This document shows, in pieces, positions 1 through 64,000 of a stretch of DNA of 64,000 nucleotides. The notes below the pieces were generated by a model. It ran no database searches, was not told where the DNA came from, and saw nothing but the letters and a program-made list of their open reading frames with translations. The stretch lies in the NCBI GenBank assembly GCA_003212345.1, contig QCPZ01000002.1:147173-211172 (forward strand), in the 5' to 3' direction. Origin of the DNA: SAR116 cluster bacterium AG-447-A06 (lineage in GTDB: Bacteria > Pseudomonadota > Alphaproteobacteria > Puniceispirillales > Puniceispirillaceae). The translations under genes and the position numbers were made by a program. Numbering within the stretch: position 1 is the stretch's first letter; every line of letters begins with the position of its first letter.

Positions 1-309
1 AAGAACATGCATGACACAGTCATCGCAAATATCTCCCTAGCAGGTAATGTGCTGGTCTCAAGTGATGTTGGGATTGCACGTCGTTTGCTTGAAGAGAAAA
101 ACGAATTCACGCTGCGCCAGAGAAAAAGCAGGAAGAATCATTTGAAACGCTTGGCCAAAGGGCGAGTAGGAGTTCTTGAGTCGAGCGACCTACATCTTGA
201 GACTGGACTGGCTTTAAAGGAGTTTAACAGCCACATTGCCTCTATTGCTTATCCGATTTTATCGCGTAAGGGGCAGCTGCTGCACTCCAGGCTGATTTCA
301 GAAGACTGA
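1..309 (+). CDS. Na/Pi cotransporter family protein, C-terminal part (partial)
   Basis: The reading frame is open to the left edge, so only the last 102 or so codons are in the window. The residues match the cytoplasmic PhoU-like tail of bacterial NptA/YjbB-type sodium:phosphate symporters: a helix with LARR-like spacing (here GIARRLLEEKNEF), a basic stretch, and the ending pattern LKEFNSHIASIAYPIL, close to the family's 'LKRINSHxxxVAYPxL'. The membrane domain that carries phosphate must lie upstream. The tail is thought to regulate or gate the transporter. The ATG at 7 is internal rather than the start, because no stop precedes it. The next gene (glpD) converges on it. The family call is confident; substrate is taken from family knowledge. 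Confidence 0.85.
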   Translation, partial: KNMHDTVIANISLAGNVLVSSDVGIARRLLEEKNEFTLRQRKSRKNHLKRLAKGRVGVLESSDLHLETGLALKEFNSHIASIAYPILSRKGQLLHSRLISED

Positions 310-328
310 ACCAAAATCAAACAACCGT

Positions 329-347
329 GGACCTTGGGCGTAGGTCC
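329..347 (+). terminator. possible weak terminator hairpin
   Basis: A 6-bp perfect stem (GGACCT / AGGTCC) with a 7-nt loop lies about 20 bases after the stop codon of the Na/Pi gene. The nearest T-run (seven T) starts about 20 bases further on, so it is not a textbook intrinsic terminator. Confidence 0.3.
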
Positions 348-548
348 TTGGCCCTTTAACCCAGACCCCTTTTTTTGGTATTTCAAATCCGATTGTCAAA
401 CAGCAGGCGTTGGCATTATGTCCAATCAATCTGAAATATTGAATAGGCAGCAGGTCAGGTAGTTGTATAGAAGAAAAAAGATCTATCTTTCAATCATCTC
501 TCTCAGCTTTGCTGAATAAGGTAGGAGAAGCATAGCCCTGCCTAGAAG

Positions 549-2153
549 TCATGCTGTAAGTGCCAACCGGTTACGTTTCACATAATTGTTGATTTTTGCG
601 ATCTGACCCTTACTCAAGCGGAGGCCTAGCCGCGTTCGACGCCAAACAAAATCCTCAGCTGATGACACCCATTCATGCTCAATGGCCCAGTCAAGCTCAG
701 CTCCATAAACACCCTCACCAAAATCTTCGCCAAGGTCATCAACTGAATGAGTCTGAGCTAAAATGAGTCGGGTGTCGGTGCCGTAGGCACGAACGAGCCG
801 CCGCGCTACACCCTTCGGCAGAAAAGGATATTTTGTCTTTATTTCGCTCACGAGATGCTCAAATCCATCTACACAAAAACCACCCCCCGGCAAAGTGACT
901 CCCGCAGTCCAGCTGCCCGACATTTTTTCAAAGAACGGTGCGACTTCTCTCATCACGGCCTCAGCCAGTTTTCGATAGGTTGTGATCTTGCCACCAAAAA
1001 TATTAATTAGTGGAATACCCCCTTCATCGTCGAGCCTTAGAACATAGTCACGCGTTGCCGCAGTGGCGTTGTTCGTACCGTCGTTATAAAGAGGTCGAAC
1101 ACCAGAAAAACTAGTAATAATATCAGAGCGCTGCACAGGTCTCTTGAAATAATTAGAAGAGAAGGCCAACAGATATTCTATCTCTTCGTCAGAGCAGACA
1201 GGATGCTTCGCTAAGTCAGGATGTTCAACGTCTGTGGTGCCGATCAGCGTAAAATCATTCTCGTAAGGAATGGCAAAAACGACTCGTCCGTCCTCACCCT
1301 GAAAAAAATAACTTTTTGCATGCTCATAGAGTTTGCGTGTAACGATATGGCTGCCACGGACAAGCCGCAACTCATCCTTGGAGGATTGATTTAACTTATT
1401 ATTTATGATGTCCTCAACCCAAGGCCCTCCTGCATTTATTAGACATTTTGCGAAGAAAATAGAATTAAGACCGCTTTCAATATCTTCTGTCACAACCTGC
1501 CAACATCCATCCCGGCGTTCCGCGCTTACAACTTTGGTGCGTGGCATGATGAGAGCACCCCGCTGTTTTGCATCACGTGCATTCAAAACAACTAGCCTTG
1601 AGTCCTCAACCCAGCAGTCCGAATACTCAAATGCACTCAAAAAAACATCTTTAAGCGGCTTGCCACTTTCATCTTTCGTCAGATCAATGACTGTGGTGGC
1701 TGGCAGTATCTTTCTACCACCCATGTGATCATACAAGAATAACCCTAGCCTTATCAGCCATGCGGGCCGGCTGCCCCTCATCCAAGGAAACAATCCAGCA
1801 AGAAACCGGGACAGCGGCGTTTTTGTCTCGAAACGCATGATGTGATTGTAAGGAAGGACAAATCGAATCGGCCAACTGATATGGGGCATCGCCTTTAATA
1901 GAACTTCTCGTTCAATCAGCGCTTCACGAACTAATCGAAACTCAAAATATTCAAGATATCGCAATCCTCCATGGAACAGTTTAGTAGAGGACGAAGATGT
2001 TGCCGAGGCGATGTCATTCATTTCAGCGAGCGCGACAGACATACCTCTCCCAGAGGCATCTCGCGCAATGCCGCAACCGTTAACTCCACCACCAATAATG
2101 AAGAAATCGTATATATTTTTTGCACCTTCCAAGTTACGTGACGAATCAGGCAT
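549..2153 (-). CDS. glpD: aerobic glycerol-3-phosphate dehydrogenase GlpD
   Basis: A 534-residue flavoprotein that oxidises sn-glycerol 3-phosphate to dihydroxyacetone phosphate at the inner membrane and passes electrons to quinone. The N-terminus has the FAD-binding Rossmann motif IIGGGVNGCGIARDASGRG (about residues 19-37), followed by the TSSSSTKLFHGGLRYLE signature typical of GlpD. The C-terminal third is the helical cap domain. Length agrees with E. coli GlpD (about 500). The ATG at 2153 overlaps the end of glpR by 8 bases, so the two are translationally coupled in a glpR-glpD operon. With glpK on the opposite strand this makes a glycerol/G3P utilisation unit. No glpF facilitator or ABC importer is present here. 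Confidence 0.95.
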   Translation of the reverse strand: MPDSSRNLEGAKNIYDFFIIGGGVNGCGIARDASGRGMSVALAEMNDIASATSSSSTKLFHGGLRYLEYFEFRLVREALIEREVLLKAMPHISWPIRFVLPYNHIMRFETKTPLSRFLAGLFPWMRGSRPAWLIRLGLFLYDHMGGRKILPATTVIDLTKDESGKPLKDVFLSAFEYSDCWVEDSRLVVLNARDAKQRGALIMPRTKVVSAERRDGCWQVVTEDIESGLNSIFFAKCLINAGGPWVEDIINNKLNQSSKDELRLVRGSHIVTRKLYEHAKSYFFQGEDGRVVFAIPYENDFTLIGTTDVEHPDLAKHPVCSDEEIEYLLAFSSNYFKRPVQRSDIITSFSGVRPLYNDGTNNATAATRDYVLRLDDEGGIPLINIFGGKITTYRKLAEAVMREVAPFFEKMSGSWTAGVTLPGGGFCVDGFEHLVSEIKTKYPFLPKGVARRLVRAYGTDTRLILAQTHSVDDLGEDFGEGVYGAELDWAIEHEWVSSAEDFVWRRTRLGLRLSKGQIAKINNYVKRNRLALTA

Positions 2154-2919
2154 TGAATGTCTCTTCCGTCACCACTCTTGCACCGCAGCTTGCCGCGACG
2201 GATAGAAACTCAGCTGGCGGCTTGCCATCAAGTATCACATAATCAAGTTCAGAAAGATTACAGATTCTCACTGGTGCACTGCGTTCAAATTTTGATTGGT
2301 CAGCGACAAGAATACGAGTACGAGCATTCTTCAGAATTGTTCGTGAAACGGCAACCTCTCGGCTATCAAAATCCAATATTGACCCGTCCTCATCAATTGA
2401 TGAAGCGCCAATCACAGCATAATCAACCTTATATTTTGAGATAAACTCTACAGCATCATTTCCAACAATTGCTCCATCTGACCTTCTGACTCCTCCTCCA
2501 ACTATTACCAAATCCCGCAATTTAGCATCACGCAAAATCTGAATCACATTGATGTTATTGGAAATAACTACCAACCCAGAGTGCTTGGTAAGGGCACGGG
2601 CAACTTGCTCAGTAGTCGTGCCAATATTTAATATCACAGAACAATCATGAGGAACCAGATTAGCTGCAATCCGTCCAACTTTTTCTTTACCTTCTATATT
2701 GAAAAGACGCCGTTCCTCGTAACCAATGCTAGAGGTTGACTCCAGACGACGCGCACCCCCGTGAATTCGGCGAGCAAGACCCCGATCACAGAGCTCACCA
2801 ATATCTCGTCTGACGGTTTGTGTCGTAACAGCAAACCTGATGGCGAGTTTATCTACACCCACCTCTTCGTGTGCACGAAGGTCCTTAATTATCTTTTTTT
2901 GACGTTCGTTTAGCGACAT
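2146..2919 (-). CDS. glpR: DeoR-family transcriptional repressor, GlpR-like
   Basis: A 257-residue DeoR-family regulator. The N-terminal winged helix-turn-helix includes VDKLAIRFAVTTQTVRRDI (about residues 22-40) and ends in the family hallmark RRIHGGA. The C-terminal sugar-phosphate sensing domain contains ILNIGTTTEQVARAL and the VADQSKFERSAP segment usual in GlpR/DeoR proteins. It lies upstream of and overlaps glpD and is divergent from glpK, so a role as glycerol-3-phosphate-responsive repressor of both is the natural inference. It probably also controls itself. Two inverted repeats in the adjacent AT-rich intergenic region are candidate operators. Confidence 0.88.
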   Translation of the reverse strand: MSLNERQKKIIKDLRAHEEVGVDKLAIRFAVTTQTVRRDIGELCDRGLARRIHGGARRLESTSSIGYEERRLFNIEGKEKVGRIAANLVPHDCSVILNIGTTTEQVARALTKHSGLVVISNNINVIQILRDAKLRDLVIVGGGVRRSDGAIVGNDAVEFISKYKVDYAVIGASSIDEDGSILDFDSREVAVSRTILKNARTRILVADQSKFERSAPVRICNLSELDYVILDGKPPAEFLSVAASCGARVVTEETFNA

Positions 2920-2999
2920 TTAATCCTACCTACAAATCTCTTGTGTATAGAGGTTTATTGAATCCCGAAGAGCATAAAACTAAGCACAATCGAAAACTA

Positions 3000-3027
3000 T
3001 ATTTTCATTATTCCGCATATGAAAATA
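3000..3027. promoter_or_regulatory. inverted repeat, candidate GlpR operator 1
   Basis: Perfect 9-bp arms TATTTTCAT and ATGAAAATA separated by 10 bases, about 80 bases upstream of the glpR start. It shares the half-site core TTCAT/ATGAA with the palindrome at 3137-3152, as expected for two sites of one dimeric repressor. Confidence 0.4.
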
Positions 3028-3136
3028 AAAAATATTCTATTTATCAAAAAATTTATGATTTAAACCAATATGATAGATTTTTATCTTAAATTTTAAACAA
3101 ATTTTTTTCTAAATATTGCTAATTATTACCAAAAAA

Positions 3137-3152
3137 ATATTCATATGAATAT
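3137..3152. promoter_or_regulatory. 16-bp perfect palindrome, candidate GlpR operator 2
   Basis: The sequence ATATTCATATGAATAT is a perfect 16-bp palindrome midway between glpR and glpK. E. coli GlpR sites also have a TTC...GAA core but with wider spacing, so the resemblance is only suggestive. Confidence 0.4.
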
Positions 3153-3328
3153 GTTGAAAAGTGAAGTCATGGGAAAAAGTCAAAAATTAATCATTTTTAT
3201 TTACCCTCTGAGCAGGCCCTAGATTTTTCTTGCATGGACCGAGCTTTTTATAACACCCTTGTGTTAGCCTTTTGGCTTTTCAATTTGTGAGAGTGTTTTC
3301 TATCCCACTGGAAAATGTAAGATTGAAA

Positions 3329-4831
3329 ATGGACAAAAATTATATTCTTTCGATTGATCAGGGCACAACTTCAACCCGTGCGATCGTCTTTGACCAAAAA
3401 CTTCAGCCTTTAGCCATGGCGCAGGAAGAGTTTCCTCAGCATTTTCCTAAGTCTGGTTGGGTAGAGCACGATCCAGAAGATTTATGGTCATCAACAACCA
3501 CCACTTGCTTGCAAGCACTTAAGCGAGCGAAGCTTAGTTCAAGCAGCATCAATACAATCGGCATCACAAATCAGCGCGAAACAACCCTTGTATGGGACCG
3601 GCATAGTGGACGCGCGATATATAATGCAATTGTCTGGCAAGACCGTCGAACTGCTGAGTATTGCCAAAAGTTGAAAAAAGCTGGGCATGAACCAGAAGTC
3701 ACACGGAAGACAGGGCTGCTACTTGATCCCTATTTTTCGGCAACAAAACTACAATGGCTTCTCGAAAATGTTAGTGGCGCACGTGCTCGGGCAGAGGCTG
3801 GTGATCTGTTGTTTGGAACTGTTGACAGCTACCTAATATGGCGACTTACCGAAGGAGCATCACACCTAACAGATGCAACAAACGCTGCAAGGACCATGCT
3901 GTACAATATCTCCGAAGGTTGCTGGGATGATGAATTGCTCACCCTATTTGAAATTCCCAAAAAGATGTTACCAGAAGTCAGAGACAGCTCAGGTGACTTT
4001 GGTGTTGTGCGGTCAGATTTGTTCAAAGGTACCAAAATTCCTATTCTGGGCGTGGCGGGCGATCAACAGGCAGCTACTATTGGTCAAGCCTGCTTTGAAC
4101 CTGGCATGGTGAAATCAACCTATGGAACGGGTTGTTTTGCGTTAATGAATACAGGCAGAAAGCCAGTTTTTTCCAAAAATAAACTGCTCACTACCATTGC
4201 CTATCAGATTAATGGAAAGCCAAATTATGCCCTTGAAGGTTCAATTTTTGTGGCGGGATCTGTTGTGCAGTGGTTGCGTGATGGCCTGAAAATGATCCGT
4301 CACGCATCCGAGACAGAATTTTTGGCTGAGTCTGCCAATAACCAAGAGCAAATTTATTTTGTCCCAGCTTTTACAGGCCTTGGCGCGCCCTATTGGAATG
4401 CTGATTGCCGCGGCGCCATATTTGGTCTTTCTCGAAGTACAGGTCCTGCGGAAATTGCAAAAGCAGCGCTTGAAAGCGTCGCTTTTCAAACCCGAGACCT
4501 AATTGAGGCGATGCACCAAGATTGGGGTGACAAGGGGCAATCAGTCCTTAGGATAGATGGAGGTATGGTTTCCAATGACTGGGCAATGCAGGCATTGGCT
4601 AATCAACTCGCAACGCCTATCGATCGGCCGACTGTAACCGAGACAACAGCCGCTGGAGCTGCCTATCTTGCAGGACTTGCGGCTGGATTATGCCCAAGGC
4701 CGCAAGACTTCGCTCAGCAGTGGGTCCTTGAAAAACGATTTAAGCCAGAGCAGTCGAGCGATCGCGCAGATGAACTTTATGCGGGATGGCGGCGCAGCGT
4801 GGCGCGACTGCTTCATGATCCAAAAATCTGA
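3329..4831 (+). CDS. glpK: glycerol kinase GlpK
   Basis: A FGGY-family kinase that phosphorylates glycerol to sn-glycerol 3-phosphate in the cytoplasm, feeding GlpD next door. The N-terminus has the phosphate-binding loop [15 protein letters not shown], the middle has [13 protein letters not shown], and the C-terminal half carries [20 protein letters not shown], all diagnostic of glycerol kinase. I place the start at the ATG at 3329, giving 500 residues, the usual length, and putting the DQGTTS motif at the normal position. An upstream in-frame start at 3272 would add 19 residues with no family counterpart. It is transcribed divergently from glpR-glpD and is probably under the same repressor. 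Confidence 0.95.
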
Positions 4832-5169
4832 TACCCAGCTACTCTGCGGGGTGTGCCCCATCCAAATATTGAAAACTTTTACCGACGCAGAGTGAAACGA
4901 CTCTCTCTCTATTGATCTCTAATGATGATACCCGCCAAGGAGTGATTGATATCATCCGGCCTCTTAAAAAAATAGAAATCACTCCCAGTAGAAGAGCTTC
5001 CACCGTAATTTTCAGCTTGTCGGTGGGCTAGCTGCAATCCTTGAGCTTGAAGTTTCTGCTCAATAAAAACTGTCATCCATGGGGATAGCGATTTTCGCCG
5101 AGTTTTGTTGGTTGCGGAGGTGAAGTTTGAACCAACGATCTTCAGGGTATGAGCCTAATTGTCTCGCAT
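4832..5169. other. intergenic stretch between convergent glpK and SDR genes
   Basis: A 338-base stretch. It contains an 8-bp inverted repeat (ACTCTGCG at 4841-4848, CGCAGAGT at 4886-4893) just after glpK, with a long loop and no T-run, and a possible 55-codon reading frame on the minus strand (listed separately). Nothing else is recognisable. Confidence 0.5.
4909..5076 (-). CDS. possible small protein (55 aa), unknown
   Basis: From the ATG at 5076 a 55-codon frame runs to TAG at 4909-4911, beginning MTVFIEQKLQAQGLQLAHRQ and continuing through a Ser/Gly-rich bend to FYFFKRPDD. The same frame stays open upstream to 5154 (about 26 further codons including TNKTRRKSLSPW) without an ATG, GTG or TTG, so the ATG could be internal to the remnant of a longer gene. 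Amino acid composition looks protein-like. It lies 90 bases after the end of the SDR gene on the same strand and could be the last member of that operon. I recognise no family. Confidence 0.33.
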   Translation of the reverse strand: MTVFIEQKLQAQGLQLAHRQAENYGGSSSTGSDFYFFKRPDDINHSLAGIIIRDQ

Positions 5170-5883
5170 TTAGGGTTTTCTAGTTTTAAAATGAATGACT
5201 TTTGATGCTGGTGATAAATTTATTTCGTCAATCACGGTGCCCTTCCGCGCCCCAACCGTCTCAACAATTACTTTTGCAATATCCTCTGGCTCTATAGCGT
5301 TTTCTGGAGAGTTACCAGGTTCAAAATCCAGGTCGTTAAAAAACGCACTCCTGACCATGCCAGGATTGATTAAACAAACTCTCAGGCCAGATGATCCCAC
5401 CTCATCTCTCAAGGATTGAGCAAAACCACGCATCCCAAATTTGGCCGATGAATATAACGTTGCTTTTCTTTTACCTAATAAAGCTGCTTCCGAACCAACT
5501 ATAACAATATCTCCTTGCCCAAGCTTTTTCATGCTGCTGACCATGTGCCGACATAGAACAATGTGAGCGACTAAGTTTACATTTATAAATTCTTGAATTT
5601 GCTTATGCGAAAAATTTTCAAGGTGCCTAAAATCACCAAAACCGGCATTGCAAACCAACACACTTATTTTTGGGTAATCTTTTGAAATATCCGCGGCAAT
5701 TTTATCTAATTTATCGATATCAGAAAAATCCGCTCTACGAGGATGATAGCGATCATGACTAATCTCATATTTGTCATGATATCGAGCCAAGCCAATTACC
5801 GTAAAGCCTGACTCTAAAAACCTAGTGGCAGTTGCCCGCCCAATGCCACTTGAACTTCCTGTGATAACGGCAACCTTATGCAA
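5170..5883 (-). CDS. short-chain dehydrogenase/reductase (SDR)
   Basis: A 237-residue classical SDR: NAD(P)-binding TGxxxGxG motif as ITGSSSGIGRATA at the N-terminus, the NAG motif (VCNAGFGD), and the catalytic Ser...Tyr-x-x-x-Lys set (VGSEAA, then YSSAK). It is an NAD(P)H-linked oxidoreductase of unknown substrate. The start codon is TTG (TTG CAT AAG), preceded by GAGGA about ten bases upstream; an in-frame stop just upstream excludes a longer form. It follows the radical SAM gene by 24 bases and is probably the fourth gene of the operon with the glycosyltransferase and nucleosidase-like genes, so its substrate is likely a product of those enzymes. Confidence 0.85.
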   Translation of the reverse strand: MHKVAVITGSSSGIGRATATRFLESGFTVIGLARYHDKYEISHDRYHPRRADFSDIDKLDKIAADISKDYPKISVLVCNAGFGDFRHLENFSHKQIQEFINVNLVAHIVLCRHMVSSMKKLGQGDIVIVGSEAALLGKRKATLYSSAKFGMRGFAQSLRDEVGSSGLRVCLINPGMVRSAFFNDLDFEPGNSPENAIEPEDIAKVIVETVGARKGTVIDEINLSPASKVIHFKTRKP

Positions 5884-5907
5884 TTGAAATTTTCCTCATT
5901 ATCCATT

Positions 5908-6900
5908 TCATATTAAGCATTGGAATATCCTATCCGTTCCAAGATATTTTTTTAGTTCATCTTGAATGTAATTTGCCATTTCATTTTCAATCTCAGGTCC
6001 ATAGGAAACTAATTGTCCTGTTGTTTGCATTGGAAATGCAAACAACTTCTCCTCAGGATACAAAGCCGCAATCGTGTTATACATCTTTTTTGGATATCTT
6101 AGCGGTCCAAAACTAACCGAGTGCAGGTTTCTGATTTCTAAGTCAGTCATGATATCTTCTATGAGCTCAGAATAGAGTCCTCTCCAATTTTCACAAAAGA
6201 TCAACGGGTCTAACCGTAAGCCAATAAACCATCCGGATTTTGTAAGCTCCTTTATAGCCCGGATTCTCCTCTTCACTCTGGGTGCTTTTTTATCAAGAAC
6301 GTCTGCCACACTCTCGGGAGACAAGCTGAAGGCAACAACGCAATTCGAGATGGGTTCCAGATCCAATAATGGTTTAATATTCACACTCTTGGTTCTCAAC
6401 TCAAACTCAACTTCTGGATGTCTTTTGAAAAATCTCAGGGTATGTTCTGCAAAAGTGGTAATTTTTTCAAAAGCAAGAGAGTCGCAATCATATCCTGAAA
6501 AAAAGGTTAGTGATGAGCCTGCATTATTTTGGATAGTTTCTGATATGGATCTAAAAAAGTCTTCGAAATTGACAAACAATAAATAATTGGCTGAAGAGTA
6601 CATTCCTTGCAAGAAGCAATAGCGGCAATCATAGATACAATTATACATGTGCGAAAAATAGAAGTTCTTTTGAGAACCCATTCCAAAACCAGGAGGCGCG
6701 GGCAACACAAAGTTATCGTGTTTCTTAGCCAAAATCAGTGCAGGCTTTTCTTTTTGAAGACGAAAGTTTTGCTGCCTTTTATTGAACATTTCTTGATAAC
6801 GATTAATATTGAGTACATCAGCATTTGGAAGACGTGATAGAACACGTTCCGTGATTGGATGATCTATTATTTGACTTTCGACAAACACAGTTTCGATCAT
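5908..6900 (-). CDS. spore photoproduct lyase-like radical SAM protein
   Basis: A 330-residue radical SAM enzyme resembling SplB. The [4Fe-4S]-cluster motif CxxxCxxC is present as CIYDCRYC (Cys88, 92 and 95), at nearly the same position as in Bacillus SPL, and is followed by FLQG in the usual place. SPL splits the thymine dimer 5-thyminyl-5,6-dihydrothymine in spore DNA, but alphaproteobacteria do not form spores. In the region where Bacillus SPL keeps its hydrogen-donor Cys, this protein has SGYDCDSLAFE, whose Cys is not in the same register. So the substrate may differ. The ATG at 6900 overlaps the stop of the upstream nucleosidase-like gene (ATGA); an upstream TTG at 6912 is less likely. 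Confidence 0.8.
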   Translation of the reverse strand: MIETVFVESQIIDHPITERVLSRLPNADVLNINRYQEMFNKRQQNFRLQKEKPALILAKKHDNFVLPAPPGFGMGSQKNFYFSHMYNCIYDCRYCFLQGMYSSANYLLFVNFEDFFRSISETIQNNAGSSLTFFSGYDCDSLAFEKITTFAEHTLRFFKRHPEVEFELRTKSVNIKPLLDLEPISNCVVAFSLSPESVADVLDKKAPRVKRRIRAIKELTKSGWFIGLRLDPLIFCENWRGLYSELIEDIMTDLEIRNLHSVSFGPLRYPKKMYNTIAALYPEEKLFAFPMQTTGQLVSYGPEIENEMANYIQDELKKYLGTDRIFQCLI

Positions 6901-7745
6901 TTTAATTTCCAACTTTGTGCTTCTGAAGCAATGTCAAGCTCCATACTTTGCATTAAGTCTTTTGCAGAGGATGCTTTTTGTGCTCTGTCAACCAGAGACT
7001 CGTTAGGAAATAAACACCACCACTTTTTATAAATTTTCCGAAATCTAAGTCGGTTTGTTTCTGTGAAATGCAGCGAGCCCATTATGCCGTCCATTTCTAT
7101 TGAGTCCTCCAATCTAGCCCTCTCTCGGTCAACAATCTTAACAATAGCCTGCAATAGATTATCAATAATGGAAGAGTTCTTCTTGAAAAGATCAGCAATC
7201 ATTTTTTTTGTTACTAATGATTGCGAATGCTCCGATGTATCTGAGACTATTTTCATAACAAAAGTAAGTTCATTACAAGAGAGACTTGGTGCAATTTCAC
7301 AAAAACCAGCGGCCTCCATGTCGTATAGAACAGGCAGAGTAAATTCATTCTCGGGCGAGCTTACGGTGCAAAGCTCTGCGGGCTCTGCTAACTTAGAAAA
7401 CCTTAGGCCCGGAAAAAAGGATTTGCCATTGTCATTGTTAACTACTTTGATTGCTTGGAACAGCGTTCCGACAGGCCCCTGAAAATGACCTGCTATTCCA
7501 ATATTAATCCATGCAACAAACTGACCAGGTTTAAAAGTGTTATTCAAATACATCGTAGCTACAGCAGATTTGATAGACCCAACACCTGATATCACAAGGG
7601 CGTGACCATTTTTGCGATTTATATATATCGGGAAATTAAGGTGGTTTGAAAAACTCTTTAGGTTAAATTTTTGTATCAGTGCATTAGCCTCTGGCCGCAA
7701 AGCGACAACCCAAAAGAACTTCAATTCCTGATTTGTATCATTCAC
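6897..7745 (-). CDS. PNP/MTAN-type nucleoside phosphorylase or nucleosidase-like protein
   Basis: A 282-residue protein with the hallmarks of the PNP/UDP-phosphorylase superfamily, nearest to MTA/SAH nucleosidases: the glycine segment VISGVGSIKSA (about 51-61), NIGIAG (about 81-86), the ribose-binding YDMEAAGF (Met143, Glu144) and the purine-binding Ser-Asp pair in IVSDTSE (Asp169). The C-terminal 100 residues after the core are an unusual extension. It probably cleaves an N-glycosidic bond of a nucleoside or nucleoside-like compound. The start is GTG at 7745, whose last two bases form the stop of the preceding glycosyltransferase (GTGA overlap), and its own stop overlaps the radical SAM gene. 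It is thus coupled on both sides. Confidence 0.78.
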   Translation of the reverse strand: MNDTNQELKFFWVVALRPEANALIQKFNLKSFSNHLNFPIYINRKNGHALVISGVGSIKSAVATMYLNNTFKPGQFVAWINIGIAGHFQGPVGTLFQAIKVVNNDNGKSFFPGLRFSKLAEPAELCTVSSPENEFTLPVLYDMEAAGFCEIAPSLSCNELTFVMKIVSDTSEHSQSLVTKKMIADLFKKNSSIIDNLLQAIVKIVDRERARLEDSIEMDGIMGSLHFTETNRLRFRKIYKKWWCLFPNESLVDRAQKASSAKDLMQSMELDIASEAQSWKLK

Positions 7746-8623
7746 ACTGCACCATTTCTTTCATTTGAGAGTATTGCTTCCAACATTGTTTTTTTCTTGT
7801 CTAACTTTTTTACAAATGCGTCTTTTTTTCTTTTACGCCCACCGTCAATTAACACTTTGAGCTTAAATATCAGCTCTTTAATTGTTTCCTTACGTTTAAA
7901 ATCGCTCAGACCCTGATCTTTGAGAAGCTTTTCAAGTGCGATAACTCTAAATCTATCCATACCCCAGTACTTTTTTGACAGCTGTTGGTCGTGGCCACCA
8001 TTTTTTATCAATAAATGCTCGTTTACAAAATGCACATCCTCAAAAGCACAAAAGCGAAGCCAAAAATCATAATCCTCACACGCGGGTAAGTTTTCATCAA
8101 AGAACCCAAAATCGTCAAAAACAGAGCGATCAACTAATGAAGAACTTGGCGAAATACAACATAATTTGAGGCATTGAATAAAAATATCCCCACCACTCTT
8201 TTCGTGCTTGAGACGAGAATTTACCCTTACACCATTTCTCACCCATATTTCGTTTGTGTGACTTAACCTGTATTGTGTTGACTGACTCTCCAGACTTAAG
8301 ATTTGTTTTTCCAATTTTTTTTCTAACCATAAGTCATCAGAATCCAGAAACGCTATGTACCTAAATTTTGAAGCTTTTATTCCTAGATTTCTTGCTGCGC
8401 TTACACCTTTATTTCTCTGAAAAATGTAACGGAGTGAGTTTCTCTCCTCTTTTGAGTCAGAAAAACCAAGTGTCTTTAGAATATCCCAAGTTTTATCACT
8501 TGATCCGTCATCAACAACAATCACTTCATCCGGTTTTTTTGACTGCTGTAATGCAGAGACAACACATTGCTTGATAAAACCCTCGCGGTTAAAAGTTGGT
8601 ATCACAACAGAGACAGTAGACAT
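7742..8623 (-). CDS. glycosyltransferase family 2
   Basis: A GT-A fold glycosyltransferase of about 293 residues. The N-terminus is the GT2 hallmark VSVVIPTFNREGFIKQCV, then VIVVDDGSSDKT, and the metal/nucleotide-sugar binding acidic motif FLDSDDLW; the acceptor-side motif EDYDFWLR is also present. It has no obvious membrane segment, so it probably acts in the cytoplasm. I start it at the ATG at 8623; a TTG eight codons upstream lacks a better ribosome binding site. It is the first gene of the minus-strand operon and overlaps the nucleosidase-like gene by four bases. Acceptor unknown; cell-surface glycan and small-molecule glycosylation are both possible. Confidence 0.85.
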   Translation of the reverse strand: MSTVSVVIPTFNREGFIKQCVVSALQQSKKPDEVIVVDDGSSDKTWDILKTLGFSDSKEERNSLRYIFQRNKGVSAARNLGIKASKFRYIAFLDSDDLWLEKKLEKQILSLESQSTQYRLSHTNEIWVRNGVRVNSRLKHEKSGGDIFIQCLKLCCISPSSSLVDRSVFDDFGFFDENLPACEDYDFWLRFCAFEDVHFVNEHLLIKNGGHDQQLSKKYWGMDRFRVIALEKLLKDQGLSDFKRKETIKELIFKLKVLIDGGRKRKKDAFVKKLDKKKTMLEAILSNERNGAV

Positions 8624-8870
8624 TTTTCCAGACCTTGACTTTACCAAGCTAGCATAAGTTTTTGGGCTTCAGCATGTACACCCATAAGTAAAGCATTAAT
8701 GTGCAAGAATTAAAAACCCAGCAGAATTTCATCGCTTGCGCCACTTCACACAAAAAGGGCAAAGTTTAAGAAGACTGCGCCTGAATTAACTAAAGGATAT
8801 GATATGTTGTTTGGGGGAAGAGTTTACTCAAAGCCCTGAGGAAACCGAATCATCATAGAGGCCAAGACAC

Positions 8871-9683
8871 ATGAAATTTGATACAATCACAATTGATCGC
8901 CAGGATGCGATTTGGTTAGTGACGCTCACTCGGCCAGAGCGACTTAACGCGATGAGCCAAAAAATGCTACTCGAAATGGACTCAGCCTGCGATATGATTG
9001 AGGAGGATACGTCTTGTCGAGTTGTCGTTTTAACGGGTTCGGGTAAGGCTTTCACTCCCGGCTTTGACCTTCAGGATCAGGCCGCAAAGACACCACATGG
9101 GATTGAGGCATGGCGCCCATTACTGAAACGAAACTTTGACAGCGTAATCCGTTTTTGGAATCTGACAAAACCCACCATTGCAGCTGTTAACGGACCAGCA
9201 CTCGCAGGTGGCTGCGAGCTCGCAATGGCTTGCGATATTACGATAGCCGGAAATTCGGCAACATTCGGTGAGCCTGAGGTCAAGTTTGGCGCGGGCATCG
9301 TGATAATGCTTCTACCTTGGATTGTTGGCCCAAAAAAAGCAAAGGAAATTGCTTTTCTTGGAAAAGATCAGTTGAGCGCTCAGGAAGCCTGCGATCTTGG
9401 CATGGTTAATCAAGTGGTCTCTGATGATGAGGTGTTACCAACTGCGCTGGGAATGGCGCGCGCTATGGCAGTAGTAGACCCTATGGTAATGCGGCGTACC
9501 AAGCAACAAATCAACGATACTATGGAAATTGCTGGCATGACTAGAGCACTAGAACGCTCTCTCGAGATTGATTTGGAGCTAGAGGGGGAGGGGAGCATTG
9601 ACAAAAAAGCGTTTCTTGAGGAGCTCCGTAAAGGTGGGCTGCGTGGCGCGCTAGCGTGGCGCGACAGAAGGTTTGGCGGGTGA
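8871..9683 (+). CDS. enoyl-CoA hydratase/isomerase family protein
   Basis: A 270-residue crotonase-fold enzyme. The oxyanion-hole segment GPALAGGCELAMACD and the second active-site segment ATFGEPEVKFGAG are both visible, with glutamates in CELA and GEPEV at the usual catalytic places. It most likely hydrates a 2-enoyl-CoA or catalyses a related crotonase reaction in acid degradation. A GAGG sequence lies just upstream of the ATG. The following acyl-CoA ligase gene overlaps its stop codon (GTGA), so the two form an operon: the ligase would supply the CoA ester. The exact acyl substrate cannot be read from the sequence. Confidence 0.88.
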   Translation: MKFDTITIDRQDAIWLVTLTRPERLNAMSQKMLLEMDSACDMIEEDTSCRVVVLTGSGKAFTPGFDLQDQAAKTPHGIEAWRPLLKRNFDSVIRFWNLTKPTIAAVNGPALAGGCELAMACDITIAGNSATFGEPEVKFGAGIVIMLLPWIVGPKKAKEIAFLGKDQLSAQEACDLGMVNQVVSDDEVLPTALGMARAMAVVDPMVMRRTKQQINDTMEIAGMTRALERSLEIDLELEGEGSIDKKAFLEELRKGGLRGALAWRDRRFGG

Positions 9684-11110
9684 GCAGAGATTTGCCCAAA
9701 ACAACAGATTTCCATACAGCGCTAATGACAGCGACAGGTGGCGGTATTTGGGATGATCTGGGTTGGCTTTGCATGGCCGATATTCAACAGATGGCTGGAG
9801 ACACAAGTAAGGCGCTAAATAAACTTGGATTATGTTCAAGTGAACCAGTGCTTATCCCAGTTGGAGGTCAATCCGAAGACATAGCCGCGATCTTGGCGGT
9901 TATTGAAGCTGGCGGGGTTGCGGTACCGTTCCACCGCAAGGCCCACAGTGACCTTCGAGGTCATCTTGAGTCCGCAACACTTGCAAGGTTTGTTTTGTCG
10001 AAGCCAAATCCCGAAAAACGTAGCCTGCCAGCACCATTAGCAATCTCACAAGCCTTGCCACCAAAGCGTCCGCTACTAGACGGTGCAGCCATGATTACAT
10101 ATACGTCCGGCTCCACGGGCAAACCCAAAGGCGTCGTTCTGTCCCGCAACAGAATATCAGCTAAACTTGTTACTATTTGTGAGGCTATAAAAATGGGCAG
10201 AGATCCCGTTGCTATAGTGCCTTTACAGCTGCAATTTAGCTTTGGTCAATGGGCTACTTTTTTACCGTTGATGATGGGTGGAACAGTTCATATCACAGCG
10301 CGTTTCTCAGCCGATTGGGCAAATCAAATAATTCGTGATCAACCTGTCACTCACTTTGCAGCAGTACCCACGATGCTACGCCTAATGGTGGAAGGCGAGC
10401 GCGATACCACACATATGCGCATTTTAACGGGTGGTGAAGCTGTGAACTCCGAGTTAAGCAGTGCTATCTTTCAACGTTGGCCAAATGCTACTGTCAACGG
10501 AATATACGGGTTGACCGAAACTGGAACATGTGACCTTTTCCGTTTTGACAGAGCAGACCTTCCATCTGATGATGGCCTCGGTTATCCCGCAAAACAGATT
10601 CAAGTTGTGACAGACCCCGTAACTTCGGAATTACTTATCCAAAGCCCATATACCATGCTCGGCTACTTAGATATGCCAGAGTTAACCCGTGAAACCATGC
10701 GCGACGGCTGGATCAGAACTGGTGACATCGCTGAGATCAACAAAGATGGTAGTGTCACTCTTCGCGGCCGAATAAAGGACCTCATAAATAGAGGTGGAAA
10801 CAAGGTAGCACCAATCGAAGTAGAAGCTATTTTTGCAGATCATCCTGCAATCAGCGCTGTGTTGGTAACCGGTGTTCCCGACCCGCAATTCGGTGAGGCC
10901 ATTCATATGTTAGTGGTGCCCAAAAATGCCATAGCTCCGAGTAAACAAACCTTAATCGATTGGGCAAAAAACCGCACCGACCGTTTTAAGTTACCAGACG
11001 TGGTACACTTCGGAGAAAGCCTTCCACTTGGCCCAACCGGGAAAGCAGATCGCACCGCCTTACGTTGCAGAATTCTTGATCAACCAACTGATGAGAAAAC
11101 CCCACCCTGA
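9680..11110 (+). CDS. AMP-forming acyl-CoA synthetase/ligase (ANL superfamily)
   Basis: A roughly 476-residue adenylate-forming ligase that activates a carboxylic acid to its CoA ester using ATP. Key motifs in order: the P-loop-like ITYTSGSTGKPKGVV, the A5 motif YGLTETG, the hinge region GWIRTGDIAEIN with GRIKDLINRGGNKVAP, and the catalytic lysine near the C-terminus (GPTGKADR). I choose GTG at 9680, overlapping the upstream stop as GTGA and preceded by AGAAGG at good spacing; a GTG at 9656 would overlap more deeply. It is shorter than typical acyl-CoA synthetases because the N-terminal domain is trimmed. It pairs with the crotonase. Confidence 0.88.
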   Translation: MSRDLPKTTDFHTALMTATGGGIWDDLGWLCMADIQQMAGDTSKALNKLGLCSSEPVLIPVGGQSEDIAAILAVIEAGGVAVPFHRKAHSDLRGHLESATLARFVLSKPNPEKRSLPAPLAISQALPPKRPLLDGAAMITYTSGSTGKPKGVVLSRNRISAKLVTICEAIKMGRDPVAIVPLQLQFSFGQWATFLPLMMGGTVHITARFSADWANQIIRDQPVTHFAAVPTMLRLMVEGERDTTHMRILTGGEAVNSELSSAIFQRWPNATVNGIYGLTETGTCDLFRFDRADLPSDDGLGYPAKQIQVVTDPVTSELLIQSPYTMLGYLDMPELTRETMRDGWIRTGDIAEINKDGSVTLRGRIKDLINRGGNKVAPIEVEAIFADHPAISAVLVTGVPDPQFGEAIHMLVVPKNAIAPSKQTLIDWAKNRTDRFKLPDVVHFGESLPLGPTGKADRTALRCRILDQPTDEKTPP

Positions 11111-11409
11111 CGATGGCATAAGCTTAATATTGAGCTTTTATTGTTGGCAGAAGTTTGGATCAAGGAACATAGAAGTAACGTAAAGATCAAGCGCGAGGAT
11201 TATTTAAAGGTGAAAATAGACCACAAAATACAAAATATCCCAACCCGTTGAGTTGGTGATTTTTTCTTGATTGCGGTATACACGTTTGCTCAAGACCTTG
11301 TGATTAGTGTTTGAGTTTGAAGTGACATGGAAAGCAAGCTGAACTTGTAAAGCGCCAAATCATATTCGTTGAAATTCAATCTGGTTTAACTAGACTGATG
11401 ACAAGGTAA

Positions 11410-12564
11410 ATGCACCACAATCATTCACGTTTAGAGCAAAAAAATTGGTTCGAGGCATTCATGAACAATCCATTCATTAACCCTAAAAAAAAACCTGACA
11501 CAGAAGATGGGGTATATGATGATTTTGAGCGCGGCCTTGCGAATAGAAATTCTGGCACTTTATTAGAAACTCTGGCGTTAGATATTACCCCGTTGGGTGC
11601 TCATTATCTTTTGACGCATTTTGATACTCCAATCATTGATTCCAATGAACATCAATTACATTTCGAGGGAGCTTTCAAAAATCCCTTTCATCTTGACATG
11701 GAACATATTCGTAGTCTGCCAAGTGTTACAATGCCAGTAACATTAGAATGTTCCGGCAATGGTCGCACCAAGATTTCACCGAGACGGTATTCAATGCCCT
11801 GGGCTTATGAAGCCGTTGGCACATCAGATTGGACAGGAACGCCACTTGCCCCATTAATTGAACGTGCTGTACCCCATTCAGAAGTTATTGAAATCTCGTT
11901 TACCGGTGCTGACTACGGTTATGATGCCGGTGTTGGCCATTACTTCGGGAGGAGTTTAACACTTAATCAAATTAAAAATCTTGAAGTGCTATTGGTTTAC
12001 GACATGAATGGCCAGCCTCTGTTGCCTCAACATGGGGCGCCACTCCGAATAATTGTGCCTGGCTGGTACGGTATGGCCTCCGTGAAGTGGCTTAAAAAGG
12101 TTGAAGCACTGACTGAGCCTTTTTTGGGCTTCCAACAGACCCAAACCTACAGATTCAGACAAAGTGCGGATGATGAAGGTCAGCCCGTTACGTCAATGAG
12201 AGTAAAATCCTTAATGGTTCCGCCGGGGGTTCCTGACTGGATAAGTCGCAACCGGTGTGTTGAACCTGGCAAAATAACTGTAAATGGCCGAGCTTGGTCT
12301 GGAGCTGGAAACAAAATCACTAGGGTTGAATTCGGTTTAGACGGAAATTGGGAGGCGGCTGAAATACTAGATCAAGTTGGAAAGTTTGCTTGGACAGGCT
12401 GGCGATACCAATGGGAGGCGAAACCCGGAGAACATATCTTGCAGTGTAGGGCTTCAGACGAAAGCGGAGAGACCCAGCCAATCACTCCACCTTGGGATTT
12501 TGCTGGTTTTGGCAATAACGCCGTTCAATCTGTCACCGTTTTTGTGAAGGACCATAATTGTTAG
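11410..12564 (+). CDS. sulfite-oxidase-type molybdopterin-dependent oxidoreductase
   Basis: A 384-residue protein with the Mo-cofactor domain of sulfite oxidases followed by the Ig-like dimerisation domain (from about residue 280). The Mo-ligand cysteine lies in VTLECSGNGR, followed by typical MPWAYEAVGTSDWTG and later LPQHGAPLRIIVPGWYG. No heme b5 domain and no Tat or Sec signal are seen at the N-terminus, so it appears cytoplasmic, unlike SorA. A second possible start is the ATG at 11461, which has GAGG upstream. The substrate could be sulfite or another sulfur or N-oxide compound. Its stop codon overlaps that of the convergent downstream gene. A tungstate importer is encoded at 25.7 kb. 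Confidence 0.85.
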   Translation: MHHNHSRLEQKNWFEAFMNNPFINPKKKPDTEDGVYDDFERGLANRNSGTLLETLALDITPLGAHYLLTHFDTPIIDSNEHQLHFEGAFKNPFHLDMEHIRSLPSVTMPVTLECSGNGRTKISPRRYSMPWAYEAVGTSDWTGTPLAPLIERAVPHSEVIEISFTGADYGYDAGVGHYFGRSLTLNQIKNLEVLLVYDMNGQPLLPQHGAPLRIIVPGWYGMASVKWLKKVEALTEPFLGFQQTQTYRFRQSADDEGQPVTSMRVKSLMVPPGVPDWISRNRCVEPGKITVNGRAWSGAGNKITRVEFGLDGNWEAAEILDQVGKFAWTGWRYQWEAKPGEHILQCRASDESGETQPITPPWDFAGFGNNAVQSVTVFVKDHNC

Positions 12565-14753
12565 CCCCTTTGAACATAAATTGGGCTGCTCCAGGCCTGA
12601 TGGCCATCTTCTTGTGTGACACGGATATAAAGGCGCTGTTCAGACTGATGCTCCAGTTTAAAAGATTGTTCACCCGATACCGAACGCACATCCAACACAT
12701 CAGGCAATCGTTCGATATGAAGCCGAATATCCATGCCACCACAATCGACAGTAAACCCGTTTTCTTTGACTTCGGACACGGCTGACGACCAGGACTCAAA
12801 ATTGGTTTGGACATCGATGTTACCAGCCAGCGCCACATCATCAAGCCAGAAATCAACAGATGATGCCCCGCCTGTTGTCACTGTCTTCCAATGTGCTCTA
12901 TTTGCCGAAACCAGCTGAGGCTGTCGGTTTGGATTCCAGAAATTGATAGCGTTTATCCTATCAATTTCGCCATCACTAAAATTTGCGGATACATCCCATT
13001 TCACCAACCGACCTCGCCCCCGATAATGCTGCCCGGCGCAAGTCACCCGAATTCGGTTTAACGGTGCATGCTCATTCCAAGGGCGAATGGTCTGCACCAG
13101 ATCCATTCCATTGAAAATATCTACTCGTTCAACAGGAGCAGTGCCAATAACATTGAATGACAGGTCAAGCTGGTTTTGGTCAGTGTTAACAATGTCACCT
13201 ATTTGAAGGGTTTTATCTCCTAGACTTGCAGTCACATCTAAAAAGATCCGCGCGCCGGTTGTTGCGTAATGGCGCCGCTTGCGGAAGGCATCAAAAAAAC
13301 TGTCTCTATTCAACCTTGGTAAAAGATGGCAAGTCAAACCACCGTATGATCCAAATTGACTGTCCCCAGGATACTCCGCGCCTGGTCTACCCTTGTGGCC
13401 ATCGCTTGATCCAACAATGCCAACCCGGTAACCAGATTCAAAGGCATCACGAAGAATCCATTCAAATGTTCCCCACGAGGAATGCACCTCGACCGACGGT
13501 TCCAATTTGGCATCGTGAGCATATTTGATATCGGCATAACGCCCGCCAACATGCGCAACAACAATTGCATCTTCGGCATGCAACTTTTCTATCAATTCTG
13601 GCGTCGACAACGCATCATTTTCTGGGTTTGTACGATCACTAATTAGGGCACGGCTGGATCGGTAAATGGGTCGACCTTCTGTCCGATACCAAACATTGTG
13701 ATCCCCACCAAGGCCAGTATTGCCTGACCATTCATAACCAGGCAATGTCATGAACCGATTATCCTCGTTGTAATGAGCGGTTAACTCGTTCAAATGCTGC
13801 CAAAAATTATCAGTAATTTGGAAATCATTCCCTTGATGGCCGGCAATATCCAGGAACGCTTTATTTCTCGCAAAATCAAAATATTCCTGCGCAGTGCCAA
13901 CACCAATTGTTTCACCACTTTGGGCGTGCATATCGCTCCAGAAATGGGCCACATCATCAGCACGGATCACCAGCGGGTTTGCCTCGGCAACAACCTGGTC
14001 GCTTTCATTCAAAATAGTTACCTCAAGCAAGCCTGGAGTATCAACCGAAAGGCCTTCAATCACAATACCAAAATCACCAAATCTTAGATCAACCAAATCT
14101 GGCAGTCCTATAACTTGCATATTTGCCTTTATCTTGATGCGGCCCGTCAATCGATCTGACGGATTTCCCCAGCAATCATCACCTTTTATCGATAGGCGAA
14201 ATTTCTCGCCTGGCCGGCGCAATGTTGGCAACACAGCATGCCAATTAACGGGATCACCGGGCACCATTGATATGGTCGGGTTATCCGAGCTTGTCAGAGC
14301 AATAAAATCTTGGGTCGCGAATGGATCAACAGTGATTTGAAAGGTAAATGCTGACTCACAAAATGTTTGCATGAGCCATCCTGGCGAACCCTCGTTTTGA
14401 TTGCCAAAGATAATTTCTATCTGATCGCCTTCACGCAGGAACCGTAAACATCGGATATAGAGGCTTTTGTTCCATGGTCTGATATTACGGCGCACCTCCC
14501 ACGAAGCTTCAAGCAAAGCACCATTTGACGCCTTAACCGTTGTATATCCCGGCGCCGAAGGATTATCAAACTGGATGGCCGACCCATCAAAGTGACCCCG
14601 AAACCCAACACGCAAGCCTCCCTGATCATCAATGCCAAATTTGCCAGCTGTATAAACAAGTTTAAAGCTTTGAAATGTTCCAACTTCAAAACTGCCAGAC
14701 GGGGTTAATTTCGCGGTACCCATCAGATCTTGGCGATAGTCGTTATATGGCAA
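12561..14753 (-). CDS. DUF3604 / PHP-like domain protein, putative metallohydrolase
   Basis: A 730-residue protein whose central part resembles DUF3604/PHP-type metal-dependent phosphoesterase folds: AHFWSDMHAQSGETIGVGTA opens the domain, then DIAGHQGND, LPGYEWSGN, DHNVWY, VAHVGGRYADI and GIVGSSDGHKGRPGA give a series of His/Asp residues spaced like metal ligands. The first 270 residues look like a beta-rich accessory domain and the last 200 like further beta sandwich. No signal peptide is evident. The start is TTG at 14753, which has a strong AGGGAGG five bases upstream; the ATG at 14723 has none. Function is not known; related proteins are common in marine bacteria. Its stop overlaps the convergent sulfite-oxidase gene. 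Confidence 0.75.
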   Translation of the reverse strand: MPYNDYRQDLMGTAKLTPSGSFEVGTFQSFKLVYTAGKFGIDDQGGLRVGFRGHFDGSAIQFDNPSAPGYTTVKASNGALLEASWEVRRNIRPWNKSLYIRCLRFLREGDQIEIIFGNQNEGSPGWLMQTFCESAFTFQITVDPFATQDFIALTSSDNPTISMVPGDPVNWHAVLPTLRRPGEKFRLSIKGDDCWGNPSDRLTGRIKIKANMQVIGLPDLVDLRFGDFGIVIEGLSVDTPGLLEVTILNESDQVVAEANPLVIRADDVAHFWSDMHAQSGETIGVGTAQEYFDFARNKAFLDIAGHQGNDFQITDNFWQHLNELTAHYNEDNRFMTLPGYEWSGNTGLGGDHNVWYRTEGRPIYRSSRALISDRTNPENDALSTPELIEKLHAEDAIVVAHVGGRYADIKYAHDAKLEPSVEVHSSWGTFEWILRDAFESGYRVGIVGSSDGHKGRPGAEYPGDSQFGSYGGLTCHLLPRLNRDSFFDAFRKRRHYATTGARIFLDVTASLGDKTLQIGDIVNTDQNQLDLSFNVIGTAPVERVDIFNGMDLVQTIRPWNEHAPLNRIRVTCAGQHYRGRGRLVKWDVSANFSDGEIDRINAINFWNPNRQPQLVSANRAHWKTVTTGGASSVDFWLDDVALAGNIDVQTNFESWSSAVSEVKENGFTVDCGGMDIRLHIERLPDVLDVRSVSGEQSFKLEHQSEQRLYIRVTQEDGHQAWSSPIYVQRG

Positions 14754-14956
14754 AACAGCCTCCCTGGTAAGATCAACATTGACTGAAATTACGTTCAGCC
14801 AAATTTTTTACTGGGCGAGTTTAGCAATCATCTCACCTAATTGCACTTCGTCGTTGAAGTTGATGAAAATAATTCGTCGGCGTCAATTAATTGAAGCTGT
14901 TGACCATATCGCAAAAGAAGATCAGGTTAGGGCAATCGAGATCTACGGCGGCACAA

Positions 14957-16207
14957 ATGTCACTCCATTTCATATTTTTTCTTGTTGCAAGGGCTGCTGT
15001 CAGCCTCGTCACTGCCATGCTGTCAATTGCGATCGGGTGGCACCTGTATCAAAACAGCGGTGACCCCTTCGATCTTGCGCTCGTGGGTGTAATGCAGGTT
15101 ACCCCTATTTTCCTCTTTTTCTTCGTCACAGGCTGGGCCACCGACAGCTTGCCGCGGAAAACGCTGCTAATTATATGCACCGTCAGCGATGTAATAATTT
15201 TAGCCGGTATTTCCCTCGTTATGCTGAACGGAAGTCTAAACCTTACCTCAATTTTTACGCTGTTGTTTGCGCATGGTACGGCTAAGGCCTTTTACACGCC
15301 TGCCCAACAAGCAATCATCACCAATATTGTGCCAAACCACATGCTTTCTCGCGCCATTGCCCTGAACGCCACAGTTGGCAAAGTCTTTGGAACGGCTGGC
15401 CCGTTATTGGCCGGCGTGTTGATTGCATTTATTGATGTTTACACCTATTTGGTGGCTGCTGGCTTGATGGGAGTCAGTACCATCGCGTACATGTTTTTAC
15501 CAAAATTGAGCGGTTTGAAACCAGAGGGGCGCAGCCTAAAGATGGTTCTTGGTGGTGTTGCATATGTTCGATCAAATTCAATACTACTTGGGGCAATTGC
15601 GCTTGATCTTTTTATTGTGCTGATGGGGTCAGTGGTTACATTGCTGCCAGTTTACGCGGCTGATATTCTGGATGTTGGGCCAGAATCGCTTGGAGTCTTA
15701 CGCGCTATGCCGGCTCTTGGGGCTGTATTTGTTGGGCTTGGACTTGCCGCATTACCACCGATGCGGCGATCTGGGTTCTGCCTTTTTGCCGCACTGGTTG
15801 TCTTTGCAGTCTCAATTCTGGTGTTTGCACTATCAACCACTTACTGGATCAGCCTTGCGGCCTTGTTTGTTTATGGCGCGGCCGATATGGTGAGTGTGAA
15901 TATTCGTATGACACTTATCCAACTGGCCACACCCAATCATCTTCGAGGCCGCGTCAGCGCTGTCAATTCTATTTTTATATCATCATCTAACGAAATGGGC
16001 GACATTCGTGCTGGCAGCGTAGCCTCTATTTTGGGGCCTGTAACAACCGTTGTTATTGGCGGACTGGCGGCGTTTAGCGTAGCAATTGGTGGTTGGTACC
16101 TATTTCCAAAATTGCGCCAGCTAGATCGACTTGCTGATCTGTGTCCAAATTTGATGGATGGCCATACAGAGCCCACCAACATGGAGACTAAAAATGAACA
16201 ACAATAG
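14957..16207 (+). CDS. MFS transporter (EntS/MFS_3-type)
   Basis: A multi-pass inner-membrane protein of about 416 residues with the major facilitator layout of two six-helix halves. The first helix (SLHFIFFLVARAAVSLV), the loop 2-3 motif GWATDSLPRKTLL and the MFS_3-typical RAIALNATVGKVFGTAGP place it near enterobactin-exporter-type drug/siderophore exporters. The start is uncertain: I take the ATG at 14957, which gives a normal short N-terminus, while an upstream TTG at 14891 would add 22 polar residues. It overlaps the following GST gene by 14 bases, so they are co-transcribed. Export of a small molecule is likely; the substrate is unknown. Confidence 0.82.
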   Translation: MSLHFIFFLVARAAVSLVTAMLSIAIGWHLYQNSGDPFDLALVGVMQVTPIFLFFFVTGWATDSLPRKTLLIICTVSDVIILAGISLVMLNGSLNLTSIFTLLFAHGTAKAFYTPAQQAIITNIVPNHMLSRAIALNATVGKVFGTAGPLLAGVLIAFIDVYTYLVAAGLMGVSTIAYMFLPKLSGLKPEGRSLKMVLGGVAYVRSNSILLGAIALDLFIVLMGSVVTLLPVYAADILDVGPESLGVLRAMPALGAVFVGLGLAALPPMRRSGFCLFAALVVFAVSILVFALSTTYWISLAALFVYGAADMVSVNIRMTLIQLATPNHLRGRVSAVNSIFISSSNEMGDIRAGSVASILGPVTTVVIGGLAAFSVAIGGWYLFPKLRQLDRLADLCPNLMDGHTEPTNMETKNEQQ

Positions 16208-17075
16208 TGACTATGAACCACCGAAAGTATGGACTTGGAAATCCAAAAATGGTGGTACGTTTGCCAACATCAACCGACCAATTGCTGGTGCCACCCATGA
16301 CAAACAGCTTCCTGTCGGTAAACACCCCTTTCAACTTTATTCTTTGGCTACACCAAACGGCGTCAAAGTTACGGTTATGTTAGAAGAGTTACTACAGATG
16401 GGTGTTGATGACGCCGAATATGATGCTTGGTTGATTAAGATTCGTGATGGCGACCAATTTAGCAGCGGTTTCGTTAAGGTTAACCCCAATTCGAAAATTC
16501 CGGTGTTAGTGGATCATTCTTTGTCACCACCAATCCGTGTTTTTGAGTCCGGCAATATTCTTTTATACTTGGCCGAAAAATTTGGTGCCTTTTTACCACA
16601 AAATACAGCAGCGCGATCCGAATGCCTCTCATGGCTTTTTTGGCAAATGGGAAGCACTCCATATCTTGGAGGAGGCTTTGGCCATTTTTACGCTTACGCA
16701 CCCTCAAAGATGGAATATCCAATCGATCGCTTCGCTATGGAAACAAAACGCCAACTTGATGTTCTTGATCGTCAACTTGCAAGCAATGATTATATCAGTG
16801 GAGTTGATTACAATATTGCAGATATTGCGATCTGGGCGTGGTATGGGCAACTGGCTCTTGGCCGATTATACAAAGCTGCAGAATTTCTGGATGTAAAATC
16901 CTACGCACATGTTATGCGCTGGGCAAAAAGTATTGATGCGCGTCCCGCTGTGCTACGCGGGCGTATGGTTAACCGAGTATCAGGCACACCTGAAATGCAA
17001 CTTCATGAACGCCATGATGCCAGTGATTTCAAGGCAAATACACAAGATAAAATTGGCAAGCCAGTGAGTAAATAA
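16194..17075 (+). CDS. yghU: YghU-type glutathione S-transferase / disulfide-bond oxidoreductase
   Basis: A roughly 293-residue GST-fold protein matching the YghU/YfcG nu-class family of glutathione-dependent disulfide reductases. The N-terminal segment YEPPKVWTWKSKNGGTFA and INRPIAGATHDKQLPVGKHP is characteristic of YghU, followed by the thioredoxin-like domain (FQLYSLATPNGVKVTVMLEE, NPNSKIPVLVD, then ESGNILLYLAEKFG) and the all-helical C-terminal domain. E. coli YghU is 288 residues. I choose the ATG at 16194; it overlaps the MFS gene end by 14 bases. It reduces disulfides with glutathione and may act in detoxification together with the exporter. Confidence 0.9.
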   Translation: MNNNSDYEPPKVWTWKSKNGGTFANINRPIAGATHDKQLPVGKHPFQLYSLATPNGVKVTVMLEELLQMGVDDAEYDAWLIKIRDGDQFSSGFVKVNPNSKIPVLVDHSLSPPIRVFESGNILLYLAEKFGAFLPQNTAARSECLSWLFWQMGSTPYLGGGFGHFYAYAPSKMEYPIDRFAMETKRQLDVLDRQLASNDYISGVDYNIADIAIWAWYGQLALGRLYKAAEFLDVKSYAHVMRWAKSIDARPAVLRGRMVNRVSGTPEMQLHERHDASDFKANTQDKIGKPVSK

Positions 17076-17109
17076 CAGTGCGTACTTTGCCAGACAATTT
17101 GACTGAAAT

Positions 17110-17140
17110 TTGACAAAAAATGATATTTCCCTCTTAGTGT
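17110..17140 (+). promoter_or_regulatory. possible sigma-70-type promoter before the ureidoglycine aminohydrolase gene
   Basis: A perfect TTGACA (17110-17115) is followed after 19 bases by TAGTGT (17135-17140), about 75 bases upstream of the start codon. The spacer is longer than ideal and the -10 box matches at only three positions. Confidence 0.25.
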
Positions 17141-17215
17141 AGCAGGGATTGTAATGTTAAATTTGCGAGCCTTTTGTCCTTTTGTCACGAAAGACTGAAC
17201 GCAGGAGATTATAAT

Positions 17216-18037
17216 ATGAGTTCCCCATACTGGACCCCATCAGGTGGATTACCACCACAAACTCAACTCGCGGCAGATCGGGCAGTGTTCACCACAGGCT
17301 ACGCAGTGATTCCAAAGGGCGTCCTTACCGATATTGTCACTAGCCAACTGCCATTTTGGGATAACACCAAATTATGGGTCCTTGCCCGACCGTTAACCGG
17401 TTTTGCTGAGAGTTTTTCGCATTACCTCATGCAAGTTGAACCAAACGGTGGCAGCGATCGACCTGAAAGTAACAAAGCTGCGCAGTCAGTCATTTTCGTT
17501 ACCAGCGGCAAACCAACCCTGACGATTAACGACCAGCAGCATGCGCTAACGCCGGGCAGCTACGCCTATATTGCGGCGGGCACAGATTGGGCACTCGCAA
17601 ACAATAGCACCAAAGCCGCAAATTTCCACTGGATCCGCAAACGCTATGTTGCAGTTGATGGCATTAACCAACCAGACTCATTTGTCACTAGCGACCAAGA
17701 TGTTGAACCAATTGCGATGCCTAACACGGATGGTCGCTGGGCTACCTCAAGGTTTGTTAATCCCGCTGATATGCGCCACGACATGCATGTAAATATCGTT
17801 ACCTTCCAGCCAGGCGGCACCATTCCTTTTGCTGAAACCCACGTCATGGAACACGGGCTGTTTGTCCTTTGCGGCAAGGCCGTTTACCATTTGAACCAGG
17901 ACTGGGTTGAGGTAGAAGCTGGGGATTATATGTGGCTTCGTGCTTTTTGTCCGCAAGCCTGTTATGCCGGCGGATCAGAACCATTCCGGTATCTGTTGTA
18001 TAAGGACGTGAACCGACATATGCCGCTTAATCTATGA
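17216..18037 (+). CDS. allE: (S)-ureidoglycine aminohydrolase, bicupin
   Basis: A 273-residue bicupin that hydrolyses (S)-ureidoglycine to (S)-ureidoglycolate and ammonia in allantoin (purine) degradation. The second cupin carries the family pattern VMEHGLFVLCGKAVYHLN, then EAGDYMWLRAFCPQACYAGG and ends YLLYKDVNRH, close to E. coli YlbA/AllE. The ATG at 17216 has GGAG eight bases upstream; an earlier in-frame start at 17174 adds 14 residues without family support. No other allantoin-pathway gene is in the window, so it may serve general organic-nitrogen scavenging or act on a related ureido compound. Confidence 0.87.
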   Translation: MSSPYWTPSGGLPPQTQLAADRAVFTTGYAVIPKGVLTDIVTSQLPFWDNTKLWVLARPLTGFAESFSHYLMQVEPNGGSDRPESNKAAQSVIFVTSGKPTLTINDQQHALTPGSYAYIAAGTDWALANNSTKAANFHWIRKRYVAVDGINQPDSFVTSDQDVEPIAMPNTDGRWATSRFVNPADMRHDMHVNIVTFQPGGTIPFAETHVMEHGLFVLCGKAVYHLNQDWVEVEAGDYMWLRAFCPQACYAGGSEPFRYLLYKDVNRHMPLNL

Positions 18038-18148
18038 GAAGAATTTAATTCATAATCACATCAACACGATGATGGGATTGACTAGAGATTAACGTCCGCC
18101 CATGCGGCCTTCAAATTCAGCCGTACCCTGAGACCATTTGCTGCAAAC

Positions 18149-19006
18149 TTACCCAGCGATGACAGGATTTGCTAAAACACCGATACCTTCAATCTCGATT
18201 TCAACATAATCACCATCTTTCATCCAGAGTGGCGGTGTGCGCGCATGGCCAACACCGGATGGTGTTCCCATTATTAGGACATCTCCCGGCTCAAGGGTAA
18301 GAGCTTGGGTGATGTAAACAAGGGTTTCAACCACAGGAAACATCATCATATCCGTGGAGCTTGATTGCACAGTTTTACCATTTAACCGGCATTCGATTTT
18401 TAGGCCTTTTGCTGCAGCTGGCAATTCATCAGGGGTCACAAGAACAGGACCAAACGGACCAGTCTTGTCAAAATTCTTTCCCATCGTCCATTGAATCGTG
18501 TGGCGTTGAAATTCACGCACTGACCCATCATTAAAACAGCTGTAACCCGCTATTACATCTAAAGCATTTTCTTCACTCAAATTTTTGCATTCCTTTCCAA
18601 TGACAACTGCGAGCTCAGCCTCATAATCAAGGGTTTGCGAGATGAGAGGGGCTCTAATCGGTTCGTTTGCCGCAACCAATGAGGTCGAACTACGCATAAA
18701 AATTGCTGGAAATGGCTGTTTATCGAACGGCCCTTCAGCGACATGATCCATATAATTAAGCCCAAGACATAGAATTTTCCCAGGCCTAGATATCGGCAAA
18801 GCAAGATTTAAATCCTTAATTTGGTGATGAACTTGATCACAAGAGTTTGCCAATAGCGTAGCGAGGTCATCAAGTTGACCGCCTTTAATTACTTCCCCAA
18901 GATCTGTTGGTGCACCCCGGTCGAGAAGCGAGAAATCAACAACGCCCGCATTAGTAATAGCACCAATATGTAGGCCATCTGCCGCATTAAATGAGAGTAA
19001 CCGCAT
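18149..19006 (-). CDS. fumarylacetoacetate hydrolase (FAH) family protein
   Basis: A 285-residue FAH-superfamily enzyme. The N-terminal small domain is followed by the conserved KILCLGLNYMDHVAE, then the metal-binding acidic cluster in TLDYEAELAVVIGKE and the GDVLIMGTPSGVGHARTPP segment near the C-terminus. Family members hydrolyse or decarboxylate C-C bonds of 2,4-dioxo or 2-oxo acids (acylpyruvases, oxaloacetate decarboxylases, homoprotocatechuate enzymes). The ATG has GGAGACTTTCC immediately upstream. It is on the same strand as the aspartate-dehydrogenase-like gene 134 bases upstream and may be transcribed with it. The exact substrate is not decidable here. Confidence 0.85.
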   Translation of the reverse strand: MRLLSFNAADGLHIGAITNAGVVDFSLLDRGAPTDLGEVIKGGQLDDLATLLANSCDQVHHQIKDLNLALPISRPGKILCLGLNYMDHVAEGPFDKQPFPAIFMRSSTSLVAANEPIRAPLISQTLDYEAELAVVIGKECKNLSEENALDVIAGYSCFNDGSVREFQRHTIQWTMGKNFDKTGPFGPVLVTPDELPAAAKGLKIECRLNGKTVQSSSTDMMMFPVVETLVYITQALTLEPGDVLIMGTPSGVGHARTPPLWMKDGDYVEIEIEGIGVLANPVIAG

Positions 19007-19139
19007 GGAAAGTCTCCTATTGTAATCCGCGCCTTAATTTTCAAAAAAATTTGATGCCAACCAATAACACATTTATTTTTTTGAACCTACTTTGTGAAAC
19101 ACATTTCTCAGAAACTGCTACTTTTGGTGCGCCGGTTAC

Positions 19140-19943
19140 CTAGCTTCCAACTTTGAGAGGGGCAGTCATCGCCCGCAAGCAAGCGATAACGCTTAACGCA
19201 GTGATCTTTCCAGTTCCTGGATTCCTCTCTGACTGTATATTTTCGATTTTTAAACTAAATTTGGCACTGTCGGAGTCAACCTCAATCGAATGGGTGTTTC
19301 GATCAAGGTGCGGGTCAGCCCAGACTTCCAGCTCAGTTTCTTCAGCGCCCACCCCAGCAAGTCCCAAAGCTGCTGCAACATTGACATTAGCTGGAAACGC
19401 CATGGCCCCAGCTCGAGCATTTCCCTCAAAAACACAGATAGCCCCATTTAATCCTTCAAGACTTATTTCATTCTCAATAATATAGGGGGCATCTTTTAGA
19501 GCATTAGGCGGTTTCCGGGTAATCATACGCACTGAATTTATCGTCCCTTCAGCTGCCGCACGAACAGCATCAAGCCCCAACAGGGCGCCAGTTGCTAATA
19601 TTAGTTGACCACCATATTTTTTTGCAACTCCCTCAATATCAGGATTTGCGAGGATGCCCGCGCCACTGACAGTTACTAGCTTTAAACCTCTGGTCAGCGT
19701 TGCAATGGCAACCTCCCGAAAGACTGATTTTGGTGCACAATCTACGATTATATCTGCTTTCTCTACGATCTCATCAATTGAAACAACATCAACAGGGTTT
19801 GAGAATTGCTTCATGGCTTCAACAGCCTTTTCCTTGCGACCAGAAGCTACCGCAACTAGGCGAAGTCCAGGAATTCCCTCATCCAAGTTTTTCCCCACAA
19901 CAGCGCCAATTGTTCCGAAGCCTACAATTCCAACATTTATCAA
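19140..19943 (-). CDS. L-aspartate dehydrogenase family protein
   Basis: A 267-residue NAD(P)-dependent dehydrogenase of the NadX/aspartate dehydrogenase family. It has the Rossmann motif VGIVGFGTIGAVVGKNL at the start, the family segment ILATGALLGLDAVRAA, then the C-terminal domain with PANVNVAAALGLAG and DPHLDRNTHSIEV, which holds the conserved catalytic His. Such enzymes interconvert aspartate and oxaloacetate via iminoaspartate. The start is TTG at 19943, with GGGGGG about eight bases upstream. It is divergent from the TTT transporter beginning at 20.1 kb and close to an FAH-family gene, so it may act on a related amino-dicarboxylate. Confidence 0.85.
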   Translation of the reverse strand: MINVGIVGFGTIGAVVGKNLDEGIPGLRLVAVASGRKEKAVEAMKQFSNPVDVVSIDEIVEKADIIVDCAPKSVFREVAIATLTRGLKLVTVSGAGILANPDIEGVAKKYGGQLILATGALLGLDAVRAAAEGTINSVRMITRKPPNALKDAPYIIENEISLEGLNGAICVFEGNARAGAMAFPANVNVAAALGLAGVGAEETELEVWADPHLDRNTHSIEVDSDSAKFSLKIENIQSERNPGTGKITALSVIACLRAMTAPLKVGS

Positions 19944-20145
19944 TTTTTCTACCCCCCTTCAGAAAAAACCTGGAGATTCTATTAAACCGCTCAAACAATT
20001 CCTTTCTAACTAGATTGACTCTAGGACGACACCGCATGCAATCTAAATAATTGAAAAATCAAAACCTGACGAACATGAAAATAATTCGTTCCAGTTTTGA
20101 AATTGATTTAAAATTTTAACTAATCAACAGGGAGCAAAGAAGAAA

Positions 20146-21114
20146 ATGCAAAAAACAAAGATTTCTATACTTGGAGCTGTTGCTGCTGGAATGATGATGA
20201 TATCATCTGGCGCGCAGGCTGTTCCAAAGTTACCTTGTGATACAGCGCAACTGATTGTGCCATGGAAGCCGGGTGGTGGCACTCAAGTCTTATACGCGCT
20301 CGTTGAGAAAACCATAAGTGAAATTGATACCCCATATAAACTCAAAGTAGTTACTGTTCCAGGTCAAGGTGGAAACAAAGGGGCAAAAAAAGCCGCAAAA
20401 GCGAAGCCAGACGGATGCACATTGTTTGCCATCCACCAATCAGCAATAACAAGTTATTTGAACGGCCGTATCGATTTCCATTACAATGGTTTTGAACCTG
20501 TTGCAAATGTGACAGTAACCCCCGATATCGTAAGTGCGTCAGCAAACGCACCTTTCGACTCCATCGAAGGCATGATCAAGCATGTAAAAGCCAATCCAGG
20601 GAAAGTGACTGCAGGAGCAACGTTTGGCTCAACCTCGCACTTTATTTGGTTGCTACTCGAAAAACAAACTGGGATTAAGCTCAATTTGGTACCTTATGAT
20701 GGCACGTCAGAGCGAATGAATGCACTTCTTTCTGGTGCAATTATGCTCGGTTCGATGAACGTCGCTTCGGGCGGAAAACACCTTAAGGCTGGGACAATTA
20801 AGCCATTAGCAATTGCAGCTGATAACCGTGATGACAAACTCCCAAACGTTCCTACTCTTAAAGAACGCGGTATTGATTTGTCATTTGCGTTGGAACGAGG
20901 AGTTGTCGCGCCAAAAGGCACACCAAAAGAGATAATTGATATGTGGGCCGGCATTATTAAGAAAGCTATGGACACTCCAAGCCTTCAAGCAGCAATGGAA
21001 GCAAAAAGCACTGGTTTACGTTACCAAGGTCCTGCCGAATTCAAAGCATACGCGGAAAAGCTTTATAAGGATTACGAAACCGTCGCGATTGAAGTTGGTA
21101 TGTATAAGAAGTAA
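20146..21114 (+). CDS. TctC-type periplasmic substrate-binding protein (TTT system 1)
   Basis: A 322-residue periplasmic receptor of the tripartite tricarboxylate transporter family. Residues 1-25 form a Sec signal (KTKISILGAVAAGMMM, cleavage near AQA). The mature protein has the TctC pattern LIVPWKPGGGTQ, then KKAAKAKPDGCTLF and VPYDGTSERMNALL. A purine-rich GGGAGC precedes the ATG. It is the first gene of the TctC-TctB-TctA set and is followed by a strong hairpin before TctB, suggesting it is made in excess. Family ligands are di- and tricarboxylates and related acids; the neighbouring tautomerase hints at an unsaturated tricarboxylate. Confidence 0.92.
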   Translation: MQKTKISILGAVAAGMMMISSGAQAVPKLPCDTAQLIVPWKPGGGTQVLYALVEKTISEIDTPYKLKVVTVPGQGGNKGAKKAAKAKPDGCTLFAIHQSAITSYLNGRIDFHYNGFEPVANVTVTPDIVSASANAPFDSIEGMIKHVKANPGKVTAGATFGSTSHFIWLLLEKQTGIKLNLVPYDGTSERMNALLSGAIMLGSMNVASGGKHLKAGTIKPLAIAADNRDDKLPNVPTLKERGIDLSFALERGVVAPKGTPKEIIDMWAGIIKKAMDTPSLQAAMEAKSTGLRYQGPAEFKAYAEKLYKDYETVAIEVGMYKK

Positions 21115-21160
21115 GCTGGATTTTAGAATCAGCTTCTCTACTGATTATTCATGGAAACAT

Positions 21161-21186
21161 GGTCGGCAGCATTTGTGTTGCCGACC
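21161..21186 (+). terminator. intercistronic hairpin after TctC (no T-run)
   Basis: Perfect 8-bp GC-rich stem GGTCGGCA / TGCCGACC with a 10-nt loop, between the TctC stop (21114) and TctB start (21226). Without a T-run it may act as an mRNA-stabilising or processing hairpin, or a leaky terminator, that keeps receptor levels above permease levels. Confidence 0.55.
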
Positions 21187-21225
21187 AATTTAACCAAAAT
21201 ATCATTCAACAGATTGTGTAATCAA

Positions 21226-21705
21226 ATGGCATTTAATCGGGATAGCATTATTGCATTGATACTTATCATGGCGAGCGGTGGGCTAATGCTCGCAAGTTTT
21301 GAAATTCGTGAACCAGATTATGGCGTGTTGTCACCTGCGGCTTGGCCACGGTTAATCATTGTTATCCTCGGCATTTTAAGCGTATTATATTTCATTCAAT
21401 CGCTTCGCATGGCCAAGGTTAAAAACCTTGATACACCCTCACATAGTCTTGTGAGCTTTTTCTCGTATTGGCGAAATGTATTCTCAGTATTTATTATTTT
21501 TGCGGTTTACCTTATTTTACTTCCATACCTTGGAATGTTGATCGGCAATTTAGTTTTTAGTTTTGTACTATTGTCAGTTCTTGGCGGCTGGCGTTCATTT
21601 TTGATGCATGGACTAATAGCAATTGGCACTTCTGGCGGCATGTGGTTACTATTCACATATGCGCTTGAAGTATTTCTGCCGCGCGGATCTCTGACGGGGC
21701 TTTAG
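21226..21705 (+). CDS. TctB-type small membrane subunit (TTT system 1)
   Basis: A 159-residue protein with four predicted membrane helices, the usual size and layout for TctB. Helix 1 is IIALILIMASGGLMLA, followed by the family-typical periplasmic loop with GVLSPAAWPRLI, and two closely spaced helices after residue 80. The ATG at 21226 is chosen; an earlier in-frame ATG at 21151 would place the hairpin at 21161-21186 inside the gene. It lies 6 bases before tctA-type gene at 21711. It forms the membrane complex with TctA for sodium- or proton-driven uptake of carboxylates. Confidence 0.85.
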   Translation: MAFNRDSIIALILIMASGGLMLASFEIREPDYGVLSPAAWPRLIIVILGILSVLYFIQSLRMAKVKNLDTPSHSLVSFFSYWRNVFSVFIIFAVYLILLPYLGMLIGNLVFSFVLLSVLGGWRSFLMHGLIAIGTSGGMWLLFTYALEVFLPRGSLTGL

Positions 21706-21710
21706 TTCTT

Positions 21711-23363
21711 ATGGACATTTTTATACCAGCCTTTTTAAACATCGTTGACCCATCTACGCTAATTTTTATGACTGTTGGCGTGGGTGCAGGGTTAATGGCG
21801 GGTTCAATTCCCGGCTTTACTATTGCCATGGCAATTGTCCTCACTCTACCTTTTACTTTTTCGATGCCACCTGCCCAAGGCTTGGCAACCATGATTTCGG
21901 TTCTTGTTGGCGGTTTGTCAGGTGGTCTTATGTCTGGCATCCTGACTGGAATACCTGGCACCCCTTCCTCCGTTGCAACTACTTTTGATGGTTTCCCAAT
22001 GGCCCGCAATGGCGAGCCGGGGCTCGCTCTAGGTATAGGCGTCTGGTCTTCTTTTTGTGGCGGCATTATTTCGGCTGTTTTACTTGTCCTTTTTGCGCCT
22101 CAACTTGCTGCTGTTGGTCTAGAGTTCCAGCCATGGGATTTCTTTATGTTGGTAATGTTTGCGCTAACCGTCACAGCCTCATTGGCGGGCAGCCATCTCA
22201 TTAAAGGTTTGATTGCAGGTGCCGCTGGCTTATTGATTCGAACCGTTGGTGAGGATGATGCGGTTGGCGTTGGGCGATTTGATTTTGGTTCAGATTATCT
22301 TTTAACCGGTTTTGACTTCATAGCTGTTCTGATAGGATTGTTTGCCTTTTCTCAATTGCTTTCTGACCTTCGCAATCCAGCAAGCGCTCGCAAAGCCTTG
22401 AGTGATCAAAAACAAATTTTTGTAAAAATTGAGCATCGCCGTGCCATCATGATTTTGATCAAAAACTGGGTTGTGGTGATCCGGTCTGCCCTAATTGGAA
22501 TGTTCACTGGAATTCTACCCGGAGCTGGTGGGTCAATCGCCAACATCCTCGCCTATGACCAAACCAAAAAAGCAGTCAAAGATGACTCAAAATTTGGAAA
22601 AGGTGATCCACGGGGAATAATCGCACCGGAAGCATCTAATAATGCAGTTGAAGGTGGTGCGTTGACACCATTGATGGCACTCGGAATTCCGGGTGATATA
22701 AGTGCTGCTGTAATGCTTGGTGCACTTTTGATGCATGATATTGTACCTGGCCCAACATTTATCAGTGACGAGCCAGTCCTCGCGTCATCTATCTATATCG
22801 CTTTCTTTCTTGCCAATTTTATTATGATTGGAATGCAGTCTGGTATGCTTCGGATTTTTGTTCTTGTAACTCGAATCAAAACCTATGTATTGGCAACCGG
22901 TATTTTGACTTTTGCAACCATTGGAGTGTTCGCTCTCCATAACTCTGTTGAGGATATCTGGACGTTATTCTTCTTCGGTATTCTTGGTTTTTTTATGAGG
23001 CAGTACGGGTTCCCTCTTGCACCAATGATTTTAGGCGTCGTGCTTGGTGACATCGCCGAGCTGAATCTGGCAAGAGCCCTCGCAATTGACCCAGATCCGA
23101 TGTTGTTCATTGCTCGTCCATGGTCACTTTTCTTTACTATTATCGCACTATTTTCAATCATTTTTCCGATCTACCAAAAACAACGCGGTAGCGGGTCCCT
23201 TCTTGAAAAACTCTATTCGCCCTTAATGCTTCTCGGACTCAGTATTCCCTTATTCATGATGGGCGGTATGTTCCGAACCACACTTGCAACCGCAGCATTA
23301 GTAATCGGAGCTTATGTCATCTGGCGGCGTTTCAATGGTCGCAGACTAAAGCAAAGATATTAA
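21711..23363 (+). CDS. TctA-type large membrane subunit (TTT system 1)
   Basis: A 550-residue inner-membrane protein, the transport channel of the tripartite tricarboxylate transporter. Two family repeats are clear: GILTGIPGTPSSVATTFDGFPMA near residue 80 (given here in part) and the second half with APEASNNAVEGGALTPLMA and LGIPGD. About 11-12 membrane helices are visible. It is directly behind the TctB gene, with no separate promoter apparent. Together with the receptor at 20146 it forms one complete uptake system; the convergent gene downstream is a PrpF-type tautomerase that could process the imported acid. Confidence 0.92.
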   Translation: MDIFIPAFLNIVDPSTLIFMTVGVGAGLMAGSIPGFTIAMAIVLTLPFTFSMPPAQGLATMISVLVGGLSGGLMSGILTGIPGTPSSVATTFDGFPMARNGEPGLALGIGVWSSFCGGIISAVLLVLFAPQLAAVGLEFQPWDFFMLVMFALTVTASLAGSHLIKGLIAGAAGLLIRTVGEDDAVGVGRFDFGSDYLLTGFDFIAVLIGLFAFSQLLSDLRNPASARKALSDQKQIFVKIEHRRAIMILIKNWVVVIRSALIGMFTGILPGAGGSIANILAYDQTKKAVKDDSKFGKGDPRGIIAPEASNNAVEGGALTPLMALGIPGDISAAVMLGALLMHDIVPGPTFISDEPVLASSIYIAFFLANFIMIGMQSGMLRIFVLVTRIKTYVLATGILTFATIGVFALHNSVEDIWTLFFFGILGFFMRQYGFPLAPMILGVVLGDIAELNLARALAIDPDPMLFIARPWSLFFTIIALFSIIFPIYQKQRGSGSLLEKLYSPLMLLGLSIPLFMMGGMFRTTLATAALVIGAYVIWRRFNGRRLKQRY

Positions 23364-23395
23364 AATGATATTCGGTGTCGCAGAGGTTTGTTAGG

Positions 23396-24493
23396 TTAGT
23401 CTATGAACAAATTTCCTGCTGCCAATTTGCGAGCGGTCCGAACAAGTCCTGCTGAACGTAAAGCAAACCCGCCAACAGTCCCTATATCATCACTTTGATC
23501 ATCACTATTGTAATCCACAATCACATCAATCGTACCGGACGGATGTTCAATAGAAATGGTTGCGGGGCTGACTCTAGGCCGCAATAGTAACCCGTCTGCA
23601 ATGCTTCCAGCCATTACCGCACAAGATGCAAGACATTGCGCGCCAGTCACAGCCATTGTCGGGTGCGGTTGCCACGGCATGAAATAGCGAGCAGCAATCG
23701 TACCGCCTGCCTTAGCTGGTGCAAAAATCGCAAATTTTGGTGTAACTGAATTGCTAACATCGCCCATTCCCATCGCGACACCGGCGGCCAATCTTATTCT
23801 TTCCATACGGCTCATGAAATCGGTATTACCCCCAAGTTGCTGAACTGTCTCGTGCCCTGACAACCCAAAGGCATCTGCTCGAGCAATCACCATAGGCATA
23901 GCAACATCCATACAGGTCACTTCAACGTCATTGAATTTGTCGCGCAAATTACCGGTTGGCAATAACTTTCCAGTGGCTGACCCGACAACATCCATAAATT
24001 GCAGATCAATCCGTGCTGCTGTCCCGGGCACGCCGTCAATAGCAGTGTTACCGTCATACCTAACGATGCCACCCGGCGTTTGAACCCGAGCCTCAACCAC
24101 CGCACCGGTGTTTACTAACTTGATGCGAACTGTAGTTATCACGTCACTTGCTGGCATTAAGCCCATTTCAATAGCAGCTGGGCCCACCCCTGACAAAATG
24201 TTGCCACATGTCGGCTTGAAGTCCACAAGTTGATCCGCCACGGAGACCTGCGCGAAAAGATAATTAATATCAGTCTCTTTGTTGTTGGACCGAGACAATA
24301 TTGCAACCTTATTTGTCACCTGATTTCCTCCACCAATTCCGTCAATATTCAGCGGATGACCAGCGCCAATCACCTTAAGCAAAATTCTTGTAATATCATC
24401 CCGGTTTTCTGGCAGGTCAGCAGCATTAAAGTATGGTCCACGCGAGGTACCACCACGCATGAAAAGAAATGGGATTTCGTGTTGCCTGATCAT
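23396..24493 (-). CDS. PrpF/GalD-family isomerase (4-oxalomesaconate tautomerase-like)
   Basis: A 365-residue protein of the PrpF family, which isomerises double bonds in unsaturated tricarboxylates (methylaconitate in PrpF, 4-oxalomesaconate in GalD, 361 residues). The N-terminus is the family signature IPFLFMRGGTSRGPYF, then DGIGGGNQVTNKVAIL and PTCGNILSGVGPAAIE, which carry the active-site region, and MAVTGAQCLASC. I place the start at the ATG at 24493, which has AAGGAA upstream; a start at 24655 would add 54 residues without family match. It converges with TTT system 1 and diverges from a beta-hydroxyacid dehydrogenase, suggesting one uptake-and-catabolism locus. Confidence 0.88.
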   Translation of the reverse strand: MIRQHEIPFLFMRGGTSRGPYFNAADLPENRDDITRILLKVIGAGHPLNIDGIGGGNQVTNKVAILSRSNNKETDINYLFAQVSVADQLVDFKPTCGNILSGVGPAAIEMGLMPASDVITTVRIKLVNTGAVVEARVQTPGGIVRYDGNTAIDGVPGTAARIDLQFMDVVGSATGKLLPTGNLRDKFNDVEVTCMDVAMPMVIARADAFGLSGHETVQQLGGNTDFMSRMERIRLAAGVAMGMGDVSNSVTPKFAIFAPAKAGGTIAARYFMPWQPHPTMAVTGAQCLASCAVMAGSIADGLLLRPRVSPATISIEHPSGTIDVIVDYNSDDQSDDIGTVGGFALRSAGLVRTARKLAAGNLFID

Positions 24494-24670
24494 CAGAAAT
24501 TCCTTTTCACGAAAAAAACTTTTAACATGCGGAAGGAGATCCGGGATAACTCCCCCTAAAGTTGCCATCATATATACAATACTCAATTTCTGTATAGACT
24601 GAATGTACGCCATATAGGATTGCGGGTAATCCTTTTGGAACACGTGACAAGACAAAAAGGGAAATGTGAG

Positions 24671-25567
24671 ATGAGTAATAGTGGTATTGGGTTTATCGGA
24701 CTAGGGCAAATGGGTCTGGGTATGGCCAATAATCTTGGCCAGGTGGCCCGTCCATTTTATGCTTATGACGCACTTCCGGAGGCAACCAAAAGGCTAGAGG
24801 GTGATGACATTATCATTGCCAGTTCAGTTTCAAACATGGCCCAAAACTGCCATTTGATTTTTTTGTGCCTGCCATCGGCAAAAGAGGTTAAGGAAGTGAT
24901 TTTTGGGCCTGAGGGTATTGTCGATTCAGCACTGCCCAATCTGTCGGTCATTGATACATCTACTATTGATCAAACTGAAGCAATCTCCATTCATAACCAG
25001 TTGGCAGGCAAAGGCATTACATATGCTGACTGTCCAATATCAGGTCTGCCTTTTCGAGCCACTGATGGAACATTAACACTGATGTTTGGAGGCAGCAGGG
25101 ACCTTTTTGATACTACAAAGCAAGAACTAGATGCGATGGGTGAATTTATTGTCTACTGCGGTGAAAGCGGCGCTGGCCAAATGATGAAAGCAGTGAATAA
25201 CATTATTTATAATATCAATATTGTTGCATTGTGCGAGGTTCTACCACTAGCTGTAGCGGGAGGACTCTCCACTGACGCGTTGACAAAAGTCGTTACAACA
25301 GCCAGCTCACGGAGCTTCGCTGCTGATCATTTTATTCCACGCATGCTGCAACGTCAGTTTAATAATGATTTTGCGATGGAAAACGCATACAAAGACATTC
25401 TCAATATTCAAAGAATTGCTATTGAAAACAGAGCATTGACACCTTTAGTGAACGCAATGACAAGCAGTTATCAAACGGCGATTAGTGCAGGATTGGGCAG
25501 TGAACCGAAAAGTGCCATCATCAAAATTTACGAACAAGTGCTTGGCACTGAATTTAGTAACAAATAA
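24671..25567 (+). CDS. beta-hydroxyacid dehydrogenase (3-hydroxyisobutyrate/tartronate semialdehyde reductase family)
   Basis: A 299-residue NAD(P)-dependent dehydrogenase. The N-terminal Rossmann motif is IGFIGLGQMGLGMANNL, followed by the substrate-binding TYADCPISGLPFRATDGTL and the catalytic lysine region GAGQMMKAVNNIIYNINI. These are the four signatures of the 3-hydroxyisobutyrate dehydrogenase family, which also includes GarR and 2-hydroxymethylglutarate dehydrogenase. The ATG at 24671 is preceded by GTGAG; an earlier start adds 17 residues overlapping the divergent promoter. It is divergent from the PrpF-type gene and may act on a hydroxy-acid intermediate from the same substrate. Confidence 0.88.
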   Translation: MSNSGIGFIGLGQMGLGMANNLGQVARPFYAYDALPEATKRLEGDDIIIASSVSNMAQNCHLIFLCLPSAKEVKEVIFGPEGIVDSALPNLSVIDTSTIDQTEAISIHNQLAGKGITYADCPISGLPFRATDGTLTLMFGGSRDLFDTTKQELDAMGEFIVYCGESGAGQMMKAVNNIIYNINIVALCEVLPLAVAGGLSTDALTKVVTTASSRSFAADHFIPRMLQRQFNNDFAMENAYKDILNIQRIAIENRALTPLVNAMTSSYQTAISAGLGSEPKSAIIKIYEQVLGTEFSNK

Positions 25568-25713
25568 ATTGAGATTATTAGACGATTACCTCTTTTGTCA
25601 CACCCAAAACACCCACAAACCTGTTTTAAGAATTTCGTTTTGCTTATAAAACCAAATCAATTGCCTGGCTGTTTTTTTCATAGTAGGTGTAAAGCGCAAA
25701 AATAAGGGAACAG

Positions 25714-26421
25714 ATGTCAATCTATTCAGACTCACTTGCTGCCGCCTTTGGGCTGCTTGCAACCGCCGACAGCGACTTGATGGAAATACTTTATCTTTCG
25801 ATCAATGTCAGCCTTTTATCGTTGGTGCTATCTTGCGCGATTGGTCTCCCAATTGGAGCCATTCTCGCGATACGCCAGTTCCATGGGCGCGATACACTGG
25901 TTGGCATTTTTAATGCCCTAATGGGGCTGCCACCAGTTGTTGTTGGGCTTCTGGTCTATTTGCACCTATCACGTTCTGGACCATTTGGCTGGCTGGGATT
26001 GTTATACACACCGCAAGCCATGGTGATAGCGCAGATGATCCTGATTACCCCCATCATCATAGCGCTATCTTGCCAGGTACTTGAAGATATGCATGAGGGT
26101 TATAAAGATTTTTTTGATAGCCTTGTTGTGCCAAAACGGACGGCGCTTGTCGCCTACATTATTGACGCGCGCTATTCGCTGATGACGGTAATTCTTGCCG
26201 GATTTGGCCGGGCCGTTTCTGAGGTAGGGGCGGTAATTATCGTCGGTGGGAACATCGATCATCTAACGCGTGTAATGACAACTGCAATTGCCCTGGAAAC
26301 ATCAAAAGGTGAACTTGAACTAGCTCTTGCACTTGGTTTTGTTTTATTAAGCATCTCGCTTGCAGTTAATTTTCTGGCGCAATGGCTCAAAGCGTCTGCC
26401 AAAAGGCGGGCCTATGTCTGA
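25714..26421 (+). CDS. tupB: tungstate ABC transporter permease TupB
   Basis: A 235-residue inner-membrane permease with about five to six helices, e.g. VSLLSLVLSCAIGLPIGAIL. The EAA-type cytoplasmic loop that contacts the ATPase is around LVVPKRTALVAYIIDARYSLMT, and the GFGRAVSEVGAVIIVGGNID segment is typical of TupB/WtpB/ModB-type oxyanion permeases. The stop overlaps the ATPase gene by 8 bases. The tungstate assignment rests mainly on the receptor encoded third. Order here is permease, ATPase, receptor, whereas the more common tup order starts with the receptor. Confidence 0.88.
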   Translation: MSIYSDSLAAAFGLLATADSDLMEILYLSINVSLLSLVLSCAIGLPIGAILAIRQFHGRDTLVGIFNALMGLPPVVVGLLVYLHLSRSGPFGWLGLLYTPQAMVIAQMILITPIIIALSCQVLEDMHEGYKDFFDSLVVPKRTALVAYIIDARYSLMTVILAGFGRAVSEVGAVIIVGGNIDHLTRVMTTAIALETSKGELELALALGFVLLSISLAVNFLAQWLKASAKRRAYV

Positions 26422-27148
26422 TAAAACCACTCCTGCACTTAATTGCCTGCTGCCAATCACCGTTGACAATCTATCATTGGCTATGAACGATCGCGTTTTG
26501 ATTGACCGCATAACATGTCAAATTAAGGGCAATGGTATAACCGTAATTATGGGGCCAAATGGTGCCGGAAAAAGCCTTTTTTTGCGTTGTCTACATGGTT
26601 TGGTAGAACCCGACTCTGGGCAAGTGTACTTTGCAGGCGAGCCGCCATCACCTGCTATTCGACAACGGCAGTCAATGGTGTTTCAGGCACCAACGATTCT
26701 ACGTCGAACAGTTCTAGCAAATCTTTTGTTTGTGGCCCGTCAACGCGGCATGTCAAATTCTCAAACTTCAATAGATTGCCTAGCCCAACTGCGACTTGAC
26801 CATCTGGCCCAACATCCTGCACGGCTATTGTCTGGTGGCGAAAAACAGCGGCTCGCTCTTGCCAGAGCACTGATAATAAAACCTGCAGTTCTTTTTCTAG
26901 ATGAGCCCACATCAAATCTCGATCCCACATCTGTTGATACCATCGAAAGAAATTTGCAATTAGTCAGACAGCAAGGGACAAAAATCATTCTGGTCACCCA
27001 TGATCTGGGGCAGGCCAAACGCCTTGCAGGTGATGTGCTGTTCCTTAACCATGGAAAACTTAGTGAACATAGCCCAGCGACTTCATTTTTCAAGAATCCA
27101 GAATCAAAAGCTGCCAAAGATTATCTTGCTGGCAAACTTGTTTTTTAA
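26414..27148 (+). CDS. tupC: tungstate ABC transporter ATP-binding protein TupC
   Basis: A 244-residue ABC ATPase that powers oxyanion import. Walker A is MGPNGAGKS, the Q-loop follows in SMVFQAPTILRRTVLANL, the signature is LSGGEKQRLALARAL, Walker B is AVLFLDEPTSNLD and the H-loop is ILVTHDLGQAKR. I start it at the ATG at 26414, which overlaps the end of tupB; an in-frame start at 26360 would overlap it more. It lacks the C-terminal TOBE domain found in ModC, which fits the shorter Tup-type ATPases. Confidence 0.9.
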   Translation: MSDKTTPALNCLLPITVDNLSLAMNDRVLIDRITCQIKGNGITVIMGPNGAGKSLFLRCLHGLVEPDSGQVYFAGEPPSPAIRQRQSMVFQAPTILRRTVLANLLFVARQRGMSNSQTSIDCLAQLRLDHLAQHPARLLSGGEKQRLALARALIIKPAVLFLDEPTSNLDPTSVDTIERNLQLVRQQGTKIILVTHDLGQAKRLAGDVLFLNHGKLSEHSPATSFFKNPESKAAKDYLAGKLVF

Positions 27149-27173
27149 TTACAGTCAAATGAGCAAATAGGAA

Positions 27174-28007
27174 ATGCAGATTAAGAGAAATATGACAGTG
27201 ACAAAATTTATAATTTTTGTTGTTCTCAACACGGCTTTCCTCACAGGAAATGCGTTTGCCGACAACACTATTTTGGTGCAATCAACAACTTCAACAAAGA
27301 ACTCTGGCCTGTATGATCACATTTTGCCATTGGTAAAACAAGATACTGGCGTCACTGTAAATATTGTGGCCGTTGGCACTGGTGCCGCCATCAAGAATGC
27401 AATGAATTGTGATGGTGATGTATTATTGGTTCATAGCCGGAAGCGCGAGGATCAATTTGTTGCCAGCGGTTATTCCAAAAAGCGCTACGATGTGATGTAT
27501 AATGATTTCATTATTGTTGGCCCAAATGACGATCCTGCGGGCATTGCCAAAATGAATGATGCTGTTGCTGCCTTGAAAAAAATTGCAGCCACCAAGTCTA
27601 AATTCGCCTCTCGCGGTGATGACTCCGGGACGCATGGCAAGGAGAGATCTTTGTGGAAACGTACTGGCGTGAATCAGGATGCCAGCTCGGGTAGTTGGTA
27701 TCTAGAAACAGGATCTAGTATGGGTGCAACCTTGAACACGGCTGTCGGCACAGAGGCCTATACATTGAGTGATAGATCATCTTGGGAAGTGCATGCCAAC
27801 AAGTCTGATTTCAAAATTATGGTCCAAGGTGATAAACGCCTATTTAATCCTTATGGCGTGATGCTAATTGACCCGGTTCGCTGCCCCAGTGTAAACAGCA
27901 ACGGCGGCAAAGCTTTTATTGATTGGCTAATCTCGGAAAAAGGACAAAAAGCTATTGCACGCTTCAAGGTTGCTGGCAAACAAATGTTTTATCCTAACGC
28001 CCAATGA
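27174..28007 (+). CDS. tupA: tungstate ABC transporter substrate-binding protein TupA
   Basis: A 277-residue periplasmic receptor. A signal peptide occupies about residues 1-29 (FIIFVVLNTAFLTGNAFA). The mature protein begins with the TupA hallmark ILVQSTTSTKNSGLYDHILP, whose TTTS/STTSTKNSG element binds tungstate, then VAVGTGAAIKNAMNCDGDV and SRGDDSGTHGKE. These distinguish TupA from molybdate-binding ModA. It follows tupC by 25 bases. Tungstate is used in certain formate dehydrogenases and aldehyde oxidoreductases, none of which is in this window; the sulfite-oxidase-type enzyme at 11.4 kb normally uses Mo. Confidence 0.92.
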   Translation: MQIKRNMTVTKFIIFVVLNTAFLTGNAFADNTILVQSTTSTKNSGLYDHILPLVKQDTGVTVNIVAVGTGAAIKNAMNCDGDVLLVHSRKREDQFVASGYSKKRYDVMYNDFIIVGPNDDPAGIAKMNDAVAALKKIAATKSKFASRGDDSGTHGKERSLWKRTGVNQDASSGSWYLETGSSMGATLNTAVGTEAYTLSDRSSWEVHANKSDFKIMVQGDKRLFNPYGVMLIDPVRCPSVNSNGGKAFIDWLISEKGQKAIARFKVAGKQMFYPNAQ

Positions 28008-28046
28008 AAAAGACGAATGCTGATCAAACCTAGCATCAAAGACTTT

Positions 28047-29024
28047 TCATGGTGTCAGCAAAATCTTTCCTATGTGATTGCTCGATTCCATTAGCTGGTG
28101 TGCCTCAGCAGCATTTGCAAAAGAAAATACAGCATGCGTTTCAGGGGCGATTATTCCATCCGTAAATTTGGGCCAGACGTGTGTTTCAAGTGACTTGCAG
28201 ATTTCAGATTTTTCAGCGATTGAGCGCGGCCGCAAGCGAGCCCCTGTGATTGTGAGATGTTTGCTATGAACATGGCCAAAATCAATTTCTGCCAATTTAC
28301 CACCCCGAAGATTTATAATCATAAGCCGCCCACCATGAGCAAGAAGAGCTACTTCCTTTGGCAAATAATCGCCACCAATAATATCAACAATAACATCAAC
28401 GCCCCGACCATTTGTTCTGCTTTGGACAATGTCCACGAAGTCCTCGGCTCGATAATTGATCGCACAATCGGCGCCAAAACGCAGGATTGCATCACATTTC
28501 GTCTTATTGCGTGCCGTGGCGAATACATTTGCGCCAAATGCCTTAGCGACCTTAATGGCGGCATATCCAATACCGCTTGTTCCGCCCTGTACAAGAAGTG
28601 TTTCACCCGGTCTCAGCTGGCACCGGTCCATCACATTAGTCCAGACGGTACAAAATACTTCTGGCAAACCAGCGGCGTCAACGACCGAGACACCATCGGG
28701 GATTGTCATGCACTGGCCTTCTGGAGCAATCGCATATTCTGCATAACCTCCACCAATCAGAAGTGCGCACACTAAATCACCCGATTTGAACCGCGAACAA
28801 TATTTACCAGTAGCAATTATTTCTCCGGCAACCTCCAACCCCATAATATCAGGCGCACCAGCAGGCACGGGGTACCTTCCCTCTCGTTCTCGAAGATCGG
28901 CGCCATTAACACCACTGGCATGCACCTTAATTAACACTTCACCGTCTTTTGGCAGCGGAACTGGGGTAACCATAACAGAGAGATTACTTGGTCCACCTGG
29001 AGTGGTTACTCCAACAAAGTGCAT
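28047..29024 (-). CDS. quinone oxidoreductase-like MDR family protein (PIG3/QorA type)
   Basis: A 325-residue medium-chain reductase without zinc ligands. Features in order: the GroES-like N-terminal domain with VHASGVNGADLREREGRYP and PDIMGLEVAGEI, and the nucleotide-binding motif LVQGGTSGIGYAAIKVAKAFG (shown in part), followed by VFATARNKTK and GADCAINY, as in NADPH-dependent quinone oxidoreductases of the PIG3 group. It reduces quinones or other activated double bonds with NADPH. It converges with tupA, only 39 bases apart, and is otherwise on its own, divergent from TTT system 2. Confidence 0.88.
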   Translation of the reverse strand: MHFVGVTTPGGPSNLSVMVTPVPLPKDGEVLIKVHASGVNGADLREREGRYPVPAGAPDIMGLEVAGEIIATGKYCSRFKSGDLVCALLIGGGYAEYAIAPEGQCMTIPDGVSVVDAAGLPEVFCTVWTNVMDRCQLRPGETLLVQGGTSGIGYAAIKVAKAFGANVFATARNKTKCDAILRFGADCAINYRAEDFVDIVQSRTNGRGVDVIVDIIGGDYLPKEVALLAHGGRLMIINLRGGKLAEIDFGHVHSKHLTITGARLRPRSIAEKSEICKSLETHVWPKFTDGIIAPETHAVFSFANAAEAHQLMESSNHIGKILLTP

Positions 29025-29223
29025 TTTATCTGGTAAAGATTTGATAGAGTTTTCCTCCGCACCTAATCTTAAATCGGTTTTATAACTTGCATTTAAAAAA
29101 ATATGCTTTTCAAGGCAAAATATTCGCAGAAACCCAAAATTACATTGACAGACAAGCGTTACCTGACCACAAATATTGTGTCAAAATATAGAATCAATTA
29201 AAAGTTCACTTTTGGAGGAATTT

Positions 29224-30198
29224 ATGAGCATTCGTAAATCGATTGTGTTGACTGCAGCAGCAGCTCTCACTCTTACATCAGGTGCAGCACTAGCCGCCTA
29301 TCCTGAGAAGCCGATAAAAATCATGGTGGGATTTTCCGCCGGTGGTGGAACAGACACAACATCTCGTGGCTTTGCGTCTTACATGCACGAAGCAGAGTCA
29401 ATGGGTGGGCAGCCTGCCTACATTGTTAACCTTCCTGGCGCTTCTGGTCAAAAAGCGGCAAAGCAAGTTCTGAAAGAAAAGCCTGACGGACATACATTGT
29501 ACATGATTAATATCGGTACATTTATCGTAGGCGAATTAGCAAAGGGTAAAGACGCACCTTACAGCGTCAGAAATGATTGGGTTAATTTAGGTTGCATGTC
29601 GCAGCTCGTTACCTCATTGCAGGTACACAGTTCTAACCCAGCAAAAAATATGGCCGAGTTTATTGCTAATGCAAAAGCCTCTGGAAAGGTACACACATGG
29701 GGAACATCAGGCGCCACAACAATGCACTCTGGCATTGGGCATCTGTTCTTTGATACCTATGGAATCCCGCATAAAAAGGTCCCATTCAAGGGTGGTTCTA
29801 AAGCCCGCGCCGCTCTCGTGTCTCAATCCGTTGAGTCAGTTTTCGGTGGTAACAACACTATAGCTGGTTTTGAGGACGTAATTCGTCCACTGGCCACAGC
29901 TGGTGCTGGCAGGGACACCACAATGAAAGATCTGCCGACATTTGCCGAACAAGGCATGGAAGGAGCAGACTTTACGGGTCTATTCTGCCTATTTGCACCA
30001 AAGGGTGTCCCTGAAGAGGTCAAAACAAAGGTTGGAGCGGCTATCAAGCACATCGCAGGCATAAAAGGCTTCAAAAAGTTTATGAAGAAAAACAACTTAG
30101 CTGCATTTGAAACTGATGCGAAAGCAGCAGTGGCTGCACAAAACGTGATGTACAAAACAATGGGTCCGGTTGTTGCAAAAATACTTGCAAGTCAATAA
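29224..30198 (+). CDS. TctC-type periplasmic substrate-binding protein (TTT system 2)
   Basis: A 324-residue receptor with a Sec signal (SIRKSIVLTAAAALTLTSG, cleavage near ALA-AYP). The mature start AAYPEKPIKIMVGFSAGGGT is the TctC/Bug family signature, followed by GQKAAKQVLKEKPDGHTLY and VPFKGGSKARAAL. The ATG at 29224 has GGAGG at ideal spacing; an earlier start adds 16 residues. It is clearly divergent from the receptor at 20146, so the two systems probably take up different acids. A T-tailed hairpin follows, separating it from TctB. Confidence 0.92.
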   Translation: MSIRKSIVLTAAAALTLTSGAALAAYPEKPIKIMVGFSAGGGTDTTSRGFASYMHEAESMGGQPAYIVNLPGASGQKAAKQVLKEKPDGHTLYMINIGTFIVGELAKGKDAPYSVRNDWVNLGCMSQLVTSLQVHSSNPAKNMAEFIANAKASGKVHTWGTSGATTMHSGIGHLFFDTYGIPHKKVPFKGGSKARAALVSQSVESVFGGNNTIAGFEDVIRPLATAGAGRDTTMKDLPTFAEQGMEGADFTGLFCLFAPKGVPEEVKTKVGAAIKHIAGIKGFKKFMKKNNLAAFETDAKAAVAAQNVMYKTMGPVVAKILASQ

Positions 30199-30216
30199 GA
30201 CTAAATAGAAATTGTC

Positions 30217-30258
30217 GAAAAGGGACAGGTGAACTAGAAAAACTTGTCCCTTTTTTTT
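30217..30258 (+). terminator. intrinsic-type terminator/attenuator between TctC and TctB (system 2)
   Basis: A stem of about 10-12 bp (AAAGGGACA left, TGTCCCTTT right) is followed directly by a run of eight T. It lies 20 bases after the TctC stop and 50 bases before TctB, so it is likely a partial terminator that gives excess receptor over permease. Confidence 0.7.
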
Positions 30259-30309
30259 ATCTAAAGTTTTCTTTATTTCAAAAATTTGAAGCTGATAGCC
30301 GGGGTTTGA

Positions 30310-30816
30310 ATGGCGAACGAAAATTACAAAACTAATATAGAATATGGTGTAAGTGCGGTTGTATCACTTATTGGTCTGTTTTTTGTATATCAAGCGTTCA
30401 CGATTGGTGTTTCGAAAGAAGCTGTGGGCCCAAGGACAATGCCTATGACCCTTGCTGTCGCTCTAGTTCTGGGCGGGCTCTGGCTAGCATTTAGGGCCTT
30501 CCGCGGAAAAGCAGGGGACCTAAAGGAAGGGTATGGCTTTTTAGAGAGCAACTTAAAGCGAATAACACTCGTGGTCGGCTGTGGTTCTTTATTTGTTCTT
30601 ACTTTCTGGCTGCTTGGATATTTTGCAGCAATTATAGTAACATATATCTCCATGCTCTATGCTTTTGGTGTAAAAGAGCATCTAAAAATAATAACTGGTG
30701 CCATTGTTATGGCTTTTGTTATGCAATGGTTATTTATGGGTATTATGAGATTAAACGATCCCAGTGGCGTGCTCATTGACTTGCGTCCATACACAACTTT
30801 GATTAGCGGGGAATAA
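30310..30816 (+). CDS. TctB-type small membrane subunit (TTT system 2)
   Basis: A 168-residue protein with four predicted helices (YGVSAVVSLIGLFFVYQAF; the MPMTLAVALVLGGLWLAF helix; VVGCGSLFVLTFWLLGYF; IVMAFVMQWLFMGIM). The loop after helix 1 carries GPRTMPMTL, the family position where GxxxFP/WP motifs usually occur. Size and layout are typical TctB. It stops 6 bases before the TctA gene, the same spacing as in system 1. Confidence 0.85.
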   Translation: MANENYKTNIEYGVSAVVSLIGLFFVYQAFTIGVSKEAVGPRTMPMTLAVALVLGGLWLAFRAFRGKAGDLKEGYGFLESNLKRITLVVGCGSLFVLTFWLLGYFAAIIVTYISMLYAFGVKEHLKIITGAIVMAFVMQWLFMGIMRLNDPSGVLIDLRPYTTLISGE

Positions 30817-30822
30817 CTCCAA

Positions 30823-32406
30823 ATGGTTTTTGCTGATATTATTGGCGGGTTTGCAACCCTTTTCAGTGACCCCTACGCCATTTATTTTGTGGTCTTAGCA
30901 GCCTTTGTTGGCATTGTATTCGGTGCTCTACCAGGCCTCACGGCGGCAGCTGCAATCGCTATGATGTTGCCAATTCTGATTGCCTACAATGATGAAATAG
31001 GTGGGCTTGCAGGGCTTGCTTTTCTATATGTCATTGGCAAATCTGGTCGATATGGTGGCTCGATTGCTGCTATTCTATTTAACACTCCAGGAACTGCTGC
31101 TTCAGCAGCAACCATGCAAGATGGGTACCCCATGACCCAATCCGGGCGGGCCGGTAAAGCACTTAAGACCGCGACCGTTGCCTCTGCATATGGCGACTAT
31201 TTTGGCGAAATTATTCTGATATTCGGAGCGGTCGCTATCGCCGCATTCACAAAGAAATTTGGTCCACCAGAGAACTTTGCCATCTACCTCATGGCGTTTG
31301 TCGTCATTGGCTCCGTTGTCAGTGACAGTATAATCAAAGGAATTATCTCAACACTGTTTGGAGCTGTTATAGCCCTTATCGGTGAAGATACTATTACTGG
31401 TCAATTTAAAATGACGATGGGAATTGATGAGCTCGAGTCTGGAATGGCCTTGGTGCCCTTACTTATCGGTGTCTTTGTGATATCCGAGGTAATCATTCAA
31501 GCTGAAAAAGCAGCCAAAGTTAAGATGATTGATCTCGATAAATCAAAACTTGACGATCCTACCGCTCACTATTTCACCTGGCCAGAATTTAAGAGATGTT
31601 TTCCGTTGATGTTTAGATCATCAATTTATGGATCGCTGATCGGTATGATGCCGGGTTTAGGCTCTTCTGTTGCATGTTTTGTGGCTTATGGAGAAGAAAA
31701 ACGTAAAGCAAAAAACAAGGATAAATGGGGTACAGGCGTTGTTGAAGGTATTGCCGCCCCCGAATCTGCGAACAATGCGGTATCGGGCCCTTCAATGATT
31801 CCTCTGTTAACTCTTGGAATACCAGGCTCAACAATAGCAGCCGTCTTAATTGGTATGTTCCTTGTTAACGGCCTGCAGGTTGGCCCCCAGATTTTTGCGA
31901 CTGAGCCTCCATTATTTGTGGCGGGACAAATGATGAGCCCTCGCGAATTCATTTTTGGAATTTTTGCTGCTGGCCTCGTTGGGATAGCCTGCTATGCAAT
32001 AATTGGTTATTTCGCTGCACCCTTGATTGGTCGGGCAATAGCTATTTTACCTACTCAATATCTGTATCCGTTCATTTTCATGATTTCTCTAGCGGCCAGC
32101 TATTCCTCTCGAGCATCTATATGGGATGTAGGATTTGCAATTCTATTTGGAATCATAGGGTATGGTATGCGCCGTACCAATTTTTCTGCAGCGGCATTCA
32201 TCATTGCATTTGTTCTGACTTCAAGCATGGAAGAAGCTTTTCGCCAATCAATGATTATTTCCGACAATGGTATTTGGCTTTTCTTTAGTTTTGAGTATCA
32301 AAACAAATTCTCATACGCTCCAATATTTCTCTTAATAGGGGCCGCAGTTGTTATTATTCGGGCAGTATCATCGATGTCAAAAAACAAAAATGTGACGCCA
32401 AAATAG
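30823..32406 (+). CDS. TctA-type large membrane subunit (TTT system 2)
   Basis: A 527-residue inner-membrane protein with about 12 helices. The first repeat signature is GALPGLTAAAAIAMMLP, with ILFNTPGTAASAATMQDGYP; the second repeat is MMPGLGSSVACFVAYGEEK and APESANNAVSGPSMIPLL with TLGIPGS. These identify TctA. The complete TctC-B-A set here is followed by a ThDP-dependent enzyme and a convergent CaiB-like gene, suggesting the imported acid is activated or decarboxylated by them. That link is inference from position only. Confidence 0.92.
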   Translation: MVFADIIGGFATLFSDPYAIYFVVLAAFVGIVFGALPGLTAAAAIAMMLPILIAYNDEIGGLAGLAFLYVIGKSGRYGGSIAAILFNTPGTAASAATMQDGYPMTQSGRAGKALKTATVASAYGDYFGEIILIFGAVAIAAFTKKFGPPENFAIYLMAFVVIGSVVSDSIIKGIISTLFGAVIALIGEDTITGQFKMTMGIDELESGMALVPLLIGVFVISEVIIQAEKAAKVKMIDLDKSKLDDPTAHYFTWPEFKRCFPLMFRSSIYGSLIGMMPGLGSSVACFVAYGEEKRKAKNKDKWGTGVVEGIAAPESANNAVSGPSMIPLLTLGIPGSTIAAVLIGMFLVNGLQVGPQIFATEPPLFVAGQMMSPREFIFGIFAAGLVGIACYAIIGYFAAPLIGRAIAILPTQYLYPFIFMISLAASYSSRASIWDVGFAILFGIIGYGMRRTNFSAAAFIIAFVLTSSMEEAFRQSMIISDNGIWLFFSFEYQNKFSYAPIFLLIGAAVVIIRAVSSMSKNKNVTPK

Positions 32407-32456
32407 CTACTTTTTTAGGACCCGGAAACGCAAACAATGAGATGTTTTGAACCATG

Positions 32457-32472
32457 TCGGCATTTTTGCCGA
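32457..32472 (+). terminator. short hairpin after TTT system 2
   Basis: A 6-bp stem TCGGCA / TGCCGA with a 4-nt loop, 50 bases after the TctA stop, followed by a T-rich but interrupted tail (TTTGGCCTTTT). Possible weak terminator. Confidence 0.35.
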
Positions 32473-32542
32473 TTTGGCCTTTTACTGTTTCCATGTAATG
32501 TCTTTTGATAAGTGTTAGAGATCAACGTTTGATGATACTTAT

Positions 32543-32570
32543 ATGAGACAGTATGTGAGCTTTGTCTCAT
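32543..32570. promoter_or_regulatory. inverted repeat upstream of the ThDP enzyme, candidate operator
   Basis: Perfect 8-bp arms ATGAGACA and TGTCTCAT separated by 12 bases, 45 bases before the start codon at 32615. Spacing suits either a dimeric repressor site or an mRNA hairpin. Confidence 0.35.
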
Positions 32571-32614
32571 CAGGGTCGGGTACAAAAGAAATAGTAAGTA
32601 GGTAAAAACTCACC

Positions 32615-34228
32615 ATGGCAACAACTACTGTTGAAGAAATGGCCGCATCATTTCAGGAAATGGGGACCCCATTCATTGTTGGCCATCCAGGCGGAGAATC
32701 AGTTGAATTGATAGACGCAGCAAAAGCGCAAGGCATCCGTTTTATACTTATGAAACAGGAAGTTGCCGGCGCCATGCTGGCTTCTACATGGGGAGAAATC
32801 AGCGGCAGCCCCGGGGTGTGCTTGTCTACGCGCGGTCCAGGCGCAACGAATATGGTAAATGGTATTGCACACGCTTATCTAGACAGGGCTCCACTAATTG
32901 CAATTACTGACAGATATTCTAGCCGCGAACACGCCATCGGCATCCGCCAGAGACTTGACCATCAAGCCATAATGCAACCAATTGTCAAATGGTCAACTAC
33001 TATTGACGCCAGTGTTATAAAACAACAAATGCGGCGGGCCGTCCGTATTGCGACGGCCCATGCCCCTGGGCCTGTGCATTTTGATCTTCCGCAAAGTGAG
33101 ACCAAGAAAAAAGCTGGGTCGGTTCAAAATTTACCAAACCTAGTGCCCAATTATAATCATCCAGAACCCAGCCCGCTCGGCCTTGAAAAGGCTGCTGCGA
33201 TGATCAGAGCTGCTGACAAGCCAATATTATTGGTTGGGCTCGGTACTTTTTGGGACAACGCTAGTTCGTCTATGGTGTCTTTAGCAGAGCATCTTGGAGC
33301 GCCAGTTCTCACGACATCTAAATGTAAAGGCGCAATAATTGAAGATCATCCACTTCGCGCCGGCTGTATAATAGGCGGACTTATCGAACGTAATTTGGTG
33401 TCGAAGTCTGACCTCATTGTGACCATTGGACTTGATGCCGTGGAATTACAGCCAAAGGGTTGGCCATACCTAACTAAGGTTCTATCAATTGCGAGCCATC
33501 CATCTCTTGACGGGTTGGTTGCTTGCAATGAAGAGGTTATTGGCAATTTAGATTCAATATTGAAAATATTACGTACAATCGTCCCAAAAGGTAATGATTG
33601 GGGATATGATGCCGCAAAAGATTTTCGGGCAAGCGTTCATAAAGCTCTAGACACGCCATCAACCGGCCTCTCCCCTCAGCACGCAGTAGAAATAGCTCGT
33701 ACAATTTTACCGCGTGATACAATCGCCACATGTGATGCTGGCGCAAGCCGATTGCTAGTCGTTCAAAAGTGGCAGTGCTTTGCTCCTCGGGATTTCCTGA
33801 CATCAAACGGTCTTGGTTCAATGGGTTTTGCTGTTCCAGGAGCTCTAGCAGCCCGACTTGCTTACCCGGAGAAGCCAGTCATTGCCTTCACAGGAGATGG
33901 CGGCCTACTCATGGCAGTTGCTGAAATCCAAACATCAGTGCGCGAAAAACTACCCATTATTATTTTAGTCTTTGATGATGGTGAGATTGGTCTAATAAGA
34001 ACCAAACAAAGTATCAAAGGTATCAATCCCTATGGAGTACATCTCGGTGGTATTGATTGGGAGCATTTAGCTCGAGGCTTTGGTGCCAATGGTACCTCAG
34101 TGGATAATGAGGCTGCTCTTTTCACAGCGCTTAAATACGCCCTTGAAAGTAAAGAAACCACGGTCATTGGTGTCAAAATTGACGCAAGCGGCTATATCGA
34201 TCAATTCAATGCGCTTCGAGAATTATAA
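32615..34228 (+). CDS. ThDP-dependent enzyme, acetolactate synthase-like
   Basis: A 537-residue member of the acetolactate synthase/benzoylformate decarboxylase family with the three domains: PYR (catalytic Glu49 in MKQEVAGAM, then STRGPGATN), central FAD/NAD-like domain (KPILLVGLGTFWDN), and PP domain. The ThDP-Mg motif begins GDGGLLMAVAEIQ and ends LVFDDGEIGLI, where the usual Asn-Asn is Asp-Asp, so the metal ligand is probably Asp, as reported for some catabolic acetolactate synthases. It could decarboxylate or ligate 2-oxo acids. It follows TTT system 2 by about 200 bases with its own putative operator, so it may handle the imported acid. Confidence 0.83.
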   Translation: MATTTVEEMAASFQEMGTPFIVGHPGGESVELIDAAKAQGIRFILMKQEVAGAMLASTWGEISGSPGVCLSTRGPGATNMVNGIAHAYLDRAPLIAITDRYSSREHAIGIRQRLDHQAIMQPIVKWSTTIDASVIKQQMRRAVRIATAHAPGPVHFDLPQSETKKKAGSVQNLPNLVPNYNHPEPSPLGLEKAAAMIRAADKPILLVGLGTFWDNASSSMVSLAEHLGAPVLTTSKCKGAIIEDHPLRAGCIIGGLIERNLVSKSDLIVTIGLDAVELQPKGWPYLTKVLSIASHPSLDGLVACNEEVIGNLDSILKILRTIVPKGNDWGYDAAKDFRASVHKALDTPSTGLSPQHAVEIARTILPRDTIATCDAGASRLLVVQKWQCFAPRDFLTSNGLGSMGFAVPGALAARLAYPEKPVIAFTGDGGLLMAVAEIQTSVREKLPIIILVFDDGEIGLIRTKQSIKGINPYGVHLGGIDWEHLARGFGANGTSVDNEAALFTALKYALESKETTVIGVKIDASGYIDQFNALREL

Positions 34229-34376
34229 TCAAGTCACGTTTGGAAAAGTGAAAAACGGTAAAGTTAAACCGACAATATAATCTATACGAACGCAAGATAG
34301 TCTACACATCGCCCCCGCTCACAGCGAGTGACCAATATGATAACGTAAAATGGATTTCATCACCGCGCCAAACTTC

Positions 34377-35780
34377 TTAGAGCCAAGCAGGTGCGTCTGA
34401 ACCCAATTTTGGCGTTGGTAAAGTCCAATGTGGGGCCGTTTCTGATAACTGTAAAACAGGAGCCAAATGCCGTATGTGGCCAAGGTGGCACTTAGATTGT
34501 TGAGAGAGTGTGGCAATTTCATCTGCCGCAAGCGATAGATTATAAGGTAAGCCGGTAATTTTCCCCTGCCGGTATATCATCATTGCTGTTTGGCACAAAG
34601 ATACTCGCACATGATAACTGCCGCCCTCATTTGCCCGCCTTGCAAGCGCTAGGAGCACCCCATAAGCACCAAGATAGCCAGTAATGTAATCATTCGCAGC
34701 CACTGGCAGCGTTCTGGGCTTATACTCAGGAGTAGTTTGAATACCCTCAGCGGCTATGCCTGTCATAACTTGTGCAATCTGTTCCCAGCCGGCACGGTGA
34801 CTAAAAGGGCCACCCTCGCCAAAACAACTGATTGATACATATATTAATCCCGGCCGAATTGCGGCTAAGGCATCTGGTCCAAACCCCAACCGGCAAAGTT
34901 TATCTGGCCGGTATCCTTGCGAGAAAACATCACTTCTTTTGACCAGATTCAGCAGGGTTTGTCTCTCATTTTCTATACGCAAATCTAAAAAGCAACTGCG
35001 CTTACCATGGCTTGTATCTCCTACATAAGGCGGGACTTGCGCTAGATGAGGTGCGGTAACCATAAGGACATCGGCGCCATGCTCAGCAAGAGTGCGACCA
35101 GTTATAGGTCCCGCCAAAATGCGTGTTAAATCAAGCACCTTTATTCCAGACAAAGGACGAGGTCCGGTTGGCATAGTCTCAGGAGCACTATCGCCTATCT
35201 TTATAATTTCAACGACCGGCTTTACAGCTAAAATTTGACCATGTGCCTCAGACATCCATTCATCATTGGTGCGCACCATCCCACCACAAACTCGCGCCTC
35301 ATCCATTGCGTTTTCAAGGTCAAGCGCATCCCATTTTGCCACAGCTTTGGCAATGGATTGCTTATCAGCGTCTGACTGCAAAAGGTTCAACATGCGCTCA
35401 CGTAAATTGTTAAGACCAAAATGTGGAAGCACCCAGCGTCCATCCTTCGTTAGGTACATTCCCGTTAAAGCACGATTTGCCTCGTGGTTTGAGTCAATGA
35501 CATCATCAAATCCACCATCTTCATTTTGTAGTTGCAGGTATTTATTGCTACATAGCGCCGCGGTTGCTGCTCTTGAATTTATCGCAATAGACTGGCGTTG
35601 ACCTGTTTTTAATTCCCATAAGTCGTTGATTGCAACACCAACACTCGCAAGCGCCGCCGCCGCAGTTTCAGCAAGACGAAACTTGGTCTCAAGAACCGGA
35701 TCTGACCCAGTGATTTCCAGCTCATCATCATCGGGCGGGGATAACGGACGAAGCTCCATTAATTCATTAAGTGCTAGCAT
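34377..35780 (-). CDS. CoA-transferase family III (CaiB/BaiF)-like protein, double module
   Basis: A 467-residue protein. Residues 205-410 match the N-terminal half of class III CoA-transferases: RPLSGIKVLDLTRILAGPI, LAEHGADVLMV, GYRPDKLCRLGFGPDAL and YVSISCFGEGGP. Residues 30-200 look like a C-terminal-type half (SVGVAINDLWELKTGQRQS, then TKDGRWVLPHFGLNNLRERM), giving a permuted double-module order. In classical members a nucleophilic Asp follows the strand VDVS; here the two matching strands have Arg70 and Gln397, so standard transferase chemistry is doubtful. The ATG has AGGA upstream. It converges with the ThDP enzyme. Confidence 0.78.
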   Translation of the reverse strand: MLALNELMELRPLSPPDDDELEITGSDPVLETKFRLAETAAAALASVGVAINDLWELKTGQRQSIAINSRAATAALCSNKYLQLQNEDGGFDDVIDSNHEANRALTGMYLTKDGRWVLPHFGLNNLRERMLNLLQSDADKQSIAKAVAKWDALDLENAMDEARVCGGMVRTNDEWMSEAHGQILAVKPVVEIIKIGDSAPETMPTGPRPLSGIKVLDLTRILAGPITGRTLAEHGADVLMVTAPHLAQVPPYVGDTSHGKRSCFLDLRIENERQTLLNLVKRSDVFSQGYRPDKLCRLGFGPDALAAIRPGLIYVSISCFGEGGPFSHRAGWEQIAQVMTGIAAEGIQTTPEYKPRTLPVAANDYITGYLGAYGVLLALARRANEGGSYHVRVSLCQTAMMIYRQGKITGLPYNLSLAADEIATLSQQSKCHLGHIRHLAPVLQLSETAPHWTLPTPKLGSDAPAWL

Positions 35781-35927
35781 CGCAATTTCCTATTCCATGA
35801 GACAGACAATTGGTAAGTGCCAATCAATGGATATCACCCACCCTACAATTGCGCGTTCCTGGCAAGAATAAAAAAGATCAAACAGTAAGACAACTGGATA
35901 TCGCAAAATTGCTCGAGAGGTAACCGA

Positions 35928-36122
35928 TCACCCACTAATTCCAAACAGTAGTTTTAATGTGATGGAAGAATTGATAGTTTTTGATCCACACCCTGCAACT
36001 GTTCCAACCAGTTTAATAGCCATACCATGCGTCTGGGAATAGATGCCGATCTTATCGCACGCATCAACAAGACAAATTAAATCATCTTCAAGCGATCCAT
36101 CTTCATAGCTGAACAAGGTCAC
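35928..36122 (-). CDS. possible small protein (64 aa), unknown
   Basis: A 64-codon frame starting with GTG at 36122, which overlaps the last 20 bases of the ABC exporter gene upstream. The protein is acidic at the N-terminus (EDGSLEDDLICLVDACDK) and has a Gly-rich hydrophobic C-terminal part (AIKLVGTVAGCGSKTINS). Codon choice looks like that of neighbouring genes, but there is no clear ribosome binding site and no family I recognise. It may be a real coupled small gene or the remnant of one. Confidence 0.35.
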   Translation of the reverse strand: MTLFSYEDGSLEDDLICLVDACDKIGIYSQTHGMAIKLVGTVAGCGSKTINSSITLKLLFGISG

Positions 36123-37956
36123 GCAATCTTTGCTGAGCGTCAGATACGGCCTGCTGACGGTTCCACATGGTCATGTAAAGTCCTTTTTGGGCTAACAATT
36201 CACGATGTGTGCCACGCTCAGCGATTGATCCAGCGTCAAGAACAATAATTTCATCAGCGTCAGTTACAGTAGAAAGACGATGTGCAATTACCAATGTTGT
36301 ACGATTTTTAGACACCATATCGAGGGCTGATTTGATTTCCTGTTCGGTGGGGGTGTCAAGAGCAGATGTCGCTTCATCAAGGATCAAAATCGGGGGTGAT
36401 TTCAAAATTGTGCGGGCAATCGCCACCCGCTGTTTTTCTCCTCCAGATAGCTTTAGCCCACGCTCACCAACCTCGGTATCAAAGCCCTTTGGCAAGCTTG
36501 CAATAAACTTATCAATCTTGGCGTATGTAGCCGCTTTGGCAATTTCTGCCTCACTTGCATCTAACGCCCCATAGCGGATATTATACTCAATCGTATCATT
36601 AAACAGCACCGTATCTTGTGGCACCATGCCAATAGCAGCGCGCAAACTATCCTGCTGAACCATACTTATGTCTTGTCCATCAATGGTGATGGTGCCTTTC
36701 TTCAGATCGTAGAATCGGTACAAAAGGCGCGAAATCGTTGACTTTCCTGCTCCAGATGGGCCTACAATTGCAACGGTTTTGCCCGCTGGAACCTCAAAGG
36801 AAATACCTTTTAGAATAGGTCGGCCCGAACCATAGTTGAAATGCACTTCATTGAACTGGATATGACCAGAGTCGAGCTCTAATGGCTGGGCATTAGGCAC
36901 ATCCGCTATTTCGATTGGCGCTTCCATCAGGGTGAACATCACCTCTAGATCGGTGAGAGATTGCCGAATTTCGCGATACACCCCACCGATGAAATTCAGT
37001 GGCTGGGAAAGCTGAAGCAAAAACAAGTGGATCAAAACAAAATCACCGATTGTTTGTGTTCCATTTTGCACTGCACGAGCTGAAAGCAGCATTATTATCA
37101 GCATACCAATAGCAAAAATTGTTGACTGTCCGAAATTCAACCAGCCAAGAGATGTATATGACCGAATTGCCGACGCCTCATATTGCTGCATGGATCGATC
37201 AAACCGGTAAGCTTCAGCCGTTTCATTGCCGAAATATTTTACTGTTTCGAAATTCAGCAAAGAGTCTACCGCCTTGGCATGGGCAGCCGTATCGGCTTCA
37301 TTCATTGCGCGCCGAATGCGCGTTCGCCAATCGCTGGTTTTGATTGTATAGCCGCTGTAGATGATCACTGTAACAGCAATCACAACCACATAGAGAAATC
37401 CAAAATAATAAAAAAATATACCGGCATAAAGGGCAAATTCGAGCACCACCGGTAGGCTGTTCAAAATAGTATAACGAACTATGCTCTCAATACCTTTCGT
37501 GCCGCGCTCAATTACGCGCGATAAACCACCAGTACGCCGCTCGAGATGGAACCTCAATGACAATTTGTGAATGTGCGTAAATGTTTTAAACGCAAGCTGC
37601 CGTACTGCATGCTGGCCAACACGAGCAAATAAAGCATCCCTAAGCTGGTTAAATCCAATGGTCATGACCCGCATGGAAATAAAGCCGATGACGAGCATAA
37701 ATGGGGTCAGCAAAAAAAGAGGCACTTCTGGCAAACCCAGATCATTGCCAGTGAGTACATCGGTAACAAATTTGAAAAAGAACGGAACCATTGCCGTTGC
37801 GAGCTTGGCAGCAACCAAAAAAAGTAGGGCCACAAAGACTCGGCGTTTGAGCCATGGGTGATCGCGCGGCCAAATATAGGGCCACAACTTCAACACCGTT
37901 ATGATCACCGATTGCTCTCGCGATTGCTCTTCCATGTTTGATGAATGTTGCATCAT
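36103..37956 (-). CDS. ABC exporter of the ATM1/heavy-metal type (fused permease-ATPase)
   Basis: A roughly 617-residue half-transporter: an N-terminal domain with six helices (e.g. VFVALLFLVAAKLATAMV, IFFYYFGFLYVVVIAVTV) and a C-terminal ATPase with Walker A VGPSGAGKSTISRLLYRFY, signature KLSGGEKQRVAIARTILK, Walker B ILILDEATSALD and H-loop VIAHRLSTV. The membrane segment YFGNETAEAYRFDRSM matches the ATM1/HMT1 group, which in alphaproteobacteria exports glutathione-linked metals or polysulfide compounds. It works as a homodimer in the inner membrane. The two adjacent ATGs at 37956 and 37953 are possible starts; a TTG two codons earlier is less likely. Confidence 0.9.
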   Translation of the reverse strand: MMQHSSNMEEQSREQSVIITVLKLWPYIWPRDHPWLKRRVFVALLFLVAAKLATAMVPFFFKFVTDVLTGNDLGLPEVPLFLLTPFMLVIGFISMRVMTIGFNQLRDALFARVGQHAVRQLAFKTFTHIHKLSLRFHLERRTGGLSRVIERGTKGIESIVRYTILNSLPVVLEFALYAGIFFYYFGFLYVVVIAVTVIIYSGYTIKTSDWRTRIRRAMNEADTAAHAKAVDSLLNFETVKYFGNETAEAYRFDRSMQQYEASAIRSYTSLGWLNFGQSTIFAIGMLIIMLLSARAVQNGTQTIGDFVLIHLFLLQLSQPLNFIGGVYREIRQSLTDLEVMFTLMEAPIEIADVPNAQPLELDSGHIQFNEVHFNYGSGRPILKGISFEVPAGKTVAIVGPSGAGKSTISRLLYRFYDLKKGTITIDGQDISMVQQDSLRAAIGMVPQDTVLFNDTIEYNIRYGALDASEAEIAKAATYAKIDKFIASLPKGFDTEVGERGLKLSGGEKQRVAIARTILKSPPILILDEATSALDTPTEQEIKSALDMVSKNRTTLVIAHRLSTVTDADEIIVLDAGSIAERGTHRELLAQKGLYMTMWNRQQAVSDAQQRLRDLVQL

Positions 37957-38311
37957 GACCAATCATTTCACAAATCTTCACAGCCCTGCAACAGGCCCTA
38001 AAAAAGAAATAGCCAAAGCTACCTAGTGGGGGTGTAGCATAAGCCAGTGAATGATCCTATGGGTTGATCTATATTGTCCCGTTTAATTTTTATTATTCGT
38101 TACTATCAATAGGGTTATGTGGCTAATTTTTGAGTGAAACCATAAGAGCGTTTCAGATCACAATGTTGAAAGTTACAAATTTGATAAGCACAAAAGACCA
38201 GTTTACCATCTCTCCAGTTTAGTTCACTAAAAAGCCCTTTAGTAAATGTGGTTTTTACAAAATTAAAAATGGGCATGCCCAGTCATCTGCTCCATGTATG
38301 AGGTAAATTTA
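37957..38311. other. divergent intergenic region, nothing recognised
   Basis: About 350 bases between the divergent ABC exporter and nitronate monooxygenase genes. It presumably holds both promoters. I see no clear promoter boxes, hairpin with T-run, RNA gene or small reading frame I would defend. Confidence 0.5.
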
Positions 38312-39316
38312 ATGAGTTTCCCAGATTTGTTTCAAAACCGGCTTTGCCTGCCAATTATTGCTGCACCATTATTCCTGGCATCGGGTCCTGAACTTGTTCT
38401 GGCATGTTGTCGGTCGGGTATTGTTGGTACATTCCCAGCAAAAAACCAACGCACGTTAACAGGATTTGAAGATTGGCTAATACAGATAAGTGATGGGCTG
38501 GCCCACAGCGAGGTTGCTAACGGTCGGCAACTCGCCCCTTTTGGGGTTAATTTGATTGTTCACCGAACAAATAGAAGCCTGGAACAAGAGCTAGATTTAT
38601 GTGTCAAGTATCGCGTTCCGCTAATCATCACTTCACTTGGGGCGGTGCCAAAAATTGTCGAACGTGTGCATAATTATGGCGGCATTGTATTTCACGATGT
38701 TATCAATATACGTCATGCGCAAAAGGCAGCTGCCGCGGGAACCGATGGCCTGATTGCCGTGGTTTCTGGAGCCGGCGGTCACACCGGACTCGCCAATCCG
38801 TTTGCTTTGATCAATGAAATTCGCGGTTTTTTTGACGGAACAGTGCTTTTATCCGGGTCAATAAGCACTGGTTCAGATATTGCTGCAGCCCAAACTATGG
38901 GCGCAGACCTTGCCTATCTTGGCACCCGGTTTTTGGCAACGCGCGAATGCCAGTCCGAATCTGCCTACAAAGAGATGATCGTTAATAGCAAGCTAGCCGA
39001 CATTACAGCAACACCCGCGGTATCGGGGATTAATGCAAATTTTTTACAACAAAGTCTGAAACGAGCCGGGATAGAGGTTGATGATGCAAGCCCACACGAT
39101 ACAATAGATGTCGATCGGGAGCTCGGAGACGCTCTCACCGAACAAACAAATAGCTTCAGGCCCTGGAAGGATATCTGGTCAGCTGGACACGGTGTTGGAA
39201 GCATCACAGATATTCCCAGCGTTGAACAGCTAGTTGCCCGCCTCCGTGACGAATATTACGCCGCCATCACAGCCCAACACCAAAAGATCAATTATCTCAC
39301 TTCTGAACAGCGTTAA
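38312..39316 (+). CDS. nitronate monooxygenase family FMN protein
   Basis: A 334-residue TIM-barrel flavoprotein of the NMO/2-nitropropane dioxygenase family. N-terminal LCLPIIAAPLFLASGPELV, the central FMN-binding GLIAVVSGAGGHTGL and the phosphate-binding end VLLSGSISTGSDIAAAQTMG (in part), with ADLAYLGTRFLATREC, are all typical. These enzymes oxidise alkyl nitronates, or may act as enoyl reductases. The ATG at 38312 has GAGGTAA upstream. It begins a long plus-strand run of transporters and nitrogen-related genes and is separated from the next gene by about 90 bases. Confidence 0.88.
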   Translation: MSFPDLFQNRLCLPIIAAPLFLASGPELVLACCRSGIVGTFPAKNQRTLTGFEDWLIQISDGLAHSEVANGRQLAPFGVNLIVHRTNRSLEQELDLCVKYRVPLIITSLGAVPKIVERVHNYGGIVFHDVINIRHAQKAAAAGTDGLIAVVSGAGGHTGLANPFALINEIRGFFDGTVLLSGSISTGSDIAAAQTMGADLAYLGTRFLATRECQSESAYKEMIVNSKLADITATPAVSGINANFLQQSLKRAGIEVDDASPHDTIDVDRELGDALTEQTNSFRPWKDIWSAGHGVGSITDIPSVEQLVARLRDEYYAAITAQHQKINYLTSEQR

Positions 39317-39409
39317 TTAAATGAAGTATTGGGTCCTCTGCAACAAAAAGTCTATGGAGTCTTGCTTATCAAAGCTTGAAAAATTCCAGCAGTGCGTAAT
39401 ACTGGGGCC

Positions 39410-41014
39410 ATGATCAGATTATTTTATTCAGTTATTCGAGGACTTGTCGAGCTGCCAAAACAGTTACGCTGGAGCTATCTGCCGCCACTGATGGTTTACC
39501 TTGCCGCCGGGGTTTCTGGCCTAACCGCAATTGTTGGTACTTTCTTTATCAAGGATTATTTAAACCTCTCGGCAGCATTTCTCGCTAGCCTTGGCTTTTG
39601 GGCAGGCTTGCCATGGGCACTTAAAATGCCACTTGGACATCTGGTCGATTTGATTTGGCAACGTAAAGCCTACCTAGTCGGGCTTGGAGCAGCAATAATT
39701 AGCGCGAGCCTTTTGATCATGCATGGGCTGATTGGCCACACCGCCTTTATGGCAGAAATCATGCCTGTTGAAACGTGGTTTGTCATCAGTGTGATTTTGG
39801 GACCAGTGGGCTATGTCATTCAGGACGTTGTGGCCGATGCAATGACGGTTGAGGCGGTTCCCGAAAAGAATAAAGATGGCACAAGCATCGCCAAGGACCA
39901 TTTAAAAATCATGCATACAACAATGCAAACACTCGGCCGATTTGCCATTATTGGCGGCACAGTTCTGGTTTCGCTTGTCAATGTAATCATGTTTGCCAAT
40001 GTCGACAATCTAGATGATGCCGCCCGAATTGATCTCTATGCAGATATCTATCTTTATGCGTTGATTATTCCAGTGATTTCGGTTGCTGGTGTTGTTTTAG
40101 CGCACCTGCAAAAAGCCTATAATGAAGCACAAAACCCGCAACCACCCCAAATCGCATCAAGCCATCATCAAAGGCCTGAGGTCAACTGGTCAATTCTCAC
40201 TGGTAGTCTGGTTTTTGTAATCTTCTCGTTAGGTGTTGGCACATCAGGGATAGGATACGCACAGGAAATTGTCTTCGCAGGATCGGTTGGCATAATCTTG
40301 TTCTTAATGAACCGCTTAGTGCGCTTTTTACCACACGAACAACGAATGACGGTTATTGGAACAGCAATCATTATTTTTACTTTTCGTGCGATGCCAAGCC
40401 CTGGGCCTGGTTTGACATGGTTTGAAATTGATCAACTTCTATTCAATGAGCAATTTTTGTCCATCCTATCGCTTGTTGCATCAATTCTGACTCTTGCTGG
40501 CATTATTTTGCTACGCCCTTTCATGGCGAACAACTCAATCGCCTATATTATTGTTTTTCTCTCAATTGCCGGTGCGGTGCTTTTCTTGCCAAGTGTTGGG
40601 ATGTATTACGGCCTGCATGAATGGACCGCATCCAACAGCGGTGGAATTGTTGACGCCAAATTTATCGCTATTATAAATACCGCTGTCGAGTCCCCACTCG
40701 GCCAGGTCGCAATGATCCCTCTGCTTGCTTGGATTGCTCGTAATGCACCTGCTCATTTAAAGGCAACATTTTTTGCTGTCTTTGCCTCATTTACTAATCT
40801 AGCACTCTCGGCAAGTGCACTTGGAACCAAGTACCTGAACGAGGCCTTTGTTGTCACACGTGAAGTGAAAGACAAATTAAGCGGGGCGATTATCACCACG
40901 GCAGATTACTCGGAATTAGGTTTGCTACTCATCACCGTTTTACTTATTACTCTTACAGTTCCAATTGGCATGGTTATAATTATCCAAAACAGCCGTTTCA
41001 AAACAAATGATTAA
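39410..41014 (+). CDS. BT1/folate-biopterin-transporter-like MFS protein
   Basis: A roughly 534-residue inner-membrane protein with about 12 helices. The N-terminal WSYLPPLMVYLAAGVSGL and the segment GPVGYVIQDVVADAMTVEA resemble the BT1 family (folate/biopterin and related carriers of cyanobacteria, plants and protozoa), a branch of the major facilitator group. The segment LPWALKMPLGHLVD also fits. A large periplasmic or cytoplasmic loop follows helix 6 (QNPQPPQIASSHHQRPEV). The start is unsure: the ATG at 39410 or a GTG at 39392. Substrate unknown; pterins are a guess from family only. Confidence 0.72.
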   Translation: MIRLFYSVIRGLVELPKQLRWSYLPPLMVYLAAGVSGLTAIVGTFFIKDYLNLSAAFLASLGFWAGLPWALKMPLGHLVDLIWQRKAYLVGLGAAIISASLLIMHGLIGHTAFMAEIMPVETWFVISVILGPVGYVIQDVVADAMTVEAVPEKNKDGTSIAKDHLKIMHTTMQTLGRFAIIGGTVLVSLVNVIMFANVDNLDDAARIDLYADIYLYALIIPVISVAGVVLAHLQKAYNEAQNPQPPQIASSHHQRPEVNWSILTGSLVFVIFSLGVGTSGIGYAQEIVFAGSVGIILFLMNRLVRFLPHEQRMTVIGTAIIIFTFRAMPSPGPGLTWFEIDQLLFNEQFLSILSLVASILTLAGIILLRPFMANNSIAYIIVFLSIAGAVLFLPSVGMYYGLHEWTASNSGGIVDAKFIAIINTAVESPLGQVAMIPLLAWIARNAPAHLKATFFAVFASFTNLALSASALGTKYLNEAFVVTREVKDKLSGAIITTADYSELGLLLITVLLITLTVPIGMVIIIQNSRFKTND

Positions 41015-41141
41015 AAAATACTGTAAATCAGGTACCCCATACTTTTTGATTCAAGCTTAATGCTAAATTGTAGCTCTGGACGGCGACCTAGAAGGTCTAG
41101 CCAACCAGAAATATTTTGATATCACTTTTTGAAAGTGCGCG

Positions 41142-42143
41142 ATGTCTGGAATTTTCCTTGCAATCCTTTCTGCTGCTATTTTTGGTTTCCAAAATGCGGC
41201 GGCACGCCGTGCTGTTGTTACAGCAACACCCTTGCAAGGTATGATTATTACCGTGCCAACAGTGGTACCACTTGTCGCTGCTATCTGTTATTTTCTTGGA
41301 GGATTTCAAGCAATACAAAACTGGTCATATGTGACATACCTCCTTGCAGGTGCCGCTGGTGTGATGCATTTTGTAATTGGCAGATTTTGTAATTATGTAT
41401 CGATGCAGGCTATCGGTAGCACGCTTTCAACGCCAATACAGCAACTAAGCACCATTTTTTCGCTATTCTTCGCGGTTAGCTTTCTCAACGAAACACTCAC
41501 CGGATTAAATATTCTTGGCGTCCTTTTGGTTAGCATAGGCCCCGCATTACTCATTAGTCGCCGCCAGTCATATTCAGCGGAAAATACAGCGGGTGTGTTT
41601 AAGCCTAATCTGAGGCGCGGTGTCCTTTATGGTTTGATATGCGTCATTGGCTATGGCAGCAGCCCAATTTTGATTGTTCTTGCCCTTCTAAGCATTCAAA
41701 CGATGCCCAACCAAATGGTTGCCGAGCCCTTTGCGCATTCTTCAGCTATTCTCCTATTCTCTTATGTTTTTGCCGCGGTGTGCGTGGTTATGGTAGCCGC
41801 TATTTTTTATGATTTTGCTCTCCTGAAAAAGATGTCTCAATCAGGACTAAAGTGGTTTTTATTGTCCGGAGTCATGATCGCAGTCTCACAGATTTTCCGC
41901 TACACAGCGTTGGCCCTTGCTCCTGTTTCGGTCGTCGTTCCAATACAACGAATCTCGGTAATTTTTCGGCTTCTGTTTAATGTCTATTTGAACCGTGAAT
42001 ATGAACGAATTGACGCCGGGATTGTAATTACTATTATTCTCTCCGTAATTGGTGCAGTGGCCCTTGGCGTGAACACGGAAGCCGTGCTGAACTGGTTTGA
42101 TGCAGGTCAGGCACTCACAACAGTACTTGGTTGGCGATTGTAA
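41142..42143 (+). CDS. EamA/DMT-family transporter
   Basis: A 333-residue inner-membrane protein with ten predicted helices in two EamA repeats, for example FLAILSAAIFGFQNAAARRA at the N-terminus and LSGVMIAVSQIFRYTALALA in the second half, which match the repeat ends of drug/metabolite transporters. Such carriers export or exchange amino acids, nucleosides or other metabolites. The ATG at 41142 starts right at the first helix. It is on the same strand as the next dehydrogenase gene, about 105 bases away, so they may share a transcript. Substrate cannot be told. Confidence 0.85.
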   Translation: MSGIFLAILSAAIFGFQNAAARRAVVTATPLQGMIITVPTVVPLVAAICYFLGGFQAIQNWSYVTYLLAGAAGVMHFVIGRFCNYVSMQAIGSTLSTPIQQLSTIFSLFFAVSFLNETLTGLNILGVLLVSIGPALLISRRQSYSAENTAGVFKPNLRRGVLYGLICVIGYGSSPILIVLALLSIQTMPNQMVAEPFAHSSAILLFSYVFAAVCVVMVAAIFYDFALLKKMSQSGLKWFLLSGVMIAVSQIFRYTALALAPVSVVVPIQRISVIFRLLFNVYLNREYERIDAGIVITIILSVIGAVALGVNTEAVLNWFDAGQALTTVLGWRL

Positions 42144-42248
42144 CGTGCTACTGGCGTCCCATGAGCTAACTTTGAATTTTTGATGAATAAAGAAGTTTTT
42201 ATTTCGAGATCGTAATTATTGAAAAATAATAATTGTAGAGAGTTTATC

Positions 42249-43214
42249 TTGAGACGTGTTTTAATTACCGAAGACATACATCCGTGTGGAATGGATATCC
42301 TCATTGGAGAGCCAAATATTGAAATTGTGCGCGTCAAAAATATTGATCCAGAAACATTACGAACAGCGGTACGTGACGTTGACGCAATCATTGTTCGGTC
42401 AGCAATTTTCTCAGCTGATATCTTGCAAGAGGCTAGGAAGCTAACGATTGTCTCACGCCATGGGGTTGGCTGTGATAACATAGACGTTGACCATTTAAGC
42501 GCACGAGGTATTCCAGTTGCTATCGCTTCGGGATCCAATGCCCTTTCTGTTGCCGAGCATACATTAGGTTTGATGCTGGCAACTGCCCGCAATTTAGTCA
42601 ATCAAGATACGTCGGTAAAGAGGGGTTGGTGGGCTGATCGTAACAAATTTCGTGCAGTTGATTTATGTGGTGCCAAAATTGTTATTTTAGGTTTTGGTCG
42701 CACCGGTCGAAAAGTCGCTCCACTTTGTAAAGCTATTGGTATGGAAGTTGTAGTTGCCGATATAGCATTGGACATTGATCTTGCGTCGAACATGGATTGT
42801 CGTGGCGTTACTGATTTCAGACCTGAGCTGCCTGACGCAGACTTTTTAACTCTTCACGTTCCATTGAATGACAGCACTCGTCACATTGTGTCAACAAATG
42901 AACTCGCTGCCATGAAACATGGAGGCATTTTGATTAACTGCGCTCGTGGTGGCGTTGTTGATAATTCGGCATTAGTCGCAGCCTTAGAATCCGGTCACAT
43001 CCGGGCTGCTGGTGTTGACGTCATGCCAATTGAGCCACCCCCAATCAATGACCCGCTCCTACTACACCCAAACGTTATAATGACCCCACACAATGCGGCT
43101 GGTGCAATGTCAGCAGCGATAGCAATGTCTAAAATGTCAGCACAAAATGTTGTTGATATGTTTGCTGGCAAACTTGCAGGTGATTGTGTTTTTAACCATG
43201 ATGAAATTGGTTGA
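42249..43214 (+). CDS. D-2-hydroxyacid dehydrogenase (phosphoglycerate dehydrogenase-like)
   Basis: A roughly 321-residue NAD-dependent dehydrogenase. The NAD-binding motif is IVILGFGRTGRKVAPLC; the catalytic Arg lies in NCARGGVVDNSAL, the Glu in VDVMPIEPPP and the His in MTPHNAAGAM. The substrate domain has IIVRSAIF and VSRHGVGCDNID, close to SerA and related enzymes, but without a C-terminal ACT domain. It reduces a 2-oxoacid or oxidises a D-2-hydroxyacid. I choose TTG at 42249 (TTG AGA CGT), with GTAGAGAG upstream; another in-frame TTG at 42219 would add ten polar residues. No ATG suits. Confidence 0.85.
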   Translation: MRRVLITEDIHPCGMDILIGEPNIEIVRVKNIDPETLRTAVRDVDAIIVRSAIFSADILQEARKLTIVSRHGVGCDNIDVDHLSARGIPVAIASGSNALSVAEHTLGLMLATARNLVNQDTSVKRGWWADRNKFRAVDLCGAKIVILGFGRTGRKVAPLCKAIGMEVVVADIALDIDLASNMDCRGVTDFRPELPDADFLTLHVPLNDSTRHIVSTNELAAMKHGGILINCARGGVVDNSALVAALESGHIRAAGVDVMPIEPPPINDPLLLHPNVIMTPHNAAGAMSAAIAMSKMSAQNVVDMFAGKLAGDCVFNHDEIG

Positions 43215-43354
43215 GTTGACTTCACGCAGCCCAACGACACCTAAAAACAGAAACGGTGCTATGTCATGTTTGAATTTTAAAACCTAATTTATAAGGAAAT
43301 CGTTCCTAAATTTCCTTTGTTTTAAATTCCAAAAAATGATCGGAAAAATGCAAG

Positions 43355-43777
43355 ATGACACATCAACGGATTCGACCTTTCAATACAAAACAAACCTACC
43401 CTGAACAATGCTTGGATAATGATCTATGCCAAGCTGTCGTGACTTTTGGCGGTAAAACGGTCTGGATGCGCGGCCAATGCCCCCAAAATCTTGACGATGC
43501 TAAAAATATCGAAAATTTGGACCCGGCTGCACAAACCCATAAGGTTATGCAGAATATACGACAATTAATTACTGAAGCAGGCGGTGAAATGAGTCATCTA
43601 GTTAAACTCGTCGTATATATTACCGATATCCGCCACCGTGAGACGGTATACCAGACTATGGGTAACTATATCAAAGGGGTTCACCCAGTATGTACCGGGC
43701 TTGTTGTTCAGGCACTCGCGCGCCCAGAATGGGTTGTCGAAATTGATGCCACTGCCGTGATTCCAGACATGGATTAA
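43355..43777 (+). CDS. RidA/YjgF/UK114-family protein
   Basis: A 140-residue trimeric-type Rid protein. Typical features are WMRGQCPQNLDD near residue 40, then IRQLITEAGGEMSHLVKLVV and the C-terminal ALARPEWVVEIDATAVIP, whose Arg is the residue required for enamine/imine deaminase activity in active members. RidA proteins hydrolyse reactive 2-aminoacrylate-type intermediates or act as catabolic deaminases. The next gene, a DUF1028 protein, starts three bases after its stop codon, so the pair is an operon; this pairing supports a role in amine or amide breakdown. Confidence 0.9.
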   Translation: MTHQRIRPFNTKQTYPEQCLDNDLCQAVVTFGGKTVWMRGQCPQNLDDAKNIENLDPAAQTHKVMQNIRQLITEAGGEMSHLVKLVVYITDIRHRETVYQTMGNYIKGVHPVCTGLVVQALARPEWVVEIDATAVIPDMD

Positions 43778-43780
43778 ATT

Positions 43781-44455
43781 ATGACATTTTCAATCGTTGC
43801 AAGATGCGTCGAAACAAACCAGTTTGGAATGGCCATTTCATCGTCATCACCGGCGGTGGCGGCACGCTGTGCTTTTGCTAAAGCCGGTGTTGGGGTGGTT
43901 GCCAGCCAGAACATCACTGATCCGCGTCTGGGGCCTAAAACCCTTCTTGCTATGACCGAAGGACATAGTGCACGCGACGCTATTGCGATAGTACTCAAAT
44001 CTAGTGACCATGCCGATTTTCGGCAATTGCTGGCAGTTGACACATCGGGCATTGCTGCCATTCATTCAGGTTCCAAATCACTAGGCGTTCATGCTGATTT
44101 TAAGTCATTAAATGTTGCTGCCGCCGGCAACTTACTGGCAAATTCAAAAATCCCCATGGAGATGGTCGCCACATTTAATGAATCCACAGGTCATCTGGGC
44201 GACAGACTTATTAATTCGATGCGCACTGCATTGACCTATGGTGGTGAGACCGGACCAGTGCATTCCGCCGGCTTGCTATTAGTTGATAAGCAGGATTGGC
44301 CAGTGGCAGATTTGCGTTGTGATTGGACTGAACGTTGCCCCATCGAAGCGGTTGCAGCGGCTTGGCACATTTACAAACCTCAAATGGATGATTATGTTAC
44401 CCGCGCTCTTGACCCCACATCAGCTCCAAGTTACGGGGTACCGGGCGATGATTAG
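43781..44455 (+). CDS. DUF1028-family protein (putative Ntn-hydrolase-like)
   Basis: A 224-residue protein. The N-terminal MTFSIVARCVETNQFGMAIS followed by SSPAVAARCAFAKAGVGVVA and SQNITDPRLGP is the DUF1028 signature, as is GHLGDRLINSMRTAL. The fold resembles proteasome-like Ntn hydrolases, but its own reaction is not established. Members often sit beside RidA and amidohydrolase genes, exactly as here. The ATG is three bases after the RidA stop. It converges with the flavin monooxygenase gene 21 bases downstream. Confidence 0.88.
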   Translation: MTFSIVARCVETNQFGMAISSSSPAVAARCAFAKAGVGVVASQNITDPRLGPKTLLAMTEGHSARDAIAIVLKSSDHADFRQLLAVDTSGIAAIHSGSKSLGVHADFKSLNVAAAGNLLANSKIPMEMVATFNESTGHLGDRLINSMRTALTYGGETGPVHSAGLLLVDKQDWPVADLRCDWTERCPIEAVAAAWHIYKPQMDDYVTRALDPTSAPSYGVPGDD

Positions 44456-44476
44456 ACGTTCATCCGGTAGCAGGAC

Positions 44477-45715
44477 TTATGATCCAGATTTTGCGATATA
44501 GCCTGCCAGATATCTAGCATCTTCCCAAACACCCCAGATAAAAGATGATCCGCGCATTGTCAGCCATGGCAAGCCGAGAAAATAAACACCATTCACGTTA
44601 GTCACACCTTTTTTGTGAACTGGTTGATTCTGATCATCAAACACGTCAGCCTTCAACCAATTAAAATCCTGTCGATATCCGGTTGCCCACACAATTGTTC
44701 TAATACCCGCCTCTTCAAGTTCAAGCTGCCTGATGGGTTTAGCAAGACACTCAGGGTCAGGCATGAGGATTTTAGCCTCCTCTTCGGCTGGAAAGTCCAG
44801 ATCATGCGCCCTGATATATTCGTCTGCTTCTGCCAGCAGTCCCAGATAATTTGCATCTCCATCAGCAATGTTTTGCTTTAAGTCACCAGCGAAAGTGATA
44901 ACACCATTGTCATATGTTTCTGTCATCCCCAAAAGCACCATTCCGCGACTCGCAAATTTTCGGAAATCCACCGTCTTGCCCCCATAGGCTCCAGAAACAG
45001 CAATTGTTACATGATCTTTGCCAATGGGGGGCGTTTTCATTTGCCACTTACCCAATTTCCCAAGCCACCATACAAAGTCCTTGCCACGATAAGACCGCGG
45101 CGGTCTGTCATGTGGACCAATTGAGAGATAAACCTTGCGGCCAGCCCGCAGCAATTCATCGGCAATCTGCGAGCCTGATGAACCAGCCCCAACCACTAAT
45201 ACAGCACCATCATCCAGCTGCTTGGGATTACGATAACCAGAGGAATGAATTTGATGGACATAATCATCAGCAATGATCGAAGGAATTACGGGTGTCTGGA
45301 ATGGTCCCGTTGCCACAACAATATTTTGAGCTGTAATTAGTCCCCGATTGGACTCAACTATAAAGTCTTCATCTCGGATCTGAGAAACATTTGTAACCTC
45401 CTCCCCACAATGGATAGGAGCATCAATTTTTTTCGCAAAATTTTCAAAATAGGTAACGACTGCTTCTTTGCCGGGAAAGGAATCTGGATGCCAATCATCA
45501 AAAGTCATCGCTGGAAAACGATCATGCCAAGCTGGACCATTCATAACAAGGCTATCCCAACGTGCACTTCGCCACCGCTCAGCAATGCGTTCTTTTTCTA
45601 TAACTAAATGGTCAATTCCAAAGTCCCGCAAATGGGCACTCATAGCAAGGCCAGCCTGGCCACCCCCTACGACCACCGTATTTGTTTTTTTTGTCACAGA
45701 TTTCCGCTTACTCAA
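44477..45715 (-). CDS. flavin-containing monooxygenase-like FAD/NAD(P)H oxidoreductase
   Basis: A roughly 412-residue flavoprotein. Near the N-terminus it has the FAD motif VVVGGGQAGLAMSAHL, followed by IEKERIAERWRSARWDSL; a second Rossmann motif for NAD(P)H is VLVVGAGSSGSQIADEL, and the ATG motif appears as IVWATGYRQDFNWL. This is the layout of class B flavoprotein monooxygenases such as CzcO/FMO types that oxygenate N or S atoms. The start is TTG at 45715: AGGAGA lies just before it, and it overlaps the upstream stop (TTGAGTAA). Longer in-frame starts overlap the upstream gene by up to 80 bases and lack such a site. Confidence 0.85.
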   Translation of the reverse strand: MSKRKSVTKKTNTVVVGGGQAGLAMSAHLRDFGIDHLVIEKERIAERWRSARWDSLVMNGPAWHDRFPAMTFDDWHPDSFPGKEAVVTYFENFAKKIDAPIHCGEEVTNVSQIRDEDFIVESNRGLITAQNIVVATGPFQTPVIPSIIADDYVHQIHSSGYRNPKQLDDGAVLVVGAGSSGSQIADELLRAGRKVYLSIGPHDRPPRSYRGKDFVWWLGKLGKWQMKTPPIGKDHVTIAVSGAYGGKTVDFRKFASRGMVLLGMTETYDNGVITFAGDLKQNIADGDANYLGLLAEADEYIRAHDLDFPAEEEAKILMPDPECLAKPIRQLELEEAGIRTIVWATGYRQDFNWLKADVFDDQNQPVHKKGVTNVNGVYFLGLPWLTMRGSSFIWGVWEDARYLAGYIAKSGS

Positions 45716-46187
45716 CGGTTCTCCTATCCAGAACTTTTTGTCTTTCAGATGTTTCGTCATTATCACAGTTGATAGTTCGCGTATCAATTTTTACCCAGTC
45801 CCCGCCTTGCCACAAATACTCATATTCAAACACTCGCCCCAGAGCGAGACTCAACAAGCGCGATGATTTAGCTATGGGCAAGCGATCCATCGAAATATAG
45901 AATTTTTTGACACACCAAATGTCGTCACCCTTGACCGCAAGTTCAGCCACCATCTGAGCGTCGGCATTTGACTGGCAATAGGGACGACCAGCTGCACCAT
46001 TACCATTATCATTTTCTTTAACATCATTAGTGATGACATTTGTGCTAAACAATGAAGTCTCGATTGTATAGCGAATATCACCACATGAAATATCACGCGC
46101 CTTTGCATTGGCCAGCGTGGTAAGAGAGCCAAAAATGACGACTAAACCGACCGTGAAAAAGTTTAGAAGAGGAAAAGAACGTATCAA
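45708..46187 (-). CDS. secreted protein of unknown function
   Basis: A 159-residue protein with a clear Sec signal (SFPLLNFFTVGLVVIFGSL, cleavage near ANA-KA). The mature part has cysteines in ISCGDIRY, PYCQSNAD, IWCVKKFY and RTINCDNDE, which could form two disulfides. The start is TTG at 46187, with AAGG about nine bases upstream. It overlaps the flavin monooxygenase start and is co-directional with it, so the two are probably coupled. I do not recognise a family. Another small secreted orphan with paired Cys occurs at 58.3 kb, but the two are not clearly related. Confidence 0.65.
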   Translation of the reverse strand: MIRSFPLLNFFTVGLVVIFGSLTTLANAKARDISCGDIRYTIETSLFSTNVITNDVKENDNGNGAAGRPYCQSNADAQMVAELAVKGDDIWCVKKFYISMDRLPIAKSSRLLSLALGRVFEYEYLWQGGDWVKIDTRTINCDNDETSERQKVLDRRTVE

Positions 46188-46265
46188 TCTATCAACCTTA
46201 AAAGTCTAAAAACATTATGCTTACACTGGAATTTTCTGAGTGCTATCGGTTTCACTAAGCAGAGT

Positions 46266-47084
46266 TCAAGCGTGCAAAAGATAAGGGAAGGTATCACCTG
46301 TCAGAGGTTCTCCACTTTTCAGAGTAAGGTTGGGGAATGGGGGCGATGAAACCAATCCATCACGGCGCACAAAGCGCGCTCCATCTCCTACCAACCGAAG
46401 AGAAAATGCTCGCCTTTGCCGGTGTGGTTGATGATTTCCTGCGGCACCGTGGATTGTCCGGTAATCGAAAGCAATAGCATCCCCAGGTTCTACCGCCCAT
46501 CCAAGAATCTCATATTCATCACGATGTTGATTGATATCAGGCATTTCTTCCAGACCATCGTCTTCATTTAGTGCCGAACCATCAAATCTTTGCGGACGAA
46601 AATGTTTTTCCCATAAGTGCGACCCCGACACAAATTCCAGCGTCGTATCACGTTCAATCGTATCAAGCGGAACCCAAAGGCTAACTGTTTTTGGGCCAGT
46701 TACACAATAATAAGGTGCGTCCTGATGCCATGGAGTTGGCACATCAGTTGAGGCTTCTTTTACCAGAACATGCTCGTGAAACAGTTGAACATTCTGGCTG
46801 TTCATCAGCGTTGCGCCAATATGTGCAGCATTAGAGTTAAAAATAAAATTCTTATACTCTGCAATCCGGTCCCAATTGCAGTAATCAACAAAAAAACGGC
46901 CATTACCATTTTCACCTTTGTAAATACGGGCATTTGGATCTGGGTCATTCATGTTAGCATCAATTCCAGCGCGCAGCACATCGACCCAACCAGTAAACGC
47001 ACCCCGAAGAACAGTCACGCCCTTTTGCCTAAAATCATCAATACTCTGCTTATCAACAAGTTTCGATATTGGCCCGCTCCTCAC
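46266..47084 (-). CDS. phytanoyl-CoA dioxygenase (PhyH) family oxygenase
   Basis: A 272-residue Fe(II)/2-oxoglutarate-dependent oxygenase. The iron facial triad is visible: HxD in PTPWHQDAPYYCVTGP and the distal His in FDYRTIHGAAGNH; the 2-oxoglutarate-binding Arg is likely in HRQRRAFSLRLVG. Typical sequence around VSLWVPLDTIERDTTLEFV supports PhyH. Such enzymes hydroxylate small organic substrates. The start appears to be GTG at 47084, though no strong ribosome binding site is seen. It is divergent from the dimethylformamidase-like gene and may act in the same pathway, but that is only inferred from position. Confidence 0.87.
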   Translation of the reverse strand: MRSGPISKLVDKQSIDDFRQKGVTVLRGAFTGWVDVLRAGIDANMNDPDPNARIYKGENGNGRFFVDYCNWDRIAEYKNFIFNSNAAHIGATLMNSQNVQLFHEHVLVKEASTDVPTPWHQDAPYYCVTGPKTVSLWVPLDTIERDTTLEFVSGSHLWEKHFRPQRFDGSALNEDDGLEEMPDINQHRDEYEILGWAVEPGDAIAFDYRTIHGAAGNHQPHRQRRAFSLRLVGDGARFVRRDGLVSSPPFPNLTLKSGEPLTGDTFPYLLHA

Positions 47085-47302
47085 AATGAAATCTGGCGCA
47101 ATTTAGGACCCTGCGCGGGGCCAAATCTTTATTGATGTTTTTACATTGACATAATGTTAAACTTAGGCGTCACCAAAACGCAAGTAAGCCTCGGATCTTA
47201 TTTACAATATTTCTTTACAGGTTCGGTTGATCAAAATCTGCCTATCGCCTAACGTCAACTGGGTACCCCTTATCATCACTTCAATCAAAAAAGTGTTCAT
47301 TA

Positions 47303-49426
47303 ATGCAAGATGTTTTTATAGCTGGATATTCGGATAAGTTATCTGCCCGGCCAGGCGAGACAATCACCTTTTCTGTGTCCAGCAAGGCGACATCAGATTT
47401 TACCGCAACTTTGCATCGTTCAATTTCAGCAGATCCAAATCCAAAAGGACCCGGCATTGTCGAGGAGGATGCGAGCCGCTATTTTAAGCCAGCATCTTTT
47501 GCTTCACGCTACCAAAGCTTTACCCCGGGTTCATTCGCGCAAAGTATGGCGGACCTACAAGCCAACATTAGAAGTGATCTTGTCATAAAGTTTTGGTTTA
47601 TGCCGACAATTTTGTTAGCTCGTGATCAAACACTATTATCTTGGGGCGATATCTCAATCAGCCTTGACCAGCAGGGTATAATCACCGCGAAGTCAGCGAA
47701 TGGCATACTGCTTTCATCAACATCATCAGTAAAAATCCATAATTGGTACAGCCTTAAAATAAAGCTCTCAGCATCAGGTGCGACAACGCTCGACCTTCAG
47801 CAGTTAGCAAATTCAGAAACGTGTCTTGGAGCTACAAAATTAGGTGATCCTGTAACTAGCAAAGGCGAACTTTTTCCAATTTCAATCAAAGCCCCAATCC
47901 GTATTGCCGCTAGTTTTAGGGACGCCCCAAGCTGCTTTAATGGAAAGATAGAAGCACCGGAAATTCTGGCTGACGGCAAACTGATTGCTAAATGGGATTT
48001 TTCTACTGGCATTTCGTCACTATCGGTAAAAACCAAAACTGGGCCTGATCTTTTTTTGAAGAATGCCCCAACCAGAGGTGTTACTGGTCGAAAGTGGGAT
48101 GCAACCGAATTTTGCTGGCGGCACAAGCCAGAACATTATGCGGCGATAGCGTTCCACGATGACGATATATACGATTTTGATTGGGACAGCGATTTTGAAC
48201 TAAAAATTCCCAACGATATGCCATCCGGTATTTATGTCATGCGTATAGAAGCAGACGGGCATTATGACGCTATGCCATTTTTTGTTTGCCCACCTTTGGG
48301 CAAACGCCAGGCAAATTTATGTGTCCTAGTCTCCACCTTCACCTATACAATCTATGGCAATCACGCACGCCCAGATTTTGCACCATCATGGCTTGAGAGG
48401 ATAACGGCGTGGAATGCGTACCCCCATAATCCATCTAGGTTCAAACATTATGGTTTGTCGACATATAACAACCATACTGATAGGTCAGGCATCTGCCATG
48501 CCTCACATAAAAGAGTCTTGTTTAATCTTCGGCCCGGTTATTCAACATTTGGGCAGTCAACCTGCTCGGGTCTTCGCCATTTTCAGGCTGATAGCCATTT
48601 GATCTCATGGCTTCATAATCAGCAAATAGATTACGATATTATAACCGACGACGAACTTGATCGTGATGGATTAGCTGCCATCGCTGGATATAAGGCTGTG
48701 ATGACGGGCACACATCCTGAATATCATACCAGCAAAACACTGGATGCGCTTAAAGAGTACCGAGACAGCGGTGGTGGGCTTATTTATCTTGGAGGTAATG
48801 GCTTTTATTGGCGGATAGCCCGTCATAAAGAAGATGAGTCTCTTCTTGAAATACGGCGTTCAGAGGACGGTATACGTGCTTGGGCAGCAGAACCAGGCGA
48901 ATATTACAATGCTTTTGATGGTAACTATGGCGGTCTTTGGCGACGCAATGGAAGACCACCCCAACAGCTTGTTGGGATTGGATTTACCGCACAAGGCAAT
49001 TTTGTAAGCATGCCCTATCACAGAACATGTTTTGATAGCGAATTTGATTGGGTATTTGAAGGAATAGAGGACAAAATAATTGGTGATTTTGGGTTTAGCG
49101 GTCACGGTGCCGCTGGCTTTGAACTGGATAGACGCGATGAAAAATTAGATCAGGGCATGAAAATAACGACTTTAGCGCAGTCATTTGATGAAAAAAATCA
49201 ATTTGTCCTCGTCCCAGAAGAAGTGTTGACGCACCTAACAAACCTATCAGGCGGCCCCGAAGCGGACGTAAAGCGCGCAGATATGGTGTATTTCAAAACT
49301 GCCAAAGGTGGGCAGGTTTTTGCCACCGGATCAATCACCTTCTGCGGTTCATTGCCCTGGAATGAATACGATAACAATATCTCTACGCTTCTGGGAAACG
49401 TGGTCCATAAATTTACCAAGGGTTAG
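47303..49426 (+). CDS. N,N-dimethylformamidase large (beta) subunit-like protein
   Basis: A 707-residue homologue of the large subunit of N,N-dimethylformamidase, an iron amidohydrolase. A laminin-G-like beta domain lies at about residues 60-230, and the catalytic part has STYNNHTDRSGICHASH and VMTGTHPEYHTSKTLDAL. In the known enzyme a mononuclear Fe is held by Tyr, His and Glu; here His471 and Glu473 form the HPE motif, and Tyr388 is the likely third ligand. The family's small alpha subunit is not found beside it. Its stop overlaps that of the convergent amidase gene. The natural substrate may be a formamide or other N-alkyl amide. Confidence 0.8.
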   Translation: MQDVFIAGYSDKLSARPGETITFSVSSKATSDFTATLHRSISADPNPKGPGIVEEDASRYFKPASFASRYQSFTPGSFAQSMADLQANIRSDLVIKFWFMPTILLARDQTLLSWGDISISLDQQGIITAKSANGILLSSTSSVKIHNWYSLKIKLSASGATTLDLQQLANSETCLGATKLGDPVTSKGELFPISIKAPIRIAASFRDAPSCFNGKIEAPEILADGKLIAKWDFSTGISSLSVKTKTGPDLFLKNAPTRGVTGRKWDATEFCWRHKPEHYAAIAFHDDDIYDFDWDSDFELKIPNDMPSGIYVMRIEADGHYDAMPFFVCPPLGKRQANLCVLVSTFTYTIYGNHARPDFAPSWLERITAWNAYPHNPSRFKHYGLSTYNNHTDRSGICHASHKRVLFNLRPGYSTFGQSTCSGLRHFQADSHLISWLHNQQIDYDIITDDELDRDGLAAIAGYKAVMTGTHPEYHTSKTLDALKEYRDSGGGLIYLGGNGFYWRIARHKEDESLLEIRRSEDGIRAWAAEPGEYYNAFDGNYGGLWRRNGRPPQQLVGIGFTAQGNFVSMPYHRTCFDSEFDWVFEGIEDKIIGDFGFSGHGAAGFELDRRDEKLDQGMKITTLAQSFDEKNQFVLVPEEVLTHLTNLSGGPEADVKRADMVYFKTAKGGQVFATGSITFCGSLPWNEYDNNISTLLGNVVHKFTKG

Positions 49427-50823
49427 GGGAGATCTGGCTGACCAATTGGTTCTAAATCCCGTTCAAGGGCCGCCCCGATACGAAAACAAATCCCCTCATC
49501 ATGCGCCCGGCCAACAATTTGCAAGCTGGTTGGCAACCCGTTATTGGCAATGTCAATTGGCAAGGACAAGCCACACATTTCCAGAAAGTTAAAGGGCCGC
49601 GTGAAATGGCCCGGTGATAGCGCCTGATCGACCTCAGTTATTATCGGGGCAGTGCTTGTGCTACTTGGCATCACAAGGGCATCAAAACCTCGCATTGACT
49701 CCGCAAACGCCTGCATGGTTTCTTTGCGACGTTGCAAAACACCAAAATAATCATGGGCGTGATAACGTTCCCCCGATAACATTCTTGCACGTACATCTTC
49801 ATCCATTGGCAGATCAAGATTTTTGTATAAATATCCATGATTATGAAAGGCTTCGACAGCCGTAATCATACCGTTATCATCGGCCAAATCGCCGTAGGAA
49901 ACCGGATTTTCAAATGCAACAATCTCAGCCCCCATTACCCGCAACCTGTCCAAAGTCATGTCATAGGATGCCAGCACATCATCTGAGCATTGCTGGCGCT
50001 CGCGCTCGCTAAGACTCCCAAGGCGTAAACTGGAAACCCCCTTATTTAGCAAAGCGTATGTGCCGTCTTCCTTTTCCATATCCCGGATGATTTGCCAACC
50101 TTCTTGACCATCGAGTAAGTCAAACATAATCAGACAATCAAGGACTGTCTGAGCAATCGGTCCTGGCGTATCCAGGGTTTGTGATAAAGGCATGACACCA
50201 TGTAAAGGTAGACGTCCTGCGGTTACCTTCAGTCCAACTAACCCACAATACGCCGCTGGAAGGCGGACAGATCCACCTGTATCACTGCCCATACCACAAG
50301 GGGCCATGTTGGCGGCAACCGCCACTGCTGTTCCAGATGATGAACCACCTGGAATGCGGTGGGCATTCATATCCCAGGGGTTCATTGGAGTTCCCAGTTT
50401 TTGGTTGGTTCCCCAGCCCCCAAAAGCACATTCCACAGTTTTAGTCTTGCCAAGGATAATACCACCAGCAGCTTTTAGCCGCTCAACAACTGTCGAGGTG
50501 GTGCCGACAACGTTATCCAACATCGCAGCAGACCCGCATGTTGTTACCTTGCCCTTTACGTGAAAGATATCTTTCAACGCATACGGCACTCCATGAAATG
50601 GGCCCACCGAATAGCCCGCGGCAAGCGCCTTATCAGCAGCAACAGCCATTTCCATCGCCGTATCAGCCCATACTTCCTGATAGGCCCCTAGTAGGGGATT
50701 TAATCGTTCTATTTTGTCCAAATAATTTCGAACGACAACACTGGGTTTGCTACTACCGGTCTGGTACCCTCGGTAAAGCTCGTAAATTGTGCTTAAAGGA
50801 CAAGGTTTTTTGGGTTCTAGCAT
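49423..50823 (-). CDS. amidase signature-family hydrolase
   Basis: A 466-residue serine amidase. The catalytic Ser-cisSer-Lys triad is visible: Lys in VPYALKDIFHVKG, and the Gly/Ser-rich signature PGGSSSGTAVAVAANMAPCG followed by GSDTGGSVRLPAAYCGLVG. GatA, aryl-acylamidases and urea-carboxylase-linked hydrolases share it; GatA is less likely because no gatC or gatB is adjacent. It probably hydrolyses a small amide, fitting the N,N-dimethylformamidase-like gene with which its stop codon overlaps and the ABC importer genes just downstream on the same strand... the importer lies to its left in transcription order upstream-to-downstream after a 67-base gap. Confidence 0.87.
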   Translation of the reverse strand: MLEPKKPCPLSTIYELYRGYQTGSSKPSVVVRNYLDKIERLNPLLGAYQEVWADTAMEMAVAADKALAAGYSVGPFHGVPYALKDIFHVKGKVTTCGSAAMLDNVVGTTSTVVERLKAAGGIILGKTKTVECAFGGWGTNQKLGTPMNPWDMNAHRIPGGSSSGTAVAVAANMAPCGMGSDTGGSVRLPAAYCGLVGLKVTAGRLPLHGVMPLSQTLDTPGPIAQTVLDCLIMFDLLDGQEGWQIIRDMEKEDGTYALLNKGVSSLRLGSLSERERQQCSDDVLASYDMTLDRLRVMGAEIVAFENPVSYGDLADDNGMITAVEAFHNHGYLYKNLDLPMDEDVRARMLSGERYHAHDYFGVLQRRKETMQAFAESMRGFDALVMPSSTSTAPIITEVDQALSPGHFTRPFNFLEMCGLSLPIDIANNGLPTSLQIVGRAHDEGICFRIGAALERDLEPIGQPDLP

Positions 50824-50889
50824 CCTAAATATCCCAGACTCAAAATGATTAGGGTCAAACTAATTGGGCTAACCTACGTCAAGCATGAT

Positions 50890-52521
50890 CTATATCTTTA
50901 GCTCACTAAAATGCCAGTCTTTACCCGGAACAGCGGCCAAAAGCGATTGTGTATATACATCTTTTGGTTTGGCGAATAATTCGGCCGTTGGCCCCATTTC
51001 AACAATCTTGCCAGACTGCATGACAGCAACATAGTCACAAACCTGAGCCGCCACACGCAAATCATGCGTAATAAACAGCATGGACAAATCCATCTGCGCC
51101 CTGATGTCATCAAGCAGTTCAAGAATTTGTGCCTGAATTGACACATCCAGTGCAGAAACCGGCTCATCGGCGACCAAGATGTCCGGCTTTAAAGATAGTG
51201 CCCTTGCAATACCAATGCGCTGACGCTGTCCGCCCGAGAACTCGTGCGGAAAACGGTCAAATGATCGACGATCAAGGCCAACAATATCCAAAAGCTCGTA
51301 GGTGCGTTTTGACGCATCCTCCTGATCGACTCCCTGCAGAATAGGGCCTTGTGATATTATCTCTCCAACCCGAATACGTGGGTTCAATGAAGCAAATGGG
51401 TCTTGAAAAACCATTTGGACGCGCTTTCTATGGGGACGCAATTCATTCCGGCTTAATTTAGTAATATCGACGTCACCAAGTTTAATCTTACCCTCATCAC
51501 TATCAATGAGCCGAATTACGCAGCGTGCAAGAGTTGATTTACCCGACCCACTCTCACCAACCACCCCAAGGGTTTCTCCCCGTCGCAATTCAATCTGCAC
51601 ATTTTGAACCGCTTTCACCTCGCGGTTTGCTCTACCCAATCCAAAAAAGCTGATACCACCACCGAAGGATTTACAAACACCCTCAGTTGTCAACACGACC
51701 TCAGCCGCTCTCGATCTTGCTTTACGCGGCTTAAGCCGTGGAATGGCCGCAATCAACGATTTGGTATAGGGGTGTTTTGGTGTTTGGAGGACCTGTTTTG
51801 CAGTGCCAGTTTCAACAATTTTTCCATCTTGCATCACGACCACACGATCAGCTATATCGGCAACAACGCCAAAGTCATGAGTAATAAAAAGAACACCAGT
51901 ATCAAGGCGCTTTTGCATATCTTTGATCAGTTGTAAAATTTGTGCTTGCGTTGTCACGTCAAGGGCTGTTGTTGGCTCATCCGCAATCAAAATTTTTGGG
52001 CCAAGGGCAAGTGCCATGGCAATCATTGAACGCTGACGTTGACCACCAGATAACTCATGTGGATACGCGTCAATAATTTTTGCAGGATCAGGCAAATTTA
52101 CATCAACTAGAAGGCTTAATGCTTTTTCCACCCGTTCTTTGGCAGACATTGATACATGATAGCGAAATATTTCGTCAATCTGATCACCAATCGTCATAAC
52201 CGGATTTAGCGCAGTCATCGGTTCTTGAAAGATCATCGAAATCTCACTGCCGCGTAATCCACGCAGTCGTTCGTAGCCCACCTTAGTAATATCTTCACCA
52301 CCAAAGACAATTTCACCCTTATCAACGCGAACATGCGGCGCCGGCAGCAACCCCATGACAGCACGCGCTGTTAATGATTTCCCAGATCCACTTTCACCAA
52401 CCACACAAACGGTCTCGCCAGCATGCAATTCAAGACCAATGTCCTGCACCGCATAGTGACGATCCGCACCCACCGGTAGCAAAATTGATAGATCATTTAT
52501 CGATAGGAGTTTTTGCGTCAT
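50890..52521 (-). CDS. dipeptide/oligopeptide-type ABC transporter, fused dual ATPase (DppD-DppF type)
   Basis: A 543-residue protein with two complete ABC ATPase domains, equivalent to DppD plus DppF in one chain. Domain 1: Walker A VGESGSGKSLTARAVMGLL, signature ELSGGQRQRSMIAMAL, Walker B ILIADEPTTALDV. Domain 2 (from about residue 280): Walker A VGESGSGKSTLARCVIRL, signature EFSGGQRQRIGIARAL, Walker B ILVADEPVSALDV. The C-terminal oligopeptide-transporter extension after domain 1 (HPYTKSLIAAIP) is present. Its ATG overlaps the stop of the upstream permease gene (ATGA). It energises import of peptides, amides or similar solutes. Confidence 0.93.
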   Translation of the reverse strand: MTQKLLSINDLSILLPVGADRHYAVQDIGLELHAGETVCVVGESGSGKSLTARAVMGLLPAPHVRVDKGEIVFGGEDITKVGYERLRGLRGSEISMIFQEPMTALNPVMTIGDQIDEIFRYHVSMSAKERVEKALSLLVDVNLPDPAKIIDAYPHELSGGQRQRSMIAMALALGPKILIADEPTTALDVTTQAQILQLIKDMQKRLDTGVLFITHDFGVVADIADRVVVMQDGKIVETGTAKQVLQTPKHPYTKSLIAAIPRLKPRKARSRAAEVVLTTEGVCKSFGGGISFFGLGRANREVKAVQNVQIELRRGETLGVVGESGSGKSTLARCVIRLIDSDEGKIKLGDVDITKLSRNELRPHRKRVQMVFQDPFASLNPRIRVGEIISQGPILQGVDQEDASKRTYELLDIVGLDRRSFDRFPHEFSGGQRQRIGIARALSLKPDILVADEPVSALDVSIQAQILELLDDIRAQMDLSMLFITHDLRVAAQVCDYVAVMQSGKIVEMGPTAELFAKPKDVYTQSLLAAVPGKDWHFSELKI

Positions 52522-53351
52522 TGACGTTCTTTCAAGCGAGGGTTCAGCGCATCATTAAGCCCTTCACCGATCAAATTAATGGCAAGCACCGTTATAAGGA
52601 TTGCTACACCAGGGAAGGTACAAACCCACCAGGCAGATCGCAACATAGTACGACCGGCACCGATTAGGAATCCCCAACTCATAATATTTGGGTCACCAAG
52701 CCCAAGAAAGGCAAGTCCACTTTCAATCAAAATAGCTGTCGCCACCATCAAGGAGCCAACTACGATGATGGGGCTCAAGCAGTTTGGCAGGATTTCGCGG
52801 AGCATTATTCTGAAGTCACTCATGCCAAGAGTATGACATGCTTGAACAAATTCTCGATTTTTTAGTGCAAGAAATTCACCGCGCACTAGACGAGCAACGC
52901 CAGGCCAAGACACTACAGCTATAGCTATTACGATGCTAACAATCGAAGGCTTCATTATTGCAACGAGCAAGATCGCAAAAATAAAAGAAGGAATAGTTTG
53001 GAATATCTCTGTAACGCGCATTAAAATGTCATCTATTCGGCCACCAAAGTAACCCGCAAAAGCTCCAAAAAATATTCCTATAAAAACCGAAACTATTGTC
53101 GCTACAAAGCCGATCAAAAGGGATGTTTTTGCACCGTGAACTATACCGGACGCGACGTCACGACCTAGAGAGTCACTCCCAAGCAAAAAACCATTAGTGA
53201 GAGGCCCTGAGAGAGGCTTACCCATCAAACGAAAAGGATCATTTGGATAGAAAAGGCTTGCCGTTAACGCCATAATTATAATTAGTATTATTACCACAAG
53301 ACCAAAAACAGCGGCACGATTGCGTCTATAGCGCTTCCAAAAGTCGACCAT
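52518..53351 (-). CDS. dipeptide/oligopeptide-type ABC transporter permease (DppC type)
   Basis: A 277-residue inner-membrane permease with six helices. The N-terminal NRAAVFGLVVIILIIIMALT helix and the DSLGRDVASGIVHGAKTSLL segment are typical of the DppC/OppC subunit, as is the EAA loop QACHTLGMSDFRIMLREILP. The ATG at 53351 lies one base after the stop of the DppB-type gene, with GAGG upstream; a TTG start at 53378 would overlap that gene. It ends in a four-base overlap with the dual ATPase gene, giving a tightly coupled operon. Confidence 0.92.
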   Translation of the reverse strand: MVDFWKRYRRNRAAVFGLVVIILIIIMALTASLFYPNDPFRLMGKPLSGPLTNGFLLGSDSLGRDVASGIVHGAKTSLLIGFVATIVSVFIGIFFGAFAGYFGGRIDDILMRVTEIFQTIPSFIFAILLVAIMKPSIVSIVIAIAVVSWPGVARLVRGEFLALKNREFVQACHTLGMSDFRIMLREILPNCLSPIIVVGSLMVATAILIESGLAFLGLGDPNIMSWGFLIGAGRTMLRSAWWVCTFPGVAILITVLAINLIGEGLNDALNPRLKERQ

Positions 53352-53352
53352 A

Positions 53353-54339
53353 TCAACTGACCTCAATTCGCGGATCAAGAAAACAATATATGATGTCTAC
53401 AATCAAATTCACTGCAACTACGAGCATTGAAGAAAGCAAGAAAATACCCAGCAACAAATTTAAATCCCTTGCAAAAAGTGACTCAAATGCAAGCATCCCC
53501 AATCCTGGCCAAGCAAACACGGATTCAACAATTACAGAGCCACCAATCAAAGCGCCAACTTGTACACCGGCCATCGTCACAACCGGTAAAAGTGCATTCC
53601 GTAAAACATGAACATAAGTGATACGACGTTCGGTCAAACCTTTAGCTCGCGCAGTAACAACGTAATCCTGCCCATATTGCTCCAACATCGAGGCCCGCAT
53701 CATCCTTGTGTATAATGCGAGATAAAAAAGCGATAATGTAATTGTTGGCAGAACTAGATGGCGAGACACATCCACAACATAGTCCCAACCCTCATAAAAA
53801 GCGGCAACATTTGTCATACCGCTTGTGGGGAACCAGCCGAGATTTAGCGAAAAGACAACGATCATCATCAACCCTACCCAAAACAGTGGCGTGGCATATG
53901 TGATCAGGGCAAATATCGTAATAACATTGTCTTTCCATGTGTTGAGGCGCATCGCAGCCAGAAGACCCAAAAGAATACCAAAACCAACGGCCAGAATAAT
54001 GGTACTAGTCATTAGTAATCCGGTGGCAGCAAAACGGTCAAAAATCAATGCATTCACAGGCATTTCATGCCTAAAAGAGTACCCCAGATCCAAGGTTAAT
54101 ACATTTTTTAAATACACCATCAATTGAACTGGTAAAGGCTGATCGAGTCCAAATCTTTTGCGCAATTGCTCCATGTACTCGGGGGTTGCTGAGCCAGCCT
54201 CACCTGCCAAAACATCAACAGCATCACCTTCGGCAAGATTAAGAAGGAAAAAATTAATGACAACGATAGCTATGATAATTGGCACGCCCTGAAGCAATCG
54301 TTTACCAACATATTTAAAAATCTTGGAAGATTTTGACAT
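53353..54339 (-). CDS. dipeptide/oligopeptide-type ABC transporter permease (DppB type)
   Basis: A roughly 328-residue inner-membrane permease. Helix 1 is VGKRLLQGVPIIIAIVVINF, followed by the DppB-type periplasmic segment with LRKRFGLDQPLPVQLMVYL and GYSFRHEMPV. The EAA loop is YVVTARAKGLTERRITYVHV and the C-terminal region has GGSVIVESVFAWPGLGML, all typical of DppB. I start at the ATG at 54339; an in-frame TTG eight codons earlier is less likely. A terminator-like hairpin separates it from the receptor gene upstream. Confidence 0.92.
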   Translation of the reverse strand: MSKSSKIFKYVGKRLLQGVPIIIAIVVINFFLLNLAEGDAVDVLAGEAGSATPEYMEQLRKRFGLDQPLPVQLMVYLKNVLTLDLGYSFRHEMPVNALIFDRFAATGLLMTSTIILAVGFGILLGLLAAMRLNTWKDNVITIFALITYATPLFWVGLMMIVVFSLNLGWFPTSGMTNVAAFYEGWDYVVDVSRHLVLPTITLSLFYLALYTRMMRASMLEQYGQDYVVTARAKGLTERRITYVHVLRNALLPVVTMAGVQVGALIGGSVIVESVFAWPGLGMLAFESLFARDLNLLLGIFLLSSMLVVAVNLIVDIIYCFLDPRIEVS

Positions 54340-54363
54340 GAAATATATCCGAAAAATTAACAA

Positions 54364-54402
54364 ACAAAAAAACGCGAGCCCAGCAATTGCAGAGCTCGCG
54401 TT
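54364..54402 (-). terminator. intrinsic-type terminator/attenuator after the peptide-type receptor gene
   Basis: Read on the minus strand, a 9-bp stem AACGCGAGC / GCTCGCGTT with a 14-nt loop is followed by a run of seven T. It lies between the receptor stop (54409) and the DppB-type start (54339), so it probably reduces read-through into the permease and ATPase genes. Confidence 0.75.
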
Positions 54403-54408
54403 ATATTT

Positions 54409-55995
54409 TTAGTCGTCCAAGTAGCCCTCTCTGAATGAGCCATAAGCGCCCATAGCCGAACCATAAACCCCCTTGAGCTTGGTGTTATAGACCACCAAAA
54501 ATTCGAGCTCGAATAGGTTTACGACCGGCATATCCTCAGCGAGGATTTGCTGGATCTCTTTGTACTTCGCTGTTCGCTTTGCTGCATCTGGCTCCCCAGC
54601 GCCTGAGTCAAGAAGTGCGTCAAGCTTTGGATTGCTGTAGCGGGATGAGTTTACAAAGTGCGTGCCTTTACGAATTTGATCCGTTCCATAATGTCTATGA
54701 ACACCCAGAACAGGGTCAGGCAATTGATAGAAGTAATTTACATTCATTTCAAAGTCATAACGATGGTAAACTCTTTTCAACCATGTCGGCACGTCTTCAT
54801 AACGCAGTTCTAGTTGAATGCCGATATCTCCCATAGCTTGCTTAAGATACTCACCAGCACGTCTCCAGTCCTCCCCATATGGAATGATATCAAGAACAGC
54901 TTTTAATCGAACGCCATTACCATCTTTTTTATAGCCAGCTTTGTCCAATATGGCATTAGCTGCAGCTTTGTCACCTTTTTCAGGATAGTTGGGCATCGAC
55001 GCATGCAAGTTGGTTGCCTTAAAGTTACTGCTCAACGCACTCGTCGCGGGCTTACCATAGCCAAAGAAAATTGTATCGATCATAAACCGACGGTCAATCG
55101 CAGTCGAAATCGCGCGACGGATTGCTGGATCTACAAACGCGCCCTCTTTTGTGTTGAATTCGATAAGAGCCATTGGGTTAATCATTGAATACCCATCAGT
55201 AGTGACATCAATGTCCTTGCGATCCTTTAACCGCACCGCATCAATATTTGGAATAGCATTGTATGCTGCATACAACACCTCACCATTTTCCATTGCCGCT
55301 GTGCGCGTAGACGCATCAGGAATAAAGCGACCCACTATTCGATCGAGATAAGGCAGACCTTCTTGCCAATAATCCTTATTCTTGTCCAAACGGATATATT
55401 GGCCCTTTTTCCACTCAACAAATTTGAAAGGTCCTGTTCCAACGGGCTTGTTTTTAAGCGGAGCATCCTTGATGTCTTTACCCTCAAGCAAGTGCTTTGG
55501 TACCATTGGCGATTCATAAGCCGAGAATGACCTCATCATATATGGAGCGGGCTTTTTCAAATTGAAAACAGCTGTATGCGCGTCAGGCGTATCAATGCTG
55601 CTAACTTCACGGAATGAGTTGGGCCCACGCGGGTGTACTTTTTTCAGAACATCCATAACTGTGAATTTAACATCGGCTGATGTGAAAGGTTTGCCATCAT
55701 GCCATTTTACACCCTTACGAAGCTTAAATGTGACGGTTTTGCCATCAGCACTCATGTCATAACTTTCGGCAAGAATTGGCACCATTGTGCCATCATTGTC
55801 ATAATCAAAAAGACCTTCATAAACCTTTGGCATCACCAGGCCAATTGGTCCTGATGTTGAAACATACGAAGCAAGAGTCGGTGGCTCAGGCTGAACAAGA
55901 AAAGACAGCGTTCCCCCTGATTTGCCTGCTTGTGCGGCTGCCCCACCAAGCAAACATGACCCTGCAACCAGGATCGTTGTAAGTAATTTTTTCAT
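54409..55995 (-). CDS. dipeptide/oligopeptide-type ABC transporter substrate-binding protein
   Basis: A 528-residue periplasmic receptor of the SBP_bac_5 (DppA/OppA) family. The signal peptide is KKLLTTILVAGSCLLGG, cleavage near AQA-GKS. The mature protein has GTLSFLVQPEPPTLASYV, then the family signature KVTFKLRKGVKWHDGKPF region (seen as TVTFKLRKGVKWHDG), and RRAISTAIDRRFMIDTIF. The ATG has GAGGGAG upstream. It is the first gene of the operon and is set apart from the permeases by the terminator-like hairpin. Ligand unknown: peptides, nickel chelates, or small amides consistent with the next-door amidase. Confidence 0.93.
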   Translation of the reverse strand: MKKLLTTILVAGSCLLGGAAAQAGKSGGTLSFLVQPEPPTLASYVSTSGPIGLVMPKVYEGLFDYDNDGTMVPILAESYDMSADGKTVTFKLRKGVKWHDGKPFTSADVKFTVMDVLKKVHPRGPNSFREVSSIDTPDAHTAVFNLKKPAPYMMRSFSAYESPMVPKHLLEGKDIKDAPLKNKPVGTGPFKFVEWKKGQYIRLDKNKDYWQEGLPYLDRIVGRFIPDASTRTAAMENGEVLYAAYNAIPNIDAVRLKDRKDIDVTTDGYSMINPMALIEFNTKEGAFVDPAIRRAISTAIDRRFMIDTIFFGYGKPATSALSSNFKATNLHASMPNYPEKGDKAAANAILDKAGYKKDGNGVRLKAVLDIIPYGEDWRRAGEYLKQAMGDIGIQLELRYEDVPTWLKRVYHRYDFEMNVNYFYQLPDPVLGVHRHYGTDQIRKGTHFVNSSRYSNPKLDALLDSGAGEPDAAKRTAKYKEIQQILAEDMPVVNLFELEFLVVYNTKLKGVYGSAMGAYGSFREGYLDD

Positions 55996-56551
55996 TTATT
56001 TTACTCCCTCTAGATCAATTAGATCAATAAAAACACTATTCTTTTAAATACAGGCGTTAATTTCACCAATAACGAAGTGCTTCAACGCCGATAAATAGTT
56101 ACAGATAATTTTTTGATCACCAATACAACGCTAGAGAGGTAAAAGAAAGAGTCAAGCACATTGGATGGCTTCTGCTTACTATTCTTGGCCTAAGCTAGCC
56201 ACCACCATCACTTTGTCAGACAAGACCATAAAATAGCAAAGCTTGCACAAGCAAAGGCCAAAGGGGCAGACCCATGACCCACTCGATTTATGAAACAGAC
56301 TATTAACGGACCACTAAAGCCTCTAAGGCGTGCAATAATCAGCAATATATTTTCGAGACATGCTTCTCTTTGGATAGCCGTTCAATTATTAATCTACAGT
56401 TGCAAAATCCATTCAATAGAGTGATCCTCATTCGGTCAAATCCGTGGTTGGTAATGAGACTCTCACGGCAGTTTAGAGCATTATATTTCACAATTGATAC
56501 TTGCCGATGAACCCTGCGCGTCTGATAACTCTGTTAAGGAAGATAAAATAC
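55996..56551. other. intergenic region upstream of the receptor gene and GFA gene
   Basis: A 556-base divergent stretch. It contains an exact tandem 9-bp repeat TAGATCAAT at 56011-56028 just upstream of the receptor's ribosome binding site. A 44-codon plus-strand frame from 56290 to 56424 is too weak to call a gene. No tRNA or clear promoter recognised. Confidence 0.5.
56011..56028. repeat. tandem 9-bp direct repeat (2 copies)
   Basis: Two exact adjacent copies of TAGATCAAT immediately upstream of the receptor gene's ribosome binding site, in the 5' untranslated region on the minus strand. Confidence 0.6.
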
Positions 56552-56932
56552 ATGAACAAATCCCGATTTTATGGATCATGTCATTGCGGCGCAATTGAAT
56601 TTTCAGTGCCTCGCAGTCTTGATCTGACCGCTGTGAGGCGTTGTGATTGCAGCCTTTGCAAACGGCGAGGCGCGATTATGCTGGCTTGCCCAATTGATGA
56701 AATCCATGTTGAAAAAGGCGCCGAATATCTGATGCGCTACAAGTGGAACACTGAAGTTGCCACGCATCACTTTTGTTCAAAGTGTGGTATAATGACGCAT
56801 CACCAGAGGCGAACGACACCTAATATCTGCGGGATTAATATTGGTTGTATTGACGAATTAGACTATCGAAGTTTCAGAGATGTACCGATGAATAACGGCA
56901 TTGACTTTACCCTTATTGATGACCGATCGTAG
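56552..56932 (+). CDS. GFA-family (CENP-V/Gfa) zinc-binding protein
   Basis: A 126-residue protein of the glutathione-dependent formaldehyde-activating enzyme family. The zinc-binding cysteines are present in the expected order: CHCGAIEF near the N-terminus, CDCSLCKRRG in the middle, and FCSKCGIMTHH. Members bind Zn and may act on glutathione adducts; true formaldehyde activity is established only for Gfa itself. The ATG at 56552 has AAGGAAG upstream; an earlier start at 56501 adds 17 residues. It stands alone. With the GST and amine-related genes in the window, formaldehyde released from N-methyl groups is one possible link. Confidence 0.88.
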   Translation: MNKSRFYGSCHCGAIEFSVPRSLDLTAVRRCDCSLCKRRGAIMLACPIDEIHVEKGAEYLMRYKWNTEVATHHFCSKCGIMTHHQRRTTPNICGINIGCIDELDYRSFRDVPMNNGIDFTLIDDRS

Positions 56933-56990
56933 GGGTGCTATCGCATGCAAAATATATTTTCCTTAATTAAACAGAGGAATTCGTATCTCG

Positions 56991-57732
56991 ATGTTTTTTT
57001 GGCCTAGCCCTGTTTGTTTTGTGTGCGACTGGTTCAGATTCGATGGCAACTGAATTAAAAATAGAGACAGTCACCGCGGGAAATGGGGCCCCCGCATCAA
57101 CCGGCAACCGCGTATCAGTTCATTATAAAGGTATGCTAGCCAATGGCGACGTGTTTGATGCATCCGGGCCTCGTGGCAAGCCGTTCAGCTTTGAGATCGG
57201 TGCGGGTCAAGTGATCCGTGGATTGGAACAGGGCGTCTCAGGCATGAAAGTTGGTGAGGTGCGCAAACTGACCATCCCACCAAAGCTAGGATATGGCGCT
57301 ACAGGGGCAGGCCATACCATTCCGTCTAATGCAACGCTAATTTTTGAAATTGAACTTCTTGATGTTAGCGAGCCAATAACTTTGGGCCAAGCCGATCCGG
57401 AAATGTTTAAACGAGCGCAAATGGACGGCACAATTGTCATTGATATAAGACGCGAGGATGAATGGACAAATACCGGCGTCATAGAGGGTGCTATAACCAT
57501 TACGGCTTTTGGAAAAAGCGGCAACATTCATCCTGACTTTCATAAAAAATTCTTAAACATTGCCCCCTCGCAAAAAACGCCCATTATGTTATATTGCCAC
57601 ATTGGTGGCAGGACAACCAGTCTTGGAAATGCCCTAATTAATCAACTTGGGTATACGAATGTGAGCCATTTAACTGATGGCATTGTCGGCTGGCTTGCTG
57701 ATGGTAATAAAATTATCACTTATGTAGATTAG
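56991..57732 (+). CDS. FKBP-type peptidyl-prolyl isomerase fused to a rhodanese-like domain; signal peptide apparently frameshifted
   Basis: From the ATG at 57043 a 229-residue protein is read: an FKBP domain (VSVHYKGMLANGDVFDAS, GAGQVIRGLEQGVSGMKVGE, GYGATGAGHTIPSNATLIF) followed by a rhodanese-like domain (IVIDIRREDEW, then LYCHIGGRTTSLGNAL). In the rhodanese loop the Cys is followed by HIGGRT. Just upstream, ATG at 56991 with GAGGA before it enters a run of seven T. If the run were six, the frame would read MFFGLALFVLCATGSDSMA directly into the FKBP domain, a plausible export signal. So either a one-base slip or an alternative TTG/ATG start. The fusion itself is unusual. Confidence 0.78.
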
Positions 57733-57849
57733 ACATCATGTGAATTTTCTGCGCTCAGCTAAATAAGAAATTGCCAGCGCAAATAATGAAAAAATTTTGG
57801 CAAAAAATTGGCGCCCTGCAGTGCTGATAACTTTAGTTTGGAGTCGGTT

Positions 57850-58248
57850 ATGGCAAATATAAACCAGAATAAGATGCCTAAAACACCCTACAAAAAAGAC
57901 GCTATCATATACGCAGCGAATGACAGAAGTGATGGCGTATATTTGGTCCATACCGGATCAGTGCAGATTGAGACAAAAAATGGCATGGTGCTTGGCGAAC
58001 TTGGTCAGGGTGAATTGTTTGGCGAGGTTGGCCTCATCACTTCAGAAATGCGAACTGTCACAGTAAGAGCCAAAACCGATTGTATCGTGATTAAAATTAG
58101 TGAACCCGTTTTTCAGGAAAAAATGAAACAGGCAGATCCAATTTGTTACGCAATTATTCGTGGGCTTGCTTTACGTATCAATGATGCCAACAATCTAGCT
58201 GAACAATACTGGAAAGAACTTTCGCTCTACAAATCGTTAGACCGATAA
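57850..58248 (+). CDS. stand-alone cyclic nucleotide-binding domain protein
   Basis: A 132-residue protein made almost entirely of a CRP-like cyclic-nucleotide-binding beta barrel: KDAIIYAANDRSDGVYLVHT, then the phosphate-binding-cassette region GELFGEVGLITSEMRTVTV. The usual Arg-Ala/Thr pair of true cAMP binders is RTVTV here. The C-terminal helix ends without a helix-turn-helix, so it does not look like a DNA-binding regulator. The ATG at 57850 is preceded by GAGTCGG. It may be a regulatory partner for another protein. Neighbours are the FKBP-rhodanese gene and a secreted orphan. Confidence 0.82.
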   Translation: MANINQNKMPKTPYKKDAIIYAANDRSDGVYLVHTGSVQIETKNGMVLGELGQGELFGEVGLITSEMRTVTVRAKTDCIVIKISEPVFQEKMKQADPICYAIIRGLALRINDANNLAEQYWKELSLYKSLDR

Positions 58249-58311
58249 ATTGAAAACTTTAAATTAATTAAAAGTGCAACTTTTTAATAACAACATCAAC
58301 TAAGTGTCGTT

Positions 58312-58809
58312 ATGTATTCAATGAGAGCTTTATGTATTAAATTGCTTGGAATAGTTTCATGCTTTTCCATTTCTACCAATAATGCTATTGCGTCGGTAGC
58401 CGATAAAGGTGTCGTGTGCCGTGATGAAACACAATTCCAAGCAAGATTTTCAGATGTTGAACCACCGCTACTCTCTTTGGTTGCGCATTGGTTTGATGAC
58501 ACGAGAGTTAATACAACGACCTGGGAGCGTATCAACGACTTTATTACCATGTCCACCACCCGAAGAGGTGTGCCATACCAAACGAATGTTAAAGAGGTGA
58601 GTTGGAAGCCTGATGCTAATGATAAAGAGAGAAAAATATCAATAGACCGCAAAACAGTTCGACGATCAGTTGTCCTGGGCGAGGAAGTTTTAGTGAGTGT
58701 GAACTGCCAAATCTTTTACAAGAAAAAAGATTTTGATGCATACCTCAAAGGTGTGACAAAGTCATTACAAACGAAATATAATGCTGAAATAGCCGATCAT
58801 AGGCTTTAA
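58312..58809 (+). CDS. secreted protein of unknown function
   Basis: A 165-residue protein with a signal peptide in its first 28 residues (MRALCIKLLGIVSCFSIS, cleavage near AIA-SVA). The mature part has two cysteines (VVCRDETQ and VNCQIFY) that could form a disulfide, and an otherwise mixed charged composition with WERINDFITMSTTRRGVPY and VSWKPDANDKERKISI. No family recognised. ATGs at 58312 and 58321 are both possible starts. It probably acts in the periplasm or outside. It lies on the plus strand 63 bases after the cyclic-nucleotide-binding gene. Confidence 0.6.
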   Translation: MYSMRALCIKLLGIVSCFSISTNNAIASVADKGVVCRDETQFQARFSDVEPPLLSLVAHWFDDTRVNTTTWERINDFITMSTTRRGVPYQTNVKEVSWKPDANDKERKISIDRKTVRRSVVLGEEVLVSVNCQIFYKKKDFDAYLKGVTKSLQTKYNAEIADHRL

Positions 58810-59114
58810 CCCTTCTCAGGCCATAAAGTGCAAACAAGCACGTTGGAAACAAACATCAGGGCTCATAAAACGAATTCCCAAATGCCATAAAAAGTTAAGG
58901 CCTCAGCAGATCAAAGTGACGCAACTTGGTGTCGCAGATTGCAATTGATAGCGGATTGTTGTCAAAGCGTTTGATTGAGAGAATATGCTAAACGTCATAC
59001 TTCTAAAATGAACGCCCAACATTACGAGCTAAACAAAAAATGGAACGGTACCTTGTTAACTTTTTTGCAAACCGTAGGCATTTAAAGTCAAAACTTGCGG
59101 GCATTCAAGATCCG
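58810..59114. other. intergenic region, nothing recognised
   Basis: About 305 bases between convergent genes. No convincing coding frame, RNA gene or strong terminator was found; a short inverted repeat GTGC...GCAC near 58838 is too small to interpret. Confidence 0.4.
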
Positions 59115-59957
59115 CTAAGGATTAAGAACTGTAAAGATCCCAGAAAATGGCGCAGAGCCGTATCCTTCTGGAATCGCATCATTACCGTTCGCGCTCATGA
59201 ACTGGGTGCCCTGCCCTGTCAATAAAAATTGGAAGTTAAGACCATAGGTTTGTGGGGTAATAGTAAATGGGTTGGTTAACGTTAAAACTCCAACCAAATG
59301 CGTTCTGTTGGGACAAGGGTCAGCAGTTCCCGCCGCGCTTCGTAGCTTCGCAGAGTTAGTAATGAAGCCATCAATTACGGCCCCACTCACGGCCGCTCCC
59401 AAGTAGCCCGAAAAACATGTTGTATCACCAAAATTTGCGAGTACATCGGTTCTGTCAGCCGCCGGGCCCACTTGGTTTGTTTGCCCATTTGCTAAACCAT
59501 ACCATTTGGTGCCATCACCCGCAGTAAAAGTAGTGTTTGTAACAAATTGATTTTCCATCAAGATATAAGGATAGGTATAAGTCCCAACGGGAGGCAAAGT
59601 GCTTTCACCATCCATGCCAAGCGACGTACCAATTAAGGCAGCAACATCCGTTGCAGTTGGGGTGGTGTCACTATAGACAATAGAACAGCTACTTGCGTCA
59701 AAAGCTTCTGCGTCTTTCGCAACACCGTAGGGGTGCGACGTACAAACGCCCATCTCCACAACAGTGATTTCGTACTTTTGCGGAGTTGCGCCGCACGCGG
59801 CGCTGGCTGGAGTTTGGGAAATAATACCGTTGGTGCCCGCCGTTGCCACACATGGATTCATAACCTCCGCATCTACCTTAGCCCCTGCAGCGAATGCGTC
59901 ATGGGTAAAAAGGATAAATAAAGTCGCGGTCATCACATTGAATACACGATTTTTCAT
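59115..59957 (-). CDS. secreted protein of unknown function, next to inverse-autotransporter-type barrel
   Basis: A roughly 280-residue exported protein. A signal peptide covers residues 1-23 (VFNVMTATLFILFTHDAFA). The mature part is rich in Thr, Ala, Gly and Asn, with several Cys (NPCVATAG, AACGATPQ, GVCTSHPYG, SSCSIVYSD, TTCFSGYLG, DPCPNRTHL), and looks like a beta-rich extracellular domain. The ATG at 59957 begins one base after the stop of the barrel gene, so the two are co-translated. It may be surface-displayed or assembled with the barrel protein. No family recognised. Confidence 0.68.
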   Translation of the reverse strand: MKNRVFNVMTATLFILFTHDAFAAGAKVDAEVMNPCVATAGTNGIISQTPASAACGATPQKYEITVVEMGVCTSHPYGVAKDAEAFDASSCSIVYSDTTPTATDVAALIGTSLGMDGESTLPPVGTYTYPYILMENQFVTNTTFTAGDGTKWYGLANGQTNQVGPAADRTDVLANFGDTTCFSGYLGAAVSGAVIDGFITNSAKLRSAAGTADPCPNRTHLVGVLTLTNPFTITPQTYGLNFQFLLTGQGTQFMSANGNDAIPEGYGSAPFSGIFTVLNP

Positions 59958-59958
59958 A

Positions 59959-60981
59959 TTAAATACCCCCAATACCGGCAACAAATTCGGTTTGAATCAC
60001 GATCGCATTTTTACGTCTTACCTTGTCCAACATTTTGCCTTTCATCGAAGAACTGTCGAACATTTTATCTGAAAACAGTGGCTCCTCAGGCTGTGCCGAT
60101 GAACCACTCATGGGGATGACATAGGTAAGTTGGCCAAAGTTTTCATCTTCGATAAGCCCATCATAATTCCTGCGGCCGAGCTCGATCTGAACACCATTTG
60201 CCAAATGTGAAAAGCCTAGGCTGTAGGTATTGCCCTTGGTGTCATCCACTCCATTCTCCCCCTGCCATTTCCAGTTTTTCAAATAAAGTTTCGCACCGGG
60301 CATGTAGGGGATTTGGGCACCAATTTCAATATCATAGCCGTCCAGTACACGCTCTTGGTTGCTGCTTTTGCCTGATTTCCATTTTGTAAGTGCTTTGTAG
60401 CTATTTGCTGTTAGCTCAAATGCAGACGCCTTTACCTCAGCTCCAATACTAGCGCGCTGGTGACCATATTTTGGATCGTAATCAAAAAAAGCGTTAAATC
60501 CCGTAATAACACTCTCATCCTCACTCAAATAGCGCCGGCCAACACCAATGTTCAGAACAGCCCTAGAATTTGCATTTCCGAGCGACGTTTGCATAAACGA
60601 TTGAACATGTCCGTCATCACTCGGCTCAAACCCTTTCACGTTGGTAATGAAGTACCTGGCCTTCCTATTTTTAATGCCAGTTATGCTTATATCTGTCTTT
60701 GAATTTGAAATAACGTTGTCAATCGATGTCGCTGTGGAATTAGCAAATTTTTCAACTTTCTCTTCAGCCAAGTTTTCAACTAGAGCTTTCTCCGGTTTAG
60801 TGCTGCTGGCTGCCTCTGCAGCTAGTTCAGCCGCTTTCGCTTGACGCTGACTTACCTCGTGATCAGGGCCAAAGATAAAATCAACAGTGTTATCCCAACC
60901 ATTCCCAATTGATGAACATCCCGCCAACGTCAGGAGAAGAGCACCGCCAAATAATTGATCTTTGCTATTTTTCGTCAACAT
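59959..60981 (-). CDS. inverse autotransporter-type beta-barrel protein with lipoprotein signal
   Basis: A roughly 340-residue protein. From the ATG at 60981 it begins with a lipoprotein signal ending LLTLAGC-SS, a good lipobox. After a helical, Ala/Glu-rich stretch come features of the intimin/invasin inverse-autotransporter barrel: VLNIGVGRRYLSEDESVI, GFNAFFDYDPKYGHQRASIG, then ELTANSYKALTKWK and LDGYDIEIGAQIPYMPGAKL. No passenger domain follows; the protein ends after a short tail. Longer in-frame starts (up to 61092) would add a second hydrophobic segment. Outer-membrane location is likely. The next gene encodes a secreted protein that could be its separate partner. Confidence 0.72.
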   Translation of the reverse strand: MLTKNSKDQLFGGALLLTLAGCSSIGNGWDNTVDFIFGPDHEVSQRQAKAAELAAEAASSTKPEKALVENLAEEKVEKFANSTATSIDNVISNSKTDISITGIKNRKARYFITNVKGFEPSDDGHVQSFMQTSLGNANSRAVLNIGVGRRYLSEDESVITGFNAFFDYDPKYGHQRASIGAEVKASAFELTANSYKALTKWKSGKSSNQERVLDGYDIEIGAQIPYMPGAKLYLKNWKWQGENGVDDTKGNTYSLGFSHLANGVQIELGRRNYDGLIEDENFGQLTYVIPMSGSSAQPEEPLFSDKMFDSSSMKGKMLDKVRRKNAIVIQTEFVAGIGGI

Positions 60982-61482
60982 TTTCAAACACCATACAAGA
61001 AAGACACATAAAATTTGAACACTTGCAATTAGCGTAACCAGATTTTTAAAAAAGACCATCAAAAATCCCTTTCCTGTGCAATCTTGTACCAAAATTATCC
61101 GTAACCTAGCAGTTCGTGATCCACTAGGCTTACTTCAGAAAACAACAACCATGCTTTCAGTACATGATTGCCATGATGCGAATTTGAAAAATTGACGTGT
61201 GTTGATCAAACCAGCTCATATTTTTTGATGATGACAGCTTAAAAAAGTTCACTCAAAATTAACTTTCCATCGTTGGCTGGCGACAAAATTGATGCCAATT
61301 TGAAACAAAGTTTAGAAGCAGCGAAAATCATGCTGCGCTGACATCTGAGATGTAATATCAGACATAGCCCAAGAGCATTCTTTTTATTGGAAGAAAACTC
61401 CAATGTTTCTCATAAAAAATAACAATTTAAGTCGTTCTATAAAGGTATTTTTGTTTTAAACATCAAAACCTAGGACCGAGTT
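60982..61482. promoter_or_regulatory. divergent region and flagellin leader
   Basis: About 500 bases between the divergent barrel and flagellin genes. A small hairpin (ATTGGA / TCCAAT, 61386-61404) lies in the probable flagellin leader. TTGACG at about 61192 could be part of a promoter, but its spacing to a -10-like CATATT is 19 bases. I found no convincing sigma-54 or sigma-28 promoter by eye. Confidence 0.35.
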
Positions 61483-64000
61483 TTGAGCGTTATTAACACC
61501 AATGTTGGTGCATTATTGGCCAGGACCTATGCAACCGAGGCCAATAATAAGATGCAGACCTCCATGGAGCGTCTCTCATCTGGCTTGCGCATAAATCGCG
61601 CTGCTGACGATGCCGCCGGCTTAGCTGTTGGCAACAAAATGGCTGCGTCAATAAAAAGCTATGAAATGGGTGTAAGGAACTCTGCCAACATGATTAGCCT
61701 GTTGACAACAGCAGAAAATTCCCTAGCGCAAATACTAGATATGCAGCTAAGGATAAGAGAGTTAGCCGTTCAGTCTGCGAACGGAATTTATTCAGATCGT
61801 GACAGAGATAACCTAGAAATTGAGTCAGGAGGCTTGATAAGAGAAATGGACCGCCTTGCCTCTCACACAAAGTATAATGGTGTTAGCCTTTTGGACGGGA
61901 GCTTTGAGGGAAAGGTTGTCCAAACAGGCGCTGGTATTGGCGACCACGTGGCTGTGAACATTAACGAACTAGTTAGCTCATCACTCGGAAGATTTTGGGA
62001 GACGACAACTTTTACGAATGGAAACTTTACTGAAACGACGCCTGTTACCAGTCCCTCAGCTGATGTAAAAGCAATACCAGGCTGGGAAATTCATAACAAG
62101 CGTGTTGAATTGGGACAGGATGGTTCTAACGGACCCGCCAATGTAAATAACCGGGAAAACGTCTCAATCTCAAATACAATTGCCGGCCACCCGGTACCCG
62201 AAGACCTAACACCGCGCCCATTCAAAAATGCAGTTCCTAATTTAGTAGTAGAACCAACATCACCGACAACAACAGATACCGCATTGACATATGGTGTAAC
62301 CCACTCAGGCATTACTGACCCAAGTCCTCCAAACGCTTCTGATCCCGGAACATACGATGTAACGGTTGGTGCTTTGAGCGCTGTAACAATTACTGGTAGC
62401 ACAAATACAACTGGTAACGCAGCTTTGATGAACCGATCCTTCACCAATATCGCCGGCTCTGCACCAACAGCGGGTGGTACCAGTGCAACGTTCAATATTT
62501 CAGTCGGAGAAATGACTATTACCCCAACATCCTCAACCACCGACAACGCTGCAATGATGGGCCGAACCTTCACAAATGTCGCTGGAACAGGTGGATCGGG
62601 CTCTGGCGCGCTGTTCAATGTAACGGTGGGAGAAATGACGACAACCCCTACGTCTTCAACAACCTCCAACACAGCAATGATGGGCCAAACCTTTACAAAT
62701 GTCGCAGCCACAGCACCCACTGGTGGAGGAACTACTGCAAAATACACAGTGACTGTCGGGCAAATGCAGTTTAATGAAACCTCAGGCAACAGCACCGGCA
62801 ATGCGGAGCTTTTTTCGACGAACTATGGAAACATTTCAGCGACGAACGTTACCGGTAGTGGTAGTGGAGCAACCTTCAACGTTAGCATTAACGGTTCAGG
62901 CAATATAGAAGCAAGTGTGGTTAACCGCGGATCGGGTTACAATGTAGGAGATCAGTTGAGAATCTCAGGGTCATCAATTGGCGGCGGCTCTGATCTTATT
63001 TTGACGATTGGCGCGGCAACTGTGACTATAAATCAAACAGATGCCGGTAGTGGGTATAGCAATGGGGAGACCATTAAAATACTCGGCAACACCATAGGTG
63101 GAAGTGCTGGCGCGGATGATATTGCGCTGAGCGTAGGTAATGCCAACATCAGTATAAGCTTGGCTGATGCAGGCACTGGATATAGCGCCACCGATAGGAT
63201 TACAATCCCGGGCAATTTAATTGGCGGCAGTGCTGGCGCTGGCCCTGGTGGTGATGATATTACCGTAACTGTTGGTGATGCCAACATCAGCGTCAGCGTC
63301 AACACTCCTGGTAGCGGTTATAAAGTGGGAGAGCAAATCACAATTTTAGGCAGCTTACTTGGGGCAACTGACGGTGCCGATAATATAGTTGTGAACGGAA
63401 ATGCTGCTACAGTCAGTGTAAGCGCCACGGGTGGCTCGGGGTACACCGCAGGCGGCACAGTGACATTAACCGGCTCAGACCTCGCAACCGGCGCCAATAA
63501 TCTTGCGATAAAAACATTAAAAGTGCCGCCGGGCACTGAGGATGGTGCCCGGCCTCTGAGTTTTGGCACTCTGGGTGATGATAGCGCAACCGGCTTCAGC
63601 ATTGAAAATGGCTATATCGTTCTCGACTCAGGCACTATGACAAGTGTCAATGGATACGACATTGTTCATGGCCCCTATCTAGTTTCCTCTGAAGCAAAAG
63701 AAATTAACGCTGGTGAGAAAGTTAATTTTGATTGGAAAGCGTCCGGTACTAATGATGCTTTTGATATATTCGCCTACATAGTTGATGTGGACACTGGCGC
63801 AACCGAGATACTGCTAAACCAAACTCAAAGTCCCAAAGGATCCACGGACTGGACAACTGTCTCGCACACAGTTCAAACAAGCGGTAATTACAAATATGTT
63901 TTCATAAATGGGACATATGACGACACTGGGGGCAAACTATTAGGTGCAGAAATGTATCTTGATAATATTTATATTGAACGAGACAACCTCCCAGCGGGGG
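61483..64000 (+). CDS. fliC: flagellin with large repetitive central insert (partial, runs off the window)
   Basis: The frame is open for at least 839 codons to the window edge. The N-terminus is classical flagellin D0/D1: SVINTNVGALLARTYATEA, MERLSSGLRINRAADDAAG, LAVGNKMAASIKSYEMGVRN and the LRIRELAVQSANGIYSDRDR helix. The start is TTG at 61483 (TTG AGC GTT), with AGGA eight bases before. After about residue 165 the usual variable domain is replaced by a very long beta-rich insert with two repeat arrays (62386-62766 and 62911-63525) and a jelly-roll-like domain (63600-63980). The C-terminal D1/D0 must lie outside. Typical flagellins have 270-550 residues, so this one is exceptionally long. 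Confidence 0.9.
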   Translation, partial: MSVINTNVGALLARTYATEANNKMQTSMERLSSGLRINRAADDAAGLAVGNKMAASIKSYEMGVRNSANMISLLTTAENSLAQILDMQLRIRELAVQSANGIYSDRDRDNLEIESGGLIREMDRLASHTKYNGVSLLDGSFEGKVVQTGAGIGDHVAVNINELVSSSLGRFWETTTFTNGNFTETTPVTSPSADVKAIPGWEIHNKRVELGQDGSNGPANVNNRENVSISNTIAGHPVPEDLTPRPFKNAVPNLVVEPTSPTTTDTALTYGVTHSGITDPSPPNASDPGTYDVTVGALSAVTITGSTNTTGNAALMNRSFTNIAGSAPTAGGTSATFNISVGEMTITPTSSTTDNAAMMGRTFTNVAGTGGSGSGALFNVTVGEMTTTPTSSTTSNTAMMGQTFTNVAATAPTGGGTTAKYTVTVGQMQFNETSGNSTGNAELFSTNYGNISATNVTGSGSGATFNVSINGSGNIEASVVNRGSGYNVGDQLRISGSSIGGGSDLILTIGAATVTINQTDAGSGYSNGETIKILGNTIGGSAGADDIALSVGNANISISLADAGTGYSATDRITIPGNLIGGSAGAGPGGDDITVTVGDANISVSVNTPGSGYKVGEQITILGSLLGATDGADNIVVNGNAATVSVSATGGSGYTAGGTVTLTGSDLATGANNLAIKTLKVPPGTEDGARPLSFGTLGDDSATGFSIENGYIVLDSGTMTSVNGYDIVHGPYLVSSEAKEINAGEKVNFDWKASGTNDAFDIFAYIVDVDTGATEILLNQTQSPKGSTDWTTVSHTVQTSGNYKYVFINGTYDDTGGKLLGAEMYLDNIYIERDNLPAG
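62386..62766 (+). repeat. tandem repeat array A inside flagellin (3 clear units)
   Basis: Three consecutive units of 43, 41 and 43 codons (62386-62514, 62515-62637, 62638-62766). Shared pattern: TxTPTSSTTxN, MMGxTFTNVA, a Gly/Ser/Ala-rich linker, then FNVxVGEM. Units 2 and 3 also match well at the DNA level. A diverged fourth unit continues to about 62904. Confidence 0.8.
62911..63525 (+). repeat. tandem repeat array B inside flagellin (about 5 units)
   Basis: Five units of roughly 35-46 codons (62911-63030, 63031-63156, 63157-63294, 63295-63420, 63421-63525). Shared pattern: GSGYxxGExIxIxGxxIGG, then a GADDI-like acidic turn and a short VTVGxANISV strand. The pattern suggests a stack of small beta modules, with acidic turns that might bind metal ions. 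Confidence 0.8.

Follow-up and report, generated by a model that had tools for sequence, protein, structure and literature searches.

Here, we describe a gene module in which a radical SAM enzyme with the spore-photoproduct-lyase (SPL) fold is encoded together with an MTAN-fold nucleosidase-like protein (NUC), an SDR reductase and a GT2 glycosyltransferase. The existence of this module, its spread, the fusion of two of its genes and its separation from SPL are well supported, and we hold them with high confidence. In the window, i.e. the whole stretch of 64,000 nucleotides from SAR116 cluster bacterium AG-447-A06 that was analysed, the genes run from 8623 to 5170 on the minus strand in the order GT2, NUC, SPL-like and SDR (Table 1); four-base overlaps join the first three, and SDR lies 24 bases further on. 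This arrangement had been noticed in the original prediction, and both the order and the overlaps are real; Pfam and NCBIfam assignments also agree with it for all four proteins, NUC being placed weakly.

Table 1. Position of the module genes, selected protein segments and an adjoining tRNA-like sequence in the window.
Feature	Position	Strand	Details
GT2 glycosyltransferase	7742..8623	-	293 aa from ATG at 8623; PF00535 108.8 bits
NUC, MTAN-fold nucleosidase-like partner	6897..7745	-	282 aa, GTG start
NUC C-terminal helical extension, about residues 209-282	6900..7121	-	inside the portion retained in the shortened faecal homologue
SPL-like radical SAM enzyme	5908..6900	-	330 aa
CxxxCxxC [4Fe-4S]/SAM motif, C88-C92-C95	6616..6639	-	invariant in 84/84 rows
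Y137-D138-C139	6484..6492	-	Tyr at the SPL donor-Cys position; Cys two residues later
SDR reductase	5170..5883	-	237 aa, TTG start; PF00106 144 bits; GSSSGIG and YSSAK motifs
tRNA-Met 3'-half-like sequence	5109..5156	-	just after SDR; possible old integration scar

The four-gene stretch has a G+C content of 38.3%, compared with 45.3% elsewhere in the window, and the SPL gene is found in 3 of 16 genomes of the genus, its own genome counted. In the tree, the window's SPL is nearest, after two SAR116 kin, to sequences of Rhodobacteraceae, so that a movement of the cassette by transfer among marine bacteria is likely. We take the remnant next to SDR to resemble an initiator tRNA-Met; ARAGORN reported no tRNA in the window.

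An SPL alignment scan of genome_contigs revealed at least 535 relatives, the best 80 of which were kept as loci. The original prediction had proposed a database search for the same four families in the same order, and this search found the order to be widespread and not private to its own genome: tblastn and ORF clusters gave GT2-NUC-SPL-SDR at 52 of the best 80 loci of at least 535. As to the others, two loci (L046 and L047) are interrupted by contig ends, two from Marinimicrobia (L055 and L066) display GT2-NUC-SPL with no SDR beside SPL, one from Omnitrophica (L073) has NUC-SPL with neither SDR nor GT2, and 23 methanotroph-type loci have SPL-SDR alone, with proC among the listed neighbours in 17 of the 23. 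Over the same best 80 loci, GT2 stands beside NUC in 54 and an SDR match by tblastn beside SPL in 77, with the SDR of L059, absent from the ORF clusters, counted from tblastn. The cassette SDRs (80 rows) fall on one side of a branch and 14 other SDRs from the loci on the other (FastTree support 0.93). Hosts among the best 80 include SAR116, Rhodobacteraceae, Rhodospirillaceae, Chromatiaceae, Methylococcales, Marinimicrobia and Omnitrophica; no additional neighbour is common to all of these loci, their flanks being clade-specific. Among 61 relatives, SPL and NUC are present in the same 14 genomes, and one other genome has a 20-bit partial NUC match. Across the phylum the SPL family is seldom met: of 398 genomes sampled, only that of the window gave a match above 100 bits.

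A viral or plasmid-borne module was considered and rejected. No relative was found in viral_contigs. The two matching 'phages' records are both faecal contigs with bacterial-looking neighbours; of the 13 'plasmids' matches, one stands out, a Fusobacterium record of 2.1 Mb with 33% identity and 195 bits, the other 12 reaching at most 81 bits, and five of these 12 were placed in the tree, where they fell outside the cassette clade. A search of the open-access literature yielded no paper joining SPL with a glycosyltransferase and a nucleosidase, which does not imply absence in print at large, and nothing joining SPL with the terms non-spore-forming and radical SAM.

In Fusobacterium vincentii SB055, NUC and SPL form one open reading frame of 623 residues, followed by SDR, and tblastn found no GT2 in the 18.9 kb fetched around this locus. 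A protein search with this fusion gave 693 matches (120 listed, all of 623 residues), and the carriers named among the matches listed are F. nucleatum, F. polymorphum, F. animalis and F. watanabei. One faecal contig reveals overlapping NUC, SPL and SDR genes, while in a second one SDR and SPL are accompanied by just the C-terminal half of NUC (160 residues); GT2 was not found by tblastn in either contig as fetched. Because GT2 is missing from the Fusobacterium locus and the faecal contigs, the core in these loci is NUC-SPL-SDR, and GT2 is an addition. The idea that the products are used together thus gained support from conserved order, co-occurrence and gene fusion, while GT2 lies outside the core.

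In methanotroph-type bacteria the operon is split. NUC was sought in 16 of the 23 genomes and is encoded apart from SPL-SDR in 15 of them, the sole miss being a 1.0-Mb genome. The fetched flanks of seven of these 15 distant NUC regions contain a GT2 homologue with 43-49% identity to that of the window, adjacent to NUC in four; the remaining eight regions, which include short contigs, yielded no GT2 in the vicinity of NUC. The module genes therefore stay together in genomes even when unlinked, and the tree groups the split form with linked forms from Chromatiaceae and Omnitrophica. The lack of SDR beside SPL at L055 and L066, of SDR and GT2 at L073, and of GT2 near NUC in these 8 of 15 regions speaks against the explanation of the module preferred below. 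Holders of NUC, SPL and SDR include cultivated species, e.g., Methylomonas koyamae, Methylomonas lenta and Methylobacter tundripaludum, which makes the reaction open to direct search.

Although the SPL-like protein displays the spore-photoproduct-lyase fold, it belongs to a clade of its own, split from Bacillus SplB with 98 percent SH-aLRT in a quick tree (L097 and L099, read in a wrong frame, were excluded from the tree and the residue counts). Against the broader family PF20903 it scores 81.2 bits, above the cut-off of 27, and against the equivalog TIGR04070 104.1 bits, below the cut-off of 400. The hydrogen-donor Cys of SplB (Bs C141, Gt C140) is Tyr in 84/84 cassette-clade rows and present in 4/4 SPL-type rows, one of them a Bacillus splB and three annotated as SPL family only; the cassette clade is not alone in lacking this Cys, as another SPL-family group has Glu at this position in 4/4 rows. 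The relay Tyr (Bs Y99, Gt Y98) is kept in the three Fusobacterium/faecal rows and is Phe in the other 81, all of them marine or methanotroph-type and including the window; C139 is invariant in the same 81 rows. Since R169, D231 and D138 occur in 84/84 rows, whereas the four SPL-type rows have V/T, A and T/Y there, the pocket has probably been rebuilt, as far as the alignment indicates. For B. subtilis SPL, about one SAM is spent per repair by C141A and Y99F, i.e., no regeneration of SAM (PMC3742179). With the donor Cys replaced by Tyr and the relay Tyr by Phe, ordinary photoproduct repair by the SPL-like protein is unlikely. The original prediction had likewise doubted an ordinary SPL, and the Tyr at the donor position and the lack of grouping with Bacillus SplB bear this out. 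The names 'spore photoproduct lyase' and 'DNA photolyase' given to such genes in aquatic bacteria and Fusobacterium nucleatum are probably wrong, because the clade is separate and has its own partner genes. As to the fate of SAM, C139 of the 81 rows could serve as a shifted donor, and for the Fusobacterium/faecal rows, which keep the relay Tyr, a loss of regeneration would follow from the Cys only.

NUC shows the MTAN/futalosine hydrolase fold (PF01048 superfamily) over residues 7-208 and stays under the curated cut-offs (NF004079, 28.7 vs 169; TIGR01704, 13.9 vs 73.8; TIGR03664, futalosine hydrolase, 31.4 vs 124.7). The MTAN catalytic residues (Glu, Met-Glu, Asp) are kept in 69 of 74 NUC rows, a count from which the 160-aa faecal NUC was excluded. 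The five remaining rows form one SAR116-type marine clade in which these residues are lost, and in the faecal homologue NUC is reduced to its C-terminal half. The active-site-less form remains under purifying selection, with a dN/dS of 0.27 for four of the five SAR116-type proteins, compared with 0.29 and 0.19 for intact groups. Since two lineages have kept NUC without its active site, a role as a helper or partner is a better match than a nucleoside step that must always occur. The same loss speaks against a nucleoside natural product or a DNA-damage response, the functions that had been suggested at the outset; of that interpretation, joint use and the departure from an ordinary SPL have survived. 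Fusobacterium has two other PF01048 proteins besides the fusion, and a general nucleosidase of this kind could clear 5'-deoxyadenosine.

The best explanation, which we put forward tentatively and at somewhat less than even chances, is an SPL-fold radical enzyme with a helper NUC, an SDR and a GT2 that together act on a small substrate resembling a sugar or polyol. The SPL-like enzyme would spend one SAM per turnover, which we infer to be consumed and not regenerated, and would generate a radical on this substrate. NUC would bind the SPL-like enzyme, presumably also in species with separate genes, and would usually hydrolyse the released 5'-deoxyadenosine, which we infer to be its usual substrate; MTAN is known to accept 5'-deoxyadenosine, and radical SAM reactions are inhibited by it (PMC7557402). 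SDR may then reduce the resulting carbonyl and GT2 attach a sugar, in an order that is guesswork on our part. The substrate class is a guess as well, a sugar or polyol being the most natural one because of the GT2 alongside and the precedent of a reductase serving as partner to a radical SAM enzyme. Close to an even prospect, in our estimate, is the broader statement that the SPL-fold and MTAN-fold proteins work as a single unit (a fusion in Fusobacterium, an operon elsewhere) and that this unit catalyses a new radical reaction, with a sugar or glycan as its substrate, in no fewer than four named phyla, NUC having become a pure scaffold in two lineages. If true, a radical SAM system would have a nucleosidase of its own, in some cases fused to it, and would handle one enzyme's inhibitory by-product on the spot.

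Among the other readings, an adenosylation like that of HpnH-HpnG or of MqnE-MqnB (menaquinone) survives best and is still unlikely. Here, an unsaturated acceptor would receive the deoxyadenosyl radical from the SPL-like enzyme, NUC would remove adenine, SDR would reduce the sugar aldehyde and GT2 would glycosylate the product, so that at each step the enzyme class has its counterpart in the hopanoid side-chain pathway (PMC12583986). It is favoured further by the nucleosidase residues kept in most NUC rows and by the split operons, where SDR remains with SPL, while GT2 directly adjoins NUC in 4/15 regions and lies near it in three more; the pathway would, however, need the very active site that was lost in two lineages retaining SPL and SDR. 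A hopanoid side chain is excluded as the general acceptor: among 25 cassette genomes from non-methanotrophs, of which several are partial, none had a squalene-hopene cyclase match or an HpnH over the cut-off, whereas both are over the cut-off in 6/6 methanotrophs.

Less probable again, to the point of being improbable, is the salvage of a nucleoside or nucleobase such as queuosine, in which NUC would free the base, the SPL-like lyase split the side chain and SDR handle the fragment. SPL itself acts on nucleobases, QueL is a radical SAM enzyme, and the window's genome has TGT and no clear QueC. The nucleoside hydrolase QueK and the queuine lyase QueL are known enzymes (PMC11130926). A test by way of QueC and TGT led us to reject queuosine salvage, as the module does not track a need for it: of 61 relatives, which include genomes with and without the cassette, 60 lack a QueC above 100 bits, and the one that has it also has the cassette, while QueC above 200 bits is found in 6 of 22 cassette genomes; salvage also leaves GT2 without a role. 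Repair of DNA photoproducts by a diverged SPL, with its neighbours as mere passengers, is the least credible reading of all and very improbable, given the replaced donor Cys and relay Tyr, the other conserved residues that differ, the separate clade of the quick tree (98 percent SH-aLRT), and a nucleosidase fusion, an SDR and a GT2 that do not fit repair.

Compared with known systems, the module of SPL-like enzyme, NUC, SDR and GT2 shares with HpnH-HpnG-HpnI the combination of a radical SAM enzyme, a predicted nucleosidase and a glycosyltransferase; in that system, a radical SAM step, adenine removal and a glycosyltransferase make up one pathway to hopanoid side chains (PMC12583986). The cassette enzyme is from another radical SAM family, and genomes with no squalene-hopene cyclase match carry the cassette too. 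In AprD4/AprD3 of apramycin, an NADPH-dependent reductase partners a radical SAM dehydratase (PMC5461906); the cassette is similar in that a reductase gene, here one for an SDR, neighbours the radical SAM gene. This likeness is one of enzyme class, and the cassette differs in its NUC partner, the available part of the AprD4/AprD3 account containing no nucleosidase partner. With MTAN and futalosine hydrolase, NUC has the fold and the catalytic Glu, Met-Glu and Asp in common; unlike them, it stays below every curated cut-off reached, carries a C-terminal helical extension, is tied or fused to a radical SAM enzyme and in some cases has no active site. Finally, SplB (PF20903, TIGR04070; structures 4fhc, 4rh0 and 4k9r) and the SPL-like protein share the fold, the CxxxCxxC motif, Y94 (Gt Y96), K171 and R212, but the latter is distinguished by Tyr for the donor Cys, mostly Phe for the relay Tyr, other invariant residues and its operon partners.

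TGT was present in 52 of the 61 SAR116 relatives searched, but QueC scored above 100 bits in only one of them, and another route to queuosine precursors is therefore probable in these genomes.

The 80 related loci (the best 80 of at least 535 relatives) were scanned with ARAGORN, 47 of them twice. In 13 loci the flanking sequence contains an intact tRNA-Met (CAT), in all 13 on the same strand as the cassette; the scan detected no further tRNA across the set.

In the tree, the two tandem genes of the spore-photoproduct-lyase-like (SPL) family on Roseomonas plasmid p546-2 fell into two distant clades, one in each. Further PF01048 proteins were also found outside the cassette, and cassette-free relatives likewise carry short PF01048-type proteins resembling the one in the window's own genome.

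Coordinates and loci of the features
Feature	Location	Remarks
tRNA-Met (CAT) in flank	L025, L026, L029, L030, L036, L038, L039, L043, L044, L048, L049, L050, L076	
Tandem SPL-family genes, Roseomonas p546-2	L146:776-2897	
Second PF01048 protein, Marinimicrobia, beside L055	G474:C23:5928-6641	Directly after SPL gene, opposite strand
The one further PF01048-type protein, window's genome	G000:C11:24560-24970	About 191 residues

As to database filing, the Fusobacterium record with a cassette relative (NZ_CP084075.1, L141; 2.1 Mb) is classed among the plasmids. Two contigs of faecal origin (MT835770.1, L142; MT835514.1, L143) are entered as 'Bacteriophage sp.' but contain genes that look bacterial.
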